A stretch of 64,000 nucleotides of DNA from Chloroflexota bacterium (GTDB lineage Bacteria; Chloroflexota; Anaerolineae; Anaerolineales; UBA11579): the NCBI GenBank assembly GCA_013112575.1, contig JABFGG010000005.1:1-64000 (forward strand). Direction: 5' to 3'. A model generated the notes under the pieces. The model was not told the DNA's origin. It did no database searches and saw only the letters and a program-made list of their open reading frames with translations. The position numbers and the translations under genes are program-made. Numbering within the stretch: position 1 is the first letter of the stretch; every line of letters starts with the position of its first letter. This document shows positions 1 through 64,000 of this stretch, one piece after another.

Positions 1-180
1 ACCGCGGCTTTGGCCAGCCAGATCAGCCCGGCGGCACAGTTACTACCCAATGCAGAGATATTGGGAGAACTGGGACCGGTCTTCAGTGAGGCTTCAATCG
101 CAGTACTCAAGCAGGAGGCCAATGCAGAAACTGCTACAGAACAGGCGCTTGAGGCTTTGGGGGCAGAGGTACTACCGTAG
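1..180 (+). CDS. C-terminal end of a protein, possibly an extracellular solute-binding protein (5' end outside window)
   Basis: An open frame runs from base 1 to a TAG at 178-180 and gives the last 59 residues of a protein that begins upstream. The tail is alanine- and glutamate-rich and helical, ending in EALGAEVLP. It resembles the C-terminal helix of family 1 sugar-binding lipoproteins of ABC importers (repeated Ala/Glu, EQALEALG pattern). The family guess rests only on this tail and is weak. That the frame is coding is better supported, because it stays open to a clean stop with normal composition. Confidence 0.4.
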   Translation, partial: TAALASQISPAAQLLPNAEILGELGPVFSEASIAVLKQEANAETATEQALEALGAEVLP

Positions 181-241
181 GAGGCAATTAGTAATCAGGA
201 ATTAGAGGATTAGGGGATTTCCGAAAATCCGATACCGGGGA

Positions 242-270
242 TTGACGCTCAGATTTTCAGGTGATAGCAT
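242..270 (+). promoter_or_regulatory. Promoter of the first LysM-M23 gene
   Basis: TTGACG (242-247), a 17-nt spacer, then TAGCAT (265-270), about 20 nt before the ATG at 290. The same arrangement (TTGACG-N17-TACCAT, about 20 nt before the ATG) precedes the paralogue at 1521-1549. The promoter was therefore duplicated with the gene and has been conserved, which supports the call. Confidence 0.55.
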
Positions 271-289
271 GCCGCGGGATGAGGCGGCT

Positions 290-1466
290 ATGACTGAGAA
301 AAAACCACCCAGACAGGATAACTCATATCGATTTGCTAGCATCTATGCTCAATTAAGCAAATTAATTGCGGACAACCCCGTACTAAGAATCGCAATTCCG
401 TTTGTCCTCTTAGTTCTTGTTCTATTAGCAGTTATGGCTATACGCAACACCATTGGCTCCGTCCAATCCTCAAACGAGACCGACCTACAGGCTACAGCTA
501 TGGTACTTGCAGCCCCCTCCCTTAGGAGTAGAAGAAGAGGGAGGCCCTGTGAGAGATTTGCCTAAGTACGTTTTGCCGGACCTGCTTGATTTTGAAAGTA
601 TCCCTCGCCTCGCTAACCCCAATACCGTGATACCTAATCGGGAGCGCGTGGATGTACTTATCTACGAAGTTGAACAGGGGGATAACGTTTTTGCGATTGC
701 GGAAAAGTTTGGCTTACGACCTGAGACCATTTTGTGGGGCAATTACATAGCCCTCAACGAAGACCCCCGTTATCTAAGTCCAGGGGCCCAGCTCAACATA
801 TTGCCAGTGGATGGCGTATATCGTCAATACAATTATGGGGAAAGCCTGAGAGATATTGCAGAGAGCTTGAACACCACAGTTGAAGCAATACTTGAATGGC
901 CGGGAAATGGTCTTGATCCTTATGAAACCGACCCAGAAAACCCTCAAATTCCAGATGGTAGCTGGCTAATCGTTCCCGGTGGCTCGCGGGAGGTTCGGGA
1001 CTGGGGCCCACCCATCGTTACTCGATCGGACCCAACAGTGGCTGCATATTATGGGGCCGGGTCTTGTGGAGCCATCACCGAAGGCCCAGTAGGCAACGGA
1101 TTCTTCATATGGCCTACGACCCAAACGGCGCTATCTGGTTTCGATTGGAACCCACCCTTGCACAACGGCATCGACATCGGTGGTGTCGAGGGCAATGCCA
1201 TCTATGCAGCAGATAGTGGTGTGGTTGTGTATGCCGGTCCGAGTGATTACGGCTTTGGATTATTGGTCGTGGTCGATCATGGCAGTGGCCTGCAGACAGC
1301 CTATGCTCATCTTAGCAGGATTATTGTCAGCTGTGGCCAGGGTGTTTCCCAGGGTAGTGTTATCGGGGGACTGGGCAATACCGGGAATTCGACGGGGCCA
1401 CATTTGCATTTTGAAGTTACCATCAACGGTGCCAAGGTCAATCCCTGGAATTATGTTTCTCCTTGA
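290..1466 (+). pseudogene. LysM-M23 metallopeptidase, frameshifted copy
   Basis: Paralogue of the intact gene at 1569-2756, broken by a single-base frameshift in the C-rich stretch around 511-521. From the ATG at 290 the reading frame encodes a cytoplasmic N-terminus, a transmembrane helix (FVLLVLVLLAVMAI) and the start of the linker (ETDLQATAMVLAAP). It then runs into junk and stops at 565. Skipping one base gives the frame that continues as LGVEEE and encodes two LysM-like modules (around YEVEQGDNVFAIAEKFG and YGESLRDIAESLNTTVEAIL). A zinc peptidase M23 domain follows, with HNGIDIG and HLHFE metal ligands, ending at 1466. The intact copy has no shift at the same place. It may be a true pseudogene, a phase-variable tract, or an assembly error; the rest of the frame looks undamaged, so decay, if real, is recent. 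Confidence 0.75.
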
Positions 1467-1520
1467 ATAAAGAAAACAGATAGCTTTCAAAGCCCTTATA
1501 AATCCTTAATCTCAGGTCGC

Positions 1521-1549
1521 TTGACGCTATGCCTGCGTGGTGATACCAT
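1521..1549 (+). promoter_or_regulatory. Promoter of the second LysM-M23 gene
   Basis: TTGACG (1521-1526), 17-nt spacer, TACCAT (1544-1549); ATG at 1569. It matches the promoter of the upstream paralogue in both boxes, in spacer length and in distance to the start codon. Confidence 0.55.
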
Positions 1550-1568
1550 GCCGCGCTGAGAGAAAAAC

Positions 1569-2756
1569 ATGAGTCAAGACAATCCCAATCCTGAAGAAAA
1601 CCAACCAGACAACGAGGGCTTCTTTGCCCTGATCGTGAACCAGATACGCACGTTGGGTATGGAAAATCCGGTGCTGCGCATTGCTACGCCTGTTATCCTG
1701 ATCGCACTAGTAGTTCTCGTTGTACTGGCTATGCGTAGCTTTACCGGTAGCGTACAAGAGTCTAACCAGGCCGACCTGCAAGCGACCGCAGTAGCAATGG
1801 CAGCCCCCACCCTGGGGGTTGAAGAAGGAGCCTTGCCAATTGCGAATATGCCCGAATTTGTTGTACCCGACTTATTGGTCGCCGGAGGTATTCCACGGCT
1901 GGCGAACATGGAAACCATCATCCCCAGCCGCGCACGCGTGGACGTACTGGTTTACGAAGTGGAGCAAGGTGACAACGTTTTTGCTATCGCCGAAAAGTTC
2001 AATTTAGAACCGGAAACCATTTTGTGGGGCAATTATGTGGCACTTAACGACGACCCACGCTATCTCAGCCCAGGGGACCAGCTTAATATCCTACCTGTTG
2101 ACGGCGTGTACCGGCAATATAATATCGGTGAAAGCCTGGCAGACATTGCCGACAGCTTAAACACGACGGTGGAAGCCATTCTTGAATGGCCCGGTAACGA
2201 TCTTGATCCCTATGAAACTGATCCAGAGAATCCTCAAGTCGCTGACGGCAGTTGGCTGATCGTGCCTGGAGGCTCGCGGGAGATCCGTGATTGGGGCCCT
2301 CCCCCCATTACGCGTGACAACCCCGCTGTGGCATCTTATTATGGCGCGGGAGCTTGTGGGGCCATCACTGAAGGACCTAACGGGAATGGCTTTTTCGTAT
2401 GGCCCACTACCCAGACGTCCCTCTCTGGCTTTGACTGGAACCCCCCACTGCACAACGGCATTGATATAGGTGGCGGTGAAGGTAATGCCATCTACGCAGC
2501 AGACAGTGGTGTAGTGGTGTATGCTGGGTGGAGTGATTTTGGTTTTGGTTTCCTCATCGTGATCGATCACGGCGGTGGCCTGCAAACAGCTTATGCCCAC
2601 CTTAGTGGTGTCGGCGTGGTATGCGGCCAGGGCGTTTCTCAAGGAACGGTTATAGGGGGATTGGGCAATACCGGTAACTCCACAGGGCCTCACCTGCATT
2701 TCGAGGTCACCCAGAACGGCACCAAGGTCAATCCCTGGTTCTACGTTTCTCCCTAA
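1569..2756 (+). CDS. Membrane-anchored LysM-M23 family metallopeptidase
   Basis: 395 aa. Predicted cell-wall hydrolase or processing peptidase acting outside the membrane. Order: short acidic/Asn-rich cytoplasmic N-terminus, one transmembrane helix at about 40-58 (PVILIALVVLVVLAM), a linker, and a LysM module (VYEVEQGDNVFAIAEKFN, about 128-170). A second LysM-like module follows (IGESLADIADSLNTTVEAIL), and then an M23 peptidase domain from about 275. Zinc ligands are visible in HNGIDIG and in HLHFE near the C-terminus. LysM modules bind glycans such as peptidoglycan, and M23 domains cut peptide cross-bridges (family knowledge). It lies in tandem with the frameshifted copy at 290-1466, so this intact copy probably carries the function. 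Start chosen at ATG 1569, preceded by GAGAG. Confidence 0.88.
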   Translation: MSQDNPNPEENQPDNEGFFALIVNQIRTLGMENPVLRIATPVILIALVVLVVLAMRSFTGSVQESNQADLQATAVAMAAPTLGVEEGALPIANMPEFVVPDLLVAGGIPRLANMETIIPSRARVDVLVYEVEQGDNVFAIAEKFNLEPETILWGNYVALNDDPRYLSPGDQLNILPVDGVYRQYNIGESLADIADSLNTTVEAILEWPGNDLDPYETDPENPQVADGSWLIVPGGSREIRDWGPPPITRDNPAVASYYGAGACGAITEGPNGNGFFVWPTTQTSLSGFDWNPPLHNGIDIGGGEGNAIYAADSGVVVYAGWSDFGFGFLIVIDHGGGLQTAYAHLSGVGVVCGQGVSQGTVIGGLGNTGNSTGPHLHFEVTQNGTKVNPWFYVSP

Positions 2757-2777
2757 AAAAACCATTCACAACTCTGA

Positions 2778-2800
2778 GACCTGCATTTAGCAGGTCTTTT
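2778..2800 (+). terminator. Intrinsic terminator after the LysM-M23 gene
   Basis: GACCTGC (2778-2784), a 5-nt loop, GCAGGTC (2790-2796), then TTTT. Confidence 0.75.
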
Positions 2801-2811
2801 AACTTTAACAA

Positions 2812-2845
2812 ATATCATACTTAACTTTAAAGTTAAGTATGATAT
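2812..2845. promoter_or_regulatory. 34-bp perfect palindrome, probable operator
   Basis: Two 17-nt arms with no spacer and no mismatch, centred on TTTAAA (core TTAACTTTAAAGTTAA). It sits 35 nt upstream of the VOC gene at 2880, where it would overlap or flank the promoter. Length and symmetry suggest the site of a dimeric regulator of MarR/ArsR/PadR type. No such regulator gene is adjacent. It has no T-run, so it does not look like a terminator. Confidence 0.6.
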
Positions 2846-2879
2846 GATACTTCTACCAACTCAACGAAGGAGAAATATC

Positions 2880-3272
2880 ATGTTAGGAAACGCACGTGCA
2901 GCAGCATCTTTGCCCGCGGTCGATATGGAGAGAGCGGTCAAATTCTATAGCGAGGTCGTTGGTCTGGAGCAAGTCGGTGGCAGTCCCGAAGACGGCTCCG
3001 TTATGTTCAAAGCCGGTGACGGTGCAATCGTTTTTATTTACCAGCGTGGAGAAGCAACCAAGGCAGAACACACAGCCCTGAACTTCTACATTGATGCCGG
3101 TATCGAAGACATCGTCAAAGGGATGACGGACAAAGGGGCAGTCTTTGAGCAGTATGACATGGGCGAACTCAAGACAGATGAGCTTGGTATCGCACCCCTC
3201 GGCGAAACGAAGGGGGCCTGGTTCAAAGATACTGAAAGCAACATCATAGGGATATTCCAGGGCCAGATGTAG
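2880..3272 (+). CDS. VOC (glyoxalase/bleomycin-resistance) family protein
   Basis: 130 aa, the usual size of a single-module vicinal oxygen chelate protein. It starts with ASLPAVDMERAVKFYSEVVGLEQV, typical of the first beta-alpha-beta unit, and ends with the WFKDTESNIIGIFQ strand typical of the family. The second half (ALNFYIDAGIEDIVKGMTDKG) is the second unit. Members bind a divalent metal and catalyse diverse reactions or sequester drugs; the substrate cannot be read from the sequence. Start at ATG 2880, preceded by GAAGGAG. The gene stands alone between terminators, and a 34-bp palindrome just upstream suggests a dedicated repressor. Confidence 0.8.
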   Translation: MLGNARAAASLPAVDMERAVKFYSEVVGLEQVGGSPEDGSVMFKAGDGAIVFIYQRGEATKAEHTALNFYIDAGIEDIVKGMTDKGAVFEQYDMGELKTDELGIAPLGETKGAWFKDTESNIIGIFQGQM

Positions 3273-3277
3273 CTAAC

Positions 3278-3306
3278 AAAAAACCCCTCGAATTCGAGGG
3301 GTTTTT
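3278..3306. terminator. Bidirectional terminator between VOC gene and desaturase gene
   Basis: CCCCTCG (3284-3290), loop AATT, CGAGGGG (3295-3301), with A-tract on the left and T-tract on the right. It serves both convergent genes. Confidence 0.85.
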
Positions 3307-3324
3307 GATTCATTATGACGAACC

Positions 3325-4353
3325 TTATGCGGACTGGGGTCGAATTTTTGGGAGGTCCCAGAAACTGACCATTTTCTGCTGTTGCTCATCCCACAAGTGG
3401 AAAAAGACCACCTTGATGCTGGTCCACAACGTGAAGGTCGTAGCATCGCGCAGGAAATCATTCTCTTCGTAAGCTTCTTCCAGACGGTAATTGGGGATCT
3501 TGGGGTTGAGATGGTGGATGTGGTGGAAACCGATATTGCCCGTGAACCACTGCAGCAATTTGGGAAGCTTGTAATAAGAACTACCTTCCAGCGCTGCGGT
3601 CTCGTACTCCCATTCCTTGTGGCGTCGCCAGTAGGTATCTTCAAACTGATGCTGAATATAGAACAGCCACACGCCTAGGGAACTAGAGATGATGGTTATC
3701 GGCAATTGGATCATAAAGAATTCTCTAAAGCCGATCAGGAGCCCCATAGCAATCACCACAACGGCGATCGCCAAATTGGTCATAGCAATGCTGCGGCGTT
3801 CCTTTTTCCATTCTTTTTTGACTTTGATCGGAATGCGGTGCAAGATGATGAACATAATGGCCGGGCCAACTACAAAAAGCACAAACGGATTGCGCATTGC
3901 CCGATACTTAACACGGCCCACAAAGTCGAGAGCCAGATATTCATCTACGGTAATCGTATCCACATCACCGAAGCCGCGAAAATCCAAGTCACCGGAGTTG
4001 GCGTGGTGTTTGGCGTGGGAACGCCGCCAGGCCTCATAAGGCGTCAAGGTGATGACGCTGGCGATCATGCCTACAAAGTCATTAGCCCGGCGAGAGGCAA
4101 AGAATGACTGATGCCCACAATCATGCTGGATGATAAAAATTCGAGTTAGAAAGCCGGCAGCAAAAAGTGCCAGACCCAGGGTCAACCAATAAGAGATAGA
4201 TAAGCTGAAATACATCAGTACCCAAATAACAAAGAAGGGCACGAAAGAATTAATGATCTGCCAGATACTGCGCCAGTTCAAGGGTGATTGGTACTTGGCC
4301 ACCTGCCTGACAAAGTGCCCTGCTTTTTTGGGCATGTCACTACTTGTTGCCAT
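3325..4353 (-). CDS. Fatty acid desaturase (membrane di-iron)
   Basis: 342 aa, full length for the acyl-lipid desaturase superfamily. All three histidine boxes are present: HDCGH at 77-81, HAKHH at 113-117 and HHIHH at 277-281. They lie in the expected order between two pairs of hydrophobic segments (about 35-75 and 155-235). Such enzymes introduce a double bond into a membrane lipid acyl chain using O2 and electrons from ferredoxin or a similar donor. Regiospecificity (delta-9, -12 or other) cannot be read from the boxes. It implies exposure to oxygen and control of membrane fluidity. Transcribed alone and divergently from the 4562 gene. Confidence 0.9.
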   Translation of the reverse strand: MATSSDMPKKAGHFVRQVAKYQSPLNWRSIWQIINSFVPFFVIWVLMYFSLSISYWLTLGLALFAAGFLTRIFIIQHDCGHQSFFASRRANDFVGMIASVITLTPYEAWRRSHAKHHANSGDLDFRGFGDVDTITVDEYLALDFVGRVKYRAMRNPFVLFVVGPAIMFIILHRIPIKVKKEWKKERRSIAMTNLAIAVVVIAMGLLIGFREFFMIQLPITIISSSLGVWLFYIQHQFEDTYWRRHKEWEYETAALEGSSYYKLPKLLQWFTGNIGFHHIHHLNPKIPNYRLEEAYEENDFLRDATTFTLWTSIKVVFFHLWDEQQQKMVSFWDLPKIRPQSA

Positions 4354-4561
4354 TCACATCTCCTCATTCATGAAAAAGTTGTCACTCGCATTCTTCAGGC
4401 CTGCGAGTCCATTAATTAGTACGGCGAACACAGCAAAACGATTCTCATTGTGATAAATAATGATAGGACTATAATCAAATGTGCAACCCTACACGAATTA
4501 TCTCGTATAAAAGAGTAGAGAATTCGTCATTTATTCATTTAAGTTTTATGATGAGGAGAAC

Positions 4562-5521
4562 ATGGAAAATCAACGCGTAAGATATGTTTGGGGCACTATT
4601 CTATTGTTGGTCGGGGCTTACTTAATGGCCGTCAACTTCAACCTGTTACCATCATTGACCATCAACAATGTGGCCTTGTTTTTCGGTGCATTGAGCCTCT
4701 TGTTCTTTGGCAGTTACTTTGCCAGCGGTATCCGCAATTTTGGCTGGTTATTCCCCGCCTTCATGATGGCAGCTATTGCAGTCATCATTGGCCTGGCAGA
4801 TACCAACGTAGACGGCACCATTTTGGGGAGCCTGCCATTATTTGCTGTTTCGGTCCCATTCTGGATCGTTTTCGCCCTCAACCGCCGCGAGAATTGGTGG
4901 GCACTTATACCGGCCTGGAGTACTGCGGCCATTGGCGGCATTATTTTGCTATCCAACCTGGTTAGCGGCGAGGTCATCGCCGGTTTCGTCCTCAGTGCCA
5001 TTGGGCTACCATTCCTGGTTGTGTACGCGATGAATCGCGAGAACTGGTGGGCGCTCATTCCTGGTGGCATCCTGAGCTTTATGGGGGCTGCATTCCTAAT
5101 CGCAGGCAATCTTAACGAAGACCTGCTTGGTGGCCTAATCGTTGGCGGCATAGGATTGGCTTTCCTGGTTGTCTACCTGCTGAACAGGAGCAACTGGTGG
5201 GCCATTATCCCTGCCGGCGTGTTGGGGACGGTCGGTGTGATAGCGGCATTGTCCCAACAACGCTTCATTCCAGGATTAGAAGATCGCATTTTGGGTGGTG
5301 TCTTCTTTGGCGGGATGGCCGTAACCTTTGCCATTTTGTGGCTGCTACGCAATCAACACGAAACAGCCTGGGCCGGATACCCAGCACTGGGATTGGGTGC
5401 AGCTGCTGCCCTTATAGCTATCTTTGGAACAAATTTTGACCAGATCTGGCCTGTCATTTTGATCGCTTTTGGCCTGTGGTTAATTTACCGCAATATGCGT
5501 TCACGCCCCCAGGCTGAATGA
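4562..5521 (+). CDS. Polytopic membrane protein with repeated NR(R/E)NWWALIP modules
   Basis: 319 aa, strongly hydrophobic, with about ten predicted transmembrane segments. An internal repeat of roughly 55-65 residues is visible. Each copy ends in a hydrophobic segment followed by a Trp-rich loop: NRRENWWALIPAW, NRENWWALIPGG and NRSNWWAIIPAG, with a diverged LRNQHETAWAGYPALG as a fourth. The WW loops would sit at the membrane interface. N-terminal and C-terminal parts (last line IWPVILIAFGLWLIYRNMRS) resemble small DUF5668-type bacterial membrane modules, but no function is assigned. Start ATG 4562 has GAGGAG 4-9 nt upstream. Confidence 0.75.
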   Translation: MENQRVRYVWGTILLLVGAYLMAVNFNLLPSLTINNVALFFGALSLLFFGSYFASGIRNFGWLFPAFMMAAIAVIIGLADTNVDGTILGSLPLFAVSVPFWIVFALNRRENWWALIPAWSTAAIGGIILLSNLVSGEVIAGFVLSAIGLPFLVVYAMNRENWWALIPGGILSFMGAAFLIAGNLNEDLLGGLIVGGIGLAFLVVYLLNRSNWWAIIPAGVLGTVGVIAALSQQRFIPGLEDRILGGVFFGGMAVTFAILWLLRNQHETAWAGYPALGLGAAAALIAIFGTNFDQIWPVILIAFGLWLIYRNMRSRPQAE

Positions 5522-5527
5522 GCAGTC

Positions 5528-5556
5528 TTGCGAGCCAGATACCCTGATGCTATAAT
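5528..5556 (+). promoter_or_regulatory. Promoter of tRNA-Val
   Basis: TTGCGA (5528-5533), 17-nt spacer, perfect TATAAT (5551-5556). Transcription should start near 5563, 5 nt before the mature tRNA 5' end. Confidence 0.75.
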
Positions 5557-5567
5557 GCCCGTCCTCG

Positions 5568-5641
5568 GGGCATGTAGCTCAGTTGGTTAGAGCGCGCCGT
5601 TCACATCGGTGAGGCCGGCGGTTCGAGTCCGTCCATGCCCA
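5568..5641 (+). tRNA. tRNA-Val (anticodon CAC)
   Basis: A full cloverleaf can be drawn. Acceptor GGGCATG pairs with CATGCCC (5634-5640), followed by discriminator A (5641). The D-arm is GCTC/GAGC. The anticodon stem CGCCG/CGGTG has one G-T pair and the loop TTCACAT gives anticodon CAC. The T-arm is GGCGG/CCGTC with loop TTCGAGT. CCA is not encoded. It decodes GTG. Confidence 0.95.
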
Positions 5642-5645
5642 TACA

Positions 5646-5672
5646 ACAAAACGGCAAATGCCGTTTTGTTGT
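5646..5672. terminator. Terminator after tRNA-Val
   Basis: ACAAAACGGCA (5646-5656), 2-nt loop, TGCCGTTTTGT (5659-5669). The arms carry A- and T-tracts, so it can work in both directions, for the tRNA and for the convergent ThDP enzyme gene. Confidence 0.75.
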
Positions 5673-5694
5673 TTAAGGCTTTGCTTTGTAAACC

Positions 5695-7296
5695 CTACAA
5701 TTGGTTTCTTGCTGAAGTCGGATAGCTACTTGGATCAATCAAAGCATCAATGATTATCGGCTGAGCTGCATCAAGAGCACCCTGCATAGCTAACTTGCAA
5801 GCGGCTTCATCATTCACTTGCGCATACCCTAGACCAAAAGCACCAGCTATCTTTCCCCAATCAGGACCATGGAATTCTGTGCCCTGTGGATTAATGGCAG
5901 CCTTCAGTTGCTTGGCACGGATCAGGTCAAGGGCATTGTCATTAAACACCACAATAACAAGTGGTGCCTTTGTATCACGTAGTTGGGCTAACTCCCCCAT
6001 TGCCATTAATAATCCTGCATCTCCTGTGAAACACACTACCTGGCGCTCTGGATACAGCCTGCTAGCAGCAATGGCGGCAGGCAGGCCATAGCCCATACAA
6101 GATAGTCCATTAGAAAGAAGATAGCTATTTGGAGTGTATGTAGGCCATTCCAGGGCAGCCAGTATCTTATGCGAACCTACGTCTGTGGTCACGATGGCAT
6201 CATCATTGACTGTCTGGCGAACAGCGGATAATACGTCTTGGGGCAGCAGGCGGCCAGATTTTGCCATAGGCAGTTGAATACTGGATTGCTTTTTATGCAA
6301 AGTAGCAACACATTCGGTGCCCCAGTTTTTATTTGATGCTGTTTGGAAAGCATCAAGCTGCGACAGAATCTGTCCTACCTCTCCTACCAGTTCAGCCGTT
6401 GCCGGCAATTGAGGGTCTGTGTTTTCCCAGGGTGCTATCCAGATCACAGGAGCATAGTGCTGCCAAGGTTTGACCAGCTCGACAACATCAAAACCCAGGG
6501 CTAGAATGCCATCGGCTTCATCGAGAATTTCATAAACTGGGTCAGATTGAGTCAGGCCAATCGTTCCCGCATAGAGGGGATGGCGGGCATCCAGAGCACC
6601 TTTGGCTTTGGGTGTCAGGATGACAGGTGCATCAAGCTTCTCACATAGTTTAGCAAGTGAGTAATGTTCATCGGTTGCATCAAAGCCCAAACCGGCGAGG
6701 ATCACCGGGCGCTGAAAGTTTTTGATCAAATGCCGGACCTCATCAATATCATCCAGCCTTGTGTTCATTTCTTCCATAAATGAAACTTGTTCATCGCCTG
6801 CTTCCATCCCTGCCATATCGGCACTCACTTGCAAATGTACCGGGCCAGGCCGCCCCTTCATGGTGAGGGCCATTGCATGCTCAATAATGCTGCGAGCAGT
6901 GTTAGCCTCAAGCTGAAAGCTCCCTTTGGTTATGGGTTCAAACATGGCCTGCAAGTTGATATATTGGTGCGTGTGTAGCGGACGGAGTTTGTCGGGGATC
7001 TGGGCGGAAATAAACAGCACGGGGGCGCGATCCAGGTAGGCATGGGCCACCCCTGCCACAGCGTTGGCTGCCCCTGGGCCTAGGGTTGCCAGGCAGGCGG
7101 AGGGTTTACCGGTGAGACGCGCCATGGCAGATGCCATATAAGCGGCCGAAGCTTCGTGATGTACCAGCACAAAGTCAATACCTGTGCGCTGAATTGCATC
7201 GACTACGGCGATATTTTCACCACCAGGCAGGCCAAAAACAGTGTCGATTCCGGCTCTTTTTAGCTCTTGGGCAAGAACTTCAGCGACTTTTGGCAT
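5695..7296 (-). CDS. Thiamine diphosphate-dependent enzyme, acetolactate synthase large-subunit-like
   Basis: 533 aa, the length of IlvB/BFD-type enzymes, with the usual three domains. The PYR domain has the catalytic Glu48 in HHEAS. A central domain follows at about 185-330. The PP domain has the Mg-ThDP motif starting GDA at 425-427 and ending NDN at 452-454. The reaction is decarboxylation of a 2-oxo acid, with or without carboligation. No small regulatory subunit (ilvN) and no other branched-chain amino acid gene is nearby, so a role other than valine/isoleucine synthesis is likely; the substrate is not known. The gene is divergent from the ubiquitin-like operon and shares a 133-bp intergenic region with it, so it could respond to the same regulator. 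Confidence 0.8.
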   Translation of the reverse strand: MPKVAEVLAQELKRAGIDTVFGLPGGENIAVVDAIQRTGIDFVLVHHEASAAYMASAMARLTGKPSACLATLGPGAANAVAGVAHAYLDRAPVLFISAQIPDKLRPLHTHQYINLQAMFEPITKGSFQLEANTARSIIEHAMALTMKGRPGPVHLQVSADMAGMEAGDEQVSFMEEMNTRLDDIDEVRHLIKNFQRPVILAGLGFDATDEHYSLAKLCEKLDAPVILTPKAKGALDARHPLYAGTIGLTQSDPVYEILDEADGILALGFDVVELVKPWQHYAPVIWIAPWENTDPQLPATAELVGEVGQILSQLDAFQTASNKNWGTECVATLHKKQSSIQLPMAKSGRLLPQDVLSAVRQTVNDDAIVTTDVGSHKILAALEWPTYTPNSYLLSNGLSCMGYGLPAAIAASRLYPERQVVCFTGDAGLLMAMGELAQLRDTKAPLVIVVFNDNALDLIRAKQLKAAINPQGTEFHGPDWGKIAGAFGLGYAQVNDEAACKLAMQGALDAAQPIIIDALIDPSSYPTSARNQL

Positions 7297-7383
7297 AGTC
7301 CTTCAAGTTTACCATCGAGCTGGATGCGCTTACTACACGCAGTTTTAGTACCCATGACCCATACTCTTTTCGAAAAAACACTC

Positions 7384-7409
7384 TACAATTCGGTTTAGTG
7401 GTCTGACCA
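7384..7409 (+). promoter_or_regulatory. Promoter with FadR/GntR-type operator in front of the ubiquitin-like operon
   Basis: A -10 box TACAAT lies at 7384-7389; no good -35 box is visible. Ten bases downstream is the perfect palindrome TGGTCTGACCA (7399-7409). It fits the FadR-subfamily operator pattern TNGT-N(0-3)-ACNA exactly and would cover the first transcribed bases, a classic repression position. The first gene of the operon encodes a protein with a FadR-type winged helix, so autoregulation is the simplest reading (inference). The start codon is at 7430. Confidence 0.7.
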
Positions 7410-7429
7410 ACATACCAGAGATTATTGTT

Positions 7430-9085
7430 ATGAATATTAACCGTATCGAGCGCAAAACCCTCAGTGATTTAGTGGCCGGACAGTTGGCATCATCCATTCT
7501 GGATGGCACCTTCCCTGTCGATAGCCAATTACCCCCCGAACGTGAGTTGATGGGCAACCTGGACGTTAGCCGTTCTACACTACGTGAGGCCCTCAAGATC
7601 CTGGGCGAGATCAACCTGATCGAAGCCCGCCCGGGTGTGGGTTGGTTCGTGCGACCTTTAGGCGAGAACAACGTCACTAAAGCGCATGAATTGGCTGCCA
7701 GCGATAATAATCAAGATTCAAAACCACTCATCAAAGTAAAATCTGCCGGCAGTGAAGTAGCCACCGGGCCCAAACGCCTGCCAACCTCACCCGACAAACC
7801 CCTGCGCATCCCCAACCTAAAAAAGGACCGCCTGGGTACCTTTGATTTCATCTCCTGGTGGGAGCGTGACAAGGTCGACCAAGCAAAGGTGATGATCGTA
7901 GGGGCTGGCGCTTTGGGCAATGAGGTCATCAAAAACCTAGCTCTGATGGGTGTTGGACACATTTACGTGGTGGATTTTGACGAGATCGAGATGGCTAACC
8001 TGAGCCGTTCAATATTATTCCGTGAAAGCGACTCGGGCCGCAAAAAGGCCGAACTGGCCGCGGCGCGTGCCAAAGAGATCAACCCCAACGTGCACGTGCA
8101 GTATTTGCATGGTGACATCACCAACGAAATTGGCCTGGGTATTTTCCGCCGTATGGACGTGGTCATCGGCTGCCTGGACAACCGCGAAGCACGCCTGGCC
8201 GTCAACCGCTTCTGCAACTGGGTGGATCGCACCTGGGTAGACGGCGCTATTCAAGAACTCCTTGGATTGGTACGCGTATTTACCCCCGGCGACGGGGCCT
8301 GCTTTGAATGCACACTGACGGCAGATGCACGGCGGGACCTGGCTATCCGCTATTCCTGCCCTTTGTTGGCCCGCCAAAACGTGTTGATGGGCAAGGTGCC
8401 CACCACCCCAACGATTGCTTCAATTATCGGTGCCATGCAATCCCAGGAAGCCCTCAAAGTAATTAATGATATGCCCATCAGCCCGGGTAAAGTCACCCAC
8501 TTTAACGGCATGGTCAATGATATGCACACCACCTCCTACGTGCCGGATGAATATTGTGAAAGCCATTGGCAATATGGTGACATCACAGAGCTACCAGCCC
8601 GTGCCGAAACGACAACCCTGGGCGACCTATTACAGATCGCGCGCACAGAACTGGGCAATGAGGCCATTATCGAACTCGACCAGGAACTGGTTGAGGCCTT
8701 GGAATGCCGCGTATGTAATACGGTTGAGAACGTACTCAAACCTATTTCAGATATCAGTTTTGAAGCCGGACACTGCCCGGTATGTGGCGAGATGCGCGAA
8801 GTGCACATGACCCACACCATCGATGGCAGCGAAGATTTCCTGCATCGCACCCTCGCCAGCATCGGTATTCCCCCACTGCATATCCTGCGGGCACACAATG
8901 GCGAGGAGTATCGCTTCTATGAATTGAGCGGCGATCTGGATGAAGCCCTGCATTTCCGCCACTTCGAAGATTCGCCCGACCACCCCAAGAAAGTATTACG
9001 TGAACGTATCCACATCGGTGATGAAGTGCAGGCCGACGACATACCCAGCAGCCCGGCGCGCGGTCGCGTCAAGCTATTTGACTGA
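7430..9085 (+). CDS. E1-like ubiquitin-activating enzyme with N-terminal GntR-type DNA-binding domain
   Basis: 551 aa. Residues 1-77 are a GntR winged helix of the FadR type (LPPERELMGNLDVSRSTLREAL and wing RPGVGWFV). After a linker, 140-355 is a ThiF/E1 adenylation domain. It has nucleotide loop GAGALG (158-163), the D182..N190/R193 motif, and CLDN (D250, N251). CFECTL (291-296) is shared with the eukaryotic NEDD8 E1 subunit UBA3, and C310 in RYSCP lies where the E1 catalytic cysteine is expected. The tail has two CxxC pairs (C426/C429, C449/C452) that should bind zinc. It should adenylate the C-terminal glycine of the Ubl encoded at 11105, form a thioester, and pass it to E2. It is not a plain MoeB/ThiF, because E2, Ubl and JAMM genes follow. 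The DNA-binding fusion is unusual. The next gene starts 8 nt downstream. Confidence 0.88.
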   Translation: MNINRIERKTLSDLVAGQLASSILDGTFPVDSQLPPERELMGNLDVSRSTLREALKILGEINLIEARPGVGWFVRPLGENNVTKAHELAASDNNQDSKPLIKVKSAGSEVATGPKRLPTSPDKPLRIPNLKKDRLGTFDFISWWERDKVDQAKVMIVGAGALGNEVIKNLALMGVGHIYVVDFDEIEMANLSRSILFRESDSGRKKAELAAARAKEINPNVHVQYLHGDITNEIGLGIFRRMDVVIGCLDNREARLAVNRFCNWVDRTWVDGAIQELLGLVRVFTPGDGACFECTLTADARRDLAIRYSCPLLARQNVLMGKVPTTPTIASIIGAMQSQEALKVINDMPISPGKVTHFNGMVNDMHTTSYVPDEYCESHWQYGDITELPARAETTTLGDLLQIARTELGNEAIIELDQELVEALECRVCNTVENVLKPISDISFEAGHCPVCGEMREVHMTHTIDGSEDFLHRTLASIGIPPLHILRAHNGEEYRFYELSGDLDEALHFRHFEDSPDHPKKVLRERIHIGDEVQADDIPSSPARGRVKLFD

Positions 9086-9093
9086 GGTGCATT

Positions 9094-9996
9094 TTGGCAC
9101 AGGCCCGTATGATGACAGGCATGAGAAAGCCGTACAGCCGTCCTAGAACCACTTTCGCCAGCCTCATATTGAGGATCGGCGGTGTGGCCGTGGCAGCTAT
9201 CGTCACCGCAGAAGTCTTCGTGCTGGTGGACGTTTACAACGTCTTTCTGCCCCCCGAGTTCTTGATCTGGTCATCCGTGATCGGTATCGGCATGGTTTGT
9301 GGCTTGTGGGCCCGTTTCTTATTGCGCAAGAACACCAGCTTGTTGCGCGTCTTGGCCGCACTCATCGGTTTGATGAGTGCACTATTGGTGCAGAACCTGA
9401 TCACCAATGGTGATTTTGGCGTCAACTTATTACAAGCAAATAGCAGCCCCAATTGGCTGGGGCTGGCCCAACTGGGCCTGGGCGCTTTCTCCGCCTTGCT
9501 AGCACTACGGGCATGGCACAAAGCAGTACGAGTCGTCCACGATCAACCATCGGTGGCTGCAACTCAACAAATTTCACAACCCGTCCGCCCTGCTGGACGA
9601 ACACGCCTCGCACCCAATGGCCGCGGCAACAGCACGAGTTCTGTTTCTGTGACTACAAGCTCCCCGGTGCGCAGCAATGGGCGCAGATCTTTGGGTAATT
9701 TACTTTCAAGTCCGGGACGCATGATCAGTGATGGTTTTGTGCGCCTGCGCAACGCCTCTCCGGTTATCAAACGCGGCAAGTTTAAACGTGCCCGCAGCGG
9801 TTTGCGCTTCTTCAACCGGGCTAAACCCGTGCAGTTTTCCAATGTACAAACCCACGTGTGCCCCTATTGCCTGGAAGAGTTAAAGGAAAACGAACCAGGT
9901 GGCGTAGAAAAATGCAATACCTGTGGCACATATCATCACGCCGATTGCTGGGTGGCCGGTGGCAGCATATGCCAGGTGCCACACTTACAGGAATAA
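9094..9996 (+). CDS. Membrane protein with C-terminal RING-like zinc domain (candidate E3)
   Basis: 300 aa. Four predicted transmembrane helices at about 22-48, 56-77, 83-103 and 119-140. A Ser/Thr/Arg-rich cytoplasmic linker (150-245) follows, and then a cysteine/histidine domain. The ligand pattern is C256-x2-C259-x14-C274-x2-C277-x3-H281/H282-x2-C285-x7-C293-x3-H297. Eight ligands in this order fit a binuclear treble clef such as the prokaryotic RING finger (CGTYHHADCW core). RING domains bring E2~Ubl to substrates, so this may be a membrane-bound ligase for the operon's E2 (inference from fold and neighbours). Start chosen at TTG 9094 with GAGGTG about 6 nt upstream; ATG 9109 is the alternative. 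The linker could be phosphorylated and read by the FHA protein downstream. Confidence 0.75.
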   Translation: MAQARMMTGMRKPYSRPRTTFASLILRIGGVAVAAIVTAEVFVLVDVYNVFLPPEFLIWSSVIGIGMVCGLWARFLLRKNTSLLRVLAALIGLMSALLVQNLITNGDFGVNLLQANSSPNWLGLAQLGLGAFSALLALRAWHKAVRVVHDQPSVAATQQISQPVRPAGRTRLAPNGRGNSTSSVSVTTSSPVRSNGRRSLGNLLSSPGRMISDGFVRLRNASPVIKRGKFKRARSGLRFFNRAKPVQFSNVQTHVCPYCLEELKENEPGGVEKCNTCGTYHHADCWVAGGSICQVPHLQE

Positions 9997-10012
9997 TCTT
10001 TTCGGAGGAATC

Positions 10013-11047
10013 ATGGCCGATCTACCAATTACCGTAATCCTGCCTAATGGCAGCGCCCGCAACGCAGAAGTGCCCGATGACGTGGCCTGCCGCGACCTGG
10101 TGGCCGAACTGGCTACTTTGCTTTCACTGCCCACTGTAGGACCAGATGGCCGCCCGATGGGCTACCGCCTGGACAGCAAAGCGCTGGGACGCGAACTGAC
10201 CGAAGATGAAACACTGTCTCAAGCCGGTATTCCCGCTGAAGACCGTTTGATCGTGACAGCAGACATCACCGCCGGAGCCGTTTCAGTAGCCAACAGCCCG
10301 CGCATGCGCCGCCTGAAGGCTGACCAAAAGCGCATGGAAGAGCTGGCGGCCCAGAGCGACTTCATCAGCTTCACTACCAAGTCTGCCAAACGCGGCTTGC
10401 CGCCTGACCGCTACATCGTCACCTTTTCCTGCAAAGGCATCATAGGTGTCGATCCCCAGGGCAATCCCAAATTCGGGGAGCGCCACCAGGTCGAGATCTA
10501 CCTGCATAACGACTATCCCCACCGCTGGCCGGGCATGAAATGGTTGTCCCCCGTATGGCACCCTAATATCCATCATGCCAACGGCACAGTGTGTGTGGAC
10601 GCCGCCTGGTGGACGGCCAGTCGTTCACTGGACCGCCTGGTACTGATGATCGGCGAGATGGTGCAGTACAAGAACTTCCACGACGACCCCACCAAACCAC
10701 CCTTCCCATGGGACCCGGAGGCAGCTCGCTGGAGCCGCGATTATCGCAAGAAGAATCCGGATTTCTTCCCCATCGACACACGCGAGTTACTGCATCCTGA
10801 ACGCGTGCACATGACGGAAGGCGTAAAGGCCAAACCCGCTGCTAAAGCCAAGATCAAAATGGGTAAGCCCGAAGCAAAACCTGCCCAGAAAAAGATCCTC
10901 GGTATCAAGTTCGGTAAAGAGCCCCAAGCCGCAAAAAGCAGCGGCAAGATCAAGATGGGCAAGGCTTCCAAATCGTCCGGAAGCATCAAGCTCGGCAAGA
11001 ACAATAAAAAGGACGATAACAAAAATTCACGTATTCGCCTTAAATAA
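10013..11047 (+). CDS. E2-like ubiquitin-conjugating enzyme with N-terminal Ubl domain
   Basis: 344 aa. Residues 1-88 are a beta-grasp Ubl domain, 58 of 88 positions identical, without gaps, to the free Ubl encoded next (hand count), including the final TADITAG. Residues about 95-265 are a UBC domain: strand region RYIVTFSCKG, PHRWPGMKW, HPN at 183-185, and NGTVC with catalytic C194 followed by VDAAWW. The HPN-to-cysteine layout is nearly that of eukaryotic E2s. Residues 270-344 are a very basic tail with the repeats KIKMGK, GIKFGK, KIKMGK, SIKLGK and the end SRIRLK. It should accept Ubl from E1 and transfer it to lysines. The start ATG 10013 is preceded by GGAGGAATC; an in-frame upstream start would run into the RING gene and is rejected. 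The Ubl part may be cut off by the JAMM protein or may act as a built-in donor or regulator. Confidence 0.9.
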   Translation: MADLPITVILPNGSARNAEVPDDVACRDLVAELATLLSLPTVGPDGRPMGYRLDSKALGRELTEDETLSQAGIPAEDRLIVTADITAGAVSVANSPRMRRLKADQKRMEELAAQSDFISFTTKSAKRGLPPDRYIVTFSCKGIIGVDPQGNPKFGERHQVEIYLHNDYPHRWPGMKWLSPVWHPNIHHANGTVCVDAAWWTASRSLDRLVLMIGEMVQYKNFHDDPTKPPFPWDPEAARWSRDYRKKNPDFFPIDTRELLHPERVHMTEGVKAKPAAKAKIKMGKPEAKPAQKKILGIKFGKEPQAAKSSGKIKMGKASKSSGSIKLGKNNKKDDNKNSRIRLK

Positions 11048-11104
11048 GGCCGCGATTCGGTTCGCCATTATCGGTAGACCAAAACTTATCGTTGGAGGAA
11101 CAAC

Positions 11105-11371
11105 ATGTCAGACCTTGGAGTCACCTTCGTTTTACCGTCCGGCGGCACCCGCACAGCGGAAGTGCCCGACGACGTACCGGTGCGTGAGCTTATGCCCGAG
11201 TTGACCACGTCGCTCGAGTTGCCCACCACCGGCCCAGATGGCCGCCCCACCAGCTACCGGCTGGACAGCAAAGCGCTGGGGCGTGAACTGACGGATGAAG
11301 AAACACTGAACGACGCGGGCGTGCCCGATGCCGATCAGTTACTCATCACAGCCGACATTACCGCAGGGTAA
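11105..11371 (+). CDS. Ubiquitin-like modifier protein (YukD/EsaB-like beta-grasp)
   Basis: 88 aa, the size of a free ubiquitin-fold modifier. It has an N-terminal beta hairpin (VTFVLPSGGTRTAEVPDDV), a helix (VRELMPELTTSLEL), and the tail LLITADITAG, ending directly on glycine. It ends in Ala-Gly, not Gly-Gly. Because the last codon before the stop is Gly, it may need no processing before activation by the E1 at 7430. It is nearly a copy of the Ubl domain of the preceding E2. Proteins of this class are related to the YukD/EsaB group (family knowledge). The gene has a strong ribosome site (GGAGG, 11094-11098) and is followed by an intrinsic terminator. Both point to high expression, as expected for a modifier. 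Confidence 0.85.
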   Translation: MSDLGVTFVLPSGGTRTAEVPDDVPVRELMPELTTSLELPTTGPDGRPTSYRLDSKALGRELTDEETLNDAGVPDADQLLITADITAG

Positions 11372-11380
11372 TTGAGGCTG

Positions 11381-11460
11381 CCGGGCGGCCGGAACCACGA
11401 TTCCTGCCCCGCGGTTCTAACCTCCTTCCGGCGGTTGGCCGCCCGGTCCTTCTTTTTCTT
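11381..11460 (+). terminator. Internal intrinsic terminator between Ubl and JAMM genes
   Basis: A perfect 10-bp GC-rich stem, CCGGGCGGCC (11381-11390) with GGCCGCCCGG (11437-11446). A partial inner stem (CCGGAA/TTCCGG) is visible, and the T-rich run TCCTTCTTTTTCTT follows. Partial read-through would give more E1-RING-E2-Ubl transcript than JAMM-FHA-VWA transcript. Confidence 0.75.
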
Positions 11461-11474
11461 ACTAAGAGGCATCT

Positions 11475-12161
11475 ATGTCTGGGTCACTCATCCGGCTAAG
11501 CCCCAACGATATCCCTGAGCCCAAAACGGCCAGCATTCCTGGGAATGCTATTCGCTGGCGCTCACAATACGAGATCGCCGGTTACAAGGCGCCTGTTTCG
11601 GTGTTCGTGACCTCAAAAGCCTTCGTTCGTTTCTGTGCGCATGCGGGCAGCGACCTAAAAAATGAGGTCGGCGGTTGGTTGGTGGGCAAGTGGCGCGCTG
11701 ACGAAGAAAGTGGACAACAATTCCTGATCGTGGACGCGGTGTTGCCTGCGCTATATACAAGGCACGGCAGCGCTTACCTCACCTTTACGCAAGACAGTCA
11801 GGTTGCCATGCACACCATGATGGAGGAGAAATATCCCGAAAGCGATCTGGTGGGCTGGTATCACACACACCCGCGCATGGGCGTATTCCTCTCCAGTTAC
11901 GACACCTGGCTGCACGGCAATTTCTTTCCCCATCCCTGGCAAGTGGCTTTAGTGATCGAGCCTGTGTCAGCGACAGCAGGCTTCTTCATTCCCGACCAGG
12001 ATGGTGTGCTGGATAACCGTCGCTATTATGGATTTAATGAGATTTACAACGGACGGAAAAGTAGCGTGGTGCATTGGACCAATTTGCACTCCGATGAAAA
12101 AAGAGAGCTTCAATCGAATAACGGTGATGTGAAATTATTGGAGGACGATAACGATGACTAG
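11475..12161 (+). CDS. JAMM/JAB (MPN+) metallopeptidase, candidate deubiquitinase-like protein
   Basis: 228 aa. The full JAMM zinc site is present: E64 (NEVGG), then HTH at 130-132, S140 and D143, which fits E...HxH-x7-Sxx-D. The surrounding GWYHTHP and following helix are typical of active JAMM peptidases (Rpn11, BrcC36 and bacterial Cap3/Bil types). It should remove Ubl from targets, or cut the Ubl domain from the E2 fusion after ITAG; both are inferences from context. The C-terminus ends in an acidic stretch (LLEDDNDD). It sits downstream of an internal terminator, so its level may be held below that of the conjugating enzymes. It overlaps the FHA gene by 8 nt, which indicates translational coupling. 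Confidence 0.9.
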   Translation: MSGSLIRLSPNDIPEPKTASIPGNAIRWRSQYEIAGYKAPVSVFVTSKAFVRFCAHAGSDLKNEVGGWLVGKWRADEESGQQFLIVDAVLPALYTRHGSAYLTFTQDSQVAMHTMMEEKYPESDLVGWYHTHPRMGVFLSSYDTWLHGNFFPHPWQVALVIEPVSATAGFFIPDQDGVLDNRRYYGFNEIYNGRKSSVVHWTNLHSDEKRELQSNNGDVKLLEDDNDD

Positions 12162-13011
12162 ATTTACGAGACTTTACTATGCCGGCATCCTGGGAGGCAT
12201 TGGCGGCCTGCTTGGCTGGCAGATCAGTAATTACCTGGGCCTGTCCTTCACGGACAATGTGTACCTGAGTGAAGTACTGGTAGGCGCTTTGATCGGCCTG
12301 AGCATCGGTGTGCTGATCGGCTTGCTGGAAGGCATTGTGACCCAAAACTTCATGCAAGGGCTCAAGGCCGGGGCCATCAGCGGGGGTCTGGGGATGGTGG
12401 GCGGTGCAATCGGCCTGCCCCTCTCCGAAGGCTTCTTCCAGTTGCTGGGCGGCGAGGTTTGGAGCCGTTCATTAGGCTGGGGTTTGTTCGGCCTGTTGAT
12501 CGGCCTGGCAGCCGGGATCACCAGCGGGGCCCAGATGTGGAAAGGAGCCCTTGGCGGCTTGATCGGTGGTTTGGTGGGTGGCGGCCTTCTGGAAGGGGCA
12601 CGCCAGTTCCTGCAAGACCCCCTGATCGGCAAGGGTGCTGGGCTTGTACTACTAGGCGCTTCAGTCGGTACCTTTATCGCCTTGATCGTCTTGATCCTCT
12701 CGCGGGCCTGGTTCGAGGTCACTTCGGGCAAATTGCGTGGCACGGAGTTCGTGCTGGACAAGTACATCAAAGCCCAGGGGCCATCAGCCTTCATTGGTAG
12801 TGATGCCCTGAAATCGGACATCGTTTTGCCCGACCCCGACATCGCTCCCCAGCATGCGATGGTAAAGGGCAACGGCGAACATATCAACCTCAAAGACTTG
12901 AGCTATAACGGCACCTTTGTAAATAACCGCAAGATCAGCCAGGCCCAACTGGCTAACCGCCAGATGCTGCGAGTGGGCAATACAGAGTTGATGTATCACG
13001 AGAAGAGGTAA
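12154..13011 (+). CDS. Polytopic membrane protein with C-terminal FHA domain
   Basis: 285 aa. Residues 7-185 are glycine-rich hydrophobic segments, about six transmembrane helices with many GxxxG-type contacts. Residues about 195-280 form an FHA domain with FIGSD (213-217), the H234 region PQHAMV and the NGTFVN loop (252-257). FHA domains bind phosphothreonine through an Arg in the GR turn and a Ser before the His. Here GR is GS and SR is PQ, so binding to phosphopeptides may be altered or lost. The loop Asn and GT are kept. Its place between JAMM and VWA genes, with an 8-nt overlap upstream and a 3-nt gap downstream, puts it firmly in the operon. It may be a membrane platform that recruits the conjugation enzymes. 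Confidence 0.8.
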   Translation: MTRFTRLYYAGILGGIGGLLGWQISNYLGLSFTDNVYLSEVLVGALIGLSIGVLIGLLEGIVTQNFMQGLKAGAISGGLGMVGGAIGLPLSEGFFQLLGGEVWSRSLGWGLFGLLIGLAAGITSGAQMWKGALGGLIGGLVGGGLLEGARQFLQDPLIGKGAGLVLLGASVGTFIALIVLILSRAWFEVTSGKLRGTEFVLDKYIKAQGPSAFIGSDALKSDIVLPDPDIAPQHAMVKGNGEHINLKDLSYNGTFVNNRKISQAQLANRQMLRVGNTELMYHEKR

Positions 13012-13014
13012 GTC

Positions 13015-14157
13015 ATGCGCAAGAATAGATTATTGGTTTCAGGCTTATTGGTAATTGCGCTTTTCGTATCGGCGGCTTTCTCCCCTGTGCTGCAGGACGA
13101 ACCGCCTGGTGAAGAGACTCCGGCTGGCGACGTGAATATACAAATCACACAGGTGGACACGTCGCAGTTCCCGGAGGTTACGGTCTACGTCTCCGTAACG
13201 GATGCCAACGGTGAACCGGTAGGTGTGGATGCCAACAGTATCGTGCTTGAGGAGAATGGACAGGCCATCAACCCCACCGGCATCGGTGGCGAAGGCCAAA
13301 TCGGCCCGCTGACCACCCTGCTGGTGATGGACATCTCTGGCAGCATGAACACGGCCGGCAAGTTGAGAGCTGCCAAAGACGCCGCCACGGCTTACGTGGA
13401 GCAAATCCGCACCGGTGACGTGGCGGGTTTGTTGAGCTTCAACACGCAGATCAATTACGTGCAGGAGATCACAACAGACCGTGAAGCCCTGTTCGTGGCC
13501 ATTGAAAGCCTGCGTGCCCGCGATGACACGGCCATGTATGATGCATTGGCTGAGAGCGTGGGGATATTGGAAAACATCCAGGGCCGCAAGACAATCATCG
13601 TGTTGACGGATGGACTGGACAATGTCAGCGCCATCACGCCCGAAGAGGTGCTGGAGCGCATCGGCCCATCCGGCCTGTCGATCTCGACCATCGGCCTGGG
13701 TGACCCCACAGTGGGCAGCGGCTCACTGACCGCCCTGGACGAGGCAGCCCTGCAACGCTTGGCTGCCAGTGCAGGGGGTGCGTATGCCTTTGCAGATGAC
13801 CCCGACTCATTGCTAGCAGTATACCAGCGCTATGGACGTGCCCTGCAGAGCGAATACGCTTTCAGCTATATCTCGCCGGGCAACCTGCGGGATGGCGTCA
13901 ACCGGGCGCTGTCTGTTTCCCTGACGGATACGGCGACTTCGAGTGTATCTGCTCAGGGTGCCGTGTACAACCCGGGCGGCTTAGTACCTGAGATCGCCTC
14001 CCCTGCTCCCTGGCCTTTGTTCCTGGCTTTGCTGGGAGGCCTGCTGGCATTGCTGCTAATCCCCATCATCATAGGCCGGACAGCTGGCATGGTGGGTGGT
14101 GGTAGCGGTGGTGGTTTCAGCCTAGGCCGAAAAAAATCGCGCATCAAGTTCAAATAG
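13015..14157 (+). CDS. Membrane-anchored VWA domain protein
   Basis: 380 aa. N-terminal signal sequence (about 5-24), an Ig-like region (40-95), a VWA domain at about 98-275, a C-terminal domain, and one transmembrane helix at about 333-353 with a short basic cytoplasmic tail. The MIDAS is complete: DISGS (106-110), T172 and D199 in LTDGLD. VWA domains bind protein partners through a divalent metal. The topology places VWA outside and only the tail GRKKSRIKFK inside. That tail ends SRIKFK, close to the SRIRLK end of the E2. It is the last gene of the operon, with a strong terminator after it. It could sense or present extracellular or envelope partners, but the actual role is unknown. Confidence 0.85.
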   Translation: MRKNRLLVSGLLVIALFVSAAFSPVLQDEPPGEETPAGDVNIQITQVDTSQFPEVTVYVSVTDANGEPVGVDANSIVLEENGQAINPTGIGGEGQIGPLTTLLVMDISGSMNTAGKLRAAKDAATAYVEQIRTGDVAGLLSFNTQINYVQEITTDREALFVAIESLRARDDTAMYDALAESVGILENIQGRKTIIVLTDGLDNVSAITPEEVLERIGPSGLSISTIGLGDPTVGSGSLTALDEAALQRLAASAGGAYAFADDPDSLLAVYQRYGRALQSEYAFSYISPGNLRDGVNRALSVSLTDTATSSVSAQGAVYNPGGLVPEIASPAPWPLFLALLGGLLALLLIPIIIGRTAGMVGGGSGGGFSLGRKKSRIKFK

Positions 14158-14244
14158 CGCGATCCAACTTTGAGAGATACCTTCCTAAGACGATTACAGG
14201 TTACAAATTATTGGTGTAAACGGAAGGATTTCTACCCTCTCCAG

Positions 14245-14297
14245 CCTCCCGCTGGTAGTGCTCTCCTCCAGAGTACCAGCGGGAGGTAACTTTTTTT
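14245..14297 (+). terminator. Intrinsic terminator of the ubiquitin-like operon
   Basis: A perfect 13-bp stem, CCTCCCGCTGGTA (14245-14257) with TACCAGCGGGAGG (14274-14286), followed by TAAC and seven Ts. Confidence 0.9.
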
Positions 14298-14363
14298 AAT
14301 TAGGAATCAGTAATTAAGAAATAGTAACTGGGGTCAGGTTCAAAAAAACCAGGGAACTAGCAA

Positions 14364-17072
14364 CTAGCCGGTGTTGCGCAGCCCCGCCGCGATGCCGTTG
14401 ATGGTCATTACGACAACCTCCCGCAAAGGTTCGGCTTGCGGGCCTTCTGGTTCGTCCAGGGTGCGCAGCCGTTTGAGCATCTCTACCTGAATGTAATTGA
14501 GCGGGTCCACGTATGGGTTACGCAATTCGATTGAACGCTGGATGACCGGCTCATCATCCATCAACTGCTGGTTGCCATTGATGGCGAGGATGGCATTGCG
14601 AGTACGCTCGTATTCTGCCGAGATACGCTCAAAGATGCTGCTTGCCAGTCGCTTATCCGTGACCAGATCGGAATACAGGGCAGCAATTCCCAGATCGGCC
14701 TTGAGCAGGGACATCTCGGCATTGTCCATCAAAGCCCGGAAGAAAGACCATTCGCGATATAAAGTCTTGAGCAGATCGGGATCAGAGGCTGCCTCCAAGC
14801 CTGTACCAAGGCCGTACCAACCCGGCAAATTAAAGCGGCTCTGCATCCAGGAAAATACCCAGGGGATGGCACGTATCTTGGTGACCTGCGCCCCACCCGG
14901 CCCACGCGTGGCGGGTCGTGAACCGATGCGCAGCCGTGTGATCTCTTCCAAAGGCGTGGCTTCGCGCCAGTATTCCAGGAAGCCATCGGTTTCATAAACC
15001 AGGCTGCGGAACTCATCCCGGGCCACTGATGCCATGTCAGTCATAGCTGCACGCCAAGCTATTTTGACACCATCCAACTCACGTCGCGGGGAGGAAGACA
15101 GCAACACGGCACTGGTAACTTGCTCAAGATGACGGTAAGCCAGGTCAAGATTGGCATAGCGCGAGGTGATCGACTCGCCCTGCTCGGTAACACGGAAGCG
15201 GCCATTGATCGTGCCCGGCGGTTGGGCGCGTATGGCGCGGTTGGCAGGCCCACCACCGCGTGCGACCGTACCACCGCGACCGTGGAAAAGGGTCAAGTTA
15301 ACATCGCATTGCCTGCAAGTCTCTGCGATAGCTTCTTGCGCCTGATATAAAGCCCATTGTGCAGCCAGATAGCCGCCGTCCTTGTTGCTATCCGAGTAGC
15401 CGATCATGACGGTTTGTTCATTCTGGCAGCTTTCCAGGTGCGCCTTATATTGCTGGTGTGTAAAAAGGGTCGAGAGCACCTCAGGGGCTGCCACAAGGTC
15501 GTCTACCGTCTCAAACAAAGGTACGATATCCAAACATTCATCGAAGCCAGCCCAGCGAGCCAGGAGCAGCACAGTGAGGACATCTGCAACGCCCCGCGTC
15601 ATAGAGATAATAAATGGCCCCAGAAGTTCTGAGCCGTATACCGCCTTCACGCGTGCCAGCAATTTAAATACTGACCAGGTTTCTGCTGTCTCGGGGGTGA
15701 TGCCTGGCCGGTCTGCCAGGGCAGGCACGGGTTCATCCAATAAGGTTGACAAGACATCAGCACGCTCAGCTTCACTGAGTTTCTCAAAACCCTCGTAACG
15801 CCCCAGGCCGCGCAGAATCTCTGCAATCGTAGCCGTGAGCCGAGAAGATTCCTCACGGAAATCCAGACGCGCCGCATGCAGACCAAATATCTCTAATTGA
15901 CGCTGAACTTCTCCAAGCGCGTTGCCCGCCACACTCTTTGGAGCAATACCGGCGATCATGGACAGCGGGGCCGTATATTCTTTGATCTTGGCGCGAGCGG
16001 CATGCGGCTCATCAGATAACAATCGGGCACGCATGTCTTCCCGAGAAGCATAGGCCAGGTCGCTGGAAAGCAGGGATAAAGCCAAGCGATAGGGCTCATT
16101 CGAATATCGATCTTCGAGATAGGCCACGTGAGGAGGAAGAGGGCGACGAGCCTCAAACCAGGCCTGCAATGCAGAGGGCAAAGGTAAGCGTTTGATGTCA
16201 AAGCTCAGGCGGCGAGACAGTTCTTTAAAAGCCTCACGATGCTTTTCCACAGCCAAACCACGATGTAAGCGCAAAGTTTCAGCTGTGATCTCATGGGTAA
16301 CGTTGGGATTGCCATCGCGGTCACCCCCCACCCAGGAAGCCATACGATACCAGGCATGCTTGACCTGCACATCTGGATAATGTTCAGCCAGTGCGTCCTC
16401 GAGTTCTGTATAAAGACGCGGCAGCAAGTCCCAAAATACCTGATCGATGAAGTACAAACCTGTGCGCACTTCGTCCGTGACTTCGGGCCGTGCGCTACGG
16501 GACCGGCTTGTGAGCCAGAAGTTAGTTACTTCGGCCAGGAGGGCCGCGTGTCGTTCATCGCGGTCTTGTGGAAGCAAGTCTGGGTAATCCAGCTCACGCA
16601 GAATCAGGGTGATGCGCTCTAATTTGGAGAGGATGGTACGGCGTTTTGACTGCGTAGGATGGGCAGTAAGTACAGATTCAATGTGCAGACTATCGATCAA
16701 GATTTGCATCTCTGTGCTAGTGACACCCTGGGCCTTTAAGTCCCGGATGGATTTTGTTATCGACTCGGCAATCGCTTCTGGATAGCTGGTAGCCAGGCGT
16801 TCGCGCAATACATTGACACGGTGGCTTTCTTCTGCCAGGTTGACCAGATCAAAGTAAAGCGCAAAGGCTGAAGCCACCGCACGGGCCTGGTCCGGGTTAA
16901 GTTCGGCTACGGCTCCCGCCAGAGCAGGGCCGGCTTGAAGCTCCCCCGCCCTGCGATCCTTCGACAGTTGGCGGATGTTCTCTTCAATGTCAAAAATGGC
17001 TTTCGATTCCTGGGTGGTGATGACGTGCCCTAAGGTGTCACCCAGCAAGCGGATCTTGGCAGATAATTCCAT
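14364..17072 (-). CDS. ppc: Phosphoenolpyruvate carboxylase
   Basis: 902 aa, full length. It forms oxaloacetate from PEP and bicarbonate and refills the TCA cycle. Hallmarks are visible: VLTAHPTQ with catalytic H138, GGDRDGNPNVT, MIGYSDSNKDGG, FHGRGGTVARGGGP, and the C-terminal end RNTG expected of bacterial PEPC. It has no operon partners. Its -10 box ends 6 nt before the ATG, so the mRNA is probably leaderless. Confidence 0.97.
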   Translation of the reverse strand: MELSAKIRLLGDTLGHVITTQESKAIFDIEENIRQLSKDRRAGELQAGPALAGAVAELNPDQARAVASAFALYFDLVNLAEESHRVNVLRERLATSYPEAIAESITKSIRDLKAQGVTSTEMQILIDSLHIESVLTAHPTQSKRRTILSKLERITLILRELDYPDLLPQDRDERHAALLAEVTNFWLTSRSRSARPEVTDEVRTGLYFIDQVFWDLLPRLYTELEDALAEHYPDVQVKHAWYRMASWVGGDRDGNPNVTHEITAETLRLHRGLAVEKHREAFKELSRRLSFDIKRLPLPSALQAWFEARRPLPPHVAYLEDRYSNEPYRLALSLLSSDLAYASREDMRARLLSDEPHAARAKIKEYTAPLSMIAGIAPKSVAGNALGEVQRQLEIFGLHAARLDFREESSRLTATIAEILRGLGRYEGFEKLSEAERADVLSTLLDEPVPALADRPGITPETAETWSVFKLLARVKAVYGSELLGPFIISMTRGVADVLTVLLLARWAGFDECLDIVPLFETVDDLVAAPEVLSTLFTHQQYKAHLESCQNEQTVMIGYSDSNKDGGYLAAQWALYQAQEAIAETCRQCDVNLTLFHGRGGTVARGGGPANRAIRAQPPGTINGRFRVTEQGESITSRYANLDLAYRHLEQVTSAVLLSSSPRRELDGVKIAWRAAMTDMASVARDEFRSLVYETDGFLEYWREATPLEEITRLRIGSRPATRGPGGAQVTKIRAIPWVFSWMQSRFNLPGWYGLGTGLEAASDPDLLKTLYREWSFFRALMDNAEMSLLKADLGIAALYSDLVTDKRLASSIFERISAEYERTRNAILAINGNQQLMDDEPVIQRSIELRNPYVDPLNYIQVEMLKRLRTLDEPEGPQAEPLREVVVMTINGIAAGLRNTG

Positions 17073-17078
17073 ACGTTG

Positions 17079-17084
17079 ATTATA
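17079..17084 (-). promoter_or_regulatory. -10 box of ppc, leaderless start
   Basis: On the minus strand TATAAT occupies 17084-17079, and only 6 nt separate it from the ATG at 17072. Transcription should begin at or next to the start codon. No ribosome-binding site is present. The -35 region is weak. Confidence 0.55.
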
Positions 17085-17117
17085 ACGGTTGGCAGGTTAA
17101 GGCCATGTTAGGAATCA

Positions 17118-17145
17118 AAAAGCGAGGCACGCATGCCTCACTTTT
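17118..17145. terminator. Terminator downstream of the YccF-family gene
   Basis: GAGGCA (17124-17129) pairs with TGCCTC (17134-17139), flanked by A- and T-tracts that extend the stem. It is read as a terminator for the minus-strand gene at 17163-17534. Confidence 0.65.
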
Positions 17146-17162
17146 CTAGTTATCAATATTTT

Positions 17163-17534
17163 TTAGCGCAATGACTTACCAAAAGGCAACAAGGCCAGAG
17201 GGATGAGCTTAATGTGTTGGGCAGCGAAAGGAATACCTACAATGGTTATGGCCAGGATTGCAGCCGAGGTCAGATGCGCCACGGCGATCTCCCAACCGAT
17301 GAAGACCAGCCAGAGGATATTAAAAATCACTTGCAGGAAATCTGAACCAACTACAGTGTCAGATTCGATCTCCTTGCCAAAAGGCGCCATTGTGGCAATA
17401 CCCAGCTTGATGGATTGCACGCCAAAGGGGATGCCAATGATGGTTAGACACACCAGCAAACCACCCAGGATATAGCCCATACCGGCCAAAAAGCCGCCAA
17501 AGATCAACCAGATAATGTTTCCTAAAAGACTCAT
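17163..17534 (-). CDS. YccF-family small membrane protein
   Basis: 123 aa, with two copies of a hydrophobic YccF module. Each has the form GxxxGxxxG or LAxTIVGIPF...PFGK: LTIIGIPFGVQSIKLGIATMAPFGKEI, then ITIVGIPFAAQHIKLIPLALLPFGKSL. Function of the family is unknown. The start is ATG 17534, preceded by GGAG 9 nt upstream; a longer reading has no ribosome site. Confidence 0.8.
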   Translation of the reverse strand: MSLLGNIIWLIFGGFLAGMGYILGGLLVCLTIIGIPFGVQSIKLGIATMAPFGKEIESDTVVGSDFLQVIFNILWLVFIGWEIAVAHLTSAAILAITIVGIPFAAQHIKLIPLALLPFGKSLR

Positions 17535-17674
17535 TGTCTTACTCCATTCGTTATTGTTTCTCAATTAAGTATACGAGGAGACGAGATTGAAGTTGTATAT
17601 GAGGAATGTATAAATAGGAACCACAGATCCATCACCCTAGCTTCAATCTAAAATTCATGAACCCAATAAAAAAC

Positions 17675-17701
17675 CATCCGAAGCTGTACTAACTTCGGAT
17701 G
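17675..17701. terminator. Terminator after the 17726 gene
   Basis: CATCCGAAG (17675-17683) and CTTCGGATG (17693-17701). On the minus strand it is followed by TTTTTTA, so it ends the 17726-18235 transcript. Confidence 0.75.
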
Positions 17702-17725
17702 ATTCATTTGATTATTTCTTTGCTC

Positions 17726-18235
17726 TTAAATATCACCCTCTACCGGGGGTTTGGAGGCATGCGTGGGGCGTTTGACGTAATCCCCCACCCGCTGATCGGG
17801 GTTCTCTTCGTACTGGCGTACTTCAGCCAGTCGCTCGTTGTAGCAATCATTGCATTCCCACGTACGGTAACCACGCGTGTCACCATTCTCGCGTTCAAAT
17901 GCGAAGAGTGGTTTTTGTTGCTTGCAGGTCTGGCACTGCTGGGTCATGCCCGCATAATAGCCTGGGTTATCCAGTGCAGCTTCTAGCTCAATAGGTTTGG
18001 CATAAGACGGGATGCTTTCAGCAGGGAACCACCCATCTTCCGTTGTGGGCACCTCACTGCCCACGAGTCGATTCTTCAAGAGCCAGTTGTCCCCTCCCTC
18101 AGCTGCTAAGGTGAAATTCCGGACCTGTACACGACCATCCTTCCATCGATAGGCAAAACCAAAACTGTCACTCACTTTATAAATACGGATGGCGCCGTCT
18201 TCCACAAGATTTTCAACCAATTGCTCGTAATTCAT
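17726..18235 (-). CDS. Hypothetical protein with four-cysteine zinc motif
   Basis: 169 aa, soluble. The N-terminal 90 residues have no recognised family (IRIYKVSDSFGFAYRWKDG). At about 113-140 there is C-x2-C (CQTC) ... C-x2-C (CNDC), spaced about 25 residues, as in a zinc ribbon or HNH-like knuckle; the HNH catalytic histidines are absent. The tail is charged. Function not assigned. Start ATG 18235 has GGAGAC 9 nt upstream. Confidence 0.6.
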   Translation of the reverse strand: MNYEQLVENLVEDGAIRIYKVSDSFGFAYRWKDGRVQVRNFTLAAEGGDNWLLKNRLVGSEVPTTEDGWFPAESIPSYAKPIELEAALDNPGYYAGMTQQCQTCKQQKPLFAFERENGDTRGYRTWECNDCYNERLAEVRQYEENPDQRVGDYVKRPTHASKPPVEGDI

Positions 18236-18277
18236 GTAAGCTTGTCTCCAAATAAAATCAAATATATCCTGATTATA

Positions 18278-18832
18278 CTAGCCTCGTCGCAAGCGCTTGA
18301 CTATCAAAACACCGAAACCAATAAATGGCACAGCGAAGGAAGCATTCACGAAGGTCCATTTCAGCATGGTAAAGATGGCGGTGAGCCAGGCGAGCCAATC
18401 CAGGCGCAGGGGGAAAGCAGCCATGATGATCGAGATGTTGACGTTCTCCCCGTAATCGAATAACAAGCCCAATACCGGTACGAGATTTGCTAGCTGCCAG
18501 CGGCTATCTAAGAGAAAGGCGCGTTTAAAAACGAAAGATATCAAGGTACCGAAGAAAAATGTATAAGCCAAAGGCCAGACCACATCAAAGGTCAGACGCG
18601 CAGTGATGTAGGCATGCCGCCCTGCTTCACCATAACTCTCCGCAATCTCATATACATCGTCAGGCGTATAAAAGAAACTGGTATCCACTGAACCCACCCC
18701 TTCGGAATATTCAGCGGATGCGGCCGACTGTTGCGGCAGGATCACAGCGATAAAAACAGCAAAGATCAAAGTTGCTGCTAACAGCGTCCAGACATTGGTG
18801 ATGCGCAACAAGAAATCACTGATTTGTTTCAT
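18278..18832 (-). CDS. Hypothetical four-helix membrane protein
   Basis: 184 aa. Hydrophobic segments at about 13-33, 82-104, 110-130 and 145-177. A polar loop between the first two (residues 34-80, rich in Glu, Ser and Tyr) would face outside. No motif is recognised. It lies 6 nt downstream of the thioesterase gene and is probably co-transcribed with it. Confidence 0.6.
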   Translation of the reverse strand: MKQISDFLLRITNVWTLLAATLIFAVFIAVILPQQSAASAEYSEGVGSVDTSFFYTPDDVYEIAESYGEAGRHAYITARLTFDVVWPLAYTFFFGTLISFVFKRAFLLDSRWQLANLVPVLGLLFDYGENVNISIIMAAFPLRLDWLAWLTAIFTMLKWTFVNASFAVPFIGFGVLIVKRLRRG

Positions 18833-18838
18833 TTTCTT

Positions 18839-19270
18839 TTACCCAACCGGTTTGTAATAATTGGTCACGCGTGCAGTGGTCAACTGCTTGTCAGTCTCCA
18901 CGTGAAAGATATCGACCTGGTGCACGATGAAGTTTCGGGACCGGCGCACAACTTTGCCAATCACCCTGACGGTGCCCTCTCGCGCCGAACGCAAGTGCGA
19001 ACCATTTATCTCCAATCCAACAGGGTTGACCTTGGTCAGGTCCACTCCCCAGCAGGCATGAAAACTGGCCGCGGTTTCCGCCAGCAACATGCTAATGCCA
19101 CCATGCATCAAGCCCATCGGTTGCCTGTGCTTGGCCTCGATCGTCATACTGAGTTCAATATGCTCGTCGCTGAAATCGACAACTTCAATGCCGTTGGCAT
19201 CAATGGCCGTGCCCTCTCTGATCTGACTCATCATCTGCAGCCAGGGTTCTTTTTCGGTCGGGAATTGCAT
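18839..19270 (-). CDS. PaaI-type hotdog-fold thioesterase
   Basis: 143 aa, the normal size of a single-hotdog thioesterase. The core GLMHGGISMLLAETAAS carries the HGG motif and the catalytic acidic residue on the following helix; VGLEINGSHLRSAREG follows as in PaaI/YbdB proteins. It hydrolyses an acyl-CoA of unknown chain type. Start chosen at ATG 19270, preceded by AAAGGA 6 nt upstream. Confidence 0.8.
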   Translation of the reverse strand: MQFPTEKEPWLQMMSQIREGTAIDANGIEVVDFSDEHIELSMTIEAKHRQPMGLMHGGISMLLAETAASFHACWGVDLTKVNPVGLEINGSHLRSAREGTVRVIGKVVRRSRNFIVHQVDIFHVETDKQLTTARVTNYYKPVG

Positions 19271-19333
19271 AAATGATCCTTTAATATTCAAGCCAAACTC
19301 CTGGCATTATAAACTGCCAGTCACTCAAAAGAA

Positions 19334-19360
19334 AACGCCCTGCTGGAGTAGCAGGGCGTT
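19334..19360. terminator. Terminator hairpin, mainly for the XRE operon
   Basis: AACGCCCTGCT (19334-19344) and AGCAGGGCGTT (19350-19360). On the minus strand a T-rich run (TTTTCTTTTG) follows. It lies about 120 nt beyond the stop of the XRE gene. Confidence 0.65.
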
Positions 19361-19371
19361 CTCAGTATTCC

Positions 19372-19407
19372 TCACGAACAATTCGGAGGAGGGCGAACTG
19401 TTCGTGA
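19372..19407. repeat. Inverted repeat in the XRE operon 3' region
   Basis: TCACGAACA (19372-19380) and TGTTCGTGA (19399-19407) form a perfect 9-bp stem around an 18-nt loop with a smaller ATTCG/CGAAC pairing. It may be a 3' UTR structure or a protein site; no T-run follows. Confidence 0.4.
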
Positions 19408-19482
19408 ATTGGAGGAGATACTTGTGACTATAGTATATTCATTTTTGGATTAATTTTTATTAGCATTCTATAAGAAATTAAC

Positions 19483-19689
19483 TTAAGCCAGATCGTCTTC
19501 TGTGGGTTCAAACATGGCTTCAATAGTTTGCCCAAACACAGCGGACAGTTTGAAAGCCAGAGGCAAACTGGGATCGTATTTGCCCGTTTCGATGGCGTTG
19601 ACCGTTTGGCGAGACACGCCTAACTCCTCTGCCAGATCGGCTTGTGACCAATCGCGCTCGGCGCGCAGCACCTTTAGTTTATTTTTCAT
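19483..19689 (-). CDS. XRE-family HTH regulator
   Basis: 68 aa, essentially one Cro/CI helix-turn-helix: LRAERDWSQADLAEELGVSRQTVNAIETGKYDPSLPLAFKLSAVF. Short proteins of this type usually accompany a membrane protein gene and repress their own operon. Start ATG 19689 overlaps the stop of the upstream membrane protein gene (ATGA), and GGAAG lies just upstream. It is the last gene of the 19483-20794 operon. Its likely targets are the paired 16-bp repeats at 20805-20867. Confidence 0.85.
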   Translation of the reverse strand: MKNKLKVLRAERDWSQADLAEELGVSRQTVNAIETGKYDPSLPLAFKLSAVFGQTIEAMFEPTEDDLA

Positions 19690-20063
19690 GTGTACTTCCG
19701 GTTGGCAATAAGCTGACCTAGCCCCCATAGGAATAACATGATGGATACGTACCAGGCGCCATTCAATTGCTCAACCCCAACATAGTCCAGCAAGCCGACA
19801 GTCAAAGCAACGAGTGCCGTACCGGCGAAGGCAAGCCCAAAAGACTCTAACTGAATACGTTGCTGCAATTCGTCCCCAGAGGTTACCTGCTGGGAGACAA
19901 GCCAGGTAGCATAGATACCCGGAATAAGCGGGACCAGGATGAGAGCGAAACGCATCGGCATCTTGGGGTACTCACGCACGAGGTAGGCCACGGCGACAAG
20001 CAATACGGCGTAAACTAGCATAGTCAGCAAAAAGCGTATGGTGTAGCGGATATCCTTATTCAT
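19686..20063 (-). CDS. Four-helix membrane protein, copy B of a duplicated pair
   Basis: 125 aa, with four hydrophobic segments. Clearly paralogous to the 20308-20685 product, with the same length and shared blocks: PGIYA(A/T)W, SxxxSRRDELQQ-like SGDELQQRIQLES, GLLDxxGVEQLNGAWYVxIM and LWGLGQxIAxRKY. Members of this type are often found next to small XRE regulators (family knowledge); function unknown. The start ATG 20063 overlaps the end of the preceding small gene, so translation is coupled. The cytoplasmic loop with DELQQ is the most conserved part. Confidence 0.75.
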   Translation of the reverse strand: MNKDIRYTIRFLLTMLVYAVLLVAVAYLVREYPKMPMRFALILVPLIPGIYATWLVSQQVTSGDELQQRIQLESFGLAFAGTALVALTVGLLDYVGVEQLNGAWYVSIMLFLWGLGQLIANRKYT

Positions 20064-20247
20064 CGCTCTCTCCAATACCATCATTATCAGTCCCAGCGCC
20101 ACTACCAGACCCGGCGGCCACAGCTATGCCAAGCACCAGACCAATTAAAAAGTTGTCCAGGGCAATACCCAAAGCGACTCCCAAAGCCACGGCCAGGCCC
20201 ATATTCAGCTTTCGACCAATTCCAAAATTCCTAAAACGATTTACCAT
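20056..20247 (-). CDS. Small glycine-rich membrane protein
   Basis: 62 aa. Basic N-terminus (MVNRFRNFGIGRKLN), then one or two hydrophobic Gly/Ala-rich segments (VALGVALGIALDNFLIGLVLGIAVAAGSGSGAG), and an acidic end (GIGESDE). The start ATG 20247 follows AAGGAG. It occupies the same operon position before the membrane protein as the 38-residue ORF at 20678-20794 does before copy A. It looks like a divergent relative of that ORF that has gained a membrane segment. Confidence 0.65.
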   Translation of the reverse strand: MVNRFRNFGIGRKLNMGLAVALGVALGIALDNFLIGLVLGIAVAAGSGSGAGTDNDGIGESDE

Positions 20248-20307
20248 TATTTTTCTCCTTAGATTTGTATCCAGTAAGTTCTCCAAGCGACACATTAAGT
20301 TTATTTC

Positions 20308-20685
20308 TCACCGGTATTTCCTTTTTGCGATCCACTGTCCCAAACCCCACAGGGCCATCATGATGGGCACGTACCAGGCGCCATTGAGTTGTTCAACCCC
20401 GGCCATGTCCAGCAAACCAATGGCCAGCGTCACTAGTGCTGTTCCGCCAAAAGCAAAGGAAAGCGCTTCGAGTTGCATCTTCTGCTGCAATTCGTCTCGG
20501 CGGGATATCTCTTCGGATACAGACCAGGCTGCGTAGATACCGGGAAGCACGGGCAGAATTGCCAAAATATAGCGCCAGGGTGTTTCCGGGTTAGCGCGGA
20601 TAAAAATGGCCGCGCCTAGCAATAAGAGGGCATAGAGCGTCATAGCCAGGCCAAAGTGAAGTCCAAAGCTTCTTGGTTTATTCAT
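20308..20685 (-). CDS. Four-helix membrane protein, copy A of a duplicated pair
   Basis: 125 aa, four hydrophobic segments, paralogue of the 19686-20063 product. Conserved blocks are PGIYAAW, RRDELQQKMQLEALSFAFGGTALVTLAIGLLDMAGVEQLNGAWYVPIM and LWGLGQWIAKRKY (each shorter than the whole). Start ATG 20685 overlaps the stop of the small ORF upstream (ATGAATAA). Function unknown; co-expressed with an XRE regulator. Confidence 0.75.
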   Translation of the reverse strand: MNKPRSFGLHFGLAMTLYALLLLGAAIFIRANPETPWRYILAILPVLPGIYAAWSVSEEISRRDELQQKMQLEALSFAFGGTALVTLAIGLLDMAGVEQLNGAWYVPIMMALWGLGQWIAKRKYR

Positions 20686-20794
20686 TGTCCTCGTCCTTTT
20701 TATCCTGGTGGCGTTGGACCTCTTTGCTTTTAGCAGACCCGATATTTACACCAATACGTGAGTGATTGTCCTTGAAACGACGTAACATATACAT
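20678..20794 (-). CDS. Small 38-residue protein at the head of the XRE operon
   Basis: Starts at ATG 20794 with AGGAGA 3-8 nt upstream, and ends at TAA 20678-20680, overlapping the next start codon. The product begins MYMLRRFKDNHSRIGVNIG and ends in a highly charged stretch (QDKKDEDNE). Strong ribosome site, good promoter and overlap with the next gene make it a likely real gene. Its first residues resemble the start of the 20056-20247 product (M-x-x-RF-x-x ... G-x-x-x-x-G). Confidence 0.6.
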   Translation of the reverse strand: MYMLRRFKDNHSRIGVNIGSAKSKEVQRHQDKKDEDNE

Positions 20795-20804
20795 TCTCCT
20801 GTGT

Positions 20805-20867
20805 GTCAAGCAAACTTTACATCTTGAATTGTAAAGCAAGCAAGACTTTAAGTCAAGTATACTTTAC
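20805..20867 (-). promoter_or_regulatory. Promoter of the XRE operon flanked by two operator repeats
   Basis: On the minus strand TTGACT (20856-20851), 17-nt spacer, TACAAT (20833-20828). Two 16-bp repeats read GTAAAGTATACTTGAC (20867-20852) and GTAAAGTTTGCTTGAC (20820-20805), matching at 14 of 16 bases. The first includes the -35 box and the second lies just after the start point. This is a typical two-site autorepressor layout. The first repeat contains the palindrome AAGTATACTT, and its TATACT could also serve as the -10 box of the divergent 20879 gene. Confidence 0.7.
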
Positions 20868-20878
20868 ATATCGGTTGT

Positions 20879-22261
20879 ATGCTTTTGGATGATAAAATGC
20901 CTGTTATGGACGCTATCGCCCTCAGTCTTCAGATCGCTGTTTACTTCCTGGCCTTGTGGATGGGGTTCTACTTGTTGAACCGCAATCCTGCCAAAACCCA
21001 GTTGAATCTGGCCAGCTGGGGGTTAGTGGCTTATGCAGCTGCATTGGCCGCCAATATCCTTGGGAGTTTCTCGCCGGAAAGTCTCACCACCTTACTCAAT
21101 AATTCATTCAACGCCCTGATCTATGTCCCTGCCCTGCTATGGTCTGGTTGCCTCCTCTACCTCATGCCTGAAGATAAACAGAAGGATGGATTAACGCGCG
21201 GCTGGTCATTCATATTGCTGCCAATTGGACTAGTCTTCCTCCTGACAAAGCTCCTGACCGGTTTTGATGCACCGTGGCTGACAGCCCTAGTCGTGCTGGT
21301 CCCATTGATCTTCAGTTTTGTCTTACTGGCAAATGCATTGCGAAGTACTGAGAGTGAGCATCCGTTTGGTTTGATCGTCTTTGCTGCTATCTTTTTCGCT
21401 TTGGGGACAGGCCTGGCCCTTTTCCCATTCATTAGCATCCCAACTTTCTGGGTCATCCTGGCAATTGGTCTTGACGTGGCCGCGCTGGGACTGGGCATTG
21501 TTGTGGTAGATGCTTTTGACGAAGGTCAGCGTTTGGGCCTGGACATGCTGCGCTCGTTCCAAATCAGTTTCTTCACCAGCCTCTTATTTGCCGGGCAAGT
21601 TGTGCTGGTCATCGTGCTCAGCGAAAACCTATCCTCCACCCTTTTGGCTTTACTTATCTCCACAATCGCGGCGGCTGTGGCCCTGGCAGTTTTTGCCGAC
21701 CCCTTACAGGGGCTGATAGACCGGCTGCTTTTTGACCCCCAAGATCAAGAAGAAAGAGCCCAACGCCGCGCGATGACCCAGGCAGAAGCACGTCTGGACG
21801 ACAAAAGTAATCTGGCTACACTGCCACAAAAAGAGTTTGCGCGCCTCACACGGCGTGCCTTGAGCCACTTTGGCGACCTGCCAAGGCTCGCCAGCAGCCC
21901 CCTCACCCAACTGCCCATCATCGAACAACGGCTGGAGGAAAAGCAACTGCGCGCCGATACCTTGCAACGTGCCGCCGAACTCAAAGCCCTGCTTACAGAG
22001 AGTATCGAGGGCCTGAAACCTGCAGATGGGCAGCCTTTCAATAGCGCTGACCAATGGCGACATTTCAACGCACTTTATTATCCCTACGTGGTAGGTATTA
22101 AACCTTATCGTCGTCGCCAGCCATTGGACGATTTTGATGAGGCCAGTAGCCAGGCCCTGGAGTGGTTCCGTGTGCAGGTCCCGGAACGCACGTTATACAA
22201 CTGGCAGAACGCAGCAGCGGAGTTGATCGCCCAGGATCTGCGGGAGCAGTTGGGGGAATAG
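20879..22261 (+). CDS. Polytopic membrane protein with cytoplasmic C-terminal domain
   Basis: 460 aa. Residues about 12-280 form some eight transmembrane segments. Residues 285-460 are soluble and charged, starting PLQGLIDRLLFDPQDQEERAQRR, as in linkers that follow membrane sensor domains of histidine kinases. No kinase or cyclase domain follows, so it may be a sensor that has lost or never had a catalytic output. It is divergent from the XRE operon and begins 12 nt beyond an XRE operator repeat, so the two units are probably co-controlled. Start could be ATG 20879 or the in-frame ATGs at 20897 or 20906. Confidence 0.7.
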   Translation: MLLDDKMPVMDAIALSLQIAVYFLALWMGFYLLNRNPAKTQLNLASWGLVAYAAALAANILGSFSPESLTTLLNNSFNALIYVPALLWSGCLLYLMPEDKQKDGLTRGWSFILLPIGLVFLLTKLLTGFDAPWLTALVVLVPLIFSFVLLANALRSTESEHPFGLIVFAAIFFALGTGLALFPFISIPTFWVILAIGLDVAALGLGIVVVDAFDEGQRLGLDMLRSFQISFFTSLLFAGQVVLVIVLSENLSSTLLALLISTIAAAVALAVFADPLQGLIDRLLFDPQDQEERAQRRAMTQAEARLDDKSNLATLPQKEFARLTRRALSHFGDLPRLASSPLTQLPIIEQRLEEKQLRADTLQRAAELKALLTESIEGLKPADGQPFNSADQWRHFNALYYPYVVGIKPYRRRQPLDDFDEASSQALEWFRVQVPERTLYNWQNAAAELIAQDLREQLGE

Positions 22262-22535
22262 AGGCTAATGGCTGAAGAATTGAGATTGGGGATTGGTAAC
22301 AGGTTATTAGTTATTTGTCATTAGTAATTGATAATCGGGCATTGCATGTGAGAAGAAAACTTAACCCCGGTTTTATCTAAGTGCAAAAGAGCATTGCACA
22401 TCCACGGGAGCTGATCCTAATTACTAATTCCCGATAACGAATTACCTTCTATTTTGGCACTCTTTGGCAGTAGTTTTCCTTCCAAGGGCAGCGCCTGCTG
22501 CGTATGCTGGGGGCAACTCAAATTGGAGGTTCACC

Positions 22536-22934
22536 ATGAACATAAACAAAGCCAATATGCTGGGCACGGCCCTGTATGGCAACATCATCTTTTCAGCATT
22601 AAGCGCCGCCCTAATGCTGCTGGCATCCAACCAGGTCGCCGAATTCACCGGCATTCCTTCGTCAATGACATTCGTGATTGTTGGCGTGGGCTTGCTGGGT
22701 TGGGTGGCATACCTGCTCAGCGTGCGCCGCACTCACCCGGACTATCAAGCCAGTGCTGTCTGGAGCGTGATCGGGGGCGATCTGGTGTGGGTGGCTGCCA
22801 GCGCAATTTTGCTACTATTCGATCTGGTGCCATTAACCGTGGCAGGCAAATGGGCCATCGCCATCGTCGCTGACATGGTGCTGCTGTTCGCTATCTGGCA
22901 ATACTTCAGCCTGCGCCGTATGCAAAGCGCATAA
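22536..22934 (+). CDS. Four-helix membrane protein
   Basis: 132 aa, four hydrophobic segments separated by short loops (first FSALSAALMLLASNQVA, last IVADMVLLFAIWQYFSL). No recognised motif. Start ATG 22536 has TTGGAGG 8 nt upstream. A similar-sized membrane protein gene follows after 10 nt, so the two form a small operon. Confidence 0.7.
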   Translation: MNINKANMLGTALYGNIIFSALSAALMLLASNQVAEFTGIPSSMTFVIVGVGLLGWVAYLLSVRRTHPDYQASAVWSVIGGDLVWVAASAILLLFDLVPLTVAGKWAIAIVADMVLLFAIWQYFSLRRMQSA

Positions 22935-22944
22935 GGAGGAGAAC

Positions 22945-23322
22945 GTGACCACCAAAATATTCATGGCCTACATTGGAATTGCATCATTTGCCAACGGGGT
23001 TCTCCTGATCGTCATGCCCGCGGGTTTCTTGAGCCTGTTTGGAGTGCAAATGGATGCCACGGGTTTAATGCTAGCCCGCTTCTGGGGAGCCTTTGCGCTT
23101 GGTGCAGGCGTTTTGGCCTGGCAGGTACGCAACTTAGATAGCGCAGCTTCACGCCCAGCCTTGCTCAATCTGTTCGTCTACTTTGCCGTGGCTTCTGTGC
23201 TCAACATCTGGTCAACCACCAGTGGGATATTTAATTCTTCAGGCTGGATCATCGTTGTTTTTGATCTGCTACTGGCGGGGATCTTTGCCTACTTATTGAT
23301 TCCAAAGAAAGTTACTTTATAA
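22945..23322 (+). CDS. Four-helix membrane protein
   Basis: 125 aa. It starts at GTG 22945 behind AAGGAGG and has four hydrophobic segments. It resembles the 22536 product in size and topology (GVLLIVMPAGFLSLFGVQMDATG near the start is typical of DUF4345-like small membrane proteins). Function unknown. Confidence 0.7.
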   Translation: MTTKIFMAYIGIASFANGVLLIVMPAGFLSLFGVQMDATGLMLARFWGAFALGAGVLAWQVRNLDSAASRPALLNLFVYFAVASVLNIWSTTSGIFNSSGWIIVVFDLLLAGIFAYLLIPKKVTL

Positions 23323-23339
23323 GCAAAGAGGGACTAAAG

Positions 23340-23366
23340 AAAAAGCCCGCTGTGTGCGGGCTTTTT
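23340..23366 (+). terminator. Terminator after the 22536-23322 operon
   Basis: AAGCCCGC, loop TGTGT, GCGGGCTT followed by TTT, with A-tract upstream, so it may act in both directions. Confidence 0.8.
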
Positions 23367-23380
23367 CGATTCGGATTTTT

Positions 23381-23725
23381 TCACTTATTACTTTGAGCCA
23401 AGTGAGAAACATAATCGATGGATGCCTTTGAGAATCGTCCCAGGTCTTCCTCAGATACATCCGGCAAATACACCCACTCCTTCTTGACGTGGGTTTTACT
23501 GAACGGGGCCCACAATTGGGCGCCGGGAAGCTCCAAAGCAGTCCGCCGGGCATCATCAGCTAACTTAAAAACAACCCCTGCTTCAAATTCAACCGCAAAG
23601 ACCTTGTTATGCACTTTCAGGCAAGGCATGCCAAACATACTGCCCTTTGAGACGGTTGAATCCGTATCAAATCCCTCAATAAAGTCTAGATATATATTCC
23701 GCTTTGTGTTGGTCATTTGAGCCAT
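23381..23725 (-). CDS. TfoX N-terminal-like domain protein
   Basis: 114 aa. The block STVSKGSMFGMPCLKVHNKVF, with AVEFEAGVVFKLADDARRTAL after it, resembles the N-terminal domain of TfoX/YjhX-like proteins. That domain is often found alone in bacteria of this type. The C-terminal half contains WVYLPDVSEEDLGRFSKASIDYV, as in single-domain members. Biochemical role unknown. The start is uncertain (ATG 23725 or 23716); no ribosome site is visible at either. Confidence 0.65.
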   Translation of the reverse strand: MAQMTNTKRNIYLDFIEGFDTDSTVSKGSMFGMPCLKVHNKVFAVEFEAGVVFKLADDARRTALELPGAQLWAPFSKTHVKKEWVYLPDVSEEDLGRFSKASIDYVSHLAQSNK

Positions 23726-23752
23726 TATATGAACACACGTTCGAGCAGTCAA

Positions 23753-24267
23753 CTTTGATTTACACTAAGGATACCCATTTCCCACCCAGGGTCCAAAATC
23801 AGTACCCTAGAGGCCACCACCTCCCACCAAGATGCCTGAATAAGTAATGTTGTCCCACCGGCCGGATTTTGACCAAACCCATATATGGGGGTACTGGCTT
23901 CGGGGGCAACGCGGCACTTGCCGATGTTTTGCAATATTTATTGACTCGCTTGCAATTTCCTTTGCAGTTGTCGGATTTTGGAGATTGTTGAATCGCAATT
24001 AATATTGCCGTTGCAGTACTAATTACCTAATAACATCGTTGATACCCCCATATTTAGGCTAAAATAAAGGAATTCAGGGTTTTTCCCCACATATTCTTGC
24101 ATTTCGATAAATAGCCAGGCAATTAAAGCTGTGAGATCTCGCAATAAAGATTGACTCGCTTTGCAATTTTTGTTATAATTTTCTCAGTTTTGTAGAATCC
24201 TTTGCAAAACGCTGGCAACATAAGCAGCCCCTTCCCTACCAACGCAAGACTTGGGAACGTGAACATC
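23753..24267. other. 515-bp intergenic region upstream of yceD-sigA with TTTGCAA motifs
   Basis: No credible gene is seen. The stretch is AT-rich and repeats TTGCAA/TTTGCA several times between about 23926 and 24210. A promoter-like segment TTGACTCGCTTGCAATTT at 23941 recurs as TTGACTCGCTTTGCAATTT at 24151. Only the second copy has a TATAAT at the right distance, so the first may be a decayed or alternative promoter. Confidence 0.5.
24151..24179 (+). promoter_or_regulatory. Promoter of the yceD-sigA operon
   Basis: TTGACT (24151-24156), 17-nt spacer, TATAAT (24174-24179). Near consensus, as expected for the housekeeping sigma gene; leader about 80 nt. Confidence 0.8.
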
Positions 24268-24792
24268 ATGGATCAACAATCACTACGCATCAACATCGGA
24301 TTCATAGTTCACGAAGAGTTGGGCTACAGCCGGGAATTTCAGTTTGAGTTCCCAGAACTGAAGCTTGAGCCAGACCTGTACCTGAAAAACCTGAAGGCCA
24401 CGGCCAAGTTCAGCCGCACAGCGCATGGTTTGCTACTTGAGATGAACGCTAAGGCGCTCACTCCCCTGCAATGTGCCCGCTGCCTGGATATGTTCGACCA
24501 GAAGCTGGACAGCCAGTTCACAGAGTTGTTCGGCTTTGATGAACGCTCAACGGACGAAGCTGAACTGACCGTGCCGCGAGATGGCATGATCGATCTCGCC
24601 CCACTGATACGGGAATATCTCATCTTAGAGATACCCATCAAGCCGATCTGCAAACCCGACTGCAGCGGCATAGAAACTGAAGAGGAAGGTGACCAGACGG
24701 AGGAATTTATTGACCCCCGTTTGGCCCCCCTGAAAGACCTGCTAGACAACGAAGCAGAAACGGACGAGCCCACAGGCAGTGACTCGACCTAG
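24268..24792 (+). CDS. yceD: DUF177/YceD-family protein
   Basis: 174 aa from ATG 24268. The core has QCARCLDMFDQKLDSQFTELF, then the DLAPLIREYLILEIPIKPIC-K-PDCSG pattern that defines YceD; the four cysteines are in place. YceD is linked to 23S rRNA maturation or ribosome assembly, and its gene is normally followed by rpmF (L32) (family knowledge). Here rpmF is missing and the housekeeping sigma gene follows after 50 nt, which is unusual. The C-terminal tail is acidic. Confidence 0.85.
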   Translation: MDQQSLRINIGFIVHEELGYSREFQFEFPELKLEPDLYLKNLKATAKFSRTAHGLLLEMNAKALTPLQCARCLDMFDQKLDSQFTELFGFDERSTDEAELTVPRDGMIDLAPLIREYLILEIPIKPICKPDCSGIETEEEGDQTEEFIDPRLAPLKDLLDNEAETDEPTGSDST

Positions 24793-24842
24793 CCGGAGGC
24801 TGGGGTCCCCCACCCCAACGGCGACATTGTAGGAGGAGCAGC

Positions 24843-26012
24843 ATGGCCTATCCCTCAACAGAAAATCCCAATGCCGATCTATCGGTGATTTTCGAGGATG
24901 AAGACCTTGACCAGTTGATCTCAAAGGATAAACTGGCAGAAATCTTTGAATTTGAAATTGGTGAGGTTCCCGAACCTGAGCCGGAAGAACATGAGCTAAG
25001 CGCTGAGGAGAAACAAAATTCCAAAGCGACGGCCACAAAAAGCGTTGAAGAGCTAGAGGCAGAAGCCGAACTGGACCTCTCCGCCATCCCTATGGGCCGC
25101 GGCGAATCGGTCGATGCCGTGGGACTGTATCTCAAAGAGATGTCCCGTGTGCCCTTGCTTAACAATGTCGAGGAAGTGGACTTAGCTAAACGTATTGAGC
25201 GCGCCAAGAAAGCCCAGCGCCAGTTAAAGAAACTCAATAGCCGTGCGGCCACAAAAAGCCGCCAGGAATTGGGTATGCTCATCCAGGACGGCCACGATGC
25301 GCGCGAACACCTCATCAAAGCCAATACACGTCTTGTGGTATCCATCGCCAAACGTTACATGGGTCGCGGTGTGCCTTTCCTTGACCTGATTCAGGAAGGC
25401 AACCTGGGCCTGATGAAAGCCGTCAACAAATATGATTATCGCCGTGGCTTCCGCTTCTCGACTTACGCTACATGGTGGATCCGCCAGACGATTACACGTG
25501 CCATTGCCGACCAGGGCCGCACCATCCGCGTCCCCGTGCATATGATCGATCGCATCCGCCTGATGTACAAGACGGCGCGCCAATTGGAACAAAAGCTCGG
25601 TCGCCCACCCCAGGTGGAAGAGTTGTCTGCAGCGCTGGAAATGGATGTACGCAAAGTACAGTGGATGCTCAAGGTCTCCTGGTTGCCGCTCTCATTAGAA
25701 AGCCCCGTAGGCGATGAAGACGACTCAGAATTGGGCATGTTCGTTGAGGATGAAAAGACCCCCTCCCCCGGCCAGTCCGCTTATCAAAATATGCTGGGCG
25801 ACAAGATCGAGGAAATCCTGGAGACATTATCTCCTCGTGAAGCTCGTATCCTGCGCCTGCGTTTTGGCCTGGATGATGGCCGCCAGTACACATTGGAAGA
25901 GGTGGGAGAACGTTTTGGCCTGACGCGCGAGCGCATTCGCCAGATCGAAGGCAAAGCCCTGCGCCGCCTGCGCCATCCAGTGCGCGCCCGCCAATTACGC
26001 GAATATTTGTAA
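24843..26012 (+). CDS. sigA: RNA polymerase principal sigma factor (RpoD/SigA family)
   Basis: 389 aa. An acidic N-terminal stretch (1-85) replaces a full region 1.1. Region 1.2 follows (DAVGLYLKEMSRVPLLNNVEEVDLAKRIE). Regions 2.1-2.4 contain NLRLVVSIAKRYMGRG-type ANTRLVVSIAKRY and the -10-reading FSTYATWWIRQTITRAI. Then come region 3 (VPVHMIDRI) and region 4 with the helix-turn-helix TLEEVGERFGLTRERIRQIEGKALRRLRHP. It directs RNA polymerase to TTGACA/TATAAT-type promoters, which agrees with the promoters seen in this window. Start ATG 24843 has AGGAGG upstream. Confidence 0.95.
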   Translation: MAYPSTENPNADLSVIFEDEDLDQLISKDKLAEIFEFEIGEVPEPEPEEHELSAEEKQNSKATATKSVEELEAEAELDLSAIPMGRGESVDAVGLYLKEMSRVPLLNNVEEVDLAKRIERAKKAQRQLKKLNSRAATKSRQELGMLIQDGHDAREHLIKANTRLVVSIAKRYMGRGVPFLDLIQEGNLGLMKAVNKYDYRRGFRFSTYATWWIRQTITRAIADQGRTIRVPVHMIDRIRLMYKTARQLEQKLGRPPQVEELSAALEMDVRKVQWMLKVSWLPLSLESPVGDEDDSELGMFVEDEKTPSPGQSAYQNMLGDKIEEILETLSPREARILRLRFGLDDGRQYTLEEVGERFGLTRERIRQIEGKALRRLRHPVRARQLREYL

Positions 26013-26027
26013 TTTCTCTTAAATACC

Positions 26028-26066
26028 AAAAGCCCCTCTGGAGTTTTCCAGAGGGGCTTTTTATTT
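26028..26066. terminator. Terminator of sigA
   Basis: AGCCCCTCTGGA (26031-26042) and TCCAGAGGGGCT (26047-26058) with T-tract after and A-tract before. It is bidirectional and also serves the convergent gene at 26094. Confidence 0.9.
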
Positions 26067-26093
26067 AGTGTAAATTGAAGGAAAGCTTCTCAG

Positions 26094-26522
26094 TTATTGC
26101 CCCAAACGGTCATTTAAAAGACTCTCGCCAGCCTCCAACGCCTCAGTGGTCTCACGCCGTTGTTTGCGATAAGCCAGCAAGGCCGACAAGCCTGCTCCTG
26201 CTACAAGCACAACAATGTCATCTGTGGGCTGTCCCATTAATAGGTCTGGCAAGATAGCATACAGGCCACTGAGGACCCCGGGGATGGTGACACTTAACCA
26301 CGAATAATCTCGAATAGAAATGAATAGGTAAATTGCGTAAATGAAGAGAACTATGGCAAGACCAATTCCAATCAAAGTCGGAAATTGTAGGCCGCTGATG
26401 TCAGTTCCAGTGAACTGAAAAATGATGGCAGCCAGAGTGGCTGAAGCCAAAACAACTAAAGCCATCCCAATAGCAACAAACAATAACACTACCCCCAAAC
26501 AAGATTTAACCATGTCACTCAT
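26094..26522 (-). CDS. Hypothetical four-helix membrane protein
   Basis: 142 aa with hydrophobic segments at about 8-32, 48-66, 72-90 and 104-122 and a charged C-terminus (KQRRETTEALEAGESLLNDRLGQ). No family recognised. Start ATG 26522 has GAGGAG about 9 nt upstream. Confidence 0.6.
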   Translation of the reverse strand: MSDMVKSCLGVVLLFVAIGMALVVLASATLAAIIFQFTGTDISGLQFPTLIGIGLAIVLFIYAIYLFISIRDYSWLSVTIPGVLSGLYAILPDLLMGQPTDDIVVLVAGAGLSALLAYRKQRRETTEALEAGESLLNDRLGQ

Positions 26523-26614
26523 TTGCAAAACTCCTCATTACATTGTCCATTATCGTTAAATGAAAGCAAACGGTCAACTAGAATTTCAAAGCAATATACA
26601 AGCAATATAAAAAA

Positions 26615-26634
26615 GAGCGGCCAATTGGCCGCTC
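26615..26634. terminator. Terminator after the Nfu-type gene
   Basis: Perfect 20-bp palindrome (GAGCGGCCAA then its complement) with an A-tract on the left, which is a T-tract on the minus strand. It ends the 26642-27301 transcript. Confidence 0.75.
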
Positions 26635-26641
26635 CGACTTT

Positions 26642-27301
26642 TTAGTCCAGAGGTGACTCTCCCACTCCTGCTGTTTCTGCATAGTAGGGATTTTCACCTT
26701 CCTCATGGTCCGTGACATCGACCACATTCTTGACATCTGGTAGTTTCTCATGGATCATGCGCTCAATGCCCTCGCGCAAAGTCACCTGCGACATGCCACA
26801 ACCCTGGCAACCTCCCCCCATAAAGACGTAGGCACTGTCATCCTCAAAATTCTCGAGGATAACGTAGCCACCATGCATGGCAATGGCCGGGTTAATCTCA
26901 GTTTCAATTAGATTGAGCAGTTCCAAAGCCAGCGGGTTTTCAAAATCGCGGCGCTGATTGACATCGGGGGGGATAACTTGTGGTTCGGGATAGTCGATGT
27001 TAAAACCAGAGGAATACTTGGCTTCGTCAAAATCGACACGCGCTCCCTGAATAGAAGCAGCCGCAAATTCATCGTAATACATGTGGAAGCTACCCGTATC
27101 CTGAACAACGTCTTCCTCGGTCAATTCATCCCTATCAACAAATTTGAACTCAGTCTGGTAACCGCCAGCAGGCAACTTGCCCGCAATGGCTACACGCACA
27201 GCCAGGTTTTCCCGGTCGCGCCCATCAATTAACTCAGCAATCTTGGCTACTGCTGAAGGAGTAAGCTCAAGCACTTCTACAAAATGTGTGGTTTCTTTCA
27301 T
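26642..27301 (-). CDS. nfuA: NfuA-like iron-sulfur cluster carrier
   Basis: 219 aa. Residues about 10-110 form a degenerate A-type (HesB/IscA-like) domain that lacks the three cluster cysteines, as in NfuA. Residues 120-205 form a NifU C-terminal domain with the cluster-binding CQGCG motif in MGGGCQGCGMSQVTLREGIERMI. Such proteins bind a 4Fe-4S cluster as a dimer and deliver it to apo-enzymes, especially under oxidative stress (known for NfuA). Single-gene transcript with no isc/suf neighbours. Confidence 0.85.
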   Translation of the reverse strand: MKETTHFVEVLELTPSAVAKIAELIDGRDRENLAVRVAIAGKLPAGGYQTEFKFVDRDELTEEDVVQDTGSFHMYYDEFAAASIQGARVDFDEAKYSSGFNIDYPEPQVIPPDVNQRRDFENPLALELLNLIETEINPAIAMHGGYVILENFEDDSAYVFMGGGCQGCGMSQVTLREGIERMIHEKLPDVKNVVDVTDHEEGENPYYAETAGVGESPLD

Positions 27302-27485
27302 ACTGATCCTGTTATGGTGATTAATGCCACAAGAATTGTCATTATACTCGCCAGCAACTTTTAAGACTGTAAATATTCCATTAGAAGAACTCCTCCGTTA
27401 CAATAAACTTATCACACCATTGGCCTGATTCATTTCACTTGCACTAAGCTATTCCCTTTTTACTATTACGTAAAGGACTGTCTGC

Positions 27486-28913
27486 ATGACTGCTGCCCAA
27501 ACCCGCCTCTCATTTAGCCAGAACGTTGCACGCATGGTGGATAAAGCCATGCCGCACCTTGATGTGGAGATCCCCCCCGGCCTTGCAGAGCAGATCAAAG
27601 CCTGCGATAAAGTTTTCCAAACCCAATTTCCCGTGCAAATGGATGACGGCAGCTATCGCACTTTCACCGGCTGGCGCGCTGTACATAATGAGCATCGCTT
27701 GCCCACCAAGGGTGGCATTCGCTATGCTATTCACGTCAACCAAGATGAAGTTGTTGCTCTGGCTGCTTTGATGACCTACAAATGCGCCATAGTGGATGTG
27801 CCATATGGGGGGTCCAAAGGCGGCCTGATCATCGACCCCAAAGAACACAGTGAAGCAGAGATGGAACGCGTCACGCGTCGCTTTGCCCGCGAGTTGATCG
27901 AGGCCGGCTACATCTCCCCTGCTGCCAACGTCCCTGCCCCCGACATGGGCACTGGCGGACGCGAAATGGGCTGGATAGCCGACCAATATCGCATTCTGCG
28001 CCCCAATGATATTGATCACTTTGGCTGTGTCACCGGCAAACCGGTCAGCAGTGGCGGCATCCGCGGTCGCGTGGAAGCCACCGGTCGTGGTGTGCAATTC
28101 GTGATTCGTGAGTTCTTCCGTCACCCAGAGGATGTAAAATTATCTGGTTTGGCTGGAGAGCTGGAAGGGCAGAGAGTTGTCATTCAGGGACTTGGAAACG
28201 TAGGCTACCATGCCGCCAAATTCTTGAGTGAAGAGGATGGAGCAAAGATCACCTGCATCATCGAATGGGATGGCGCACTGGTGGACGATGCTGGATTGAA
28301 TGTGGAAGATGTGCGCCAGCATATAAATGAGCAAGGAGGCGTAAAAGGATATAGCAAGGCAAAATACATCGAGGATGGGCACAGTTGTCTGGAACTCGAT
28401 TGTGACATCCTCATTCCGGCTGCACTTGAAAGCCAGATCACTAGCGACAACGCCGCCAATATCAAAGCCAAACTGATCGTCGAGGCAGCAAATGGCCCAG
28501 TGACCTTTGAGGCCGATCAGATCCTGGTCGAAGCAGGCAAAGTCGTTTTGCCTGATGCTTTTGTCAACGCCGGGGGTGTGACGGTCTCCTATTTTGAGTG
28601 GATCAAGAACATCACGCACATCCGCTTTGGACGCATGACTCGCCGCCATGAAGAGTTCCGCGGCCAGCGCATGGTCGAGGCCCTGGAAATGCTCACTGGC
28701 CAGACACTCCCTGACGAATATCGTAAAGACCTGACCAACGGTGTCGGCGAACTGGATCTAGTACGTTCTGGCCTGGATGACACCATGCGTAATGCTTATC
28801 AGGAGATTAGCAGGGTATATCACAGCAATGATAGCGTCAACGATTTTCGCACGGCGGCCTTTATTTCAGCTTTGCAAAAGATCGCACGAACATCGATGGA
28901 GATGGGCTTTTAG
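27486..28913 (+). CDS. gdhA: Glu/Leu/Phe/Val dehydrogenase (probably glutamate dehydrogenase)
   Basis: 475 aa. The catalytic region has GGIRYA..., TYKCAIVDVPYGGSKGG with the reactive lysines, and PAPDMGTGGREMGWIADQY. The Rossmann domain is marked by GLGNVGYHAAKFL. It interconverts glutamate and 2-oxoglutarate with NAD(P)+. About 50 residues longer than many GDHs because of a C-terminal part (residues 410-475, TLPDEYRKDLTNGVGELDLVRS). Amino acid specificity is not certain from sequence alone. Confidence 0.9.
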   Translation: MTAAQTRLSFSQNVARMVDKAMPHLDVEIPPGLAEQIKACDKVFQTQFPVQMDDGSYRTFTGWRAVHNEHRLPTKGGIRYAIHVNQDEVVALAALMTYKCAIVDVPYGGSKGGLIIDPKEHSEAEMERVTRRFARELIEAGYISPAANVPAPDMGTGGREMGWIADQYRILRPNDIDHFGCVTGKPVSSGGIRGRVEATGRGVQFVIREFFRHPEDVKLSGLAGELEGQRVVIQGLGNVGYHAAKFLSEEDGAKITCIIEWDGALVDDAGLNVEDVRQHINEQGGVKGYSKAKYIEDGHSCLELDCDILIPAALESQITSDNAANIKAKLIVEAANGPVTFEADQILVEAGKVVLPDAFVNAGGVTVSYFEWIKNITHIRFGRMTRRHEEFRGQRMVEALEMLTGQTLPDEYRKDLTNGVGELDLVRSGLDDTMRNAYQEISRVYHSNDSVNDFRTAAFISALQKIARTSMEMGF

Positions 28914-28950
28914 CCAAAGGTAAGAAATTGGTTAATCTTTTAGTCTAGCA

Positions 28951-28980
28951 TTGACAAACTATCCATTCATCTTGTATAGT
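28951..28980 (+). promoter_or_regulatory. Promoter of the metG leader
   Basis: Perfect TTGACA (28951-28956), 18-nt spacer, TATAGT (28975-28980). The first ATG downstream is at 28990, so the first ORF on this transcript starts at or within 2-3 nt of its 5' end. Confidence 0.75.
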
Positions 28981-28989
28981 GAACCCATT

Positions 28990-29100
28990 ATGTTTTACAC
29001 ATTACTGTTACTTTCCCTGGTCACCACCATCGCGTTCTCGATGTTGATGCGCACGACGAAGACCCCCAACCCCGCCTGGCTGCCGGTTCGAAACCGATAG
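28990..29100 (+). CDS. Small leaderless ORF upstream of metG (leader peptide or small membrane protein)
   Basis: 36 codons, ATG 28990 to TAG 29098-29100. The product begins MFYTLLLLSLVTTIAFSMLM, a single hydrophobic segment, and continues RTTKTPNPAWLPVRNR. It begins 9 nt after a near-consensus -10 box, so it would be translated from a leaderless mRNA. It contains three internal or initiating methionines, interesting ahead of a methionyl-tRNA synthetase gene. A terminator-like hairpin follows at 29123. Coding potential is inferred from position and composition only. Confidence 0.45.
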   Translation: MFYTLLLLSLVTTIAFSMLMRTTKTPNPAWLPVRNR

Positions 29101-29122
29101 TCGAATCTCACTTTGTAAGTCG

Positions 29123-29147
29123 AACTGCCCAGGTCTGGGCAGTTTTT
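29123..29147 (+). terminator. Terminator-like hairpin in the metG leader (attenuator candidate)
   Basis: AACTGCCCA (29123-29131), loop GGTC, TGGGCAGTT (29136-29144) followed by TTT. It sits between the strong promoter at 28951 and metG, so most transcripts should stop here unless something prevents hairpin formation. Confidence 0.7.
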
Positions 29148-29160
29148 CGTTTAAAATAGG

Positions 29161-29188
29161 TTGGTTGCCCTGCCTGACTGGCAACCAA
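29161..29188 (+). promoter_or_regulatory. Second leader hairpin next to the metG ribosome site
   Basis: TTGGTTGCC (29161-29169) and GGCAACCAA (29180-29188) form a 9-bp stem. It ends 2 nt before the GGAG (29191-29194) that serves ATG 29206. It could control ribosome access. No T-box signature (GGTGGNACCGCG) is present. Confidence 0.45.
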
Positions 29189-29205
29189 TTGGAGAAGAAA
29201 ACACC

Positions 29206-30996
29206 ATGACCAACAACCCAGAACACATCCTCGTCGCCGTTGCCTGGCCTTATGCCAGTGCAGATATCCACGTGGGTAACATTACCGGTTCCTATTTACC
29301 TGCGGATATCTACGCGCGTTTCCACCGCCTGAAAGGCAATAAGGTATTAATGGTTTCCGGCTCGGATGCCCACGGCACGCCCATCACCGTCAAGTCAGAT
29401 GCAGAAGGAGTGACGCCAGAAGAAGTTTACAAACGGTATCACGCTGATTTCCTGGAGCTTTTCCGGAAACTCGGTCTTAACTATGACCTCTTCAGCAGCA
29501 CCCACACTCAAAACCACTTCAAGGTCTCTCAAAGCATTTTCCTGGCCTTGCAACGCAACGGCTACTTATATCCCGAAAAACAGCAGCAATGGTACTCAGA
29601 GTCGGAGAATCGCTTCCTGCCCGACCGCTACGTGGAAGGCACTTGCTACATATGTGGTTACGAACATGCCCGCGGCGACCAGTGTGATAACTGTGGCAAC
29701 CTGCTGAACGCCAATGAGCTGATTAATCCACGCTCAAAGAACGATGGCTCTACACCCAGCCTGCGTGAGACCGAACATTTCTTCCTTGATTTGAGCAAGC
29801 TGGAACCCAAAGTGGTGGAGTTCCTGGAAGCTCGCCAAGAATACTGGCGACCCAACGTTGTTAAACAATCGCTAGGGTCCATCAAGGCGGACCCGTTGCA
29901 TGGCCGGGCCATCACACGTGACCTGGATTGGGGCATTCCCCTCCCCATTGAAGGTTGGGATGGTAAGGCTCTATATGTATGGTTCGAAGCTGTGATCGGC
30001 TACCTCTCCGCTCCCATCGAATGGTCGCATCTGGTGGACGATAAAGATGCCTGGCACGACTGGTGGTACAACCCGCAGGCCAAAGCCTATTACTTCATTG
30101 GAAAAGACAATATCCCCTTCCATGCCATCATGTGGCCGGCCGAGTTGGCTGGAGTAGGTAACGCCTTCAGTGATATTTTTGAAGGTAAGGACTCCTTGCT
30201 CACCTTGCCCTACGACGTGCCGGCTAACGAGTTCCTCAATATGGAAGACAAGAAGATTTCTGGCAGCCGCAACTGGGGCGTGTGGGGCCTCGATTTCCTT
30301 TCTCGCTACGACCCCGACCCGTTGCGCTTTTATCTGACGATAAACATGCCGGAAAATAAAGACAGCAACTGGGATTGGGACGATTTCGTGGCCCGCAATA
30401 ACAATGAGTTGGTTGCCAACTGGGGCAACCTGGCTAACCGTGTACTGTCGTTTGCCCACAAGCATTGGGAAGGCCAAATCCCCACTCCGGGCGAACTGCG
30501 TGAGCTGGATAAGGAAATTATTGCAACAGTCGAAAGCGGATTTGATTCGGTAGGCCAACGGCTCAATGGTGTCAGATTGCGAGCCGCTTTGCAGGAAGCT
30601 TTGCGGCTAGCCACTGAAGTCAACAAATACCTCGACACAGCCGCACCCTGGTCGGAAGTCAAAGAGGACAAAGAGGGTGCTGCAAAAACAATCTATACTG
30701 CTATTCGCTGCATAGACAACCTGAAAGTTCTTTTCGCCCCTTTCTTGCCGCACACGAGTGAGAAGTTACATGGCTATCTGGGTTACACACGGCCACTTTT
30801 TGGCAAACAATTCACCGAGGATGTCAGCGATGATCTCGGCCAACACACCGTGTTGCGCTACGACCCGACAGACGCATCCGGTACCTGGCAAGCCAGTAAG
30901 ATCGAAGCTGGCAGTCCTTTCAATCAGCCAGCCCCGCTCTACAAAAAATTAGAGACGAGTGTGGCAGATGAAGAACGGGCGAGGATAGCAGAATAG
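29206..30996 (+). CDS. metG: Methionyl-tRNA synthetase
   Basis: 596 aa. Class I signature ADIHVGN (HIGH equivalent, H22-N25), zinc knuckle CYICGYEHARGDQCDNCGN, and KISGSR in place of KMSKS. The four-cysteine zinc loop and the KISGSRN loop place it near archaeal and eukaryotic-type MetRS rather than the short bacterial type. No C-terminal Arc1p/EMAP-like tRNA-binding domain is present; the protein ends after the anticodon-binding helices. It charges tRNA-Met for all translation starts. ATG 29206 with GGAGAAG 9 nt upstream is preferred over an upstream TTG inside the leader hairpin. Confidence 0.95.
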   Translation: MTNNPEHILVAVAWPYASADIHVGNITGSYLPADIYARFHRLKGNKVLMVSGSDAHGTPITVKSDAEGVTPEEVYKRYHADFLELFRKLGLNYDLFSSTHTQNHFKVSQSIFLALQRNGYLYPEKQQQWYSESENRFLPDRYVEGTCYICGYEHARGDQCDNCGNLLNANELINPRSKNDGSTPSLRETEHFFLDLSKLEPKVVEFLEARQEYWRPNVVKQSLGSIKADPLHGRAITRDLDWGIPLPIEGWDGKALYVWFEAVIGYLSAPIEWSHLVDDKDAWHDWWYNPQAKAYYFIGKDNIPFHAIMWPAELAGVGNAFSDIFEGKDSLLTLPYDVPANEFLNMEDKKISGSRNWGVWGLDFLSRYDPDPLRFYLTINMPENKDSNWDWDDFVARNNNELVANWGNLANRVLSFAHKHWEGQIPTPGELRELDKEIIATVESGFDSVGQRLNGVRLRAALQEALRLATEVNKYLDTAAPWSEVKEDKEGAAKTIYTAIRCIDNLKVLFAPFLPHTSEKLHGYLGYTRPLFGKQFTEDVSDDLGQHTVLRYDPTDASGTWQASKIEAGSPFNQPAPLYKKLETSVADEERARIAE

Positions 30997-31026
30997 AAAA
31001 AGAGCACCTTCGGGGTGCTCTTTTTA
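30997..31026. terminator. Terminator of metG
   Basis: AGAGCACC (31001-31008), loop TTCGG, GGTGCTCT (31014-31021), flanked by A- and T-tracts. Bidirectional; also serves the convergent DUF2071 gene. Confidence 0.85.
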
Positions 31027-31027
31027 T

Positions 31028-31750
31028 TTACACACAAAGCGTCTCATGCTCATGCCACTGATGTTCAATCCCCCGCATCAATAAAGCATTGTCAAAGCTA
31101 ATCGAACCAGTTGGAAATATATCCTCATCCTCAAAGAAGCTCGAGCTTACTTGCTCGACCTGTAAAGGCTGCACGTACCAATTGAAGGTGCGTAATTCAA
31201 GGCCATCGTAATTGCCTTCATGATGAGCAGGCGAATAACCCATGGCACCTGCTTCAAAGAAAGCAGACACCGCTTCTAATGAGCCAAAGATCGTACTCGT
31301 GGGAAGCTGAGTAGAGAGTTTTGCATGCACATTCATGCTGGTATTGTCGTCCACACTTTTCAGAGCCACCCGAAAGTCTTCGCCCGTCTCTTGCACATCA
31401 AAATGCGCATGGTAGTGGATACCAGGAAATAAACGACCACCTACTAGAGTGTTTAATCTTGAATCTGTGTCTCGGCGAGGAATGTAAACACCTTCATGCC
31501 ACTCACCCTTGGCCTTCCAACGAACGGCGATGCGATGGGCTGCATTCTCCGATGACAAACCAATACTAACTGGTAGCCAATTAGGTCGAATATCTTTCAG
31601 CCGGATCAGGCAAATACCGGCAATGCCATATCCCCCTATGATCTTTGGCTCAAAGGGCGGAGGTAGAACTCCTACTAATGCGCCAGGATCAACACGGTAG
31701 TTAACCAGAATACGCCGGTCAATTAATCCTTGAATTACTGGGACGCGCAT
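31028..31750 (-). CDS. DUF2071 (YqjF-like) family protein
   Basis: 240 aa. Features of the acetoacetate-decarboxylase-like beta-cone fold of DUF2071 are the start VNYRVDPGALVGVLPPPFEPKII, the RVPVIQG/RRILVNY N-terminus and the HYHAHFDVQETGEDF strand region. Enzymatic role unknown. Transcribed alone. Confidence 0.75.
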   Translation of the reverse strand: MRVPVIQGLIDRRILVNYRVDPGALVGVLPPPFEPKIIGGYGIAGICLIRLKDIRPNWLPVSIGLSSENAAHRIAVRWKAKGEWHEGVYIPRRDTDSRLNTLVGGRLFPGIHYHAHFDVQETGEDFRVALKSVDDNTSMNVHAKLSTQLPTSTIFGSLEAVSAFFEAGAMGYSPAHHEGNYDGLELRTFNWYVQPLQVEQVSSSFFEDEDIFPTGSISFDNALLMRGIEHQWHEHETLCV

Positions 31751-31900
31751 AAATCAACTCTCGATATTCAGAATACTAATTCTAAAGTAACTGGTTACAG
31801 CCCTCAAAGGCTATCAATGTGGACGTGCTGTAACAATTTCTGTTCTTTTTGCGTTGTTTGGGTGAGTTGGAAACAAAACCACATTTGGAGGATGAATACC

Positions 31901-32584
31901 ATGTACAACTACCCGCTCAAGTTCTCATTCGGGATGTTCTCTTTGACACCCAAAATTAAGGTCACAGATGCTTCTGGGAAGGTCATCATGACCGCCAGCA
32001 AGAAGTTGCTTTCGTCAAAAGAGGAGATACCAGTAAACCTCAATGGCACTTCGCTTTTTCAAATCACCAGTCAGGAAAGCCGCCTATCTGATATTCCCAG
32101 CAACTGGGACATCACCACTGCTGAAGGCGAGAAGATCGGCACAGTGGATGACGACTATCTTTCAGCCATCGATACTTCGTCCTTTGTCAACAATCGTGTG
32201 GCGGGTGAGATTGCAGAAGATTTGATCTCTCGGCAGTTGAACCTGCAAGACCTCAAGATGTACTGGCTTCTGGACACAGCAGGCAACAAGGTTGGATTGA
32301 TCGCCCCTGAGAAAAAATCACTGGTAGCGCAACAACTACCCCTTTATGACATTGTGCGCAAGCTGCCTCTCTTTTTCCGTTTCATCACTCCTGGCTACTA
32401 CATTCGTATGAACGAAAAGACGGTGATGTATCTACAAAAGAAAAAGACCCTCATGGTCGATACCTATGACCTCACCCTGGAAGAGAGCGAGGGGCTTACG
32501 GAAGAAGATGAGAAGCTGCTGCTGCCCAGCGTGTTACTTACCCTGGTCTACGAACGCCAGCAATTAAAAGATTCGTATCAATAA
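31901..32584 (+). CDS. LURP-one-related / tubby-like C2 family protein
   Basis: 227 aa. It opens with YNYPLKFSFGMFSLTPKIKVTDASGKVI, alternating strands typical of the twelve-strand LURP-one/scramblase barrel. It then has the QITSQESRLSDIPSNWDITTAEGEKIGTV block. A C-terminal predicted hydrophobic segment closes the barrel centre in this family. Function in bacteria is not known; a lipid or membrane link is suggested only by the fold. The start ATG 31901 is 9 nt from GGAGG. Confidence 0.65.
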   Translation: MYNYPLKFSFGMFSLTPKIKVTDASGKVIMTASKKLLSSKEEIPVNLNGTSLFQITSQESRLSDIPSNWDITTAEGEKIGTVDDDYLSAIDTSSFVNNRVAGEIAEDLISRQLNLQDLKMYWLLDTAGNKVGLIAPEKKSLVAQQLPLYDIVRKLPLFFRFITPGYYIRMNEKTVMYLQKKKTLMVDTYDLTLEESEGLTEEDEKLLLPSVLLTLVYERQQLKDSYQ

Positions 32585-32600
32585 GAGTATTTACAAGATA

Positions 32601-32625
32601 GGAGCTGGGCTTCCAGCTCCTTTTT
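32601..32625. terminator. Terminator between LURP-one-like and PD40 genes
   Basis: GGAGCTGG (32601-32608), loop GCTT, CCAGCTCC (32613-32620), TTTTT. It ends the plus-strand gene. Confidence 0.85.
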
Positions 32626-33700
32626 ATTCCTGATCAGGCTGCCAGGAAGGCGCAGTTTCGTCTAAAACGCTGGTCGTTAACTGTTGGACATTGCTGCCAT
32701 TCACATTCATCACAAAGATATCGTAGTTACCAAATTGTTTTGAGGAAAAAGCGATCTGTGTGCTATCGGGGGACCAAACGGGATATATGTCATCCCAATC
32801 ATTTTCTGTGAGTTTAACAACCCCACTACCGTCCGGATGAATGACATAAATCTCATGCTCCAAAGTGGATTTTTCCTCCTTCGCGCTTAGAAGCAAATAC
32901 TCGCCATCAGAAGACCATGCAAATGTCTCGACCTCAAAATCCCATATTTTTACATCGTTCCCTCCCTGGATCGAGCGGACATACATCTCGTTCTGAAGGT
33001 CATCATTTAGTTTGAGGAAGGCAATATGAGTACCATCCGGAGACCAACTGGCAGCATACGCTCCAGGCAAAACCAGTTCCTCTGAACCGCTCGCCACATC
33101 CAGGGTATGGACATTAAAAACGATTTCTTTGTTGATTTTGCCAAAAGCAATCAGATTACCATCAGGCAACCAATTTGGAAAATACCTGTTGCTGGTACTC
33201 TCTGTCACTTGACGATAACCGCTGCCGTCAAAATTAACCACACAGAGGTGGTTGTTGCAGGTATAGGCAAGAAACTTGCCATCTGGAGACCAAGCTGGTG
33301 AACCCACAATGACCCCATTGTCACCAGAAACTAGCAGAGTTTGATCACTTCCATCTGGATTCATAACAAAAATCGCCGACGACTCAAGAACTTCAGAAGC
33401 TTCATAGGCGATTTTGCCTGGTTCCCCAGCCAATCGGGTAGGAAACGCTCCAAGTGTAGCTTCGGCCACTTCCTGCCTGTGGGCAGCCAATGTCAAGTCC
33501 AATTCTGGTGTTACTGTCGAGGTTGAAGTTGTTGTAGGCGATGCAGGAGGCACGGTTTCCGAAACCTCCAGAGCAGGTTCAGGTGTCCACGTGGGCGGCA
33601 AAGTACGCGTGGGTTCTCCCCCAATTATGACGTCTTGAGTTGGGCTGCACGCGCTCAAAAATAAAAGGGAGAAAATGACCAGAAGTAATCTTTTCACCAT
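32624..33700 (-). CDS. Lipoprotein with TolB-like WD40/PD40 beta-propeller repeats
   Basis: 358 aa. Signal peptide with lipobox FLSAC, lipidated C18. A Pro/Thr/Ser-rich spacer follows (to about 95), then about six PD40 repeats each with the signature WSPDGxxIAF or similar (AWSPDGKFLAYTC, SWSPDGTHIAFLK, AWSSDGEYLLLSA, VWSPDSTQIAFSS, SWQPDQE). It should form a propeller on the outer face of the membrane and bind protein partners. No Pal/Tol genes are nearby. The stop lies just within the terminator of the convergent LURP-one-like gene. Confidence 0.8.
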   Translation of the reverse strand: MVKRLLLVIFSLLFLSACSPTQDVIIGGEPTRTLPPTWTPEPALEVSETVPPASPTTTSTSTVTPELDLTLAAHRQEVAEATLGAFPTRLAGEPGKIAYEASEVLESSAIFVMNPDGSDQTLLVSGDNGVIVGSPAWSPDGKFLAYTCNNHLCVVNFDGSGYRQVTESTSNRYFPNWLPDGNLIAFGKINKEIVFNVHTLDVASGSEELVLPGAYAASWSPDGTHIAFLKLNDDLQNEMYVRSIQGGNDVKIWDFEVETFAWSSDGEYLLLSAKEEKSTLEHEIYVIHPDGSGVVKLTENDWDDIYPVWSPDSTQIAFSSKQFGNYDIFVMNVNGSNVQQLTTSVLDETAPSWQPDQE

Positions 33701-33719
33701 AGCTTCCTATTTACGATAG

Positions 33720-34286
33720 TTATTGGTAGGCTGATCCATTACCAATGACTGCCATCCCAGCATAGAACTCACCCAAAAAGGATGAAGGGATCTTATTCAG
33801 GATTCGTCCTTGCTGCATACCAAGGGCCTGAGTCAATTCAAGAAACTCCTTCTCACCAATTGGATATGGAACCCAGCGATTGCCGCGCTTCGTATTGTAT
33901 TCCACCACAATCAAGCACCCGTTGGGCTTGAGAAGCTTGATAATGTTACTGAGTGCGCTTTCTTTGTCTTCCACAAAATGTAACGAGTTCGCCATCATGA
34001 TGCCATCAAGCCCAGGCAGGTCAAGGTCTGCCCGGAAATCAGCCTGCATTGTGATGAGATTATTGAAGTCCACGTATTCCCTGTGGAAGCGCCCTTCTAA
34101 ACTCTGCAAGGCCTCTCTACTTTGGTCAACAGCATAGATGCTTGAGCCAGGCTCAAGTAATTCAACCAGTGCAGCCGTATAAACACCATCACCGCTGCCC
34201 AGGTCGGCCCATATACCACTTTGCCTACTGACCCCGGCAGTTATCAACGATTTCGCTTTATCGATCTCGCTTCTACGATCACTCAA
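33720..34286 (-). CDS. Class I SAM-dependent methyltransferase
   Basis: 188 aa. Motif I DLGSGDGVYTAAL (SAM binding) and the acidic end of strand 2 (IYAVDQS) are visible; motif around LDGIMMANSLHFVED and the strand CLIVVEYN complete a Rossmann methyltransferase. Substrate unknown. It lies between two lipoprotein genes on the same strand with small gaps, so a joint transcript is possible. Confidence 0.8.
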   Translation of the reverse strand: MSDRRSEIDKAKSLITAGVSRQSGIWADLGSGDGVYTAALVELLEPGSSIYAVDQSREALQSLEGRFHREYVDFNNLITMQADFRADLDLPGLDGIMMANSLHFVEDKESALSNIIKLLKPNGCLIVVEYNTKRGNRWVPYPIGEKEFLELTQALGMQQGRILNKIPSSFLGEFYAGMAVIGNGSAYQ

Positions 34287-34301
34287 TCGAGTTCGTTAGC
34301 C

Positions 34302-36128
34302 TCATGGCAATACAAAGTCCACCAACCAATCAATCACTACCTGGGCCTCGATGGGATTAGCATAGCGTGTATAGATTGGAAGTATGAAGTACTCTGAAGC
34401 TGGACAAGCGTCCAACTGCCCCTCAAATTTCTGGGAAGCCACAGTCGCCCCGGTCTTAGCCTCTGCCAACCAGAAGAATTGTTCCCTGCTATAGCGATTC
34501 ACTTCAAACCTTCCAGTAAAACCATAATAACACGTGTCAACAAAAGTTATCACTTCTGGAGCAGCACAGACCACCAATTCGGTTGTACGAATACCCAGGA
34601 GCTCCCAATCAGCTGGCAACTCCACTTGAAAATCATCCAGACCTTGCTCCGGTGGGATCAAAATCGCAGGATGCAAGTCACTACTGCTTGAATAAGTTCC
34701 CGCGGCCCCCACACCAGATGGATCGCTTGCACACACCGTCGCCATTGCAGCAATGATTTCTTCCAGGGAATCGTAACGTGTGCCTTCCGTGCTGGTCGCT
34801 GAAGCTACCATCTCATCACTCAATCCTGAAGAACCGGAGAAATCTACTCCATCCAGGATGGCCTGATCCATGGCCACGCCTTCTAGATTTGTGCCCGTCA
34901 TATCAGAATTACTTAGGTCAGCCGAGCTGAGGATCGCATCTGACAGATTGGCATCAGAAAGAGTAGCCCCACTCAGAGTAGAACCTTCCAGGTTTCCCCC
35001 AACCAGGTCCGCATTTGATAAATCCGCGTCAGTCAGATCGGCATTCACAAAACTCGCATCCTGAAGAATAGTGCTGTTCAGGTCCGAGGCTACTAAACTG
35101 GCATTGCTAAAATCTACGGCTGTCAAATCTGCCGAAGAGATATCGACATCATCCAAATTAGCCTCTGGAAGTAAAGCGCTTGTTAATGTGACTGCGCGCA
35201 AGTCTAAGCCAGATAGATCGATTGCGGTGAGATCAGCAGCACTAAGAATAACTCCATCCAGTTGAGCAGTTGTGAGTTCCACACCAGTCAAAATCGCATT
35301 GGTCAAATCAGCCTCGCGCAAATCTGTCTCTGTGAGATTGGCGTTCTGCAGGTTGCTATCGGACAGATCCATCTCGGATAAGTCCATGCCTTCGAGATTC
35401 GCATTTTGCAAAACTGCTCCACTCAAAAGTGCGCCAGTGAGGTTTACAGTGCGGAGGTCCGCATCTGATAAGCTGGCGGCCTCAAGATTTGCATTTGACA
35501 GATCGGCGTTTTCCAAATTCGCACCAGACAGGTTCGCATTCTGCAAATCTGTCTCGATCATGGATGCACCTGTGAGGTCCGCTCCAGATAATTCTGCTCC
35601 TTCCAGATTTGCTGTCCCCAAATCGGCACCAGCAAATTGGATACCGGATAGATCCAGAGCGCTTAAGTTTGCTCCAGACAAATCAGCATCCTTCAAATTG
35701 GCCTTATCCAAAGTCACCGTGGTCAGATCGACCCCCGAGAGGATCGCGCCTTCCAGGTTGGCATCCGTCAGATCGGCTCCAGTAAGATTAACCTGGCTCA
35801 AGTCCGCATCGCGCAGATCTGCTCCGGACAAATTCGCCCCACTCAGGTTCACACCAGCGAGATCCAGTTTCGCCAAATTAGCGCCACTCAAGTCAGTATT
35901 GCTGAGATCGGCTCCACCCAGATCCACAGTTCGCAAATCTACATCGGTCAAGACAGCTCCAGCCAGGTTGGCATCGCGCAAGATTACGTCAGTAAAATCG
36001 TCCTCTGTTAAATCACGCTCACTGAAATCAGCACCGGTCAAATCAGCACCGGGCTCCACACGCGGACCACAAGCAACTAGGCCCAAAATCACAATCAACA
36101 ATGCAAAAAAGATGCGGGGTGTCTTCAT
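34302..36128 (-). CDS. Long pentapeptide-repeat lipoprotein
   Basis: 608 aa. Signal peptide with lipobox LGLVAC (lipidated C20). From about residue 28 to 435 there is an almost unbroken run of A(D/N)LSx-type pentapeptides, roughly 80 units, predicted to form a right-handed quadrilateral beta helix about 20 coils long. The last 150 residues (from about 455) are a different domain containing four cysteines. Most pentapeptide-repeat proteins are cytoplasmic; a lipid-anchored external one of this length suggests a surface spacer or adhesin-like role (inference). Start ATG 36128 has GGAGGG upstream. The opposite strand also shows a long open frame, a by-product of the repeat. Confidence 0.85.
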   Translation of the reverse strand: MKTPRIFFALLIVILGLVACGPRVEPGADLTGADFSERDLTEDDFTDVILRDANLAGAVLTDVDLRTVDLGGADLSNTDLSGANLAKLDLAGVNLSGANLSGADLRDADLSQVNLTGADLTDANLEGAILSGVDLTTVTLDKANLKDADLSGANLSALDLSGIQFAGADLGTANLEGAELSGADLTGASMIETDLQNANLSGANLENADLSNANLEAASLSDADLRTVNLTGALLSGAVLQNANLEGMDLSEMDLSDSNLQNANLTETDLREADLTNAILTGVELTTAQLDGVILSAADLTAIDLSGLDLRAVTLTSALLPEANLDDVDISSADLTAVDFSNASLVASDLNSTILQDASFVNADLTDADLSNADLVGGNLEGSTLSGATLSDANLSDAILSSADLSNSDMTGTNLEGVAMDQAILDGVDFSGSSGLSDEMVASATSTEGTRYDSLEEIIAAMATVCASDPSGVGAAGTYSSSSDLHPAILIPPEQGLDDFQVELPADWELLGIRTTELVVCAAPEVITFVDTCYYGFTGRFEVNRYSREQFFWLAEAKTGATVASQKFEGQLDACPASEYFILPIYTRYANPIEAQVVIDWLVDFVLP

Positions 36129-36193
36129 CAAACATACCCTCCATATAATAATTTCCAAAATAGATGGGACGATCTACTTTCCCAATAATGCAA

Positions 36194-36676
36194 TTATAGC
36201 ATTCCGGCTAAATATTCCCTCAAATAATTTAGCGCTGACTCGGCCGCCTGAGCCTTTACTTCCGTTCGTTCCCCATCAAAAATGAAGTGTCGAGACCAGG
36301 TACCGTCTGGTGCGCTTAGGCCAAACCACACCAGACCCACGGGTTTTTCATCCGTGCCGCCGCCCGGACCAGCTATGCCGCTGATAGAGATCCCGATGTC
36401 TGAACCCATATTTTTGCGAATACCCTCTGCCATCTCTTTGACTGTCTCAGAACTGACCGCCCCGTGTGAGTTGAGAGTATCCCAACTCACACTTAACAAT
36501 GCGGCCTTGGCTTCGTAAGCATAAGCTGTAACGCTGCCCCAATAATAATCAGAGGAACCTGGTACGTTGGTCATGCGATGCCCCACCAGGCCTCCAGTGC
36601 AGGATTCGGCGAAGGCAACAGTTAACTCGCGCTCGCGCAAGATAGGACCAAGAGAAACTTCAAGGGGATCACTCAT
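36194..36676 (-). CDS. pncC: Nicotinamide-nucleotide amidase (CinA C-terminal domain family)
   Basis: 160 aa, the normal size of stand-alone PncC. Family motifs are AESCTGGLVGHRMTNVPGSSDYYWGS..., TVKEMAEG and the ISGIAGPGGGTDEKPVGLVW block. It hydrolyses nicotinamide mononucleotide to nicotinate mononucleotide in NAD recycling. Transcribed alone. Confidence 0.88.
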   Translation of the reverse strand: MSDPLEVSLGPILRERELTVAFAESCTGGLVGHRMTNVPGSSDYYWGSVTAYAYEAKAALLSVSWDTLNSHGAVSSETVKEMAEGIRKNMGSDIGISISGIAGPGGGTDEKPVGLVWFGLSAPDGTWSRHFIFDGERTEVKAQAAESALNYLREYLAGML

Positions 36677-36807
36677 GGCGGCATTTTAACAAACATAGGC
36701 TGGTAATAGTAAAATTTTTCACATTCAAAATACTAATATTTTTGAGCTCGATATTTCTTAAAGTTTCATCTAATTTCAAAAAAGAAGATCAGACTTGATA
36801 CACATCA

Positions 36808-36816
36808 TGCTAGAAT
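36808..36816 (+). promoter_or_regulatory. Extended -10 promoter of uvrC, nearly leaderless
   Basis: TGC-TAGAAT (36808-36816), an extended -10 element. The ATG at 36826 is 9 nt after the box, so the transcript starts at about 3 nt before the start codon. No ribosome-binding site is visible. Confidence 0.5.
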
Positions 36817-36825
36817 ATCCGTGCT

Positions 36826-38700
36826 ATGGAAGTTAAGGATCAAATTCAGGCCTTGTTAGATAGCCTCCCCACCAAACCGGGTTGTTATCTGATGAAGGAT
36901 AAAAATGACAAAGTCATTTACGTGGGCAAGGCCGTTAACTTGCGCTCGAGAGTGCGCTCCTACTTCCATAACAGTGCCCAACACCACAATAAGACCAGAG
37001 AATTAGTGCGCCGCATTGAGAACATCGAATGGATCGTTGTAGGTTCCGAATTGGAAGCACTCATCCTTGAGATGAACCTCATCAAGAAATACCGTCCGCG
37101 CTATAACGTGCGCTTGAAGGATGACAAACGCTATCCCTACATAAAAGTCCATTGGGACGTTCCCTTCCCCAAAGTGACCGTCACCCGCCAGATGGACAAA
37201 GACCGCAGCAAGGACGGCGCTCGCTATTTTGGCCCTTACACCAGTGTGTGGGCCGTGCACAAGACCCTGGACGTGTTACGCCGCATCTTCCCCTACCTGA
37301 CCTGTGATCGCGACATCAACGGCAAAGATGAACGCGCCTGCCTCTATTACGACATCAAACTGTGCAACGCCCCCTGTATTGGTATGGTCAACCAGGAAGA
37401 ATATCGCCAAATGATCCAGGACCTGTGCGATTTCTTGAATGGTCGCACAGAACCCATCGTCAATCGCCTCACCAGTGAAATGAACCAGGCCTCCGAAAGT
37501 ATGAGCTATGAGAAGGCCGCCGCCATCCGCGACCAGTTGACGGCTATCGACAATGTTGTGCAGCGCCAAAAGGTGATCTCCGACAAATACCTCGACTCGG
37601 ACGTCATTGCCATGGCCCGCTCGGACCGTGAAGCCTGTTTGCAGGTTTTCTTTATACGCGGCGGCAAGATGATCGGTCGCGAATATTTCCTCATGGAAAA
37701 CACGGATGAAACCCCCGACGCTGATGTGCTGGGCGAGTTCATCAAACAGTTCTACGACCAGGCTGCTAATATCCCTGAACAGGTGCTCCTTCCCGAAGAG
37801 ATCGAGGAAGCCAACATCATCCGCCAATGGCTCAGCAGCCAGCGCGAGGAAAGCAAGGTTGAACTGCTAATTCCAAAACGCGGCGTCAAAAAAGATCTCA
37901 TCAAGATGGCTACCGAGAACGCCTCAGAAACCCTCAACGCCCTCCAGGCCCAATGGGAAGCCGACAAACACCGCCAGACAGAATCGCTGGCCGACCTGCA
38001 AGAAGGCCTGGACTTGGCGGAAGCCCCCATGCGTATCGAGTGTTACGATATTTCTAATACCCAGGGTACCGCGGCTGTAGGCAGCATGGTGGTCTTTGAA
38101 CGTGGCATCCCCAATAAAGCTCATTATCGCCGTTTTAATATCCGCACGGTGGTCGGCCCGGACGACTTCGCCAGCATGGAAGAGGTCTTACGGCGGCGCT
38201 TCAACCGCTGGCAATCCGCCGAAGAAAAAGCCACCCTCCCTGGAAAAAAACCGGATGCCTCTTTCTCGCGCTTACCCGACCTGGTGATCGTCGATGGTGG
38301 CAAAGGCCAGCTCAGTCGCGCCGTCAAAGTGCTGGACGAATTTGACCTGCTCGGCAAAGTGCGTGTGGCCGGCCTGGCCAAACAGAATGAGGAGATATTC
38401 CTGCACGGGAAGGCACGTGGCATTTTGCTACCGCGCAAATCCCAGGGGCTGTATCTCCTGCAACGCCTCCGTGATGAAGCTCACCGTTTTGCCATCACCG
38501 CCCACCGCAAGCGCCGCAGCAAACAGGGGCTGGCCTCTCGCCTGGATGCCATACCAGGTATCGGTCCAGCCAAACGCAAAGCCCTGCTCACCACCTTTGG
38601 ATCCATTGACAAGATCGAGAAAGCCAGCGCAGAAGAATTGGTTGCCGTGCGTGGCATCACGGACGAACTGGCCGAGTCGATCAAGGCTCATTTAGAGTAA
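36826..38700 (+). CDS. uvrC: Excinuclease ABC subunit C
   Basis: 624 aa, full length. Nucleotide-excision repair nuclease that makes both incisions with UvrB. Domains: GIY-YIG N-terminal nuclease (KPGCYLMKDKNDKVIYVGKA at 17-36), a cysteine cluster (CDRD...CLYYDIKLCNAPC) that binds a metal cluster in some UvrCs, the UVR motif (SYEKAAAIRDQL), the RNase H-like second nuclease (IECYDISNTQG, VIVDGGKGQLSRA) and two helix-hairpin-helix motifs at the C-terminus (IPGIGPAKRKALL). Confidence 0.97.
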   Translation: MEVKDQIQALLDSLPTKPGCYLMKDKNDKVIYVGKAVNLRSRVRSYFHNSAQHHNKTRELVRRIENIEWIVVGSELEALILEMNLIKKYRPRYNVRLKDDKRYPYIKVHWDVPFPKVTVTRQMDKDRSKDGARYFGPYTSVWAVHKTLDVLRRIFPYLTCDRDINGKDERACLYYDIKLCNAPCIGMVNQEEYRQMIQDLCDFLNGRTEPIVNRLTSEMNQASESMSYEKAAAIRDQLTAIDNVVQRQKVISDKYLDSDVIAMARSDREACLQVFFIRGGKMIGREYFLMENTDETPDADVLGEFIKQFYDQAANIPEQVLLPEEIEEANIIRQWLSSQREESKVELLIPKRGVKKDLIKMATENASETLNALQAQWEADKHRQTESLADLQEGLDLAEAPMRIECYDISNTQGTAAVGSMVVFERGIPNKAHYRRFNIRTVVGPDDFASMEEVLRRRFNRWQSAEEKATLPGKKPDASFSRLPDLVIVDGGKGQLSRAVKVLDEFDLLGKVRVAGLAKQNEEIFLHGKARGILLPRKSQGLYLLQRLRDEAHRFAITAHRKRRSKQGLASRLDAIPGIGPAKRKALLTTFGSIDKIEKASAEELVAVRGITDELAESIKAHLE

Positions 38701-38773
38701 TCCTTCCTGTTGGACACCCCCTAAAAATCACATTACAATACCTGGACAATACGATTTACAAGAGAAGATATCT

Positions 38774-38935
38774 ATGGCAAAGAAAAAGAAAAAGGGGCCT
38801 GCCCCCCGAACCCATGAGGAACGTAACCCCAGAGCCGAATGGACCTTTAGCCGCATTGCTTTTGTGATTTTCGCCGTCATCATGATGCTGGCATTGGTTG
38901 TTCCCACGGTCCTACAGCTTTTCCTCTATCGCTAG
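38774..38935 (+). CDS. Small single-pass membrane protein (53 aa)
   Basis: ATG 38774 to TAG 38933-38935. The product is MAKKKKKGPAPRTHEERN..., a strongly basic N-terminus, then one transmembrane helix (RIAFVIFAVIMMLALVVPTV) and a short end QLFLYR. The positive-inside rule gives an N-in topology. Small proteins of this build (KKKK start, single helix) are found in many Chloroflexota and are easy to overlook. It lies 73 nt after uvrC. Coding potential is inferred from composition. Confidence 0.6.
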   Translation: MAKKKKKGPAPRTHEERNPRAEWTFSRIAFVIFAVIMMLALVVPTVLQLFLYR

Positions 38936-39041
38936 GTCTTTCGGGGCTTTTCTCCCTGATCGACCTGAATAAATAACCAAACACCTGAGTGCTTAGCTAA
39001 CGGCATACGGGGGCTTTGGGGTTCACTAAATAAAACCTAGA

Positions 39042-40709
39042 ATGGTGGGTATGAGCGAACAAAAACCTGATAACGCGCCCAAGAACAAGCTGCAAAGCAA
39101 ACATCTCAAACGCATCCTCATCACGGCCCTGATAGTGGCCTGGGGTTTTGATTTCCTCTTCTGGAAGAGACCCCTAGGCATTAATTTCCCCATCTTTGTG
39201 CTGGCTTTGCTTATCGGGGGATTGATCATGGCCTACAGTGAAAAGGTACTCCCTTCTCGCCTCAGCCTGCTCCTTATCCTGCCCATCTTGTTCTTTACAA
39301 GCATGACCGCTGTACGCCTGGAGCCTTTCACTACTTTCCTCAACGTCAGCATCACCCTCTTCCTGCTGGCTATATTGGCCGCCAGTTTTGTAGGTGGTCG
39401 CTGGCCCTGGTACGGGATTCCCGACTATTTCGTGCGCTTGATCCTTTTGTTTGTGGATGCCTTTATCAGTTTGCCCGAAGCCTGGATCAACCAGCCAAAC
39501 ACGGAAGAGCAAGAAGCCGACGAAGGTCGTAATTTGCAACCGATTTTTGCCTGGCTGCGCGGTCTTCTCATCGCCCTACCTGTCGTCTTATTCTTTAGTG
39601 CCCTGCTCAGTTCCGCCGATCCAATCTTCGCGCGGGCCATCACCGATTTCTTTGATCTCTTTGACCTGGAAGATCTCGCGCAATACTTTTTCCGCGGTAT
39701 TTACATCATTTTTCTTGCTTACATTCTGGCTGGGCTTTATCTTTTCGCTTTTTACAAAAGCAAAAAAGAAAAACTGGTGGCGGATGGCAACGGTCGTAAA
39801 CCCTCCTTCCTGGGCTTCACTGAAGGCAGTATCGTGCTGGGCAGCGTTGATCTGTTATTTGGGGCTTTTGTTGCTATCCAATTCCGTTACTTTTTTGGGG
39901 GTCAGGCCAACATCACCAACGCTGGATACACCTTCGCAGAGTACGCTCGCCGTGGTTTTGGTGAATTGATTACCGTAGCAGTATTTAGCTTATTGCTTTT
40001 CCTCTTGCTCAATGCCATCACCAAACGCCAGTCCGGGTCACAGCGCGGCTGGTTCTCCACACTAAGCATTTTGCTGGTTGTTTTAGTGGGCGTCATGCTG
40101 GTGTCTGCCTTCCAGCGCCTATATCTATACGAACAGGTCTTTGGTTTCACCCGGCTGCGCACCTATAGTCACGTCTTCATGATCTGGCTGGGCATTTTGC
40201 TTTTGGCAGTTGTGCTTCTTGAGTTGATGCGACGGCCCCGTTTCTTCGTCCTCGCGACTTTACTGGCATCTATTGGTTTCTCCACCACCCTGAATGCACT
40301 CAACGTGGATGGCTTCATCGCCCGCCAGAATATAAACCGCGCCCGCCTTGGTGAAAGCCTGGATATCCCCTACCTGGCTTCCCTATCTACAGATGCAGTT
40401 CCCGTCTTACGCAATGAATTTGTGGTTGCCTTGAATAACGGCGGGAACCCACAGGAAGTGGCCGATGACATTGGTGGGGCCTGGGCTTGCCATGCTGCCC
40501 TGCACCGGGATTACGACTACGAGCGTCCCTGGCAAGGTTTCCACTTCTCGCATTTGTTTGCACAAACACACTGGATGTCTTACGGTTATGTGATCGAGGG
40601 CCAGGGTTTGGGCACTCAGCTAGATGAAGTAAATGACTGGAGCCAATGGTCGGTCACAGTTAATGGCGAAGATGTGCCTTGTGTAGATGGGTATTATTTC
40701 TATCGATAA
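39042..40709 (+). CDS. DUF4173/DUF4153-like polytopic membrane protein
   Basis: 555 aa. About 13 hydrophobic segments, with a conserved-looking block WPWYGIPDYFVRLILLFVDAFISLPEA and the family's GYTFAEYARRGFGELITVAVFSLLLFLLL region, which is typical of DUF4173. The last 120 residues are soluble (NINRARLGESLDIPYLASLSTDAVPVL...). Function unknown. The start may be ATG 39042 or ATG 39051; neither has a clear ribosome site. Confidence 0.75.
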   Translation: MVGMSEQKPDNAPKNKLQSKHLKRILITALIVAWGFDFLFWKRPLGINFPIFVLALLIGGLIMAYSEKVLPSRLSLLLILPILFFTSMTAVRLEPFTTFLNVSITLFLLAILAASFVGGRWPWYGIPDYFVRLILLFVDAFISLPEAWINQPNTEEQEADEGRNLQPIFAWLRGLLIALPVVLFFSALLSSADPIFARAITDFFDLFDLEDLAQYFFRGIYIIFLAYILAGLYLFAFYKSKKEKLVADGNGRKPSFLGFTEGSIVLGSVDLLFGAFVAIQFRYFFGGQANITNAGYTFAEYARRGFGELITVAVFSLLLFLLLNAITKRQSGSQRGWFSTLSILLVVLVGVMLVSAFQRLYLYEQVFGFTRLRTYSHVFMIWLGILLLAVVLLELMRRPRFFVLATLLASIGFSTTLNALNVDGFIARQNINRARLGESLDIPYLASLSTDAVPVLRNEFVVALNNGGNPQEVADDIGGAWACHAALHRDYDYERPWQGFHFSHLFAQTHWMSYGYVIEGQGLGTQLDEVNDWSQWSVTVNGEDVPCVDGYYFYR

Positions 40710-40750
40710 TGGTTTTTGCAAAATTTATCTCTCGCAATTTTGCGAACAGC

Positions 40751-40777
40751 AAGGGCTAAGCAAGCTTAGCCCTTCTT
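40751..40777 (+). terminator. Weak terminator after the DUF4173-like gene
   Basis: AAGGGCTAAG (40751-40760), loop CAAG, CTTAGCCCTT (40765-40774), then CTTAATTT; the T-run is poor. Confidence 0.55.
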
Positions 40778-40822
40778 AATTTCCCCTTAATCTAGTCATT
40801 TCAATCCCAACGGAATTGAAAT

Positions 40823-40851
40823 TTGACACGCTATATACAGTATGGTATCGT
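40823..40851 (+). promoter_or_regulatory. Promoter of the FHA gene
   Basis: TTGACA (40823-40828), 17-nt spacer, TATCGT (40846-40851). Just upstream is an inverted repeat TTTCAAT/ATTGAAA with an 8-nt centre, a possible regulator site. Confidence 0.6.
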
Positions 40852-40881
40852 TGCAACGTACTTTAGTACTCTAGAGCTACT

Positions 40882-41277
40882 ATGACCGAAAGCGCACCCA
40901 ACGCCAATTCAAATTTCCCAGAGACAGCCTTTTTGGTGGTCGATACACAGGTCTTCCCCATCCGCCAACACACCGTCAATATAGGCCGCAACCTGGACAA
41001 CCACGTCGTCATCCAGGAAGCCACTGTCTCGCGGGTGCACGCCCAGATCCGCTACGAGGATGAGCAGTTCAGCATCCACGACCTCAACTCCACCGGCGGT
41101 ACCTACGTCAACGGCAAACCTGTAGCCAAGTCGGAATTGAACTCCGGGGACAGTGTCATGATCGCCTCGGTTCCCGCCCTGTTCGTGATGAACACGCCCC
41201 AGCTTACCAAACGTGCCCTGGCCGTCACCGGACCGCTGGACAACGCCGTTTTGGGTGAGCGTCCTACCGGCCGGTAA
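40882..41277 (+). CDS. Small FHA-domain protein
   Basis: 131 aa, nearly all one FHA domain (residues about 25-100): NIGRNLDNHVVIQEATVSRVHAQI, then DLNSTGGTYVNGKPV. The Arg in GR and the SRVHA turn needed for phosphothreonine binding are present; the loop Asn before GT is Gly here (usually NGT). It is more canonical than the FHA domain of the ubiquitin-like operon. Partner unknown. It is followed by an ECF sigma gene, but a 160-nt gap separates them. Confidence 0.85.
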   Translation: MTESAPNANSNFPETAFLVVDTQVFPIRQHTVNIGRNLDNHVVIQEATVSRVHAQIRYEDEQFSIHDLNSTGGTYVNGKPVAKSELNSGDSVMIASVPALFVMNTPQLTKRALAVTGPLDNAVLGERPTGR

Positions 41278-41436
41278 TTTCCACATATTTACAATTGAAT
41301 AGTCAATCAACCCATTGTTTTTTCGCGCAAGCCAGACGATAAGAATCTCCTTCGAAATATAGGAAGCTCATAAACAATTTAGGGCGTCTTTACCTGCCTA
41401 TGATAAGATTAATGGCATGTACGGAGGCCGAGCTTA

Positions 41437-42069
41437 GTGACCGAACAACGCGATAACAAAGCATGGCTAGAAGCCTTGCGCCCCCCTCTTGATGAAGATG
41501 CCCTTGGTGATTTACGTGCCATCATCCTGCGCGGCCTGCGCGCCGCCCTCTCCAGTCGTATCGATACAGACCTCAACGCCGTTACGGAAGATTTTGCCCA
41601 GGATGCCTTGTTGAAGATATTGGACGGCATCGAATCATTTCGAGGCGAGAGTAAGTTCACTACCTGGGCCCAGAAGATCGCCATTAATGTCGCCTTTACT
41701 GAACTGCGCCGTCGCCGCTGGAAAGACATTTCATTGCAGGATATCGTAGAGACAGATGAAGGCGATGAGTACACCCCTGCCCTGCTTACTGACCCGGATG
41801 CTTTCCCTGAGTTATCGGTTGAACAACGTAACGTAATGGAGATCGTCGACAACCTGATCGAAGAAGAACTCACCGAACGCCAACGTACTGCTATGCTGGC
41901 CGTACTGCAGGGTGGCATGCCTCTGGAAGAAGTCGCCGCTCGTTTAGGCACCAACCGCAATGCTTTATATAAATTGATGCACGATGCCCGCCAGAGGCTG
42001 CAAAAACGACTTTTAGAGACCTCCGGTTTGTCCCATGAAGAGGTCATTGCCCTGTTTGAGGAGAAGTAA
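41437..42069 (+). CDS. ECF-type RNA polymerase sigma factor
   Basis: 210 aa. Region 2 (DLNAVTEDFAQDALLKILDGIESFRGESKFTTWAQKIAINVAFTELRRRR) and region 4 (LTERQRTAMLAVLQGGMPLEEVAARLGTNRNALYKLMHDARQRLQKRL) are clear. Start GTG 41437 with GGAGGC about 8 nt upstream. The small zinc-finger protein 58 nt downstream is its likely anti-sigma partner, so the pair should turn on a stress or envelope regulon. Confidence 0.88.
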   Translation: MTEQRDNKAWLEALRPPLDEDALGDLRAIILRGLRAALSSRIDTDLNAVTEDFAQDALLKILDGIESFRGESKFTTWAQKIAINVAFTELRRRRWKDISLQDIVETDEGDEYTPALLTDPDAFPELSVEQRNVMEIVDNLIEEELTERQRTAMLAVLQGGMPLEEVAARLGTNRNALYKLMHDARQRLQKRLLETSGLSHEEVIALFEEK

Positions 42070-42127
42070 GACATTGGCATAGCTTCCCGTCTAGGTTGTG
42101 GACGCCAATGCGTTTTGAGGTAAAAAT

Positions 42128-42370
42128 ATGCAATTACAAACCGAAACCCTGACCAAAGTTGTCAACAGTGTGCTGGCTACCCGGCCAGATGAACTTGACT
42201 GTGGCAGTTGCCACTCCCAAATCGATAACTTTGTCGAAATGCTCCGTGAGGGCAAAAAAGCATCTGAGGTAAAACCACTGGTACAGCACCACCTGGACAT
42301 GTGTGGCGACTGCAATGAGGAATTTAAAGCCCTGCTCGAAGCTCTGGAAGCCGCCGACGCAGCAGAATAA
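42128..42370 (+). CDS. Small zinc-finger protein, candidate anti-sigma factor
   Basis: 80 aa. Cysteine/histidine set CGSC ... HHLDMCGDC, with the HxxxCxxC arrangement of zinc-binding anti-sigma factors (ZAS/zf-HC2). It has no transmembrane helix, so it would be a soluble regulator. It directly follows the ECF sigma gene and is followed by a terminator. Confidence 0.7.
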   Translation: MQLQTETLTKVVNSVLATRPDELDCGSCHSQIDNFVEMLREGKKASEVKPLVQHHLDMCGDCNEEFKALLEALEAADAAE

Positions 42371-42400
42371 GCGAAAAAAGTAACCACCGCTATCCCAATG

Positions 42401-42431
42401 CCTTGTCTGTTATGGACAGGGTTTTTTTTTA
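42401..42431 (+). terminator. Terminator after the ECF/zinc-finger pair
   Basis: CCTTGTC pairs with GGACAGG (one bulged base), loop TGTTAT, followed by ten Ts. Confidence 0.7.
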
Positions 42432-42499
42432 CAATCTTCTAAACTGCAACGAACTGAGTAACGTAGCGTTTAGACAGCCCTACGGGTATAATCCCCCGC

Positions 42500-43912
42500 A
42501 TGTCTGAGAACAACCAAGACGACACCATGCCAACCAGGCCAAATCCAGGGGCGGATGGAGAGAGCAAGGACGACAGGCCCTTACCCCATCAGGCAGATAC
42601 CCAACGTATTTTCCGCCGTATTGACGTACCTGAAGAGGGAGAAGAAGATCAAGAAGTTGAACCTGTTGAGGAAGAATCAGAGGATGAGGAACCCAGCATC
42701 CATGACGCTCCTACCATGGCCTTTGAACCCGTTGCCGATGAAGAAACACAAATAGAAGAGCCAGAAGAAGAACCCCAACAGGTAGTTGAAGAGGAAGCAT
42801 CAGAAGAGCCTGAACCCGAACTGGACGCCACACGCCCCATCGCACGTTCTGAGCTAAGTGCTGCCGAAGTGCTCGAGGCTGTAGAAACCGAAGAACTCGG
42901 GGATGACGATGGCGTAGAAGAAGACGTGGATGCAGAAGAATTGGAAGAAGAGTCAGAGGCTTCAGGGCGCAGGCCGTGGATTCGTTGGGTCCTCACCGCT
43001 GTATTTGCCGTGCTGGTCATTGGTGTGCTCTCGGGACTTGGTGGCTATTGGGACGGCTTGCGTCAACGCCAGCAAGCAGGTGAATTAGCTTTTGCCGTAG
43101 AAGCAGTCAAACAATTTGGATTGGCCCAGGACGATATTAACAATGGTCGCTTCGACAATGCTCGCCAACGTCTGGAATATGTCATTGAGCTGAACCCCGA
43201 ATATCCGGAGGCAGGCGAAAAACTTGGCGAAGTACTTTTAGCCCTCAACGCTACGGCCACCCCCACTGTGGTCCCTTCCCCCACTCCCTCCCCTACCCCT
43301 GACCTGCGCGATGTGCAGGAGCTTTTTGCCCAGGCCCAGACTCTTTTGGCCAATGAGGAATGGGATGCTGCATTGCAAACCCTTGACTCTCTACGGCAGA
43401 AGAACCCGGAATTCAATGCTGTGCAGGTCGACGGTATGTATTACGTTGCTTATCGCAGCCGCGGGGCAGATAATATCCTGCTGAACGGCAACCTGGAAGG
43501 TGGCATATACGATCTCAATCTGGCCGAAAAGTATGGTCGCATTGATGCCGAAGCCGACGGTTACCGTCAATGGGCCAGTTGGTACAACACTGGCTTGAGT
43601 TTCTGGGAGATCGATTGGGAGCAAGCTCTATTCTATTTCAACCAGGTAGCTGTGGCCGCTCCCAGCTTGTGGGACGGTTCCTATCTTGCTTCTGACCGCG
43701 TGGCAACTGCGCAGGTAGGCTACGCTGGGGAATTAGTGGATGACGCTCGGTTCCTCCTGGAAGTTAAGGGCTGGTGCGACGCCAAGGACCTATTTGACGA
43801 AGCCGAGCAATACATAGTTTTTGACGATGAACAAGCGGAAGACGCAGCATTTGCACTCGATAAGTGTCTGCTTAACCCAGACGAAGAACCTTTGATCACC
43901 CCCAGCCCCTAA
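42500..43912 (+). CDS. Acidic single-pass membrane protein with TPR-like repeats
   Basis: 470 aa. Residues 1-150 are a strongly acidic, low-complexity cytoplasmic region (Glu/Asp tracts). One transmembrane helix at about 158-180 (IRWVLTAVFAVLVIGVLSGLGGYW) follows. The outer part contains two TPR-like blocks (FDNARQRLEYVIELNPEYPEAGEKLGE and WDAALQTLDSLRQKNPEF) joined by a Pro/Thr linker (TPTVVPSPTPSPTPDLR). It may be an envelope scaffold. A TATAAT box ends 7 nt before the ATG, so the mRNA is probably leaderless. The next gene starts 1 nt after the stop. Confidence 0.7.
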   Translation: MSENNQDDTMPTRPNPGADGESKDDRPLPHQADTQRIFRRIDVPEEGEEDQEVEPVEEESEDEEPSIHDAPTMAFEPVADEETQIEEPEEEPQQVVEEEASEEPEPELDATRPIARSELSAAEVLEAVETEELGDDDGVEEDVDAEELEEESEASGRRPWIRWVLTAVFAVLVIGVLSGLGGYWDGLRQRQQAGELAFAVEAVKQFGLAQDDINNGRFDNARQRLEYVIELNPEYPEAGEKLGEVLLALNATATPTVVPSPTPSPTPDLRDVQELFAQAQTLLANEEWDAALQTLDSLRQKNPEFNAVQVDGMYYVAYRSRGADNILLNGNLEGGIYDLNLAEKYGRIDAEADGYRQWASWYNTGLSFWEIDWEQALFYFNQVAVAAPSLWDGSYLASDRVATAQVGYAGELVDDARFLLEVKGWCDAKDLFDEAEQYIVFDDEQAEDAAFALDKCLLNPDEEPLITPSP

Positions 43913-43913
43913 C

Positions 43914-44420
43914 ATGCCAACGCCAGAATGGGTCTTGTGGATCGCTTTTTGGCTGCATATGCTTGCCACCGTCGTATGGATCGGCGGGCTGGCTGCTCTG
44001 GCGATTTTGATCCTACCCCTGGCACGCCAATCACTGGATGAAAACGCCTACGCCACTTTCTTAGGACGTGTGCATCGCCGCCTCGACCCCATCGGCTGGA
44101 TCAGCATTGGTCTATTAACCGCCACCGGCCTGGTGCAAATGAGTGCTAATCCCAATTACGATGGCTTCCTGGCTATCGACAATCCCTGGGCTTCGGCCAT
44201 CCTCATCAAACACATCCTGTTTTTCCTGATGATCGGCATTAGCGCCTACCTCACCTGGGGTCTGACACCCAACTTACGCCGTGCTGCCCTCCTCCGCGCC
44301 CGCGGCAAAGATGCCCTGGACGAAGCTCGCCTGAAGAAGCAAGAGGAACAACTCTTGTATGCAAATTTAGCTTTGGGGATTTTCGTGCTGGTTCTGACAG
44401 CCATCGCTCGCGTGGCCTAA
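43914..44420 (+). CDS. CopD-like four-helix membrane protein
   Basis: 168 aa. Four transmembrane helices, with WIAFWLHMLATVVWIGGLAAL at the start and ILIKHILFFLMIGISAYLTW further on. The conserved histidines (H16 in LHML; H104-type in IKH; VHRR) match the CopD/DUF4149 superfamily, which includes copper-uptake and heme-binding integral membrane proteins. Specific function not known. Directly abuts the TPR gene, so it is co-transcribed. Confidence 0.75.
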   Translation: MPTPEWVLWIAFWLHMLATVVWIGGLAALAILILPLARQSLDENAYATFLGRVHRRLDPIGWISIGLLTATGLVQMSANPNYDGFLAIDNPWASAILIKHILFFLMIGISAYLTWGLTPNLRRAALLRARGKDALDEARLKKQEEQLLYANLALGIFVLVLTAIARVA

Positions 44421-44447
44421 TCCAAAGAGTAGCTACATAAATAAATG

Positions 44448-44476
44448 GTAGGGGCAGGTTAGAAACCTCCCCCTAC
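44448..44476. repeat. Short REP-like hairpin GTAGGGG...CCCCTAC
   Basis: GTAGGGGCAGGTT and AACCTCCCCCTAC form a 13-bp stem with one mismatch. Similar GTAGGGGC-type hairpins are dispersed in cyanobacterial and Chloroflexota genomes (family knowledge); only one is seen here. Not followed by a T-run. Confidence 0.45.
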
Positions 44477-44488
44477 TCGATTTACTAA

Positions 44489-44517
44489 CCTCCGTGTTCT
44501 CTGTGCCTCTGTGGTTA
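44489..44517. repeat. Intergenic low-complexity repeat of the CTCTGTG type
   Basis: The sequence CCTCCGTGTTCTCTGTGCCTC and the TGTGGTTA that continues it are of the widespread CTCTGTG-rich intergenic type seen in many bacterial genomes (general knowledge). It overlaps the open frame that leads into the 44581 gene, so that gene's start must lie downstream. Confidence 0.4.
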
Positions 44518-44580
44518 TCCTCTCCTCGGCACACTCCTTGCACGCTTCATTGGTACACACCACAACCTGTGAGGCGCTTT

Positions 44581-45006
44581 TTGACTCTGTCCAACTGGCT
44601 ATCCAGCCTGACCATTATCGTGATCTATTGGGGTTTTGCAGGCGCACTGGGCCACGCCCTATACCAATTTCGGCAAACCAATGCCGCAAACTCGAACCTC
44701 CTCTGGATCAGCGTATCTGGCATGGGCTTCGGCCTGCAAACGCTGGCTTTGCCTTTTGCACTTTGGCCCCATATCTCCACTGTAGTAGCCGCTGTTCTGG
44801 TAGGCAGCATTATCGCCCTACGCCCGACTACATTGCCCAGGCTATTCTGGAACTATCGCTTTGGTATGCGCTATGTGAGCCTGACCATGGTTTTAGCCAT
44901 AGTGTGGAGCATCACTCAACTGCCCTTACCTTTAGCCTTGCTCATCAGCATTTGCGCACTTTTGGCCGGGCTTTACACCTGGCAATACAGCTTAGAGTTC
45001 GATTAG
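44581..45006 (+). CDS. Four-helix membrane protein of unknown function
   Basis: 141 aa. Hydrophobic segments at about 6-26, 37-60, 63-79 and 100-135, separated by short polar loops. The start is chosen at TTG 44581 because GAGGCG lies 6-7 nt upstream; the frame upstream of this runs through a CTCTGTG-type repeat and is unlikely to be coding. No motif recognised. The murJ gene follows after 81 nt. Confidence 0.55.
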   Translation: MTLSNWLSSLTIIVIYWGFAGALGHALYQFRQTNAANSNLLWISVSGMGFGLQTLALPFALWPHISTVVAAVLVGSIIALRPTTLPRLFWNYRFGMRYVSLTMVLAIVWSITQLPLPLALLISICALLAGLYTWQYSLEFD

Positions 45007-45087
45007 TTTCGGCACAAGACCAATAGTCGATTTAGCAGGGGGTATGTTAAAATCCAGCATCCTTGAGGAACCCCCCTTTGGAACTTT

Positions 45088-46647
45088 ATGTCACATTTTG
45101 CGCGTTCTTCCCTGATTGTTGCCTTTTTCTTTGGAATAGATAAAGTATTGGCATTTGTACGCCAACTGATCATCACCCGCCAATTTGGTTTATCGTATGA
45201 GTTAGATGCCTTCAATGCCGCCAACAATGTGCCCGATCTGTTGGGCGCCTTGATCTCTGGTGGAGCTTTGGGCGTAGCCCTCATACCAGTGCTGTCCGAA
45301 TACCTGGAAACCAAAGGCCGTAAAGATGCCTGGGAATTATTTGCCCGGGTGCTTAATCTGGCCTTCCTCGTAACAGGTGCTATCGCCCTGGTCGTATTGC
45401 TCATCGCCCCTTGGCTGGTCTCGCGCATCATCGCCCCCGGTTTCCCTGCTAATCAACAAGCCCTGACCGTCGAGTTGATGCGCCTGGACTTGATCGCCAT
45501 TATGATCTTCTCCCTCAGTGGGCTAGTCATGGCAGGGTTACAGGCCAACCAGCACTTTTTGCTGCCAGCTCTGGCCCCGGCTTTATACAACGTCGGCCAG
45601 ATCTTTGGGGCCGCCTACCTGGCGCCCGAAGGCAGTTTTGAACTCGGCCCCATCGCCCTGCCACCCGGCCTGGGTTTTGGCATTCACGGCCTGGTTTATG
45701 GCGTCATCCTGGGGGCTGCCTTACATTTGCTCATCCAGGTACCCGGGTTAATGCGTTATGGCTTTAGATGGGCACCGGTACTGGGTTTACGCGCCCCCGG
45801 CATGAACAAGGTGCTGAAGCTATTAGGACCGCGCGTACTAACCAAATTTTTCATCTTCATGTTCTTCATCGTGCGCGATAATCTGGCCTCCGGCATGGGG
45901 GAAGGAGCGGTAACGGCCCTCAACCTGGGCTGGTTCATCATGCAGGTGCCTGAGACCCTATTGGGCACGGCGGTCGCCATCACCCTCCTGCCCACCATCT
46001 CGGAGTTGATTGCCCGCGAAGACTTTGACGGCTTCCGCGATGCCGCCAATCAAGCCGTACGCGGCATGCTGGCTCTCACAATTCCTGCCGCCATCCTATT
46101 AGCTATTGGAGTGCGGCCCCTTGTAGATGTTGCTTTTGGATTCGAACCGGAAGGTGTGGATAGAGTTGTTTTGGCTACACGCATCTACCTGATGGGCATG
46201 ACCGGCCACGCCCTTTTAGAGATTGCCAGCCGTTCCTTCTATGCCCGCCAGGATGCCATAACGCCCTTGTGGGCTGCGGCGCTCAACGCCGGCAGTTACG
46301 TTGTTTTGGCCCTCATTCTCGCATCAACGATAGGCTTTGCCGGTATCGCTCTGGCCAACTCGATCGTGTTCACTACTGAGGCCATCCTGCTGTTATGGTT
46401 GCTCAATCGCCATTATCCCGGTTTATTACGTACCGGCAACACTTTCATTCGCGTCACCCTTGCATCTACTGCCGCGGGTATTGGTCTGTTCCTCGTTATG
46501 CGCTTTGTTGAGGTGAACCTCGTAATCCTCTCCCTGGGCAGCATGCTGTTGGGGCTGGTTCTGGTATTCCCCTTTATTTGGCCTGAGTTGCGCTTGATGT
46601 TGAAATTAGGTAGCAGTCCCAAGCCTGAGCCCATTGCCGCTGACTAA
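45088..46647 (+). CDS. murJ: Lipid II flippase MurJ (MviN family)
   Basis: 519 aa, 14 predicted transmembrane helices, MATE-like MOP superfamily. It has the MurJ N-terminal block ARSSLIVAFFFGIDKVLAFVRQLIITRQFG, the AFNAANNVPDLLGALISGGALGVALIPVLSEY segment and ARxFYARQDAITPLWAA in the second half. It flips peptidoglycan precursor lipid II. That gene argues for a peptidoglycan cell wall, in keeping with the LysM-M23 peptidases at the window start. Its stop overlaps the convergent 46644 gene by 4 nt. Confidence 0.92.
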   Translation: MSHFARSSLIVAFFFGIDKVLAFVRQLIITRQFGLSYELDAFNAANNVPDLLGALISGGALGVALIPVLSEYLETKGRKDAWELFARVLNLAFLVTGAIALVVLLIAPWLVSRIIAPGFPANQQALTVELMRLDLIAIMIFSLSGLVMAGLQANQHFLLPALAPALYNVGQIFGAAYLAPEGSFELGPIALPPGLGFGIHGLVYGVILGAALHLLIQVPGLMRYGFRWAPVLGLRAPGMNKVLKLLGPRVLTKFFIFMFFIVRDNLASGMGEGAVTALNLGWFIMQVPETLLGTAVAITLLPTISELIAREDFDGFRDAANQAVRGMLALTIPAAILLAIGVRPLVDVAFGFEPEGVDRVVLATRIYLMGMTGHALLEIASRSFYARQDAITPLWAAALNAGSYVVLALILASTIGFAGIALANSIVFTTEAILLLWLLNRHYPGLLRTGNTFIRVTLASTAAGIGLFLVMRFVEVNLVILSLGSMLLGLVLVFPFIWPELRLMLKLGSSPKPEPIAAD

Positions 46648-47000
46648 TCCCTATATTCGGCAATCACTTCGATCAACCCCACAATGTGATCATTGAGAGC
46701 CTCAAGCTCCTCGGCAGGAATCCACCATTCCGTATGTCGTGACGCCCCTGCCTGCTTGACCTCATACTGGTCCATGAATTCTTTTTGGACTTCAAACCGT
46801 GTCACGTATCCCACTCCGCTGGCCTTCACATTCCAGCTACGCGTAAGCTCAGTAGCGTACTGCTCATTCGTCACCGGATAGAATATCGGCTGCTCCGGTA
46901 GCCGCGGCGGCCAGCGTTTGTGTCCACTTTCCTCCACCAACTTCAACTCATCCGGCCCAGCGGGACGGAAAAGCGTAACGGTTTCCTTATTATCTGCCAT
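46644..47000 (-). CDS. Conserved hypothetical protein, annotated elsewhere as ADP-ribosylation/crystallin J1-like
   Basis: 118 aa. It contains the pattern ETVTLFRPAGPDELKLVEESG, WPPRLPEQPIFYPVTNEQYA and TEWWIPAEELEALNDHIVG, common to small conserved proteins often labelled ADP-ribosylation/crystallin J1 on thin grounds. No catalytic ADP-ribosylglycohydrolase residues are present, so no enzymatic role is claimed. Start ATG 47000. Confidence 0.75.
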   Translation of the reverse strand: MADNKETVTLFRPAGPDELKLVEESGHKRWPPRLPEQPIFYPVTNEQYATELTRSWNVKASGVGYVTRFEVQKEFMDQYEVKQAGASRHTEWWIPAEELEALNDHIVGLIEVIAEYRD

Positions 47001-47048
47001 ATCTTTCAATATACTGCGATTGCCAGTGATCGCGAAGGAGCCAATGCC

Positions 47049-48323
47049 TCAATCTTTTTCCTTGGGTGACTCCAGGATGATGCGCACCGAACGATCGTAG
47101 GTAAAATAATACCAGGCCCAGTTGATCAGCACGTTGAGGCGGTTACGGAATCCGATCAGGGTCATCAGGTGGAAGATCAGCCACACAACCCAGGCAATGA
47201 AGCCGCGTAGGGGGATGCGATTGTAAAGCCAGGCCACTGCCCGACTGCGCCCGATCGTCGCCATAATGCCGCGGTCTATATATTTGAAATTATTCTGCGC
47301 TTTGCCAGCGATATCGGCCAGGATATTCTTCGCTGCCAATTGACCCTGCTGTTGGGCTGGGGGAATCATCATGGGATAGTCATCGCCTTGTTCGTTCTCC
47401 AGATAGGCCATGTCACCCACCGCATAAATATGCTCATGACCGATGACCTCGGTAGTTGGAGAGATAAACACGCGTCCATTCTCAGAAACATCCACGTCCA
47501 ACATTTCTACCACCGGGGAAGCTTTCACGCCCGCAGACCAGATGAACGTTTTGGTGGGAATCTTCATGCCATCCCCTAGCGTCACTTCATCATCTGAAAC
47601 CGCCACGACTGGGTTGCTCAAAACCACTTCCACACCCAGTGACTGCAATTGCTCCAGTGCAGCCTGCCGCAGGTTTTCAGGATAGGGCTTTAGCAAGTCG
47701 GGCGAGGCTTCCACCAGCACCACCCGCGCTTGCAGATCGCTATCCTCAAATTCTCTAGCCAGTACATCATTGAACAATTCGTGCACCGCCCCCGCCGTTT
47801 CCAGGCCGGTTGGCCCGCCCCCCACCACTACGATGGTGGTCAGGGCATGGCGCTTGTCTGCATCCGGTTCCCAGGAAGCTTCCTCAAAGCGACGTAGCAG
47901 ATGGTTTCGAAGGCGTGTGGTGTCCGGCAGGTTGCGCAGTTCAAAGGCATGTTCACGGATACTTTTATCGCCGAAGTAACGCACCTCACTGCCTGTCGCC
48001 AGGATGAGATAGTCATATGCCTCTGTACGTTCGTCGCCATTTGTGCGAACAGAAATGGTTTGTTTTTCAGGGTTTATGTCTGTCAGGTCCCCCAACAAGA
48101 CATCTACATTGCTGCTGCCGCGAAAGATACTGCGGATCGGATAAGCGATCTCACTGGGGTCCAGGGCGCTGGTAGCCACCTGATACAGTAGCGGGGTGAA
48201 GGTATGGTAATTATGTCGGTCGATGAGTAGCACATCGACTGCTTTGTTGTTCAAGGTCTTGGCAGCGAACAAACCGCCAAAGCCCGCACCAACGATAATC
48301 ACTCTAGGTCGTCGGGCATTCAT
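47049..48323 (-). CDS. ndh: Type II NADH dehydrogenase (NDH-2)
   Basis: 424 aa. FAD-binding GAGFGGLFAAKTL at the N-terminus (residues 11-23). A second dinucleotide site VVVGGGPTGLETAGAV binds NADH, and AVGDMAYLE closes the FAD site. A C-terminal amphipathic membrane anchor (FIAWVVWLIFHLMTLIGFRNRLNVLINWAWYYF) follows. It moves electrons from NADH to quinone without pumping protons. Full length. Transcribed alone, start ATG 48323 preceded by GGAGAG. Confidence 0.9.
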   Translation of the reverse strand: MNARRPRVIIVGAGFGGLFAAKTLNNKAVDVLLIDRHNYHTFTPLLYQVATSALDPSEIAYPIRSIFRGSSNVDVLLGDLTDINPEKQTISVRTNGDERTEAYDYLILATGSEVRYFGDKSIREHAFELRNLPDTTRLRNHLLRRFEEASWEPDADKRHALTTIVVVGGGPTGLETAGAVHELFNDVLAREFEDSDLQARVVLVEASPDLLKPYPENLRQAALEQLQSLGVEVVLSNPVVAVSDDEVTLGDGMKIPTKTFIWSAGVKASPVVEMLDVDVSENGRVFISPTTEVIGHEHIYAVGDMAYLENEQGDDYPMMIPPAQQQGQLAAKNILADIAGKAQNNFKYIDRGIMATIGRSRAVAWLYNRIPLRGFIAWVVWLIFHLMTLIGFRNRLNVLINWAWYYFTYDRSVRIILESPKEKD

Positions 48324-48428
48324 AATCCACTCTCCTATTTGTGAATTATTTCACCAATTTTGTCTTATTATAGTATGAATCCAGCTCAATTTCAATAAAC
48401 ATATTATCAGAACTCCCTTGCTCCTAAT

Positions 48429-49163
48429 CTAGCGATGCAAAATTGTGTTGAAGCGCCGCAAAAGAAGCAGGTTGACCAGTGCCAGATACACCACCCCCAC
48501 CACAAAATAGAGCCACACGTTAGCCTGACCGGTGTCTAGCGTCCAAAAGAGCTTCAGTGGCCAGTAGCTCGGGAAGATGTAGAAAGGCCATTGCCAGATA
48601 GCAGGCAAGAAATAAGCCACGATAGGCGGAAAAATGAAACCTCCCGCAGCTTTGGCCAGCGCAAAACCCTGAACCTTGTTTTGGGCCAATACCGCAAAGC
48701 TAAGGGCATATAGAGGGGTAAAGAAGGATGCCAGTATGGCCGCTATCAGGAGATCGCTTAAAGCCACTGGGGCCACATCGGCCAACGGCACCACCACCAA
48801 TGTCAATAAAAAGCTGAGCAGCATGGGCAAACCAATACGATACACGAAGTAGCTATTGAGCGAAAGTGGCGTGGTTTGCAAGGCGATCAGTGTGGCATCA
48901 TCGCGTTCGTCCAATAACAGGAACCCCACCAACATGCCGAACAAGCCCGCATTCAGCAGGATCAGGCAACTATTCAGCAGAAGCGGCAAATAAGGCAACT
49001 CCACCAGCAGCCCAGGGAAATTGGATTTTGCCAAGCCCAGCAACACACGTATCCCCAAACCCATGGCCAGCGGTGCCAGTAGCATCCAACGCAACATGGA
49101 GTCGCGCCAGAGGTTTCTCATGTCGATGGGGCCAAGCGTGCGAAAAGCAGATAGAGTGTTCAT
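48429..49163 (-). CDS. ABC-2 type membrane permease, third of three
   Basis: 244 aa. Six predicted transmembrane segments. Clear paralogue of the 49237-49977 product; both start M-N-x-x-x-A-x-R-x-L-G-P-I-D-x-R-N and share FLLLDERDDATL and VQGFALAKAAGGF-like blocks. It is separated by 73 nt from that gene and read in the same direction, so it is probably part of the exporter operon. Confidence 0.75.
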   Translation of the reverse strand: MNTLSAFRTLGPIDMRNLWRDSMLRWMLLAPLAMGLGIRVLLGLAKSNFPGLLVELPYLPLLLNSCLILLNAGLFGMLVGFLLLDERDDATLIALQTTPLSLNSYFVYRIGLPMLLSFLLTLVVVPLADVAPVALSDLLIAAILASFFTPLYALSFAVLAQNKVQGFALAKAAGGFIFPPIVAYFLPAIWQWPFYIFPSYWPLKLFWTLDTGQANVWLYFVVGVVYLALVNLLLLRRFNTILHR

Positions 49164-49236
49164 TATTTTCAAATGCAGAAGATACCAGAGCTACGGAAAA
49201 GAGTAGTTCTGGTATCTTCAATAAGTTCCACCAATT

Positions 49237-49977
49237 TTACTGGTACAGGATCTTATTGAAGCGCCGTACCAGGAAAGCCAGCAAAGCGAACTGGTAAACC
49301 AGCGCCACCAGCACGTAAGGCCAAACCGGTCCCTGCCCAGCTTCCAGCAGCCAGTAGACTTTCATCGGCCAATATGTCGGCAAAATGCCGAAAGCCAGCT
49401 CCCAATTGTTATTGATGAAATAGGCCAGGATGGGCGCGAAGAGCACGCCACCGGAACCTTTCATCATAGCGAAGCCCTGCACCTTGTTATTCGCAAAGGT
49501 CGCCAGGAAGAGGCCGAACAAGGGAGCCATCGGCGCAGCCACCAGAGTTGCTAGCAGCAGCGGCCAGAAGCTCAGCGAGCCCAAATTTGCCAATGGAAAG
49601 ATCACGAACATCAGCACGATTGTGAGAATCACAGGGATGATCACGCGGTAGACCACGTAGTTATTGACCGATAAGGGCGTGACCTGTAAGGCTGTCAGTG
49701 TGTCATCATCGCGCTCATCCAGCAACAAAAAGCCAACCAGCACCCCAAAAACGATCGGGCCCATCATAATGAAAAAATATGCCAGGATGGCCGGATAGTA
49801 GGGAGCCAGATCGAAACCGAACTGGGCCAGCAGACTTGTTGTAATGGGCGGCACGGCCAAACGCAATACAGTGGCGCTGACCAACGGAACGAAGATCATC
49901 CAACCCAACAAAGAATCACGGCGGATATTGCGAACATCGATAGGGCCAAGAGCCCGTAGTGCGTTGATGGCATTCAT
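49237..49977 (-). CDS. ABC-2 type membrane permease, second of three
   Basis: 246 aa, about six transmembrane helices. The true start is ATG 49977, which overlaps the stop of the upstream permease gene (ATGA); a longer open frame upstream lies inside that gene. DERDDDTLTALQVTPLSVNNYVVYR is the cytoplasmic coupling region shared with the third permease. Paralogue of the 48429 product. Confidence 0.8.
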   Translation of the reverse strand: MNAINALRALGPIDVRNIRRDSLLGWMIFVPLVSATVLRLAVPPITTSLLAQFGFDLAPYYPAILAYFFIMMGPIVFGVLVGFLLLDERDDDTLTALQVTPLSVNNYVVYRVIIPVILTIVLMFVIFPLANLGSLSFWPLLLATLVAAPMAPLFGLFLATFANNKVQGFAMMKGSGGVLFAPILAYFINNNWELAFGILPTYWPMKVYWLLEAGQGPVWPYVLVALVYQFALLAFLVRRFNKILYQ

Positions 49978-50684
49978 GCGCGTACTCCTTCTTTGCGTAC
50001 TACAAAACGATAAAAAGCCCTTTGGCTGAAGTAGAAGGTCACCCCCAGCACCACGAGGGAGTAAACTAATCCATACACAATTTCCCAGCCTGGCACCGGC
50101 ACAAAAGCGGCTTTCAATAGAACTAACTGGGGCTGGATGGGGTGCAGGTACATGAGAGGCGTGGGCCAGATATTGAAGTAATGCAACAAGGGCAATGAAT
50201 AAAGCAAGGTCCACGCCACCGAAGGGAAGATGAACTCGTTGATCGAGTCATAACGCGCCACCACCCAAAAACCGTACAACGCGTAGATACCGATCAACAA
50301 GATGATGCCCACCAGCATCCATAGCCAGTTGAAACTAAACCCGGACACTAACAGCACGAGAGCCACCGTTTCTATTAATGATAACAATCCCAACGTCAAT
50401 ACTTTGGAGATCAAATACTCCGACTTGCGCAGGGGCGTAACGATCTGGGCTTCCAGGGTACCCTCCCCTTTTTCCAGCAAGACCAGTCCGGCCATGAAGT
50501 AAAAGGAATTGATCGTCAGGTTACTCATGATGATAGCGGGCCACAGCACACTCATATCCACGCCGGAGATCTGCCTGAGTAATAAAACCATTACAACAGC
50601 CACAAAGCCTGAAGCGTAGTAAAAACCCTGCCGGAACTGCAAACGGATATCGTAAAGGACAGTTGATAACAGCCGCTTGGTCAT
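49974..50684 (-). CDS. ABC-2 type membrane permease, first of three
   Basis: 236 aa, six predicted helices. It contains VLLEKGEGTLEAQIVTPLRKSEYLISK, the cytoplasmic segment in which a ...EKxxGTLE...P...S block touches the ATPase in ABC-2 exporters. It overlaps the ATPase gene by 4 nt (ATGA). Substrate unknown; fluoroquinolone-type multidrug exporters have this gene order (inference). Confidence 0.8.
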   Translation of the reverse strand: MTKRLLSTVLYDIRLQFRQGFYYASGFVAVVMVLLLRQISGVDMSVLWPAIIMSNLTINSFYFMAGLVLLEKGEGTLEAQIVTPLRKSEYLISKVLTLGLLSLIETVALVLLVSGFSFNWLWMLVGIILLIGIYALYGFWVVARYDSINEFIFPSVAWTLLYSLPLLHYFNIWPTPLMYLHPIQPQLVLLKAAFVPVPGWEIVYGLVYSLVVLGVTFYFSQRAFYRFVVRKEGVRA

Positions 50685-51535
50685 GCCAGACTCCTTCCCG
50701 TCACCTGGATGAAGATATCCTCCAGGGTGGCTTCCTGAGAATGAATCGTCTGGATACTGTTCTGGCGCAAGATACCCTGGAACTCGTTGTTCTCCGCCAG
50801 GCCATCCAATGGGAATTCCTGTTGCTCGGTAGCCCCGTTGACACCGAATTCGACCTTGACCATTTGTTTTCCATGCTCCAGCTTGAGGCTGCGTGGCGAG
50901 TCGATCAGCTTGATCTCACCATCGATGATGAAGGCCACGCGGTCGCACAGTTGGTCAGCCACACTCATGTCATGCGTGGTCAGGAAAACGGTTTTACCCG
51001 CTTCCTTCTGTTCACGAATCAGCTCTTTAATACGCCGCGCATTGACCGGGTCTAGGCCCGCCGTAGGCTCATCCAGAAACAGCAATTCGGGGTCATGCAG
51101 AAGCGAACGCGCCACGTTGAGGCGATTCTTCATACCCTTGGAGTATTGGGAAACCAGCATGTCGCCGTCATCTTCCAGCCCTACCCAACCCAAGAGCTCA
51201 TCCGGCTTGTGCACGCTACCCTCGTACAGGGAACCAAAGTAGCGCAGATTCTCATTGCCACTCAGTTTGAGGTAATGGTTGGGCAACTCGAAGGACACGC
51301 CCACTCGCTGGTAATAATCCTGCCCCCAATCTGTTAGCGGGCGGTCAAAGACAGATACCTGTCCTTTAAAATCGCGCAACAAACCAATCAGGATTTTTTG
51401 TGTGGTTGACTTACCCGCCCCACTCGGCCCCAGGAAGCCGAATATCTCCCCAGGCTCTATCTGGAAATCCAGGTCATTGATCGCCGGGGCATCCCCGCCA
51501 GTGTATGTAAACGTCAGGTCTTTTACTGAGATCAT
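50681..51535 (-). CDS. ABC transporter ATP-binding protein
   Basis: 284 aa. Walker A GPSGAGKST, Q-loop, signature YSKGMKNRLNVARSLL (variant of LSGGQ), Walker B LLFLDEPTAGLD and switch histidine TTHD. A C-terminal extension follows (to about 284). It is the ATPase of the three-permease exporter downstream, overlapping the first permease gene. Expressed from the promoter at 52278-52305 behind the TetR gene. Confidence 0.9.
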   Translation of the reverse strand: MISVKDLTFTYTGGDAPAINDLDFQIEPGEIFGFLGPSGAGKSTTQKILIGLLRDFKGQVSVFDRPLTDWGQDYYQRVGVSFELPNHYLKLSGNENLRYFGSLYEGSVHKPDELLGWVGLEDDGDMLVSQYSKGMKNRLNVARSLLHDPELLFLDEPTAGLDPVNARRIKELIREQKEAGKTVFLTTHDMSVADQLCDRVAFIIDGEIKLIDSPRSLKLEHGKQMVKVEFGVNGATEQQEFPLDGLAENNEFQGILRQNSIQTIHSQEATLEDIFIQVTGRSLA

Positions 51536-51561
51536 TGTTTGTCTTCCTTGTGATAATGTTG

Positions 51562-52227
51562 TTATTTCCTGGCTTCACGCGGGCCAAGTCCGTTTTGCAA
51601 AATATCTACCAGCGCGTCGAACAATTCTTCCCCTTCTGTGGTGTCCAGTGGATAACGTTCGCTTGTAGTCAATTCTTCAGGCGTGATTTCCAGGCGGTCA
51701 ACCATATACTTGCCGTAATGCACGGTGATCAGATCGAACAAAAAAGCGGCTACTCCCGCATCGACATTGGGATCGATCACACCCTGCTCCACGCCATTTC
51801 GCATGAACTGCTCAAAGAAGACTCGCCCACCACTGCGTGCGATCTTCAGCGTTTCTTCCGGCAAAGGCACATCATCTGTCACCACCCTGTAGCCGAACTT
51901 TGCCAGTTTAGGATGGCTTAGTTCGAAGTTCGCCCCGGCCCGTGCCACCCAGCGTAGGTGTTCAAAGACATCCACATCTTCGTCAGGCGGCGGGGTCTGC
52001 TGGAGAAAAGCTTGTTTTTCCTGGATGATCATGTCGAATAAGTGCAGGTACAGGTCACGCTTGTCTTCAAAATATTGGTAGAAGCTGCCTTTGGCAATAC
52101 CCGTCCGCCGCACGATCTGCGAGATAGAGGCTGCTTCATAAGGGTTCTCGGCGAATTCTTCGATGGCAACATCGATGATCTTGCGTTGCTTCTCTTCGGG
52201 CAAATTGAAGAAGGTCTCTGACGGCAT
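51562..52227 (-). CDS. TetR-family transcriptional regulator
   Basis: 221 aa. N-terminal TetR helix-turn-helix (IDVAIEEFAENPYEAASISQIVRRTGIAKGSFYQYFEDKRDLYLHLFD), then a ligand-binding domain. It is the first gene of the exporter operon, 26 nt before the ATPase gene. Its operator is the long palindrome at 52243-52280 over its own start region, so it should repress the exporter until a ligand, perhaps the exported compound, binds. Confidence 0.9.
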   Translation of the reverse strand: MPSETFFNLPEEKQRKIIDVAIEEFAENPYEAASISQIVRRTGIAKGSFYQYFEDKRDLYLHLFDMIIQEKQAFLQQTPPPDEDVDVFEHLRWVARAGANFELSHPKLAKFGYRVVTDDVPLPEETLKIARSGGRVFFEQFMRNGVEQGVIDPNVDAGVAAFLFDLITVHYGKYMVDRLEITPEELTTSERYPLDTTEGEELFDALVDILQNGLGPREARK

Positions 52228-52242
52228 ACACGTCCTTAACTA

Positions 52243-52305
52243 AATGTGACTGGTCGGTCACATGACCGGCCAGTCACATTATATATAGATTTTCCGGGGT
52301 GTCAA
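52243..52305 (-). promoter_or_regulatory. TetR operator and consensus promoter of the exporter operon
   Basis: On the minus strand TTGACA (52305-52300), a 16-nt spacer, and TATAAT (52283-52278), both perfect hexamers. Starting at the last three bases of the -10 box is a 38-bp palindrome (52243-52280). It consists of 18-nt arms, 17 of 18 matching, around CA. Each arm contains a TGAC-N6-GTCA site (TGACTGGTCGGTCA and TGACCGGCCAGTCA), as for two TetR dimers. Confidence 0.85.
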
Positions 52306-52418
52306 TATCTGAGTTGAGAAAAGAAAGCGGCTCTAAACTTCTTGGAATATTGTCCCCAAGCCAGAATCAATTGGTAGAATTATTTATCTAATCCCCCAGC
52401 CAGCAGAAGGAGCCGAAC

Positions 52419-52616
52419 ATGACCGAACATATGAAAATCGCAAAACTTGACACAGACCAAGTATCCAAGATCCAGGCTCTAGAGAATGAGCTTGGAATGC
52501 ACATGCTGGCTTTTGGGGACAATCATGCCATTGCCAATCTCAGCGAAGACCAACTAAATCAAATCCAAACTTTGGAAAAGGAACTAGGTGTGACCTTGGT
52601 AGTGTACCAAGGCTAG
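52419..52616 (+). CDS. Small protein with two tandem repeats
   Basis: 65 aa. A repeat of about 24 residues occurs twice: KLDTDQVSKIQALENELGMHM and NLSEDQLNQIQTLEKELGVTL, sharing the (S/T)xDQxxxIQxLExELGxxL pattern. It should fold as two helix-turn units. Start ATG 52419 has AAGGAG 9-14 nt upstream. The stop is 3 nt before the convergent permease gene's stop. Function unknown. Confidence 0.65.
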   Translation: MTEHMKIAKLDTDQVSKIQALENELGMHMLAFGDNHAIANLSEDQLNQIQTLEKELGVTLVVYQG

Positions 52617-52619
52617 TTC

Positions 52620-53912
52620 TTACAATTTCCCACGCAAGCGCGGCTCTGCGATCTCATGAAATCCTATCGAGATGAAATAGAATGCACCGGCAAAAAGCGA
52701 AATGCACAACGCCGCAGGGATCAGTGCATTCCAGGCAATCGCCCCGGTAATGCCTATGTTTGAGATGCTGTCAAAGATAATCCCGCCCCAATTCAGTTTT
52801 GCTCCTCGCGATAGGCCCAGGAAGGAGATAAACCCATCCGCGAAAATCGCACCCACTACACCCATTAACATCTGCACTGCCGCTAGCGGCAGCATCTGAG
52901 GTAATAAATGCTTGAAGATAAGACGCAAATGACCCGCCCCCGCGATGCGGGCGGCATCAAAATATGGCTTGGTGAGGATCGATACTGCCTGTGATCTCAT
53001 TACAATGCCAGACCCACCTAAACCCTCGATCAATCCATATAACAAACCGAACTGTAAAGGACTAATTTCCGTAGTAAATCCGATGACGATCATCACAAGG
53101 GGAGCAGGTATAAGCAAGGCCAGATCGGATAATTGGGTAAACAAGGTACCCAGGACGCCTTTGAAATAAGCAGAAAATGATCCACTAAGCACACTAAAGA
53201 ACGCCGTCCCCAAAGCTGCTGTGATGGCAACCACAAAGGTAATCGGTGCCGTTGCCAACAACATGCTCAGCACATCCCGCCCTAAAACATCTGTGCCCAA
53301 AAGGTGCGCCGCAGAAGGCAGTGAGGGGTGTGGAGCAGCAGAGATATCAAATCCCACCTTAGGATCATAAATGACTTTTGGCCAGACTGTATTTAATAAT
53401 ATGGGGTGCCCGATGGCCATTAGGGTGAAGATCGCCAGCAGGACCAACCCAAAGACGGCCTGCCTGTTGCCTGAAAAAACTTTCCAGGCCTCACGCATTC
53501 GAAAAGCAGTAGTGGCAAGGCGCAGCCGTAGCTGGAGGATAGACCAACGCATTCGCTCAGTAATTGTTCTTCCACGGCTGGCGGAAGCCTTGAGCGGCTG
53601 TAGGCTTGGAATTGTGATCGGGACGGAGGTTTTCGCGTAAGCTTCGCCCATGCTGGCAACAGTCAAATCGGGGTCCTGGCGCATTAGGCGAGCCAGGGCT
53701 TCCCTATGTAAAGGATCCAATTGCAAGGTTTTTTCCAGATACTCCAGTTGTTGTCGACGACTACTTGCTACATAGCTGAGCAAATACCAGGTGTCAGCGC
53801 TGTCCGGATGTTTCCGGATAACCTCATCCAGGATACGCTTTGCCGCCTTGATGTTCCCCGCCCGGATGCGCAAAACCGCCGTTCGCAGGACCTGAGCTTC
53901 CCGATCGATCAT
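52620..53912 (-). CDS. DppC-type ABC permease with N-terminal TPR-like extension
   Basis: 430 aa. Residues about 12-75 are TPR-like (RIRAGNIKAAKRILDEVIRKHPDSADTWYLLSYV, then QQLEYLEKTLQLDPLHREALARL). After a linker, residues 150-430 are a DppC/OppC permease with the expected first helix (VFGLVLLAIFTLMAIGHPIL), the HLLGTDVLGRDVLSMLL signature and the DppC-type EAA-like loop (SVGxxx region AARIAGAGHLRLIFKHLLPQM). It should be one half of a peptide or nickel-type importer with the 53909 product. No substrate-binding protein and no ATPases are adjacent, so these must come from elsewhere. The TPR-like extension is not usual in DppC. Confidence 0.8.
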   Translation of the reverse strand: MIDREAQVLRTAVLRIRAGNIKAAKRILDEVIRKHPDSADTWYLLSYVASSRRQQLEYLEKTLQLDPLHREALARLMRQDPDLTVASMGEAYAKTSVPITIPSLQPLKASASRGRTITERMRWSILQLRLRLATTAFRMREAWKVFSGNRQAVFGLVLLAIFTLMAIGHPILLNTVWPKVIYDPKVGFDISAAPHPSLPSAAHLLGTDVLGRDVLSMLLATAPITFVVAITAALGTAFFSVLSGSFSAYFKGVLGTLFTQLSDLALLIPAPLVMIVIGFTTEISPLQFGLLYGLIEGLGGSGIVMRSQAVSILTKPYFDAARIAGAGHLRLIFKHLLPQMLPLAAVQMLMGVVGAIFADGFISFLGLSRGAKLNWGGIIFDSISNIGITGAIAWNALIPAALCISLFAGAFYFISIGFHEIAEPRLRGKL

Positions 53913-55072
53913 GAGCTTGCCGCCACTTTTGTTTGTATGCGAATGCGTGGATCAAGATAGGCCTGCAGGACATCCAGGCCAATACGAGCAACCAGGGAGA
54001 TAAGCCCGATCACCAAAAACAGTCCCATAAATTGAGGGCCATTTTGGGTAGTCACCGACACTAATAACATAGAGCCGATCCCCGGCCAGTCCAGCACAAA
54101 TTCAAGCATGGCTCCGGTTGTCAACAAATAGGGCAAACGCATCACCAACCGGCTTATCACCGGCAGGATGGCGTTACGGGCTGCATGTTTCTCTTTTATG
54201 GCCCTGTCTGGCAAGCCCTTCGCTCGAGCAGTCAAGAGATAATCTTCATTCAAGGTATCCATCATCGTTGAACGTGCAATGAACAAGGTCTCCCCAAAAG
54301 AAAGCACTACAAATACGATAAATGGGATTGCCAGAATCTGAAGAAGCTCCCAGATGTAAGTCGAATGAGCATAAAAAAGCCAGGTAGCTATCACCCCACC
54401 TGCTAACAAAATGGGCAAGACCAATGGGTGTACCGATTGTCGAGACAATCGCTGCAGTATCTGGTTCCCGATCCACAACAAAGCAATTACGCCCCCAAAA
54501 GACCACAACATGTAAGTCATCACTTGCGTCGCCGGAACAGGAGCCGTACGCCACACTGGGTCGCTAAAGGAATTGATAAAAATCTCCAACCGATCTCGGA
54601 AGAAATACCTTGCTACGAAGGCCGCCCAGGGAGGGAAAGATGTATAAAAAATGATTCCCAAAAAAGCAGCGGGGTTGGATATGATGCGGGGGGTTTTCCA
54701 GGCAATCGTCTTGCCGATCCAATTCCCGATCACAAAAGCCAAAAGTGTCCCAAACCCAAACAACATTAACGTGTAGGGAACCAGGAATTTGACCACATCT
54801 GCCACAGCATACGGCTCGCCCCGCGCGGAAAAAGCTTGCCCAAGATCACCTCGAGCCAATCTGCCGATCCAGTGCAGATATTGCTCCCAGAGGGGTAAGT
54901 TCACCCCTGTGATCTCACGCAGGCTGGCAGACTCTTCATTTGACAATTGCAGGGCAAACTGGCTGACGTAGTCACCCGGCATCAATATCTGGATGAGAAA
55001 GAATGCTGCACTGATAAAGATGAATAACTGAACGATGCCTACCAACAATCGACGCAAAATGTATCGAAACAT
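53909..55072 (-). CDS. DppB-type ABC transporter permease
   Basis: 387 aa. DppB family: first helix RRLLVGIVQLFIFISAAFFLIQILMPGD and the family's N-terminal FxxxxLxPGD-type block, then FIARSTMMDTLNEDYLLTARAKGLPDRAIKEKHAARNAILPVISRL (EAA coupling loop), as in DppB/OppB. Longer than usual (about 310-340) because of an inserted hydrophobic part between residues about 170 and 240. Overlaps the DppC-type gene by 4 nt. Forms a heterodimer with it. Confidence 0.85.
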   Translation of the reverse strand: MFRYILRRLLVGIVQLFIFISAAFFLIQILMPGDYVSQFALQLSNEESASLREITGVNLPLWEQYLHWIGRLARGDLGQAFSARGEPYAVADVVKFLVPYTLMLFGFGTLLAFVIGNWIGKTIAWKTPRIISNPAAFLGIIFYTSFPPWAAFVARYFFRDRLEIFINSFSDPVWRTAPVPATQVMTYMLWSFGGVIALLWIGNQILQRLSRQSVHPLVLPILLAGGVIATWLFYAHSTYIWELLQILAIPFIVFVVLSFGETLFIARSTMMDTLNEDYLLTARAKGLPDRAIKEKHAARNAILPVISRLVMRLPYLLTTGAMLEFVLDWPGIGSMLLVSVTTQNGPQFMGLFLVIGLISLVARIGLDVLQAYLDPRIRIQTKVAASS

Positions 55073-55250
55073 CTCAATCCTGGCCTGCCATTAAGGGCTC
55101 AAAATAGGAATCCATACCAATTGTCTTTAGGTTCTGTAACGTAGCTGTGACAACTCTCGCAATTGTTTCCTCACCAAAAAAACTGATTACCTGGATTGTA
55201 GCATCAGGCTACATTGCTAACTCGATTCAATACTGTTCTTGGAAACAAAA

Positions 55251-55286
55251 AACCCTCCTGCAAAATTTACCACTTGCAGGAGGGTT
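55251..55286. terminator. Terminator after the Tag-like gene
   Basis: AACCCTCCTGCAA (55251-55263) and TTGCAGGAGGGTT (55274-55286), with an A-tract on the left that becomes the T-run of the minus-strand transcript. Confidence 0.8.
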
Positions 55287-55308
55287 TGGTTCATTTCAAA
55301 AGAATATC

Positions 55309-55761
55309 TTATTTCTTTCCGTACCTATCCTGGAATTCCTCGTAGGCAGGCACATCTTCCTTTACAACATACAAGAAGTAGAAGATACCCATGGGCCCGA
55401 GGAATTTAAAATCCTTACGGATAGCTTTGAGCGTGGCATCAAAATCTTCGTGGGACCGCAGGTATTTCTTGAAGGACCCATGTTCTTTATCCAAATCGAT
55501 CATCCTCTGGGCATTGCCCACAATCGCTGCCAGTTTGCGATGGTTGCGAATCACGCGTGTATCCTGCGTCAGGTCTTCCACATCCTTTTCGCTCATGTCT
55601 GCGACTTTATGCACGTCAAAATCGTGGAATGCTTCGCGGGTCGTGGCCCACTTGGCCTCGACCACTTTCCAGGACATACCACTCTGGAAGACCACTTTAC
55701 TCATGATGTCCAGGTAATCGTCTAAAGATTGAGGGTTGATTTGTTCGGGAGCTTCAGGCAT
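55309..55761 (-). CDS. 3-methyladenine DNA glycosylase I (Tag)-like protein, probably non-canonical
   Basis: 150 aa. The core FQSGMSWKVVEAKWATTREAF, DFDVHKVADMSEKDVEDLTQDTRVIRNHRKLAAIVGNAQ follows the Tag fold (AGLSWxTxLxKR, FDPxKVAxMxExDVExLxQDxGIIRHRxKI). It lacks the N-terminal zinc snap and the glutamate just before QxGLSW that binds the base in Tag: the aligned residue is Val. It may be a diverged relative with a different substrate or no glycosylase activity. Start ATG 55761, preceded by GGAGG. Confidence 0.65.
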   Translation of the reverse strand: MPEAPEQINPQSLDDYLDIMSKVVFQSGMSWKVVEAKWATTREAFHDFDVHKVADMSEKDVEDLTQDTRVIRNHRKLAAIVGNAQRMIDLDKEHGSFKKYLRSHEDFDATLKAIRKDFKFLGPMGIFYFLYVVKEDVPAYEEFQDRYGKK

Positions 55762-55807
55762 CTCGTCCTCCAAACATATGTTCTATTTCGATTTAGTATA
55801 ACACAAG

Positions 55808-56413
55808 TTAACTGTCAGACTGGATTACACGCACTACCCGACTCCCAAGTCCAATTCGCCCCAGCACAGACAACCACAGCAAGATCATGGTCGTAAACCC
55901 GATCAATGCATTCCAACCAGGATAAACTTTAGGATAAACAAAGATAGCGATTAAGGTCACCAATACAATGCCGCCGGCCAGCCAATAATCGTTTTGAGTG
56001 CCGTAGATGGGAGCTACCGCTATCAAATGCAATCCGACCACTACTGCCACGTACGGGCCGATCCACTCAGGCCGGTCCAGGGCAGCAGCCAAGATAACTG
56101 CCCCCACTGCAACAGAAATCGCCTCGATCGCAGTCGCAATGCCCAATCGCATATTAGCACGTTGGTAATCAGCCTGTATTTCCTCTGAGAGAGTATCCTC
56201 CGGTAAGCGCCGTACTCGTTGCAAGTAATTGTATATAGCAAAGACCAACCCCAGGATAACAAAAAAGATGCCAATAAGGTAAAGCCAGTTTGCCCCACCT
56301 AAACCAATTGCAGCGATTCCCACAGCCGCCCACAGACCACTAATTACCAAAAAGATTCCTGCCCCATACCCTAAACCCAGAGCGTAACTGCGTGAGCGTT
56401 TCTCTAGCTTCAT
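55808..56413 (-). CDS. Hypothetical polytopic membrane protein
   Basis: 201 aa, five to six transmembrane segments in pairs, with a charged linker RVRRLPEDTLSEEIQADYQRANMR after the second. Function unknown. The 56418 gene ends 4 nt before its start, so the two probably form one transcript. Confidence 0.6.
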   Translation of the reverse strand: MKLEKRSRSYALGLGYGAGIFLVISGLWAAVGIAAIGLGGANWLYLIGIFFVILGLVFAIYNYLQRVRRLPEDTLSEEIQADYQRANMRLGIATAIEAISVAVGAVILAAALDRPEWIGPYVAVVVGLHLIAVAPIYGTQNDYWLAGGIVLVTLIAIFVYPKVYPGWNALIGFTTMILLWLSVLGRIGLGSRVVRVIQSDS

Positions 56414-56417
56414 GTGT

Positions 56418-56918
56418 TTAATTATCTACCACCGTACGCACAACCAGGGTTTGGCACACACCCCCGGAATTGATGCATACATCTAGTTCGCCCGAAAAAT
56501 CTCCGGCCTTGACGGGCACTGCAGTGAAATCAACTTCAATGGTTTCACCGGGGGATATGAGACGGTTAAAAGCATAGCTCACGAATTCCAAACCGAATAG
56601 ATCAAAATCGGTCTCATCAATGGCTCCAGGAGACACATTGCGAATGACAATCCCGTCAAGGTAACTCCTTGGCCAATCGATCGAATCGAGAGTTTGGCTT
56701 TCATTACCCGAGTTATAAACAGAAACCGTAAGGGTAACTTCCTCATCAATTTGTGCAGTAACAGGAACATCAACGCTTATATCCAGGTTCTCGGGTTCCT
56801 GCAATCCATAAGATACCAACCCACCAAAGCCTAGCAGCGAAACGCACAAACAGGCCGCTGCAATAACCACTCCTACTATAACGATAATGAGTATCGTCCG
56901 TCCAGTTGAACTATTCAT
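56418..56918 (-). CDS. Membrane-anchored protein with CARDB/Ig-like external domain
   Basis: 166 aa. One N-terminal transmembrane helix (ILIIVIVGVVIAAACLCVSLLGFGGL) and an external beta-sandwich domain (DISVDVPVTAQIDEEVTLTVSVYNSGNESQTLDSI, then the GETIEVDFTAVPVKAGDFSG strand pair) that resembles CARDB or late-embryogenesis-type modules. Cysteines near the end (DVCINSGGVCQ) may form a disulfide. Function unknown. Confidence 0.6.
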   Translation of the reverse strand: MNSSTGRTILIIVIVGVVIAAACLCVSLLGFGGLVSYGLQEPENLDISVDVPVTAQIDEEVTLTVSVYNSGNESQTLDSIDWPRSYLDGIVIRNVSPGAIDETDFDLFGLEFVSYAFNRLISPGETIEVDFTAVPVKAGDFSGELDVCINSGGVCQTLVVRTVVDN

Positions 56919-56982
56919 TACGCATAACCTCCTGTAAGCCTCACATCAAAATAATCTTACCAGTAAAGCTCACCATTTAAAT

Positions 56983-57010
56983 CAAAAGAGGGCAACTGCC
57001 GCTGCCCTCT
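56983..57010 (-). terminator. Terminator of the BMP importer operon
   Basis: AGAGGGCA (56987-56994) and TGCCCTCT (57003-57010); on the minus strand it is followed by TTTTGAT. It lies just after the 57028 gene's stop. Confidence 0.75.
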
Positions 57011-57027
57011 CTATTTGCAAATCGTGT

Positions 57028-58320
57028 TTATTCCTTTTCGTAAGGCTGTCCGTCTGCCGCAGGCATATGCCCGCGTCCGATCACACCGGCCAAAACGACC
57101 ATTGTAGCGATATAGGGAGCCATCAACAGTATCTCCGAAGGGATATTGACGCTCAAGATCGCCAACTTGGATTGCAACGAATCGGCAAAACCGAACAGCA
57201 GGCTGGCCCCGAACGAGCCAAAGGGAGACCAGTTACCGAAGATCATGGCGGCCAAGCCAATGAAACCGCGTCCTGCTGTCATCACCTCGTCGAAGCGCCC
57301 CACCGAGCCTAGTGTGAAATAGGCCCCACCAAAACCGGCCATCATCCCGCTGAGAGTCACCGCCATATAACGGGTACGGAAGACGTTGATTCCCAAGGTA
57401 TCTGCTGCTTTCGGATGTTCACCCACGGAGCGCAATCGTAAGCCCCAACGCGTGAAAAACAGTCCAATGTGCAATAGGATCAGGAACAGGAACATTGCAA
57501 AAATGAACACATTATTATCAAAGAACACTGGGCCAATAAATGGGATCTTTGACAACAATGGAAATTCAATGCTCTGGAAAATACCAGGGCTGTTGAGTTC
57601 CTGATACTTTTGCAGGAATTTAGCGGAAATAAATGAAGTCATCCCGGTCGCAAAGATATTGATCACAGTACCGGAGATAATCTGATCCGTTTTATATTTT
57701 ATAGAAAGCACACCATGGATCAGGGCCAACAGACCACCAAAAATCACAGCGGAGCCCAAGCCAATCCACAGGCCGGCTGTATCGCCAAAATAAAGACGTC
57801 CAACACTACCCATAAGCGCCCCGATCATCGCCCCGGTCAGCATCATGCCTTCGATAGCGATATTCACTACCCCGGCGCGTTCACTAAGGATGCCGGACAT
57901 CGCCCCAAAAGTGATGGGTACCGCTTTTTGTAAGGTCGTGCGTAACAAACCAGCGATATTCAGGCTGCCATCGGCCGCGGCCCAGGCCAGAAAGCCGAAC
58001 ATGAACAAGAATGAAACCAGGCCCAGCACCAGGTTGGTATTACGGCCAAATCCGCGCGCCAATTGGTACCCACCCAAAACGGCACTAATGATTGCCAGGA
58101 TATTAAGAGCAGGGGCAGTAGCGAATACCCAATCCGCTAATTGAATATCTGAACCACCGGGTGTCAGCCGGAAAGTGGTCGACACCCCTGCATCAACTGT
58201 GCGGATAAAGAACAACCAGATCCCGGCTGCCAATGCCAGGAAAACAAAACCCATCACCCGTTGGCGCCTGGGGGAAATATATTCAACTCGCCGTGACAGT
58301 GTTGCAGCTTGCGTTGCCAT
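57028..58320 (-). CDS. ABC permease of a BMP-family (nucleoside-type) importer, second permease
   Basis: 430 aa. Polytopic BPD_transp_2 (YufQ/NupQ-like) permease: GLLRTTLQKAVPITFGAMSGILSERAGVVNIAIEGMMLTGAM, and GINVFRTRYMAVTLSGMMAGFGGAYFTLGSVGRF. The LSERAGVVNIAIEGM block is the hallmark of this family. An N-terminal extra about 100 residues carry three extra helices. Follows the other permease gene after 3 nt. Nucleosides or related purines are the usual cargo of BMP systems (family knowledge). Confidence 0.9.
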   Translation of the reverse strand: MATQAATLSRRVEYISPRRQRVMGFVFLALAAGIWLFFIRTVDAGVSTTFRLTPGGSDIQLADWVFATAPALNILAIISAVLGGYQLARGFGRNTNLVLGLVSFLFMFGFLAWAAADGSLNIAGLLRTTLQKAVPITFGAMSGILSERAGVVNIAIEGMMLTGAMIGALMGSVGRLYFGDTAGLWIGLGSAVIFGGLLALIHGVLSIKYKTDQIISGTVINIFATGMTSFISAKFLQKYQELNSPGIFQSIEFPLLSKIPFIGPVFFDNNVFIFAMFLFLILLHIGLFFTRWGLRLRSVGEHPKAADTLGINVFRTRYMAVTLSGMMAGFGGAYFTLGSVGRFDEVMTAGRGFIGLAAMIFGNWSPFGSFGASLLFGFADSLQSKLAILSVNIPSEILLMAPYIATMVVLAGVIGRGHMPAADGQPYEKE

Positions 58321-58323
58321 AGG

Positions 58324-59595
58324 CTAACCTCCCCACCCGCGCACCAGTAAGCCTTCTTCGGCTTCCTTGGGTGGTCGTAAACGATAGATCGTTCGGATAA
58401 TGGCAGGCGCGGCAGCAAATGCTAAGATCATGGCCTGCATGACTTGGATGATATCGATCGGAATACCGGCAGTTAACTGCATCTGCACAGCACCATTTCG
58501 CAAAAAGCCGAAAAGGAGTGCACCTAAAACCACACCGGCTGGGTGGCTTTTCCCTAGCAAGGCAAGTGCAATGGCGTCAAAACCATATCCAGATGAAAAG
58601 GCCAGTGCCAGGTTATGGTTCACCCCCAAAACCTCATTGATACCTGCAAGGCCTGCTAATCCACCGGAAAGTGACATAGCTACAATTGTGACCAGTGTGA
58701 TGTTCATGCCGGCATAGCGCGCCGCATTGGGGTTAGCGCCTACCGTGCGCAGGTCAAAACCCCAGCGTGTGCGGAAAAGGAACCACCAAACCAGCCAGGC
58801 AAAGCCCAGGGCAATGAAAAAGCCTATATGGAAACGTATCGGGTCTTCAAAGAGGCGCGGCAATTTGGCACTCTCTTCGATCAATGGGCTTACCGGGTTC
58901 GCAGATTCAGGGCGTTTTAATGGACCACGCAGCATAAATTCGCTTAGCCGGAAAGCAATATAGTTCATCATGATCGTATTGATGACCTCATGCCCCCCCG
59001 TTCGTGCCTTTAGAAATCCAGGGATGAAGCCCCACAAAGCGCCACCTGCAGCTCCAGCCAGCAAAGCCAATGGGATATGGATAACCGGGGGCAAACCTTT
59101 GATGGCGAAACCAACCCACACGCCTGTCATAGCGCCGACGAACAATTGGCCTTCAGCACCGATATTGAACAGACCGGCTCGGAAACCGAGCGCTACTGCC
59201 AATCCGGCGAAGATGTAAGGTGTTGATTGCACCAGACTTTCAAAGAAGGGGTTGAAGGCCCTGCGGATCTCCTCACCCTCACCAGCCTGAATGGCTGCGA
59301 TCATTCGAGCTGGGTCACCGATGGCCCCTGTGAAGAGCGCTACGTAAGATTTCCAAGCGGCATTAAGCCCTGTAAGAATGGCCTGTACCGGGGATTGAGC
59401 AAAGGTCGTATAGACTTCTTCTGTGGTCAGCGCCACGATCAAGCCACCCAGCAACAAACCTGTGATGATCGCTAAGATCGGGATCATCACGGGCCCGCTC
59501 ATGAGCTCCTCAAAGAAGATCTGCGTGGCGTTTTGCTTTTCTTCCTGCTCTTTTGGAACTTCGGACGCGTTCTCTTTCTTCTCTTCTTCAGCCAT
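58324..59595 (-). CDS. ABC permease of a BMP-family importer, first permease
   Basis: 423 aa. YufP/NupP-like BPD_transp_2 permease: AGLAVALGFRAGLFNIGAEGQLFVGAMTGVWVGF and RYAGMNITLVTIVAMSLSGGLAGLAGINEVLGVNHNL. The extreme N-terminus (EEEKKENASEVPKEQEEKQN) is charged. The ATPase gene precedes it by 33 nt and the second permease follows after 3 nt. Confidence 0.9.
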   Translation of the reverse strand: MAEEEKKENASEVPKEQEEKQNATQIFFEELMSGPVMIPILAIITGLLLGGLIVALTTEEVYTTFAQSPVQAILTGLNAAWKSYVALFTGAIGDPARMIAAIQAGEGEEIRRAFNPFFESLVQSTPYIFAGLAVALGFRAGLFNIGAEGQLFVGAMTGVWVGFAIKGLPPVIHIPLALLAGAAGGALWGFIPGFLKARTGGHEVINTIMMNYIAFRLSEFMLRGPLKRPESANPVSPLIEESAKLPRLFEDPIRFHIGFFIALGFAWLVWWFLFRTRWGFDLRTVGANPNAARYAGMNITLVTIVAMSLSGGLAGLAGINEVLGVNHNLALAFSSGYGFDAIALALLGKSHPAGVVLGALLFGFLRNGAVQMQLTAGIPIDIIQVMQAMILAFAAAPAIIRTIYRLRPPKEAEEGLLVRGWGG

Positions 59596-59628
59596 GTATC
59601 ATCCTAATTTTCAGTTCCTTTGAATTCA

Positions 59629-61254
59629 TCAAGACTTCTTTTTCCGGGATGAGCCGTTTTTCTTGGCTTTCGGGGAGGATTTTCTGGAACTACTTACTTT
59701 TTTATTGGATCCCGACGACTGCTTCTTTGTCTTAGCCTTTGTTTCTGATTTCACACCAGCCATCAAAAGGCCAACTTCCTCTTTACTTGTATCCTGCGCA
59801 GACACCACATCAATGATCTCACCGCGATACATCACCGCAATGCGGTCAGAAAGCTGCATGATCTCGTCTAATTCTGTAGAGACAAGCATGACGGCCACAC
59901 CTTTATCACGGCGATCGATCAACTGTCCGTGAATGTATTCGATCGAACCCACATCCAAACCACGCGTTGGTTGAGCCGCCACCAGGAATTTAATGGGTCG
60001 CGACAGTTCACGCGCTACGATCACTTTCTGTTGGTTACCACCGGATAACGAACCGGCCGTTGTCATTGCGCTGGGTGTGCGCACGTCGTATTCTTTGATG
60101 CGTTCCTCGGCGGTTTCTCGGATGGCTTCATCCTGAAGCACCACACCTTTCGCAAACGGCGCCTGATAATACGTGTTCAACACGAGGTTGTCCGTCAACG
60201 GATAACTCAAAACCAATCCGTCTTCCTGGCGATCTTCAGGGATATGGGCCGCGCCCAACTCCGTGATACGTCGCGGACTGGAATGAGTGATGTCAGTGCC
60301 CAATAATTCTATTGAGCCAGAAATTGCAGATTTGAGCCCGGTAACGGCACGCACCAGTTCAGTCTGGCCATTGCCCTGCACACCTGCGACCCCCAGAATC
60401 TCACCAGCACAAACATCAAAAGAAATCCCATCAACAGTGACCTGATTCTCATCATTGGCTACGACCAGATCTTTGACCTCTAACACCGCATCGCCCGGCT
60501 GGGCAACAGTTTTATCAACCGTGAGGTCTACGTCGCGCCCTACCATCATGGAGGCCAGTTTCTGCTGGTTGGCTTCTTTCGGAGTTGTAGAACCGATCAT
60601 TTTGCCGCGACGGATGACAGAAATCTGATCCGCCACATCTAGCACCTCACGCAGCTTATGCGTGATGAAGATGATCGACTTGCCCTGCTCAGTCAGGGAA
60701 CGCATGATTTTGAACAATTCATCCGCTTCTTGGGGGGTAAGTACAGCTGTAGGTTCGTCCAGGATGAGAATATCTGCCGAACGATACAACAGCTTGATGA
60801 TCTCCACACGCTGTTGCACACCCACAGGCAGGTTCTCAACCAGTGCCTCAGGAATGACTTCTAATTTGTACTGTTCGGATAAATCACGTATACGTTCAGC
60901 GGCCTGATTGCGATCCAGCAAGCCTGCCATGCGTGTCGCCTCATCACCAAGGAATACATTCTCAGTGACCGTAAAAACCGGGATCAGCATGAAATGCTGG
61001 TGCACCATCCCCACTCCGGCCTCAATGGCATCATTCGGTGAAAAGATCTCTTTACGTTCCCCATTGATGAAAATTTCACCCTCATCCGGCTGGTACAAGC
61101 CGTAAAGGATGTTCATCAAAGTCGTTTTACCCGCGCCGTTCTCCCCAAGCAGGGCATGAATCTCGCCCTTCTCTAGAGTAAGGTCAATTTGATCGTTTGC
61201 TAAAACACCGGGAAAACGTTTGGTAATGCCGCGTAGCTCTAAAACGGGCGCCAT
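59629..61254 (-). CDS. ABC ATPase with two nucleotide-binding domains (BMP-family importer) and basic C-terminal tail
   Basis: 541 aa. Two ABC modules: the first with GENGAGKTTLMN, GVQQRVEIIKLL and LILDEPTAVL; the second with GVQGNGQTELVRA, SGGNQQKVIVARELSR and a Walker B in LVAAQPTRGLDVGS (Gln for Asp/Glu), as in RbsA/YufO-type importers. Typically around 500 aa; the last about 40 residues are an extra tail rich in Lys, Ser and Arg (KKQSSGSNKKVSSSRKSS...). It energises the two permeases. Start ATG 61254 has GAGGAG upstream. Confidence 0.9.
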   Translation of the reverse strand: MAPVLELRGITKRFPGVLANDQIDLTLEKGEIHALLGENGAGKTTLMNILYGLYQPDEGEIFINGERKEIFSPNDAIEAGVGMVHQHFMLIPVFTVTENVFLGDEATRMAGLLDRNQAAERIRDLSEQYKLEVIPEALVENLPVGVQQRVEIIKLLYRSADILILDEPTAVLTPQEADELFKIMRSLTEQGKSIIFITHKLREVLDVADQISVIRRGKMIGSTTPKEANQQKLASMMVGRDVDLTVDKTVAQPGDAVLEVKDLVVANDENQVTVDGISFDVCAGEILGVAGVQGNGQTELVRAVTGLKSAISGSIELLGTDITHSSPRRITELGAAHIPEDRQEDGLVLSYPLTDNLVLNTYYQAPFAKGVVLQDEAIRETAEERIKEYDVRTPSAMTTAGSLSGGNQQKVIVARELSRPIKFLVAAQPTRGLDVGSIEYIHGQLIDRRDKGVAVMLVSTELDEIMQLSDRIAVMYRGEIIDVVSAQDTSKEEVGLLMAGVKSETKAKTKKQSSGSNKKVSSSRKSSPKAKKNGSSRKKKS

Positions 61255-61331
61255 AAGCTCCTCAATGTAAAGGGTCAATGAATACGAAATTCTACCATAG
61301 AGGCCCCCTCAACACCGCCCTAACTAAATAC

Positions 61332-61360
61332 AAAAACGGGAGCCTGGATAGGCTCCCGTT
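61332..61360. terminator. Terminator of the BMP lipoprotein gene
   Basis: AACGGGAGCCT (61335-61345) and AGGCTCCCGTT (61350-61360); on the minus strand the downstream run is TTTTTG. It separates the abundant lipoprotein transcript from the ATPase and permease genes. Confidence 0.85.
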
Positions 61361-61388
61361 AGTACTGCTAGATAGTGCTTGCTCGAGA

Positions 61389-62513
61389 CTACGGAGCGGT
61401 CTGGATGTCGCCAGCGATGATGCCGTCCACAATGGCGGCCAACTCAGCGCTGATATCTCCATCAAAGTTCGTCAATGGGGCAATGCCTACACCCTCGTTC
61501 TCCAGGGTGCCCACGAACAATGCTGTCTCGTAGGTACCTTCAGACACAGCTTGTGACATCAGGTACAGGGCCGAGTCCATGCGCTTCAACACCGAGGTCA
61601 ACACAATGTCAGCATACTCGGTGGACACTGTCCAGTCGTTGTCCACACCGATGATCCAGGCGTTGCCACGTTCCTGCACTGCAGCTGCTGTGCCCAATCC
61701 AACTGGGCCAGCCACAGGCATGATCACGTCGGCGCCTTCGTCCATCAAACTCTCGCCCAATGTGCGGCCATCATCCAGGCTCTCGAAGTTGCCTGTGAAC
61801 AGGCCATCCTGAGCCTCAGGGTCCCAGCCCAACACCGATACGTCCGTGCCGTTCTGGTCGTTGTAGTAACGTACGCCATAGACGTAACCATCCATGAAAG
61901 CAGTCACCGGCGGGATGTTGATACCACCGAAGGTACCTACTGTGCCTGTCTGGGTGGCAGCGGCAGCGGCATAACCGGCCAGGAAACCAGCCTGGTCAAT
62001 GCCGAACACGATGCCGGCCACATTGTCGTAGCCAGGATCATAGGCAAAGTCGACGATGGCGAAGTTCTGATCGGGGTTGGCTTCGGCAGCTGCGGCCACC
62101 GCATCACCCATCAAGAAGCCCACACCTACAACCAGGTCACAGCCTTCTTCGATGAAAGCATTCAGGTTGACCTCGTAGTCGGTCTGCTGCTGGGATTCAA
62201 GGAAAGAAACCTCAACACCAAAGTCAGCTTCGGCGCGCTCTAAGCCAGCCCAGGCGGTGGCGTTAAAGGACTTGTCGTCGATACCACCGACGTCCGTCAC
62301 TTGACATACGCTATGGGCCATCATTTCTTCTTCCATGGGTTCTTCTTCTTCCATGGGTTCTTCCATTTCTTCTTCAGCCGGTTCTTCAGCTGCGGGTTCT
62401 TCGGCTGCAGGCTCTTCAACTACAGGGGCTTCTGTTGCAGTGCCGCCGCAGGCTGCTAGCAATAAAGCTGAGACAACCAGGAGAGCCAGAAGGGGAAACA
62501 GTTTCTTACTCAT
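61389..62513 (-). CDS. BMP-family lipoprotein, substrate-binding protein of the importer
   Basis: 374 aa. Signal peptide and lipobox LLAACGG (lipidated C22), followed by a 45-residue Glu-rich linker (EEPAAEEPAEEEMEEPMEEE type), then the Bmp domain: VCQVTDVGGIDDKSFNATAWAGLERAEADFGVEVSFLESQQ, EEGCDLVVGVGFLMGDAV and VIMPVAGPVGLGTAAAVQE, typical of PnrA/BmpA nucleoside-binding proteins. It delivers substrate to the permeases at 57028-59595. Start ATG 62513, GGAGG 9 nt upstream. Confidence 0.92.
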   Translation of the reverse strand: MSKKLFPLLALLVVSALLLAACGGTATEAPVVEEPAAEEPAAEEPAEEEMEEPMEEEEPMEEEMMAHSVCQVTDVGGIDDKSFNATAWAGLERAEADFGVEVSFLESQQQTDYEVNLNAFIEEGCDLVVGVGFLMGDAVAAAAEANPDQNFAIVDFAYDPGYDNVAGIVFGIDQAGFLAGYAAAAATQTGTVGTFGGINIPPVTAFMDGYVYGVRYYNDQNGTDVSVLGWDPEAQDGLFTGNFESLDDGRTLGESLMDEGADVIMPVAGPVGLGTAAAVQERGNAWIIGVDNDWTVSTEYADIVLTSVLKRMDSALYLMSQAVSEGTYETALFVGTLENEGVGIAPLTNFDGDISAELAAIVDGIIAGDIQTAP

Positions 62514-62696
62514 GTGGTGCATCCTCCAAAGGATTGTGGATAAAGATGAAGTGCTTGGCGATTTCTCTCTTCGAGCACTTCACATTGCCATTTGGCATAC
62601 CGCGTAAGTGTAGCATTAAGGCTAATTGGAGGCAAGACGATTATTTTGGAGTTATCTTAAAATGTTTTAACTTGTCTATACAGAGGTGAACAGAGC

Positions 62697-63737
62697 TTAT
62701 TGTCGTTGCGTGGCGATGATTCCCGACTGTAAATCTTCGAGGATTTCCTCAATGTGCGCCAGCCGGCCTTCACTCAACAACCCGGTATTGATATCCGTGA
62801 AAACCAAGGGCGTGTTGATCTCACCCAGCACTTCACCAGCCAGCAAGCGCGGCAGGGCATTTACAAAAGCCTGTGTCAGATCTGGCTGGATGCTCATGAT
62901 CCAACGCCCCCGTACACTTTCACTGGGAGAACTGCTGCCAATGATGTTCATCTCGCGACTCGCCAGATAATCCATTAGCGCAGGATCATTGACCCCAGGC
63001 CCCAGGTAAACTGTTTGAACAGAGGTATTTACCAACACATCCGCGGCCGCCTGCCATTGTTCGCTCGTAGATGCAACCGTCGCCTCCGCAAAGATCGGAT
63101 ATTCGTAAAAAGGAGGGAACTTCTGGCGACACAATCCACAGAAAAAGGGCACTCCCGTTAAAAAGCCTTCGCGCGCTTGCTGCCCTGCTGTTGTATCAGA
63201 CACTGAAATGATTCCCACGCGCCATTCGTCTGTCATCATCGCCGCGATATAGCCAGCCATAAAGCCCTGATAGTCGGGGCGTCCACCCTGCCCCCCGATC
63301 ACAGTCAAGTTCCCGGCTGGAGCAGTTCCTTGAACGTTTAGAGACACAAAGCGTACTTGCGGCACTGCTATTACCAATTCCCCTAGATTGCTGGCAGGTG
63401 GCAAGGCCACCACCAGACGTATGTCACCTGCCAGAGTCTCGGGTGTCAGGGCTTGTTGCACTTCAACGAGCAGCCCTTGAGCATCTGCCTGCGATTGCAA
63501 TATTGGCTGCACTTGGGAAAATAAGTTTGGGTCAGTTTCCGGGGCAGCCCACAGGATTAATTTTGCAGGCTCAGAGACTTCCGGCGGCGGTTCGGTTGTC
63601 GGAGGCACCACGATTTCGGCTTGCGGGCTGGGAAGTTCCTCAACAGGTGTATCTGTGCCCCCACATCCAACTAAAATGAGGGATGTCAAAGCAATTGCAG
63701 GAATGAGCTTGAGAAGGAAATAGTTCAAATTGCGCAT
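62697..63737 (-). CDS. Second BMP-like lipoprotein (diverged)
   Basis: 346 aa. Signal peptide, lipobox LILVGC (lipidated C25), a Pro/Glu linker, and a BMP-like domain that keeps parts of the family pattern (GGQGGRPDYQGFMAGYIAAMMTDEWRVGIISVSDTTAGQQAREGF, and GPGVNDPALMDYLASREMNIIG). The BMP N-terminal block VTDVGGIDDKSFN is not recognisable. Probably a substrate-binding or sensing relative. A TAAAAT box ends 8 nt before the ATG, suggesting a leaderless mRNA. Confidence 0.7.
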   Translation of the reverse strand: MRNLNYFLLKLIPAIALTSLILVGCGGTDTPVEELPSPQAEIVVPPTTEPPPEVSEPAKLILWAAPETDPNLFSQVQPILQSQADAQGLLVEVQQALTPETLAGDIRLVVALPPASNLGELVIAVPQVRFVSLNVQGTAPAGNLTVIGGQGGRPDYQGFMAGYIAAMMTDEWRVGIISVSDTTAGQQAREGFLTGVPFFCGLCRQKFPPFYEYPIFAEATVASTSEQWQAAADVLVNTSVQTVYLGPGVNDPALMDYLASREMNIIGSSSPSESVRGRWIMSIQPDLTQAFVNALPRLLAGEVLGEINTPLVFTDINTGLLSEGRLAHIEEILEDLQSGIIATQRQ

Positions 63738-63799
63738 TGCGCCGTATTTTACTATCAGTTGTATAATTGACCCTAATTACTACCGAGTCAAATAAACCT

Positions 63800-64000
63800 A
63801 TGGATTTTACTCCTCTCGACGAACAACCCGACGACCCCTCGCAATTGCCTCCTGCGCGCCGTCGCCGCGCCCAGCGCCGCCTCGTCGCACCTATGACGGC
63901 GGACGAGCGCGCCGATTATTTAGAAGAGGTCATCAAGCGCGCCGCGCCTTCCTTTGATTTCTTTATGTTTTCATTGTTTGCCGGTGCCATCCTGGCTCTT
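63800..64000 (+). CDS. Start of a DUF389-like membrane protein (3' end outside window)
   Basis: 67 codons from ATG 63800 to the window edge. The N-terminus is acidic, then very Arg-rich (ARRRRAQRRL), then ADERADYLEEVIKRAAPSFDFFMFSLFAGAILAL, the beginning of a transmembrane helix. The PSFDFFMFSLFAGAILAL segment resembles the first helix of DUF389/TIGR00341 proteins. The remaining part is not in the window. It is divergent from the BMP-like gene. Confidence 0.55.
   Translation, partial: MDFTPLDEQPDDPSQLPPARRRRAQRRLVAPMTADERADYLEEVIKRAAPSFDFFMFSLFAGAILAL

Follow-up and report, generated by a model that had tools for sequence, protein, structure and literature searches.

A conserved seven-gene block of Chloroflexota for a putative membrane-held ubiquitin-like conjugation cycle, with a GntR-E1 fusion that likely represses its own operon

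A block of seven genes, extending from position 7430 to 14157 of the window (the whole stretch of 64,000 nucleotides of Chloroflexota DNA that was analysed), comprises an E1, a membrane RING protein, a ubiquitin-like protein (Ubl) fused to an E2, a free Ubl, a JAMM protease, a membrane FHA protein and a membrane VWA protein. On balance, it is probable that this block provides every enzyme of a Ubl conjugation cycle, working as one membrane-held machine, and that the E1, which carries a GntR domain, represses the operon. Its most likely role is to tag proteins of the envelope or the membrane in a regulated manner under stress, with an outcome that would not be proteasomal. The new elements are the GntR-E1 with its palindrome, the tail motif shared by E1, E2 and the VWA protein, and the loss of the FHA pocket; neither the GntR-E1 fusion nor the seven-gene operon was found described in the literature searched, a search outside which the 2011 paper by Burroughs, Iyer and Aravind lay. 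The features are collected in Table 1.

Table 1. Features of the block and of its upstream region (window coordinates)
Feature	Position	Strand	Remarks
-10-like element TACAAT, operon promoter	7384..7389	+	read by eye; without a good -35 in the window
Operator palindrome (predicted)	7391..7417	.	core TGGTCTGACCA at 7399-7409 plus outer arms
GntR-E1 fusion, 551 aa	7430..9085	+	winged helix, ThiF/E1 adenylation domain, C4 zinc-type site, motif-bearing tail
GntR DNA-binding domain, E1 residues 13-74	7466..7651	+	PF00392, 1.8e-16
E1 C-terminal tail	8999..9082	+	two motif-like stretches, RERIHIGD and RGRVKLFD
Membrane protein with C-terminal RING (Prok-RING_1 type)	9094..9996	+	RING codons about 9859-9984
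YukD-type Ubl fused to E2	10013..11047	+	catalytic Cys codon 10592-10594
E2 tail, Lys-rich	10808..11044	+	motif-like repeats IKMGK, IKFGK, IKLGK; end SRIRLK
Free YukD-type Ubl, 88 aa, ending ...ADITAG	11105..11371	+	Pfam YukD
JAMM/JAB protease, Rpn11-like	11475..12161	+	HTHP...S..D codons about 11862-11903
Multi-pass membrane protein, C-terminal FHA domain (about 12793-12978)	12154..13011	+	without phosphothreonine-pocket residues
VWA protein: N-terminal signal or TM, VWA domain (about 13315-13809), C-terminal TM	13015..14157	+	metal site intact
VWA tail	14074-14154	+	shared motif SRIKFK

The preliminary description had read seven plus-strand genes separated by 3-103 nt, with a single overlap of 8 nt, and all these ORFs were recovered, their coordinates giving spacings of 8, 16, 57, 103, -8 and 3 nt in order. 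The start of the Ubl-E2 gene was placed by alignment at the conserved ATG 10013, where the mechanical ORF list had GTG 9923. The persistence of gene order, which had been proposed as a check, is complete: the identical seven-gene order on a single strand is kept in all 50 non-identical loci showing all seven genes, so that a chance grouping can be ruled out. Pelolinea submarina MO-CFX1 (locus L097), a named strain whose genome is complete, has the full block as well. In the window, Pfam matches were obtained for ThiF (4.7e-54), UQ_con (9.9e-11), JAB (8.8e-12), FHA (5.8e-12), VWA_2 (2.6e-14) and GntR (1.8e-16), as well as for YukD in both the fused (2.7e-7) and the free (6.9e-12) Ubl. All five roles of the cascade (E1-E2-E3-Ubl-DUB) have genes, and the catalytic residues are intact, those of E1, E2 and JAMM being invariant wherever homologues cover them. 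Homologous operons in which the active site of E2 or JAMM is lost, the counter-evidence named beforehand, were not encountered, since the E2, with its HPN motif, keeps the catalytic Cys in 60/60 sequences and the JAMM protein its Glu, His, His, Ser and Asp in 59/59. As far as sequence can tell, then, the earlier reading of a complete set for activation, conjugation, ligation and removal describes a conserved unit, three of whose products (the RING, FHA and VWA proteins) are predicted membrane proteins, as had been noticed.

The assignment of the RING is based on the whole family. Against Prok-RING_1 (PF14446), whose curated cut-off is 29.1 bits, the window protein scores 20.8 bits as a whole and 24.9 bits as the RING fragment, while all 58 scanned family members match at <=0.01 (best 2.2e-13) and the Cys/His ligands of the cross-brace are invariant in the family. 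The best solved match of the JAMM protease, 6fjv, is named a 26S proteasome regulatory subunit N11-like protein and is the Caldiarchaeum protein. Two other functions come into question. The Ubl could serve type VII secretion instead of conjugation, given that both copies match Pfam YukD, that the Ubl model resembles ESX-5/EccD5 chains and that WXG100 is somewhat commoner in carriers of the block (7/19) than in other genomes (7/42). This is very improbable, and the candidate was dropped, the excess in carriers being mild: WXG100 gave no match in the genome of the window (93.8% complete) nor in 12 of the 19 carriers, and in the seven-gene loci the Ubl, itself joined to an E2, has E1 and JAMM as neighbours. 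A MoeB/ThiF-type sulfur-carrier or cofactor system, to which an E1 of the ThiF family with CxxC pairs might belong, can be almost entirely discounted in view of the adjoining E2 with its invariant Cys, the RING, the JAMM protease and the best solved relatives of the E1, which are eukaryotic E1s.

The preliminary description identified the seven genes properly and overlooked two things, the fusion to GntR together with the associated operator and promoter, and the tail motif common to three of the proteins. The GntR winged helix is found on the E1 in 48/48 intact cases, and its recognition region contains two arginines in all 50 covering sequences. GntR regulators of the FadR/PdhR type carry a C-terminal ligand-binding FCD/UTRA domain; no such domain was found C-terminal to the GntR domain here, that part being occupied by the E1. 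In addition, a palindrome, TGGTNNNACCA, precedes the E1 gene, perfect in 38/48 loci and with at most one mismatch in 45/48, and operators of this kind are those of FadR/PdhR-type regulators; both the winged helix and the operator of that class are present. In the window genome the pattern GGTNNGACCANNANACC occurs only at the palindrome, once per strand. The palindrome often lies directly downstream of a sigma-70 -10 box: a -35/-10 pair with at most two mismatches was located ahead of the operator in 33/48 loci, the window being outside this group (its best scripted pair has four mismatches and differs from the TACAAT pair), and in 28 of these 33 the centre of the operator falls 13-16 nt past the -10 box, a repressor-like position. 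A wider regulon for this operator was considered and rejected, the window genome having its match only at the operon and 22 genomes giving 6/26 matches elsewhere, compared with 22 for a reversed control.

These sequence features suggest that the E1, by means of its GntR domain, likely represses the promoter of its own operon. It is rather unlikely that the domain controls something else or activates, so that the E1 would be no autorepressor. Some GntR proteins are indeed activators, the binding of GntR-E1 to the operator is a prediction, a good site is missing in 3/48 loci, and stray matches to the pattern occur elsewhere in two genomes (G018 and G024), but 20 of the 22 pattern matches in carriers are at the operon and the position of the operator is that of a repressor. 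As to how repression by the E1 could be relieved, we tentatively propose, at somewhat less than even confidence, that the E1 is the repressor of its own system, the free form sitting on the operator and leaving it when loaded with Ubl or when recruited into a complex at the membrane through a private tail motif of E1, E2 and a surface-sensing VWA protein.

This short basic motif is common to the tails of the E1, the E2 and the VWA protein. A pattern search limited to forms ending in Lys plus TAA or TGA, and thus leaving the window's own VWA outside, gave 25 hits in three genomes (G000, G018 and G033), three of which belonged to the operon, and no other hit ended a frame of at least 100 aa (longest 93 aa). 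Immediately ahead of the RING a motif appears in 8/59 cases and is not claimed there, and a cis docking of the E2 tail onto the fused Ubl was set aside, since the tail is of low confidence in the model. The E1, the E2 and the inner VWA tail may dock through this basic, beta-like motif on one partner, and the FHA protein is the strongest candidate for it, given that a sister operon without FHA and VWA is also without the motif. FHA domains that bind phosphothreonine have a conserved Arg and Ser in the pocket; in this family GS replaces GR in 57/57 sequences and P stands at the Ser position in 57/57, so phospho-signalling through the FHA protein appears unlikely from its sequence, and phosphothreonine docking was dropped. 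The metal site (MIDAS) of the VWA domain is conserved, DxSxS being found in 55/55 sequences and the Thr and Asp in the 52/52 that cover them.

In the proposed mechanism, the cycle would begin with adenylation of the Ubl at its C-terminal Gly by the E1, as the invariant ATP-site residues of the E1 indicate, and the Ubl would then move to the cysteine of the E2. The membrane RING would steer the transfer onto lysines of membrane or membrane-near proteins, and the JAMM protease would take the Ubl off, possibly also cleaving the fusion of Ubl and E2, after the TAG that it shares with the free Ubl. The extracytoplasmic VWA domain may convey an envelope signal, while the GntR part, bound to the palindrome close to the -10 box, would keep transcription low until the cycle occupies the E1. 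Proteasomal degradation was discarded as an outcome because PF00227 (proteasome) was not found in 60/61 genomes, including that of the window.

The block could also be an anti-phage defence, related to Bil or Bub but bound to the membrane and tagging phage proteins, an option raised by the preliminary description and one which we regard as unlikely. Bil conjugates Ubls against phage, according to the title of Hor et al. 2024 (cited in PMC13373217), and the patchy, all-or-none presence of the block among close relatives, where it is absent between rplL and lexA, would fit an accessory function. Moreover, the E1 matches the PADLOC E1-E2 models (best 61.7 bits, 1.7e-17) across the shared ThiF region and, weakly, BilD (25.5 bits), and a weak BilC match (11.6 bits) was obtained as well; Ubl-E2 and Ubl gave no PADLOC match at 0.1, in a collection which may or may not include BilA/BilB. 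The surroundings, however, are not the defence-rich ones that had been suggested as a check, the neighbours being ribosomal genes, lexA, PEPC and similar. A scan of 146 of the 161 nearest flank proteins at 1e-5 matched 92 PADLOC families, counted on the flanks alone, of which 57 came from a single methyltransferase (L099) and 9, including mad3, mad8 and AriA, from an ABC ATPase (L093). Others came from CorA and LuxR-type regulators, with one match (PDC-S15) of untraced origin; in the one case examined, the mad3 matches belong to an ABC ATPase and not to a BchI-type one. The two proteins flanking the block in the window had zero matches, and no enrichment of defence genes among the neighbours emerged from the flank scan. 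Furthermore, searches of phages and of viral contigs gave no relative of Ubl-E2, plasmids gave a single distant E2, and the GC content of the operon tracks that of the host (r 0.91, 42 loci). The defence option is thus supported neither by the neighbours nor by the phage, plasmid and viral-contig searches.

Among known systems, the bacterial RING/YukD systems predicted in 2011 by Burroughs, Iyer and Aravind reportedly combine Prok-RING_1, E1, E2, JAB and a YukD-like Ubl, as the block does, and are said to have membrane helices. In Bil, Bub and CBASS type II, the E1, E2 and JAB genes occur together, with a Ubl in Bil and Bub. The preliminary description held that these systems lack an accompanying membrane RING, FHA and VWA. 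Nothing contradicted that statement, but a RING with E1, E2 and JAMM is found in the sister operon too. This operon, from other Anaerolineae/Chloroflexi (L071, L121, L123 and L124), has E1, a Ubl ending in TAG, E2 and JAB, adjoined by a RING-like gene in L071, L123 and L124, and by an upstream dynamin-like GTPase in L123 (same-cluster genes in L071 and L124); unlike the block, it has no GntR domain, Ubl-E2 fusion or E1/E2 tail motif, and no FHA or VWA was recognised there. The Caldiarchaeum system includes a JAMM as well, and archaea possess a proteasome, whereas PF00227 was not found in the genome of the window; we know of no GntR on its E1, no Ubl-E2 fusion and no membrane RING, FHA or VWA in it. 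In the parts of Hennell James et al. (2017, PMC5654768) available, Caldiarchaeum subterraneum has operonic E1, E2, small RING and ubiquitin, and the block is alike in its operonic E1, E2, RING and ubiquitin-type modifier.

A 2014 survey, in the portion available, stated that no bacterial genome analysed had a complete ubiquitin toolkit (PMC4327156), and one Chloroflexota order carries the genes for a whole cascade that is conserved and includes a membrane RING. The fusion of E1 and repressor, if true, would couple the charging state of the Ubl to transcription in a single polypeptide, and a putative docking tail common to E1, E2 and the VWA protein that faces the surface represents a testable way of gathering the cascade at the membrane. 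In many Bub operons, DNA-damage regulators are encoded separately, namely CapW, CapH+CapP or CapK+CapS, according to the available part of PMC13373217, while the block has its GntR domain on the E1 itself and includes a RING and membrane proteins. Finally, operons 6a-6d of Iyer et al. (2006, PMC1779556) include, in the sections available, E1, E2 and JAB in one operon, joined in 6d by a Ubl, and the 6d E2s are without the classical His; in contrast to 6d, the E2 of the block keeps HPN and Cys, and RING, GntR, FHA and VWA are added.

The seven-gene block is real, conserved and unusual, and it carries two new features: an E1 fused to a GntR domain, with its operator, and a tail motif common to the E1, the Ubl-E2 fusion (E2) and the VWA protein. 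From the 78 loci compared (the window and L049-L125), 12 duplicates were removed, leaving 66 non-identical loci, some of them very close (E2 identity up to 99%), of which 62 are of the seven-gene kind and four (L071, L121, L123 and L124) are sister loci, where the E1 lacks the GntR domain and Ubl and E2 are unfused. All seven genes were visible in 50 of the 62, always in identical order and on a single strand; the other 12 comprise 11 loci truncated by contig ends and L120, with a broken E2 reading frame. Within the blocks of L106 and L110 there are two JAB genes and not one, one of them being an open frame of 378-422 aa. The sister operon, as found in L123 (L071 and L124 being related and L121 short), encodes a CAP protein, a dynamin-like GTPase, the E1, a Ubl ending in TAG and the E2, along with two JAB proteins and a pair of Prok-RING_1 proteins, of which one probably has a membrane helix.

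Coordinates of features in the window and in related loci
Feature	Position	Strand	Remark
LysM-M23 peptidase genes	453-2756		two in tandem, upstream of block
TPP enzyme gene	5695-7296	minus	flank
-10 element	7384-7389		TACAAT, read by eye
Core operator	7399-7409		
Seven-gene block	7430-14157	plus	GntR-E1 fusion; membrane protein with C-terminal RING; Ubl-E2 fusion; free Ubl; JAMM protease; membrane FHA protein; membrane VWA protein
Ubl-E2 gene start	10013		ATG
PEP carboxylase gene	14364-17072	minus	flank
Two JAB genes	L106:4801-6743		
Two JAB genes	L110:11277-13075		
Sister Ubl operon	L123:3924-14466		
Ubl of G070	G070:C561:3686-3949		75% identical

Of 61 genomes, 19 encode the free Ubl, counting the genome of the window; among the 42 with at least 90% completeness and at most 5% contamination, the figure is 17. 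Across the phylum it was matched in 27 of 301 sampled genomes, with E below 1e-30 in nine, eight from the window's order and one (G070) from elsewhere in the phylum; the rest are the sister form (G200) and 17 weak matches. The G070 assembly is 8% contaminated, and its Ubl represents either transfer or contamination. When named genomes were scanned with Ubl-E2, 54 loci came up, each of them titled Chloroflexi/Chloroflexota, Anaerolineae, Anaerolineales, Anaerolineaceae, Anaerolinea or Pelolinea, and the corresponding protein search returned 1799 related proteins (120 of the 1799 listed).

Active sites were counted in protein numbering (for E1, open-frame numbers minus 24), gapped rows and sister loci being excluded. 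In the E1, the GxGxxG glycines, Arg193, Lys206 and Asp250 are conserved in 51/51, Cys310 in 52/52 and four C-terminal cysteines in 57/57, these cysteines being candidates for the thioester residue. The E2 keeps HPN and its Cys in 60/60, the JAMM protein its Glu, His, His, Ser and Asp in 59/59, and the VWA metal site is intact, while the RING alignment (58 rows) has 12 invariant columns (C23, P24, C26, C41, C44, H48, H49, D51, C52, W53, C60 and H64, in fragment numbering). TAG is the C-terminus of 61 of the 63 free Ubls, sister loci counted; in L100 (TAGGR) and L110 (TAGA), GR and A follow, as if these were precursors in need of trimming. In the fused Ubl this ending recurs as ITAG (in L106, VTAG), and the next residue is usually Ala, Gly or Ser; the JAMM protease may trim both forms. 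Simple hydropathy predicts 2-4 transmembrane segments in the RING protein (0 in one locus), 2-5 in the FHA protein and, in the VWA protein, two in 42 of 50 and one in eight, from which a putative topology of these three membrane proteins was drawn.

A GntR winged helix is found on all 48 E1s with the N-terminus inside the contig, and its recognition region retains two arginines in 50/50 covering rows. Moreover, TGGTNNNACCA, whose palindrome is lengthened by outer arms, lies upstream of 48 E1 genes (perfect in 38, with one mismatch in seven and two in three), starting 26-46 nt before the presumed E1 start in the 45 loci with at most one mismatch; in block-shuffled regions, the frequencies were 0.17% for a perfect site and 7.5% for a site with one mismatch. 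Before this operator, a sigma-70 pair with at most two mismatches occurs in 33 of 48 loci, against 0.6% in single-base shuffles, and the operator centre falls downstream of the -10 by 13-16 nt in 28 of the 33, 4 nt in four and 21 nt in one; the window's -35 is poor. Our reading is that the E1 probably represses its own operon by a predicted binding to this operator. A related operator pattern gave 26 matches in 15 of 22 genomes, versus 22 for the reversed control. Twenty of the 26 are at the block, from 12 of the 15 genomes carrying it (the exceptions being G058 and G216, which have differing sites, and G055, with a contig that starts within E1), and six lie elsewhere: one in G018, one in G024 and four in three of the seven genomes without the block. 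Upstream of E1, at a distance of about 160 nt, L108 and L110 carry another palindrome (TGGTATAATAACTATACCA type), and their GntR wing has RGTFV in place of GVGWFV; L106 has a wing of this kind but the ordinary operator.

As for the tail, the last 12 residues fit [RK].?[IV][RKHTQV][LIFM] in 48/58 E1, 51/60 E2 and 42/51 VWA proteins with a complete end, and in all three proteins of one locus in 27/47, versus none of the RING (59), Ubl (59), JAMM (59) and FHA (56) proteins and 6 of 613 flanking predicted ORFs. The misses are mostly variants (KPVIRLK, KPNIKIK and GKVILRD, for example), the apparent true ones being the E1 of L094 and L098 and the VWA protein of L106 and L120. Taking the better of two patterns per protein, 103, 72 and 71 copies were observed in 57 E1, 46 E2 and 50 VWA tails, versus about 5, 5 and 3 in shuffles of the same tails, and the weaker pattern gave 81, 42 and 56 versus 6.0, 5.8 and 3.4, numbers which are descriptive and not an independent test, the pattern having been drawn from these same tails. 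A search of three genomes, restricted to one form of the motif (Lys followed by TAA or TGA), found no further frame of at least 100 aa ending in it. In the VWA protein, the motif tail lies beyond the last predicted transmembrane segment. We infer that the tails would dock on the FHA protein, our preferred partner, because the four sister loci, in which neither the E1 (last 55 residues) nor the E2 (last 12) carries the motif, are also without recognised FHA and VWA proteins, yet keep Ubl and JAMM. The acidic Ubl (mean net charge -6.8) is, on account of that charge, the main alternative partner. Regarding the preferred FHA protein, FHA domains bind phosphothreonine through an Arg and a Ser; Ser and Pro replace these in 57/57, and the ligand is therefore most likely something other than phosphothreonine.

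The neighbours of the block vary with lineage, being rplL-side ribosomal genes and lexA, lon/tpx, or BchI-type genes (names assigned by eye, Pfam confirming LexA, L10, L12, CorA, Mg-chelatase and redoxin). In the rplL-lexA lineage, the two matches are 77-113 nt apart in G046, G322, G103, G112 and G121 and 490 nt in G168, or else 6.8-7.1 kb apart with the block between them (G033, G350 and G058), so the block is present or absent as one unit. The two genes are on separate contigs in G137 and G129; G216 has them at a large distance from each other, the block adjoining lexA. Block GC tracks flank GC (r 0.91, 42 loci), exceeding it by 2.8 points on average and by 4.8 in the window. Among the flank proteins scanned (146 of 161 chosen, 52 loci), the top Pfam families were LexA (13), L10 (9), L12 (5) and CorA (5). 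The defence-gene models of PADLOC gave a raw count of 92 matching families at 1e-5 (top 25 of the 92 listed). Of those traced to their proteins, 57 fall on one methyltransferase in L099, nine (mad3, mad8, AriA and others) on one ABC ATPase in L093, the CARF3 match on a LuxR-type regulator and the CorA match on CorA, and PDC-S15 is a further matching family outside those traced. No relative of Ubl-E2 was found in phage or viral-contig searches, and the plasmid search returned one E2 (29% identity, 47% of the query covered).

For Bub operons, phage protection is stated not to have been demonstrated (PMC13373217). The GntR-E1, its operator and the tail features are undescribed as far as our literature searches show, no account of them having been found. 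Bacterial RING and YukD-Ubl conjugation was reportedly predicted by Burroughs in 2011, so that this kind of system would already be known.
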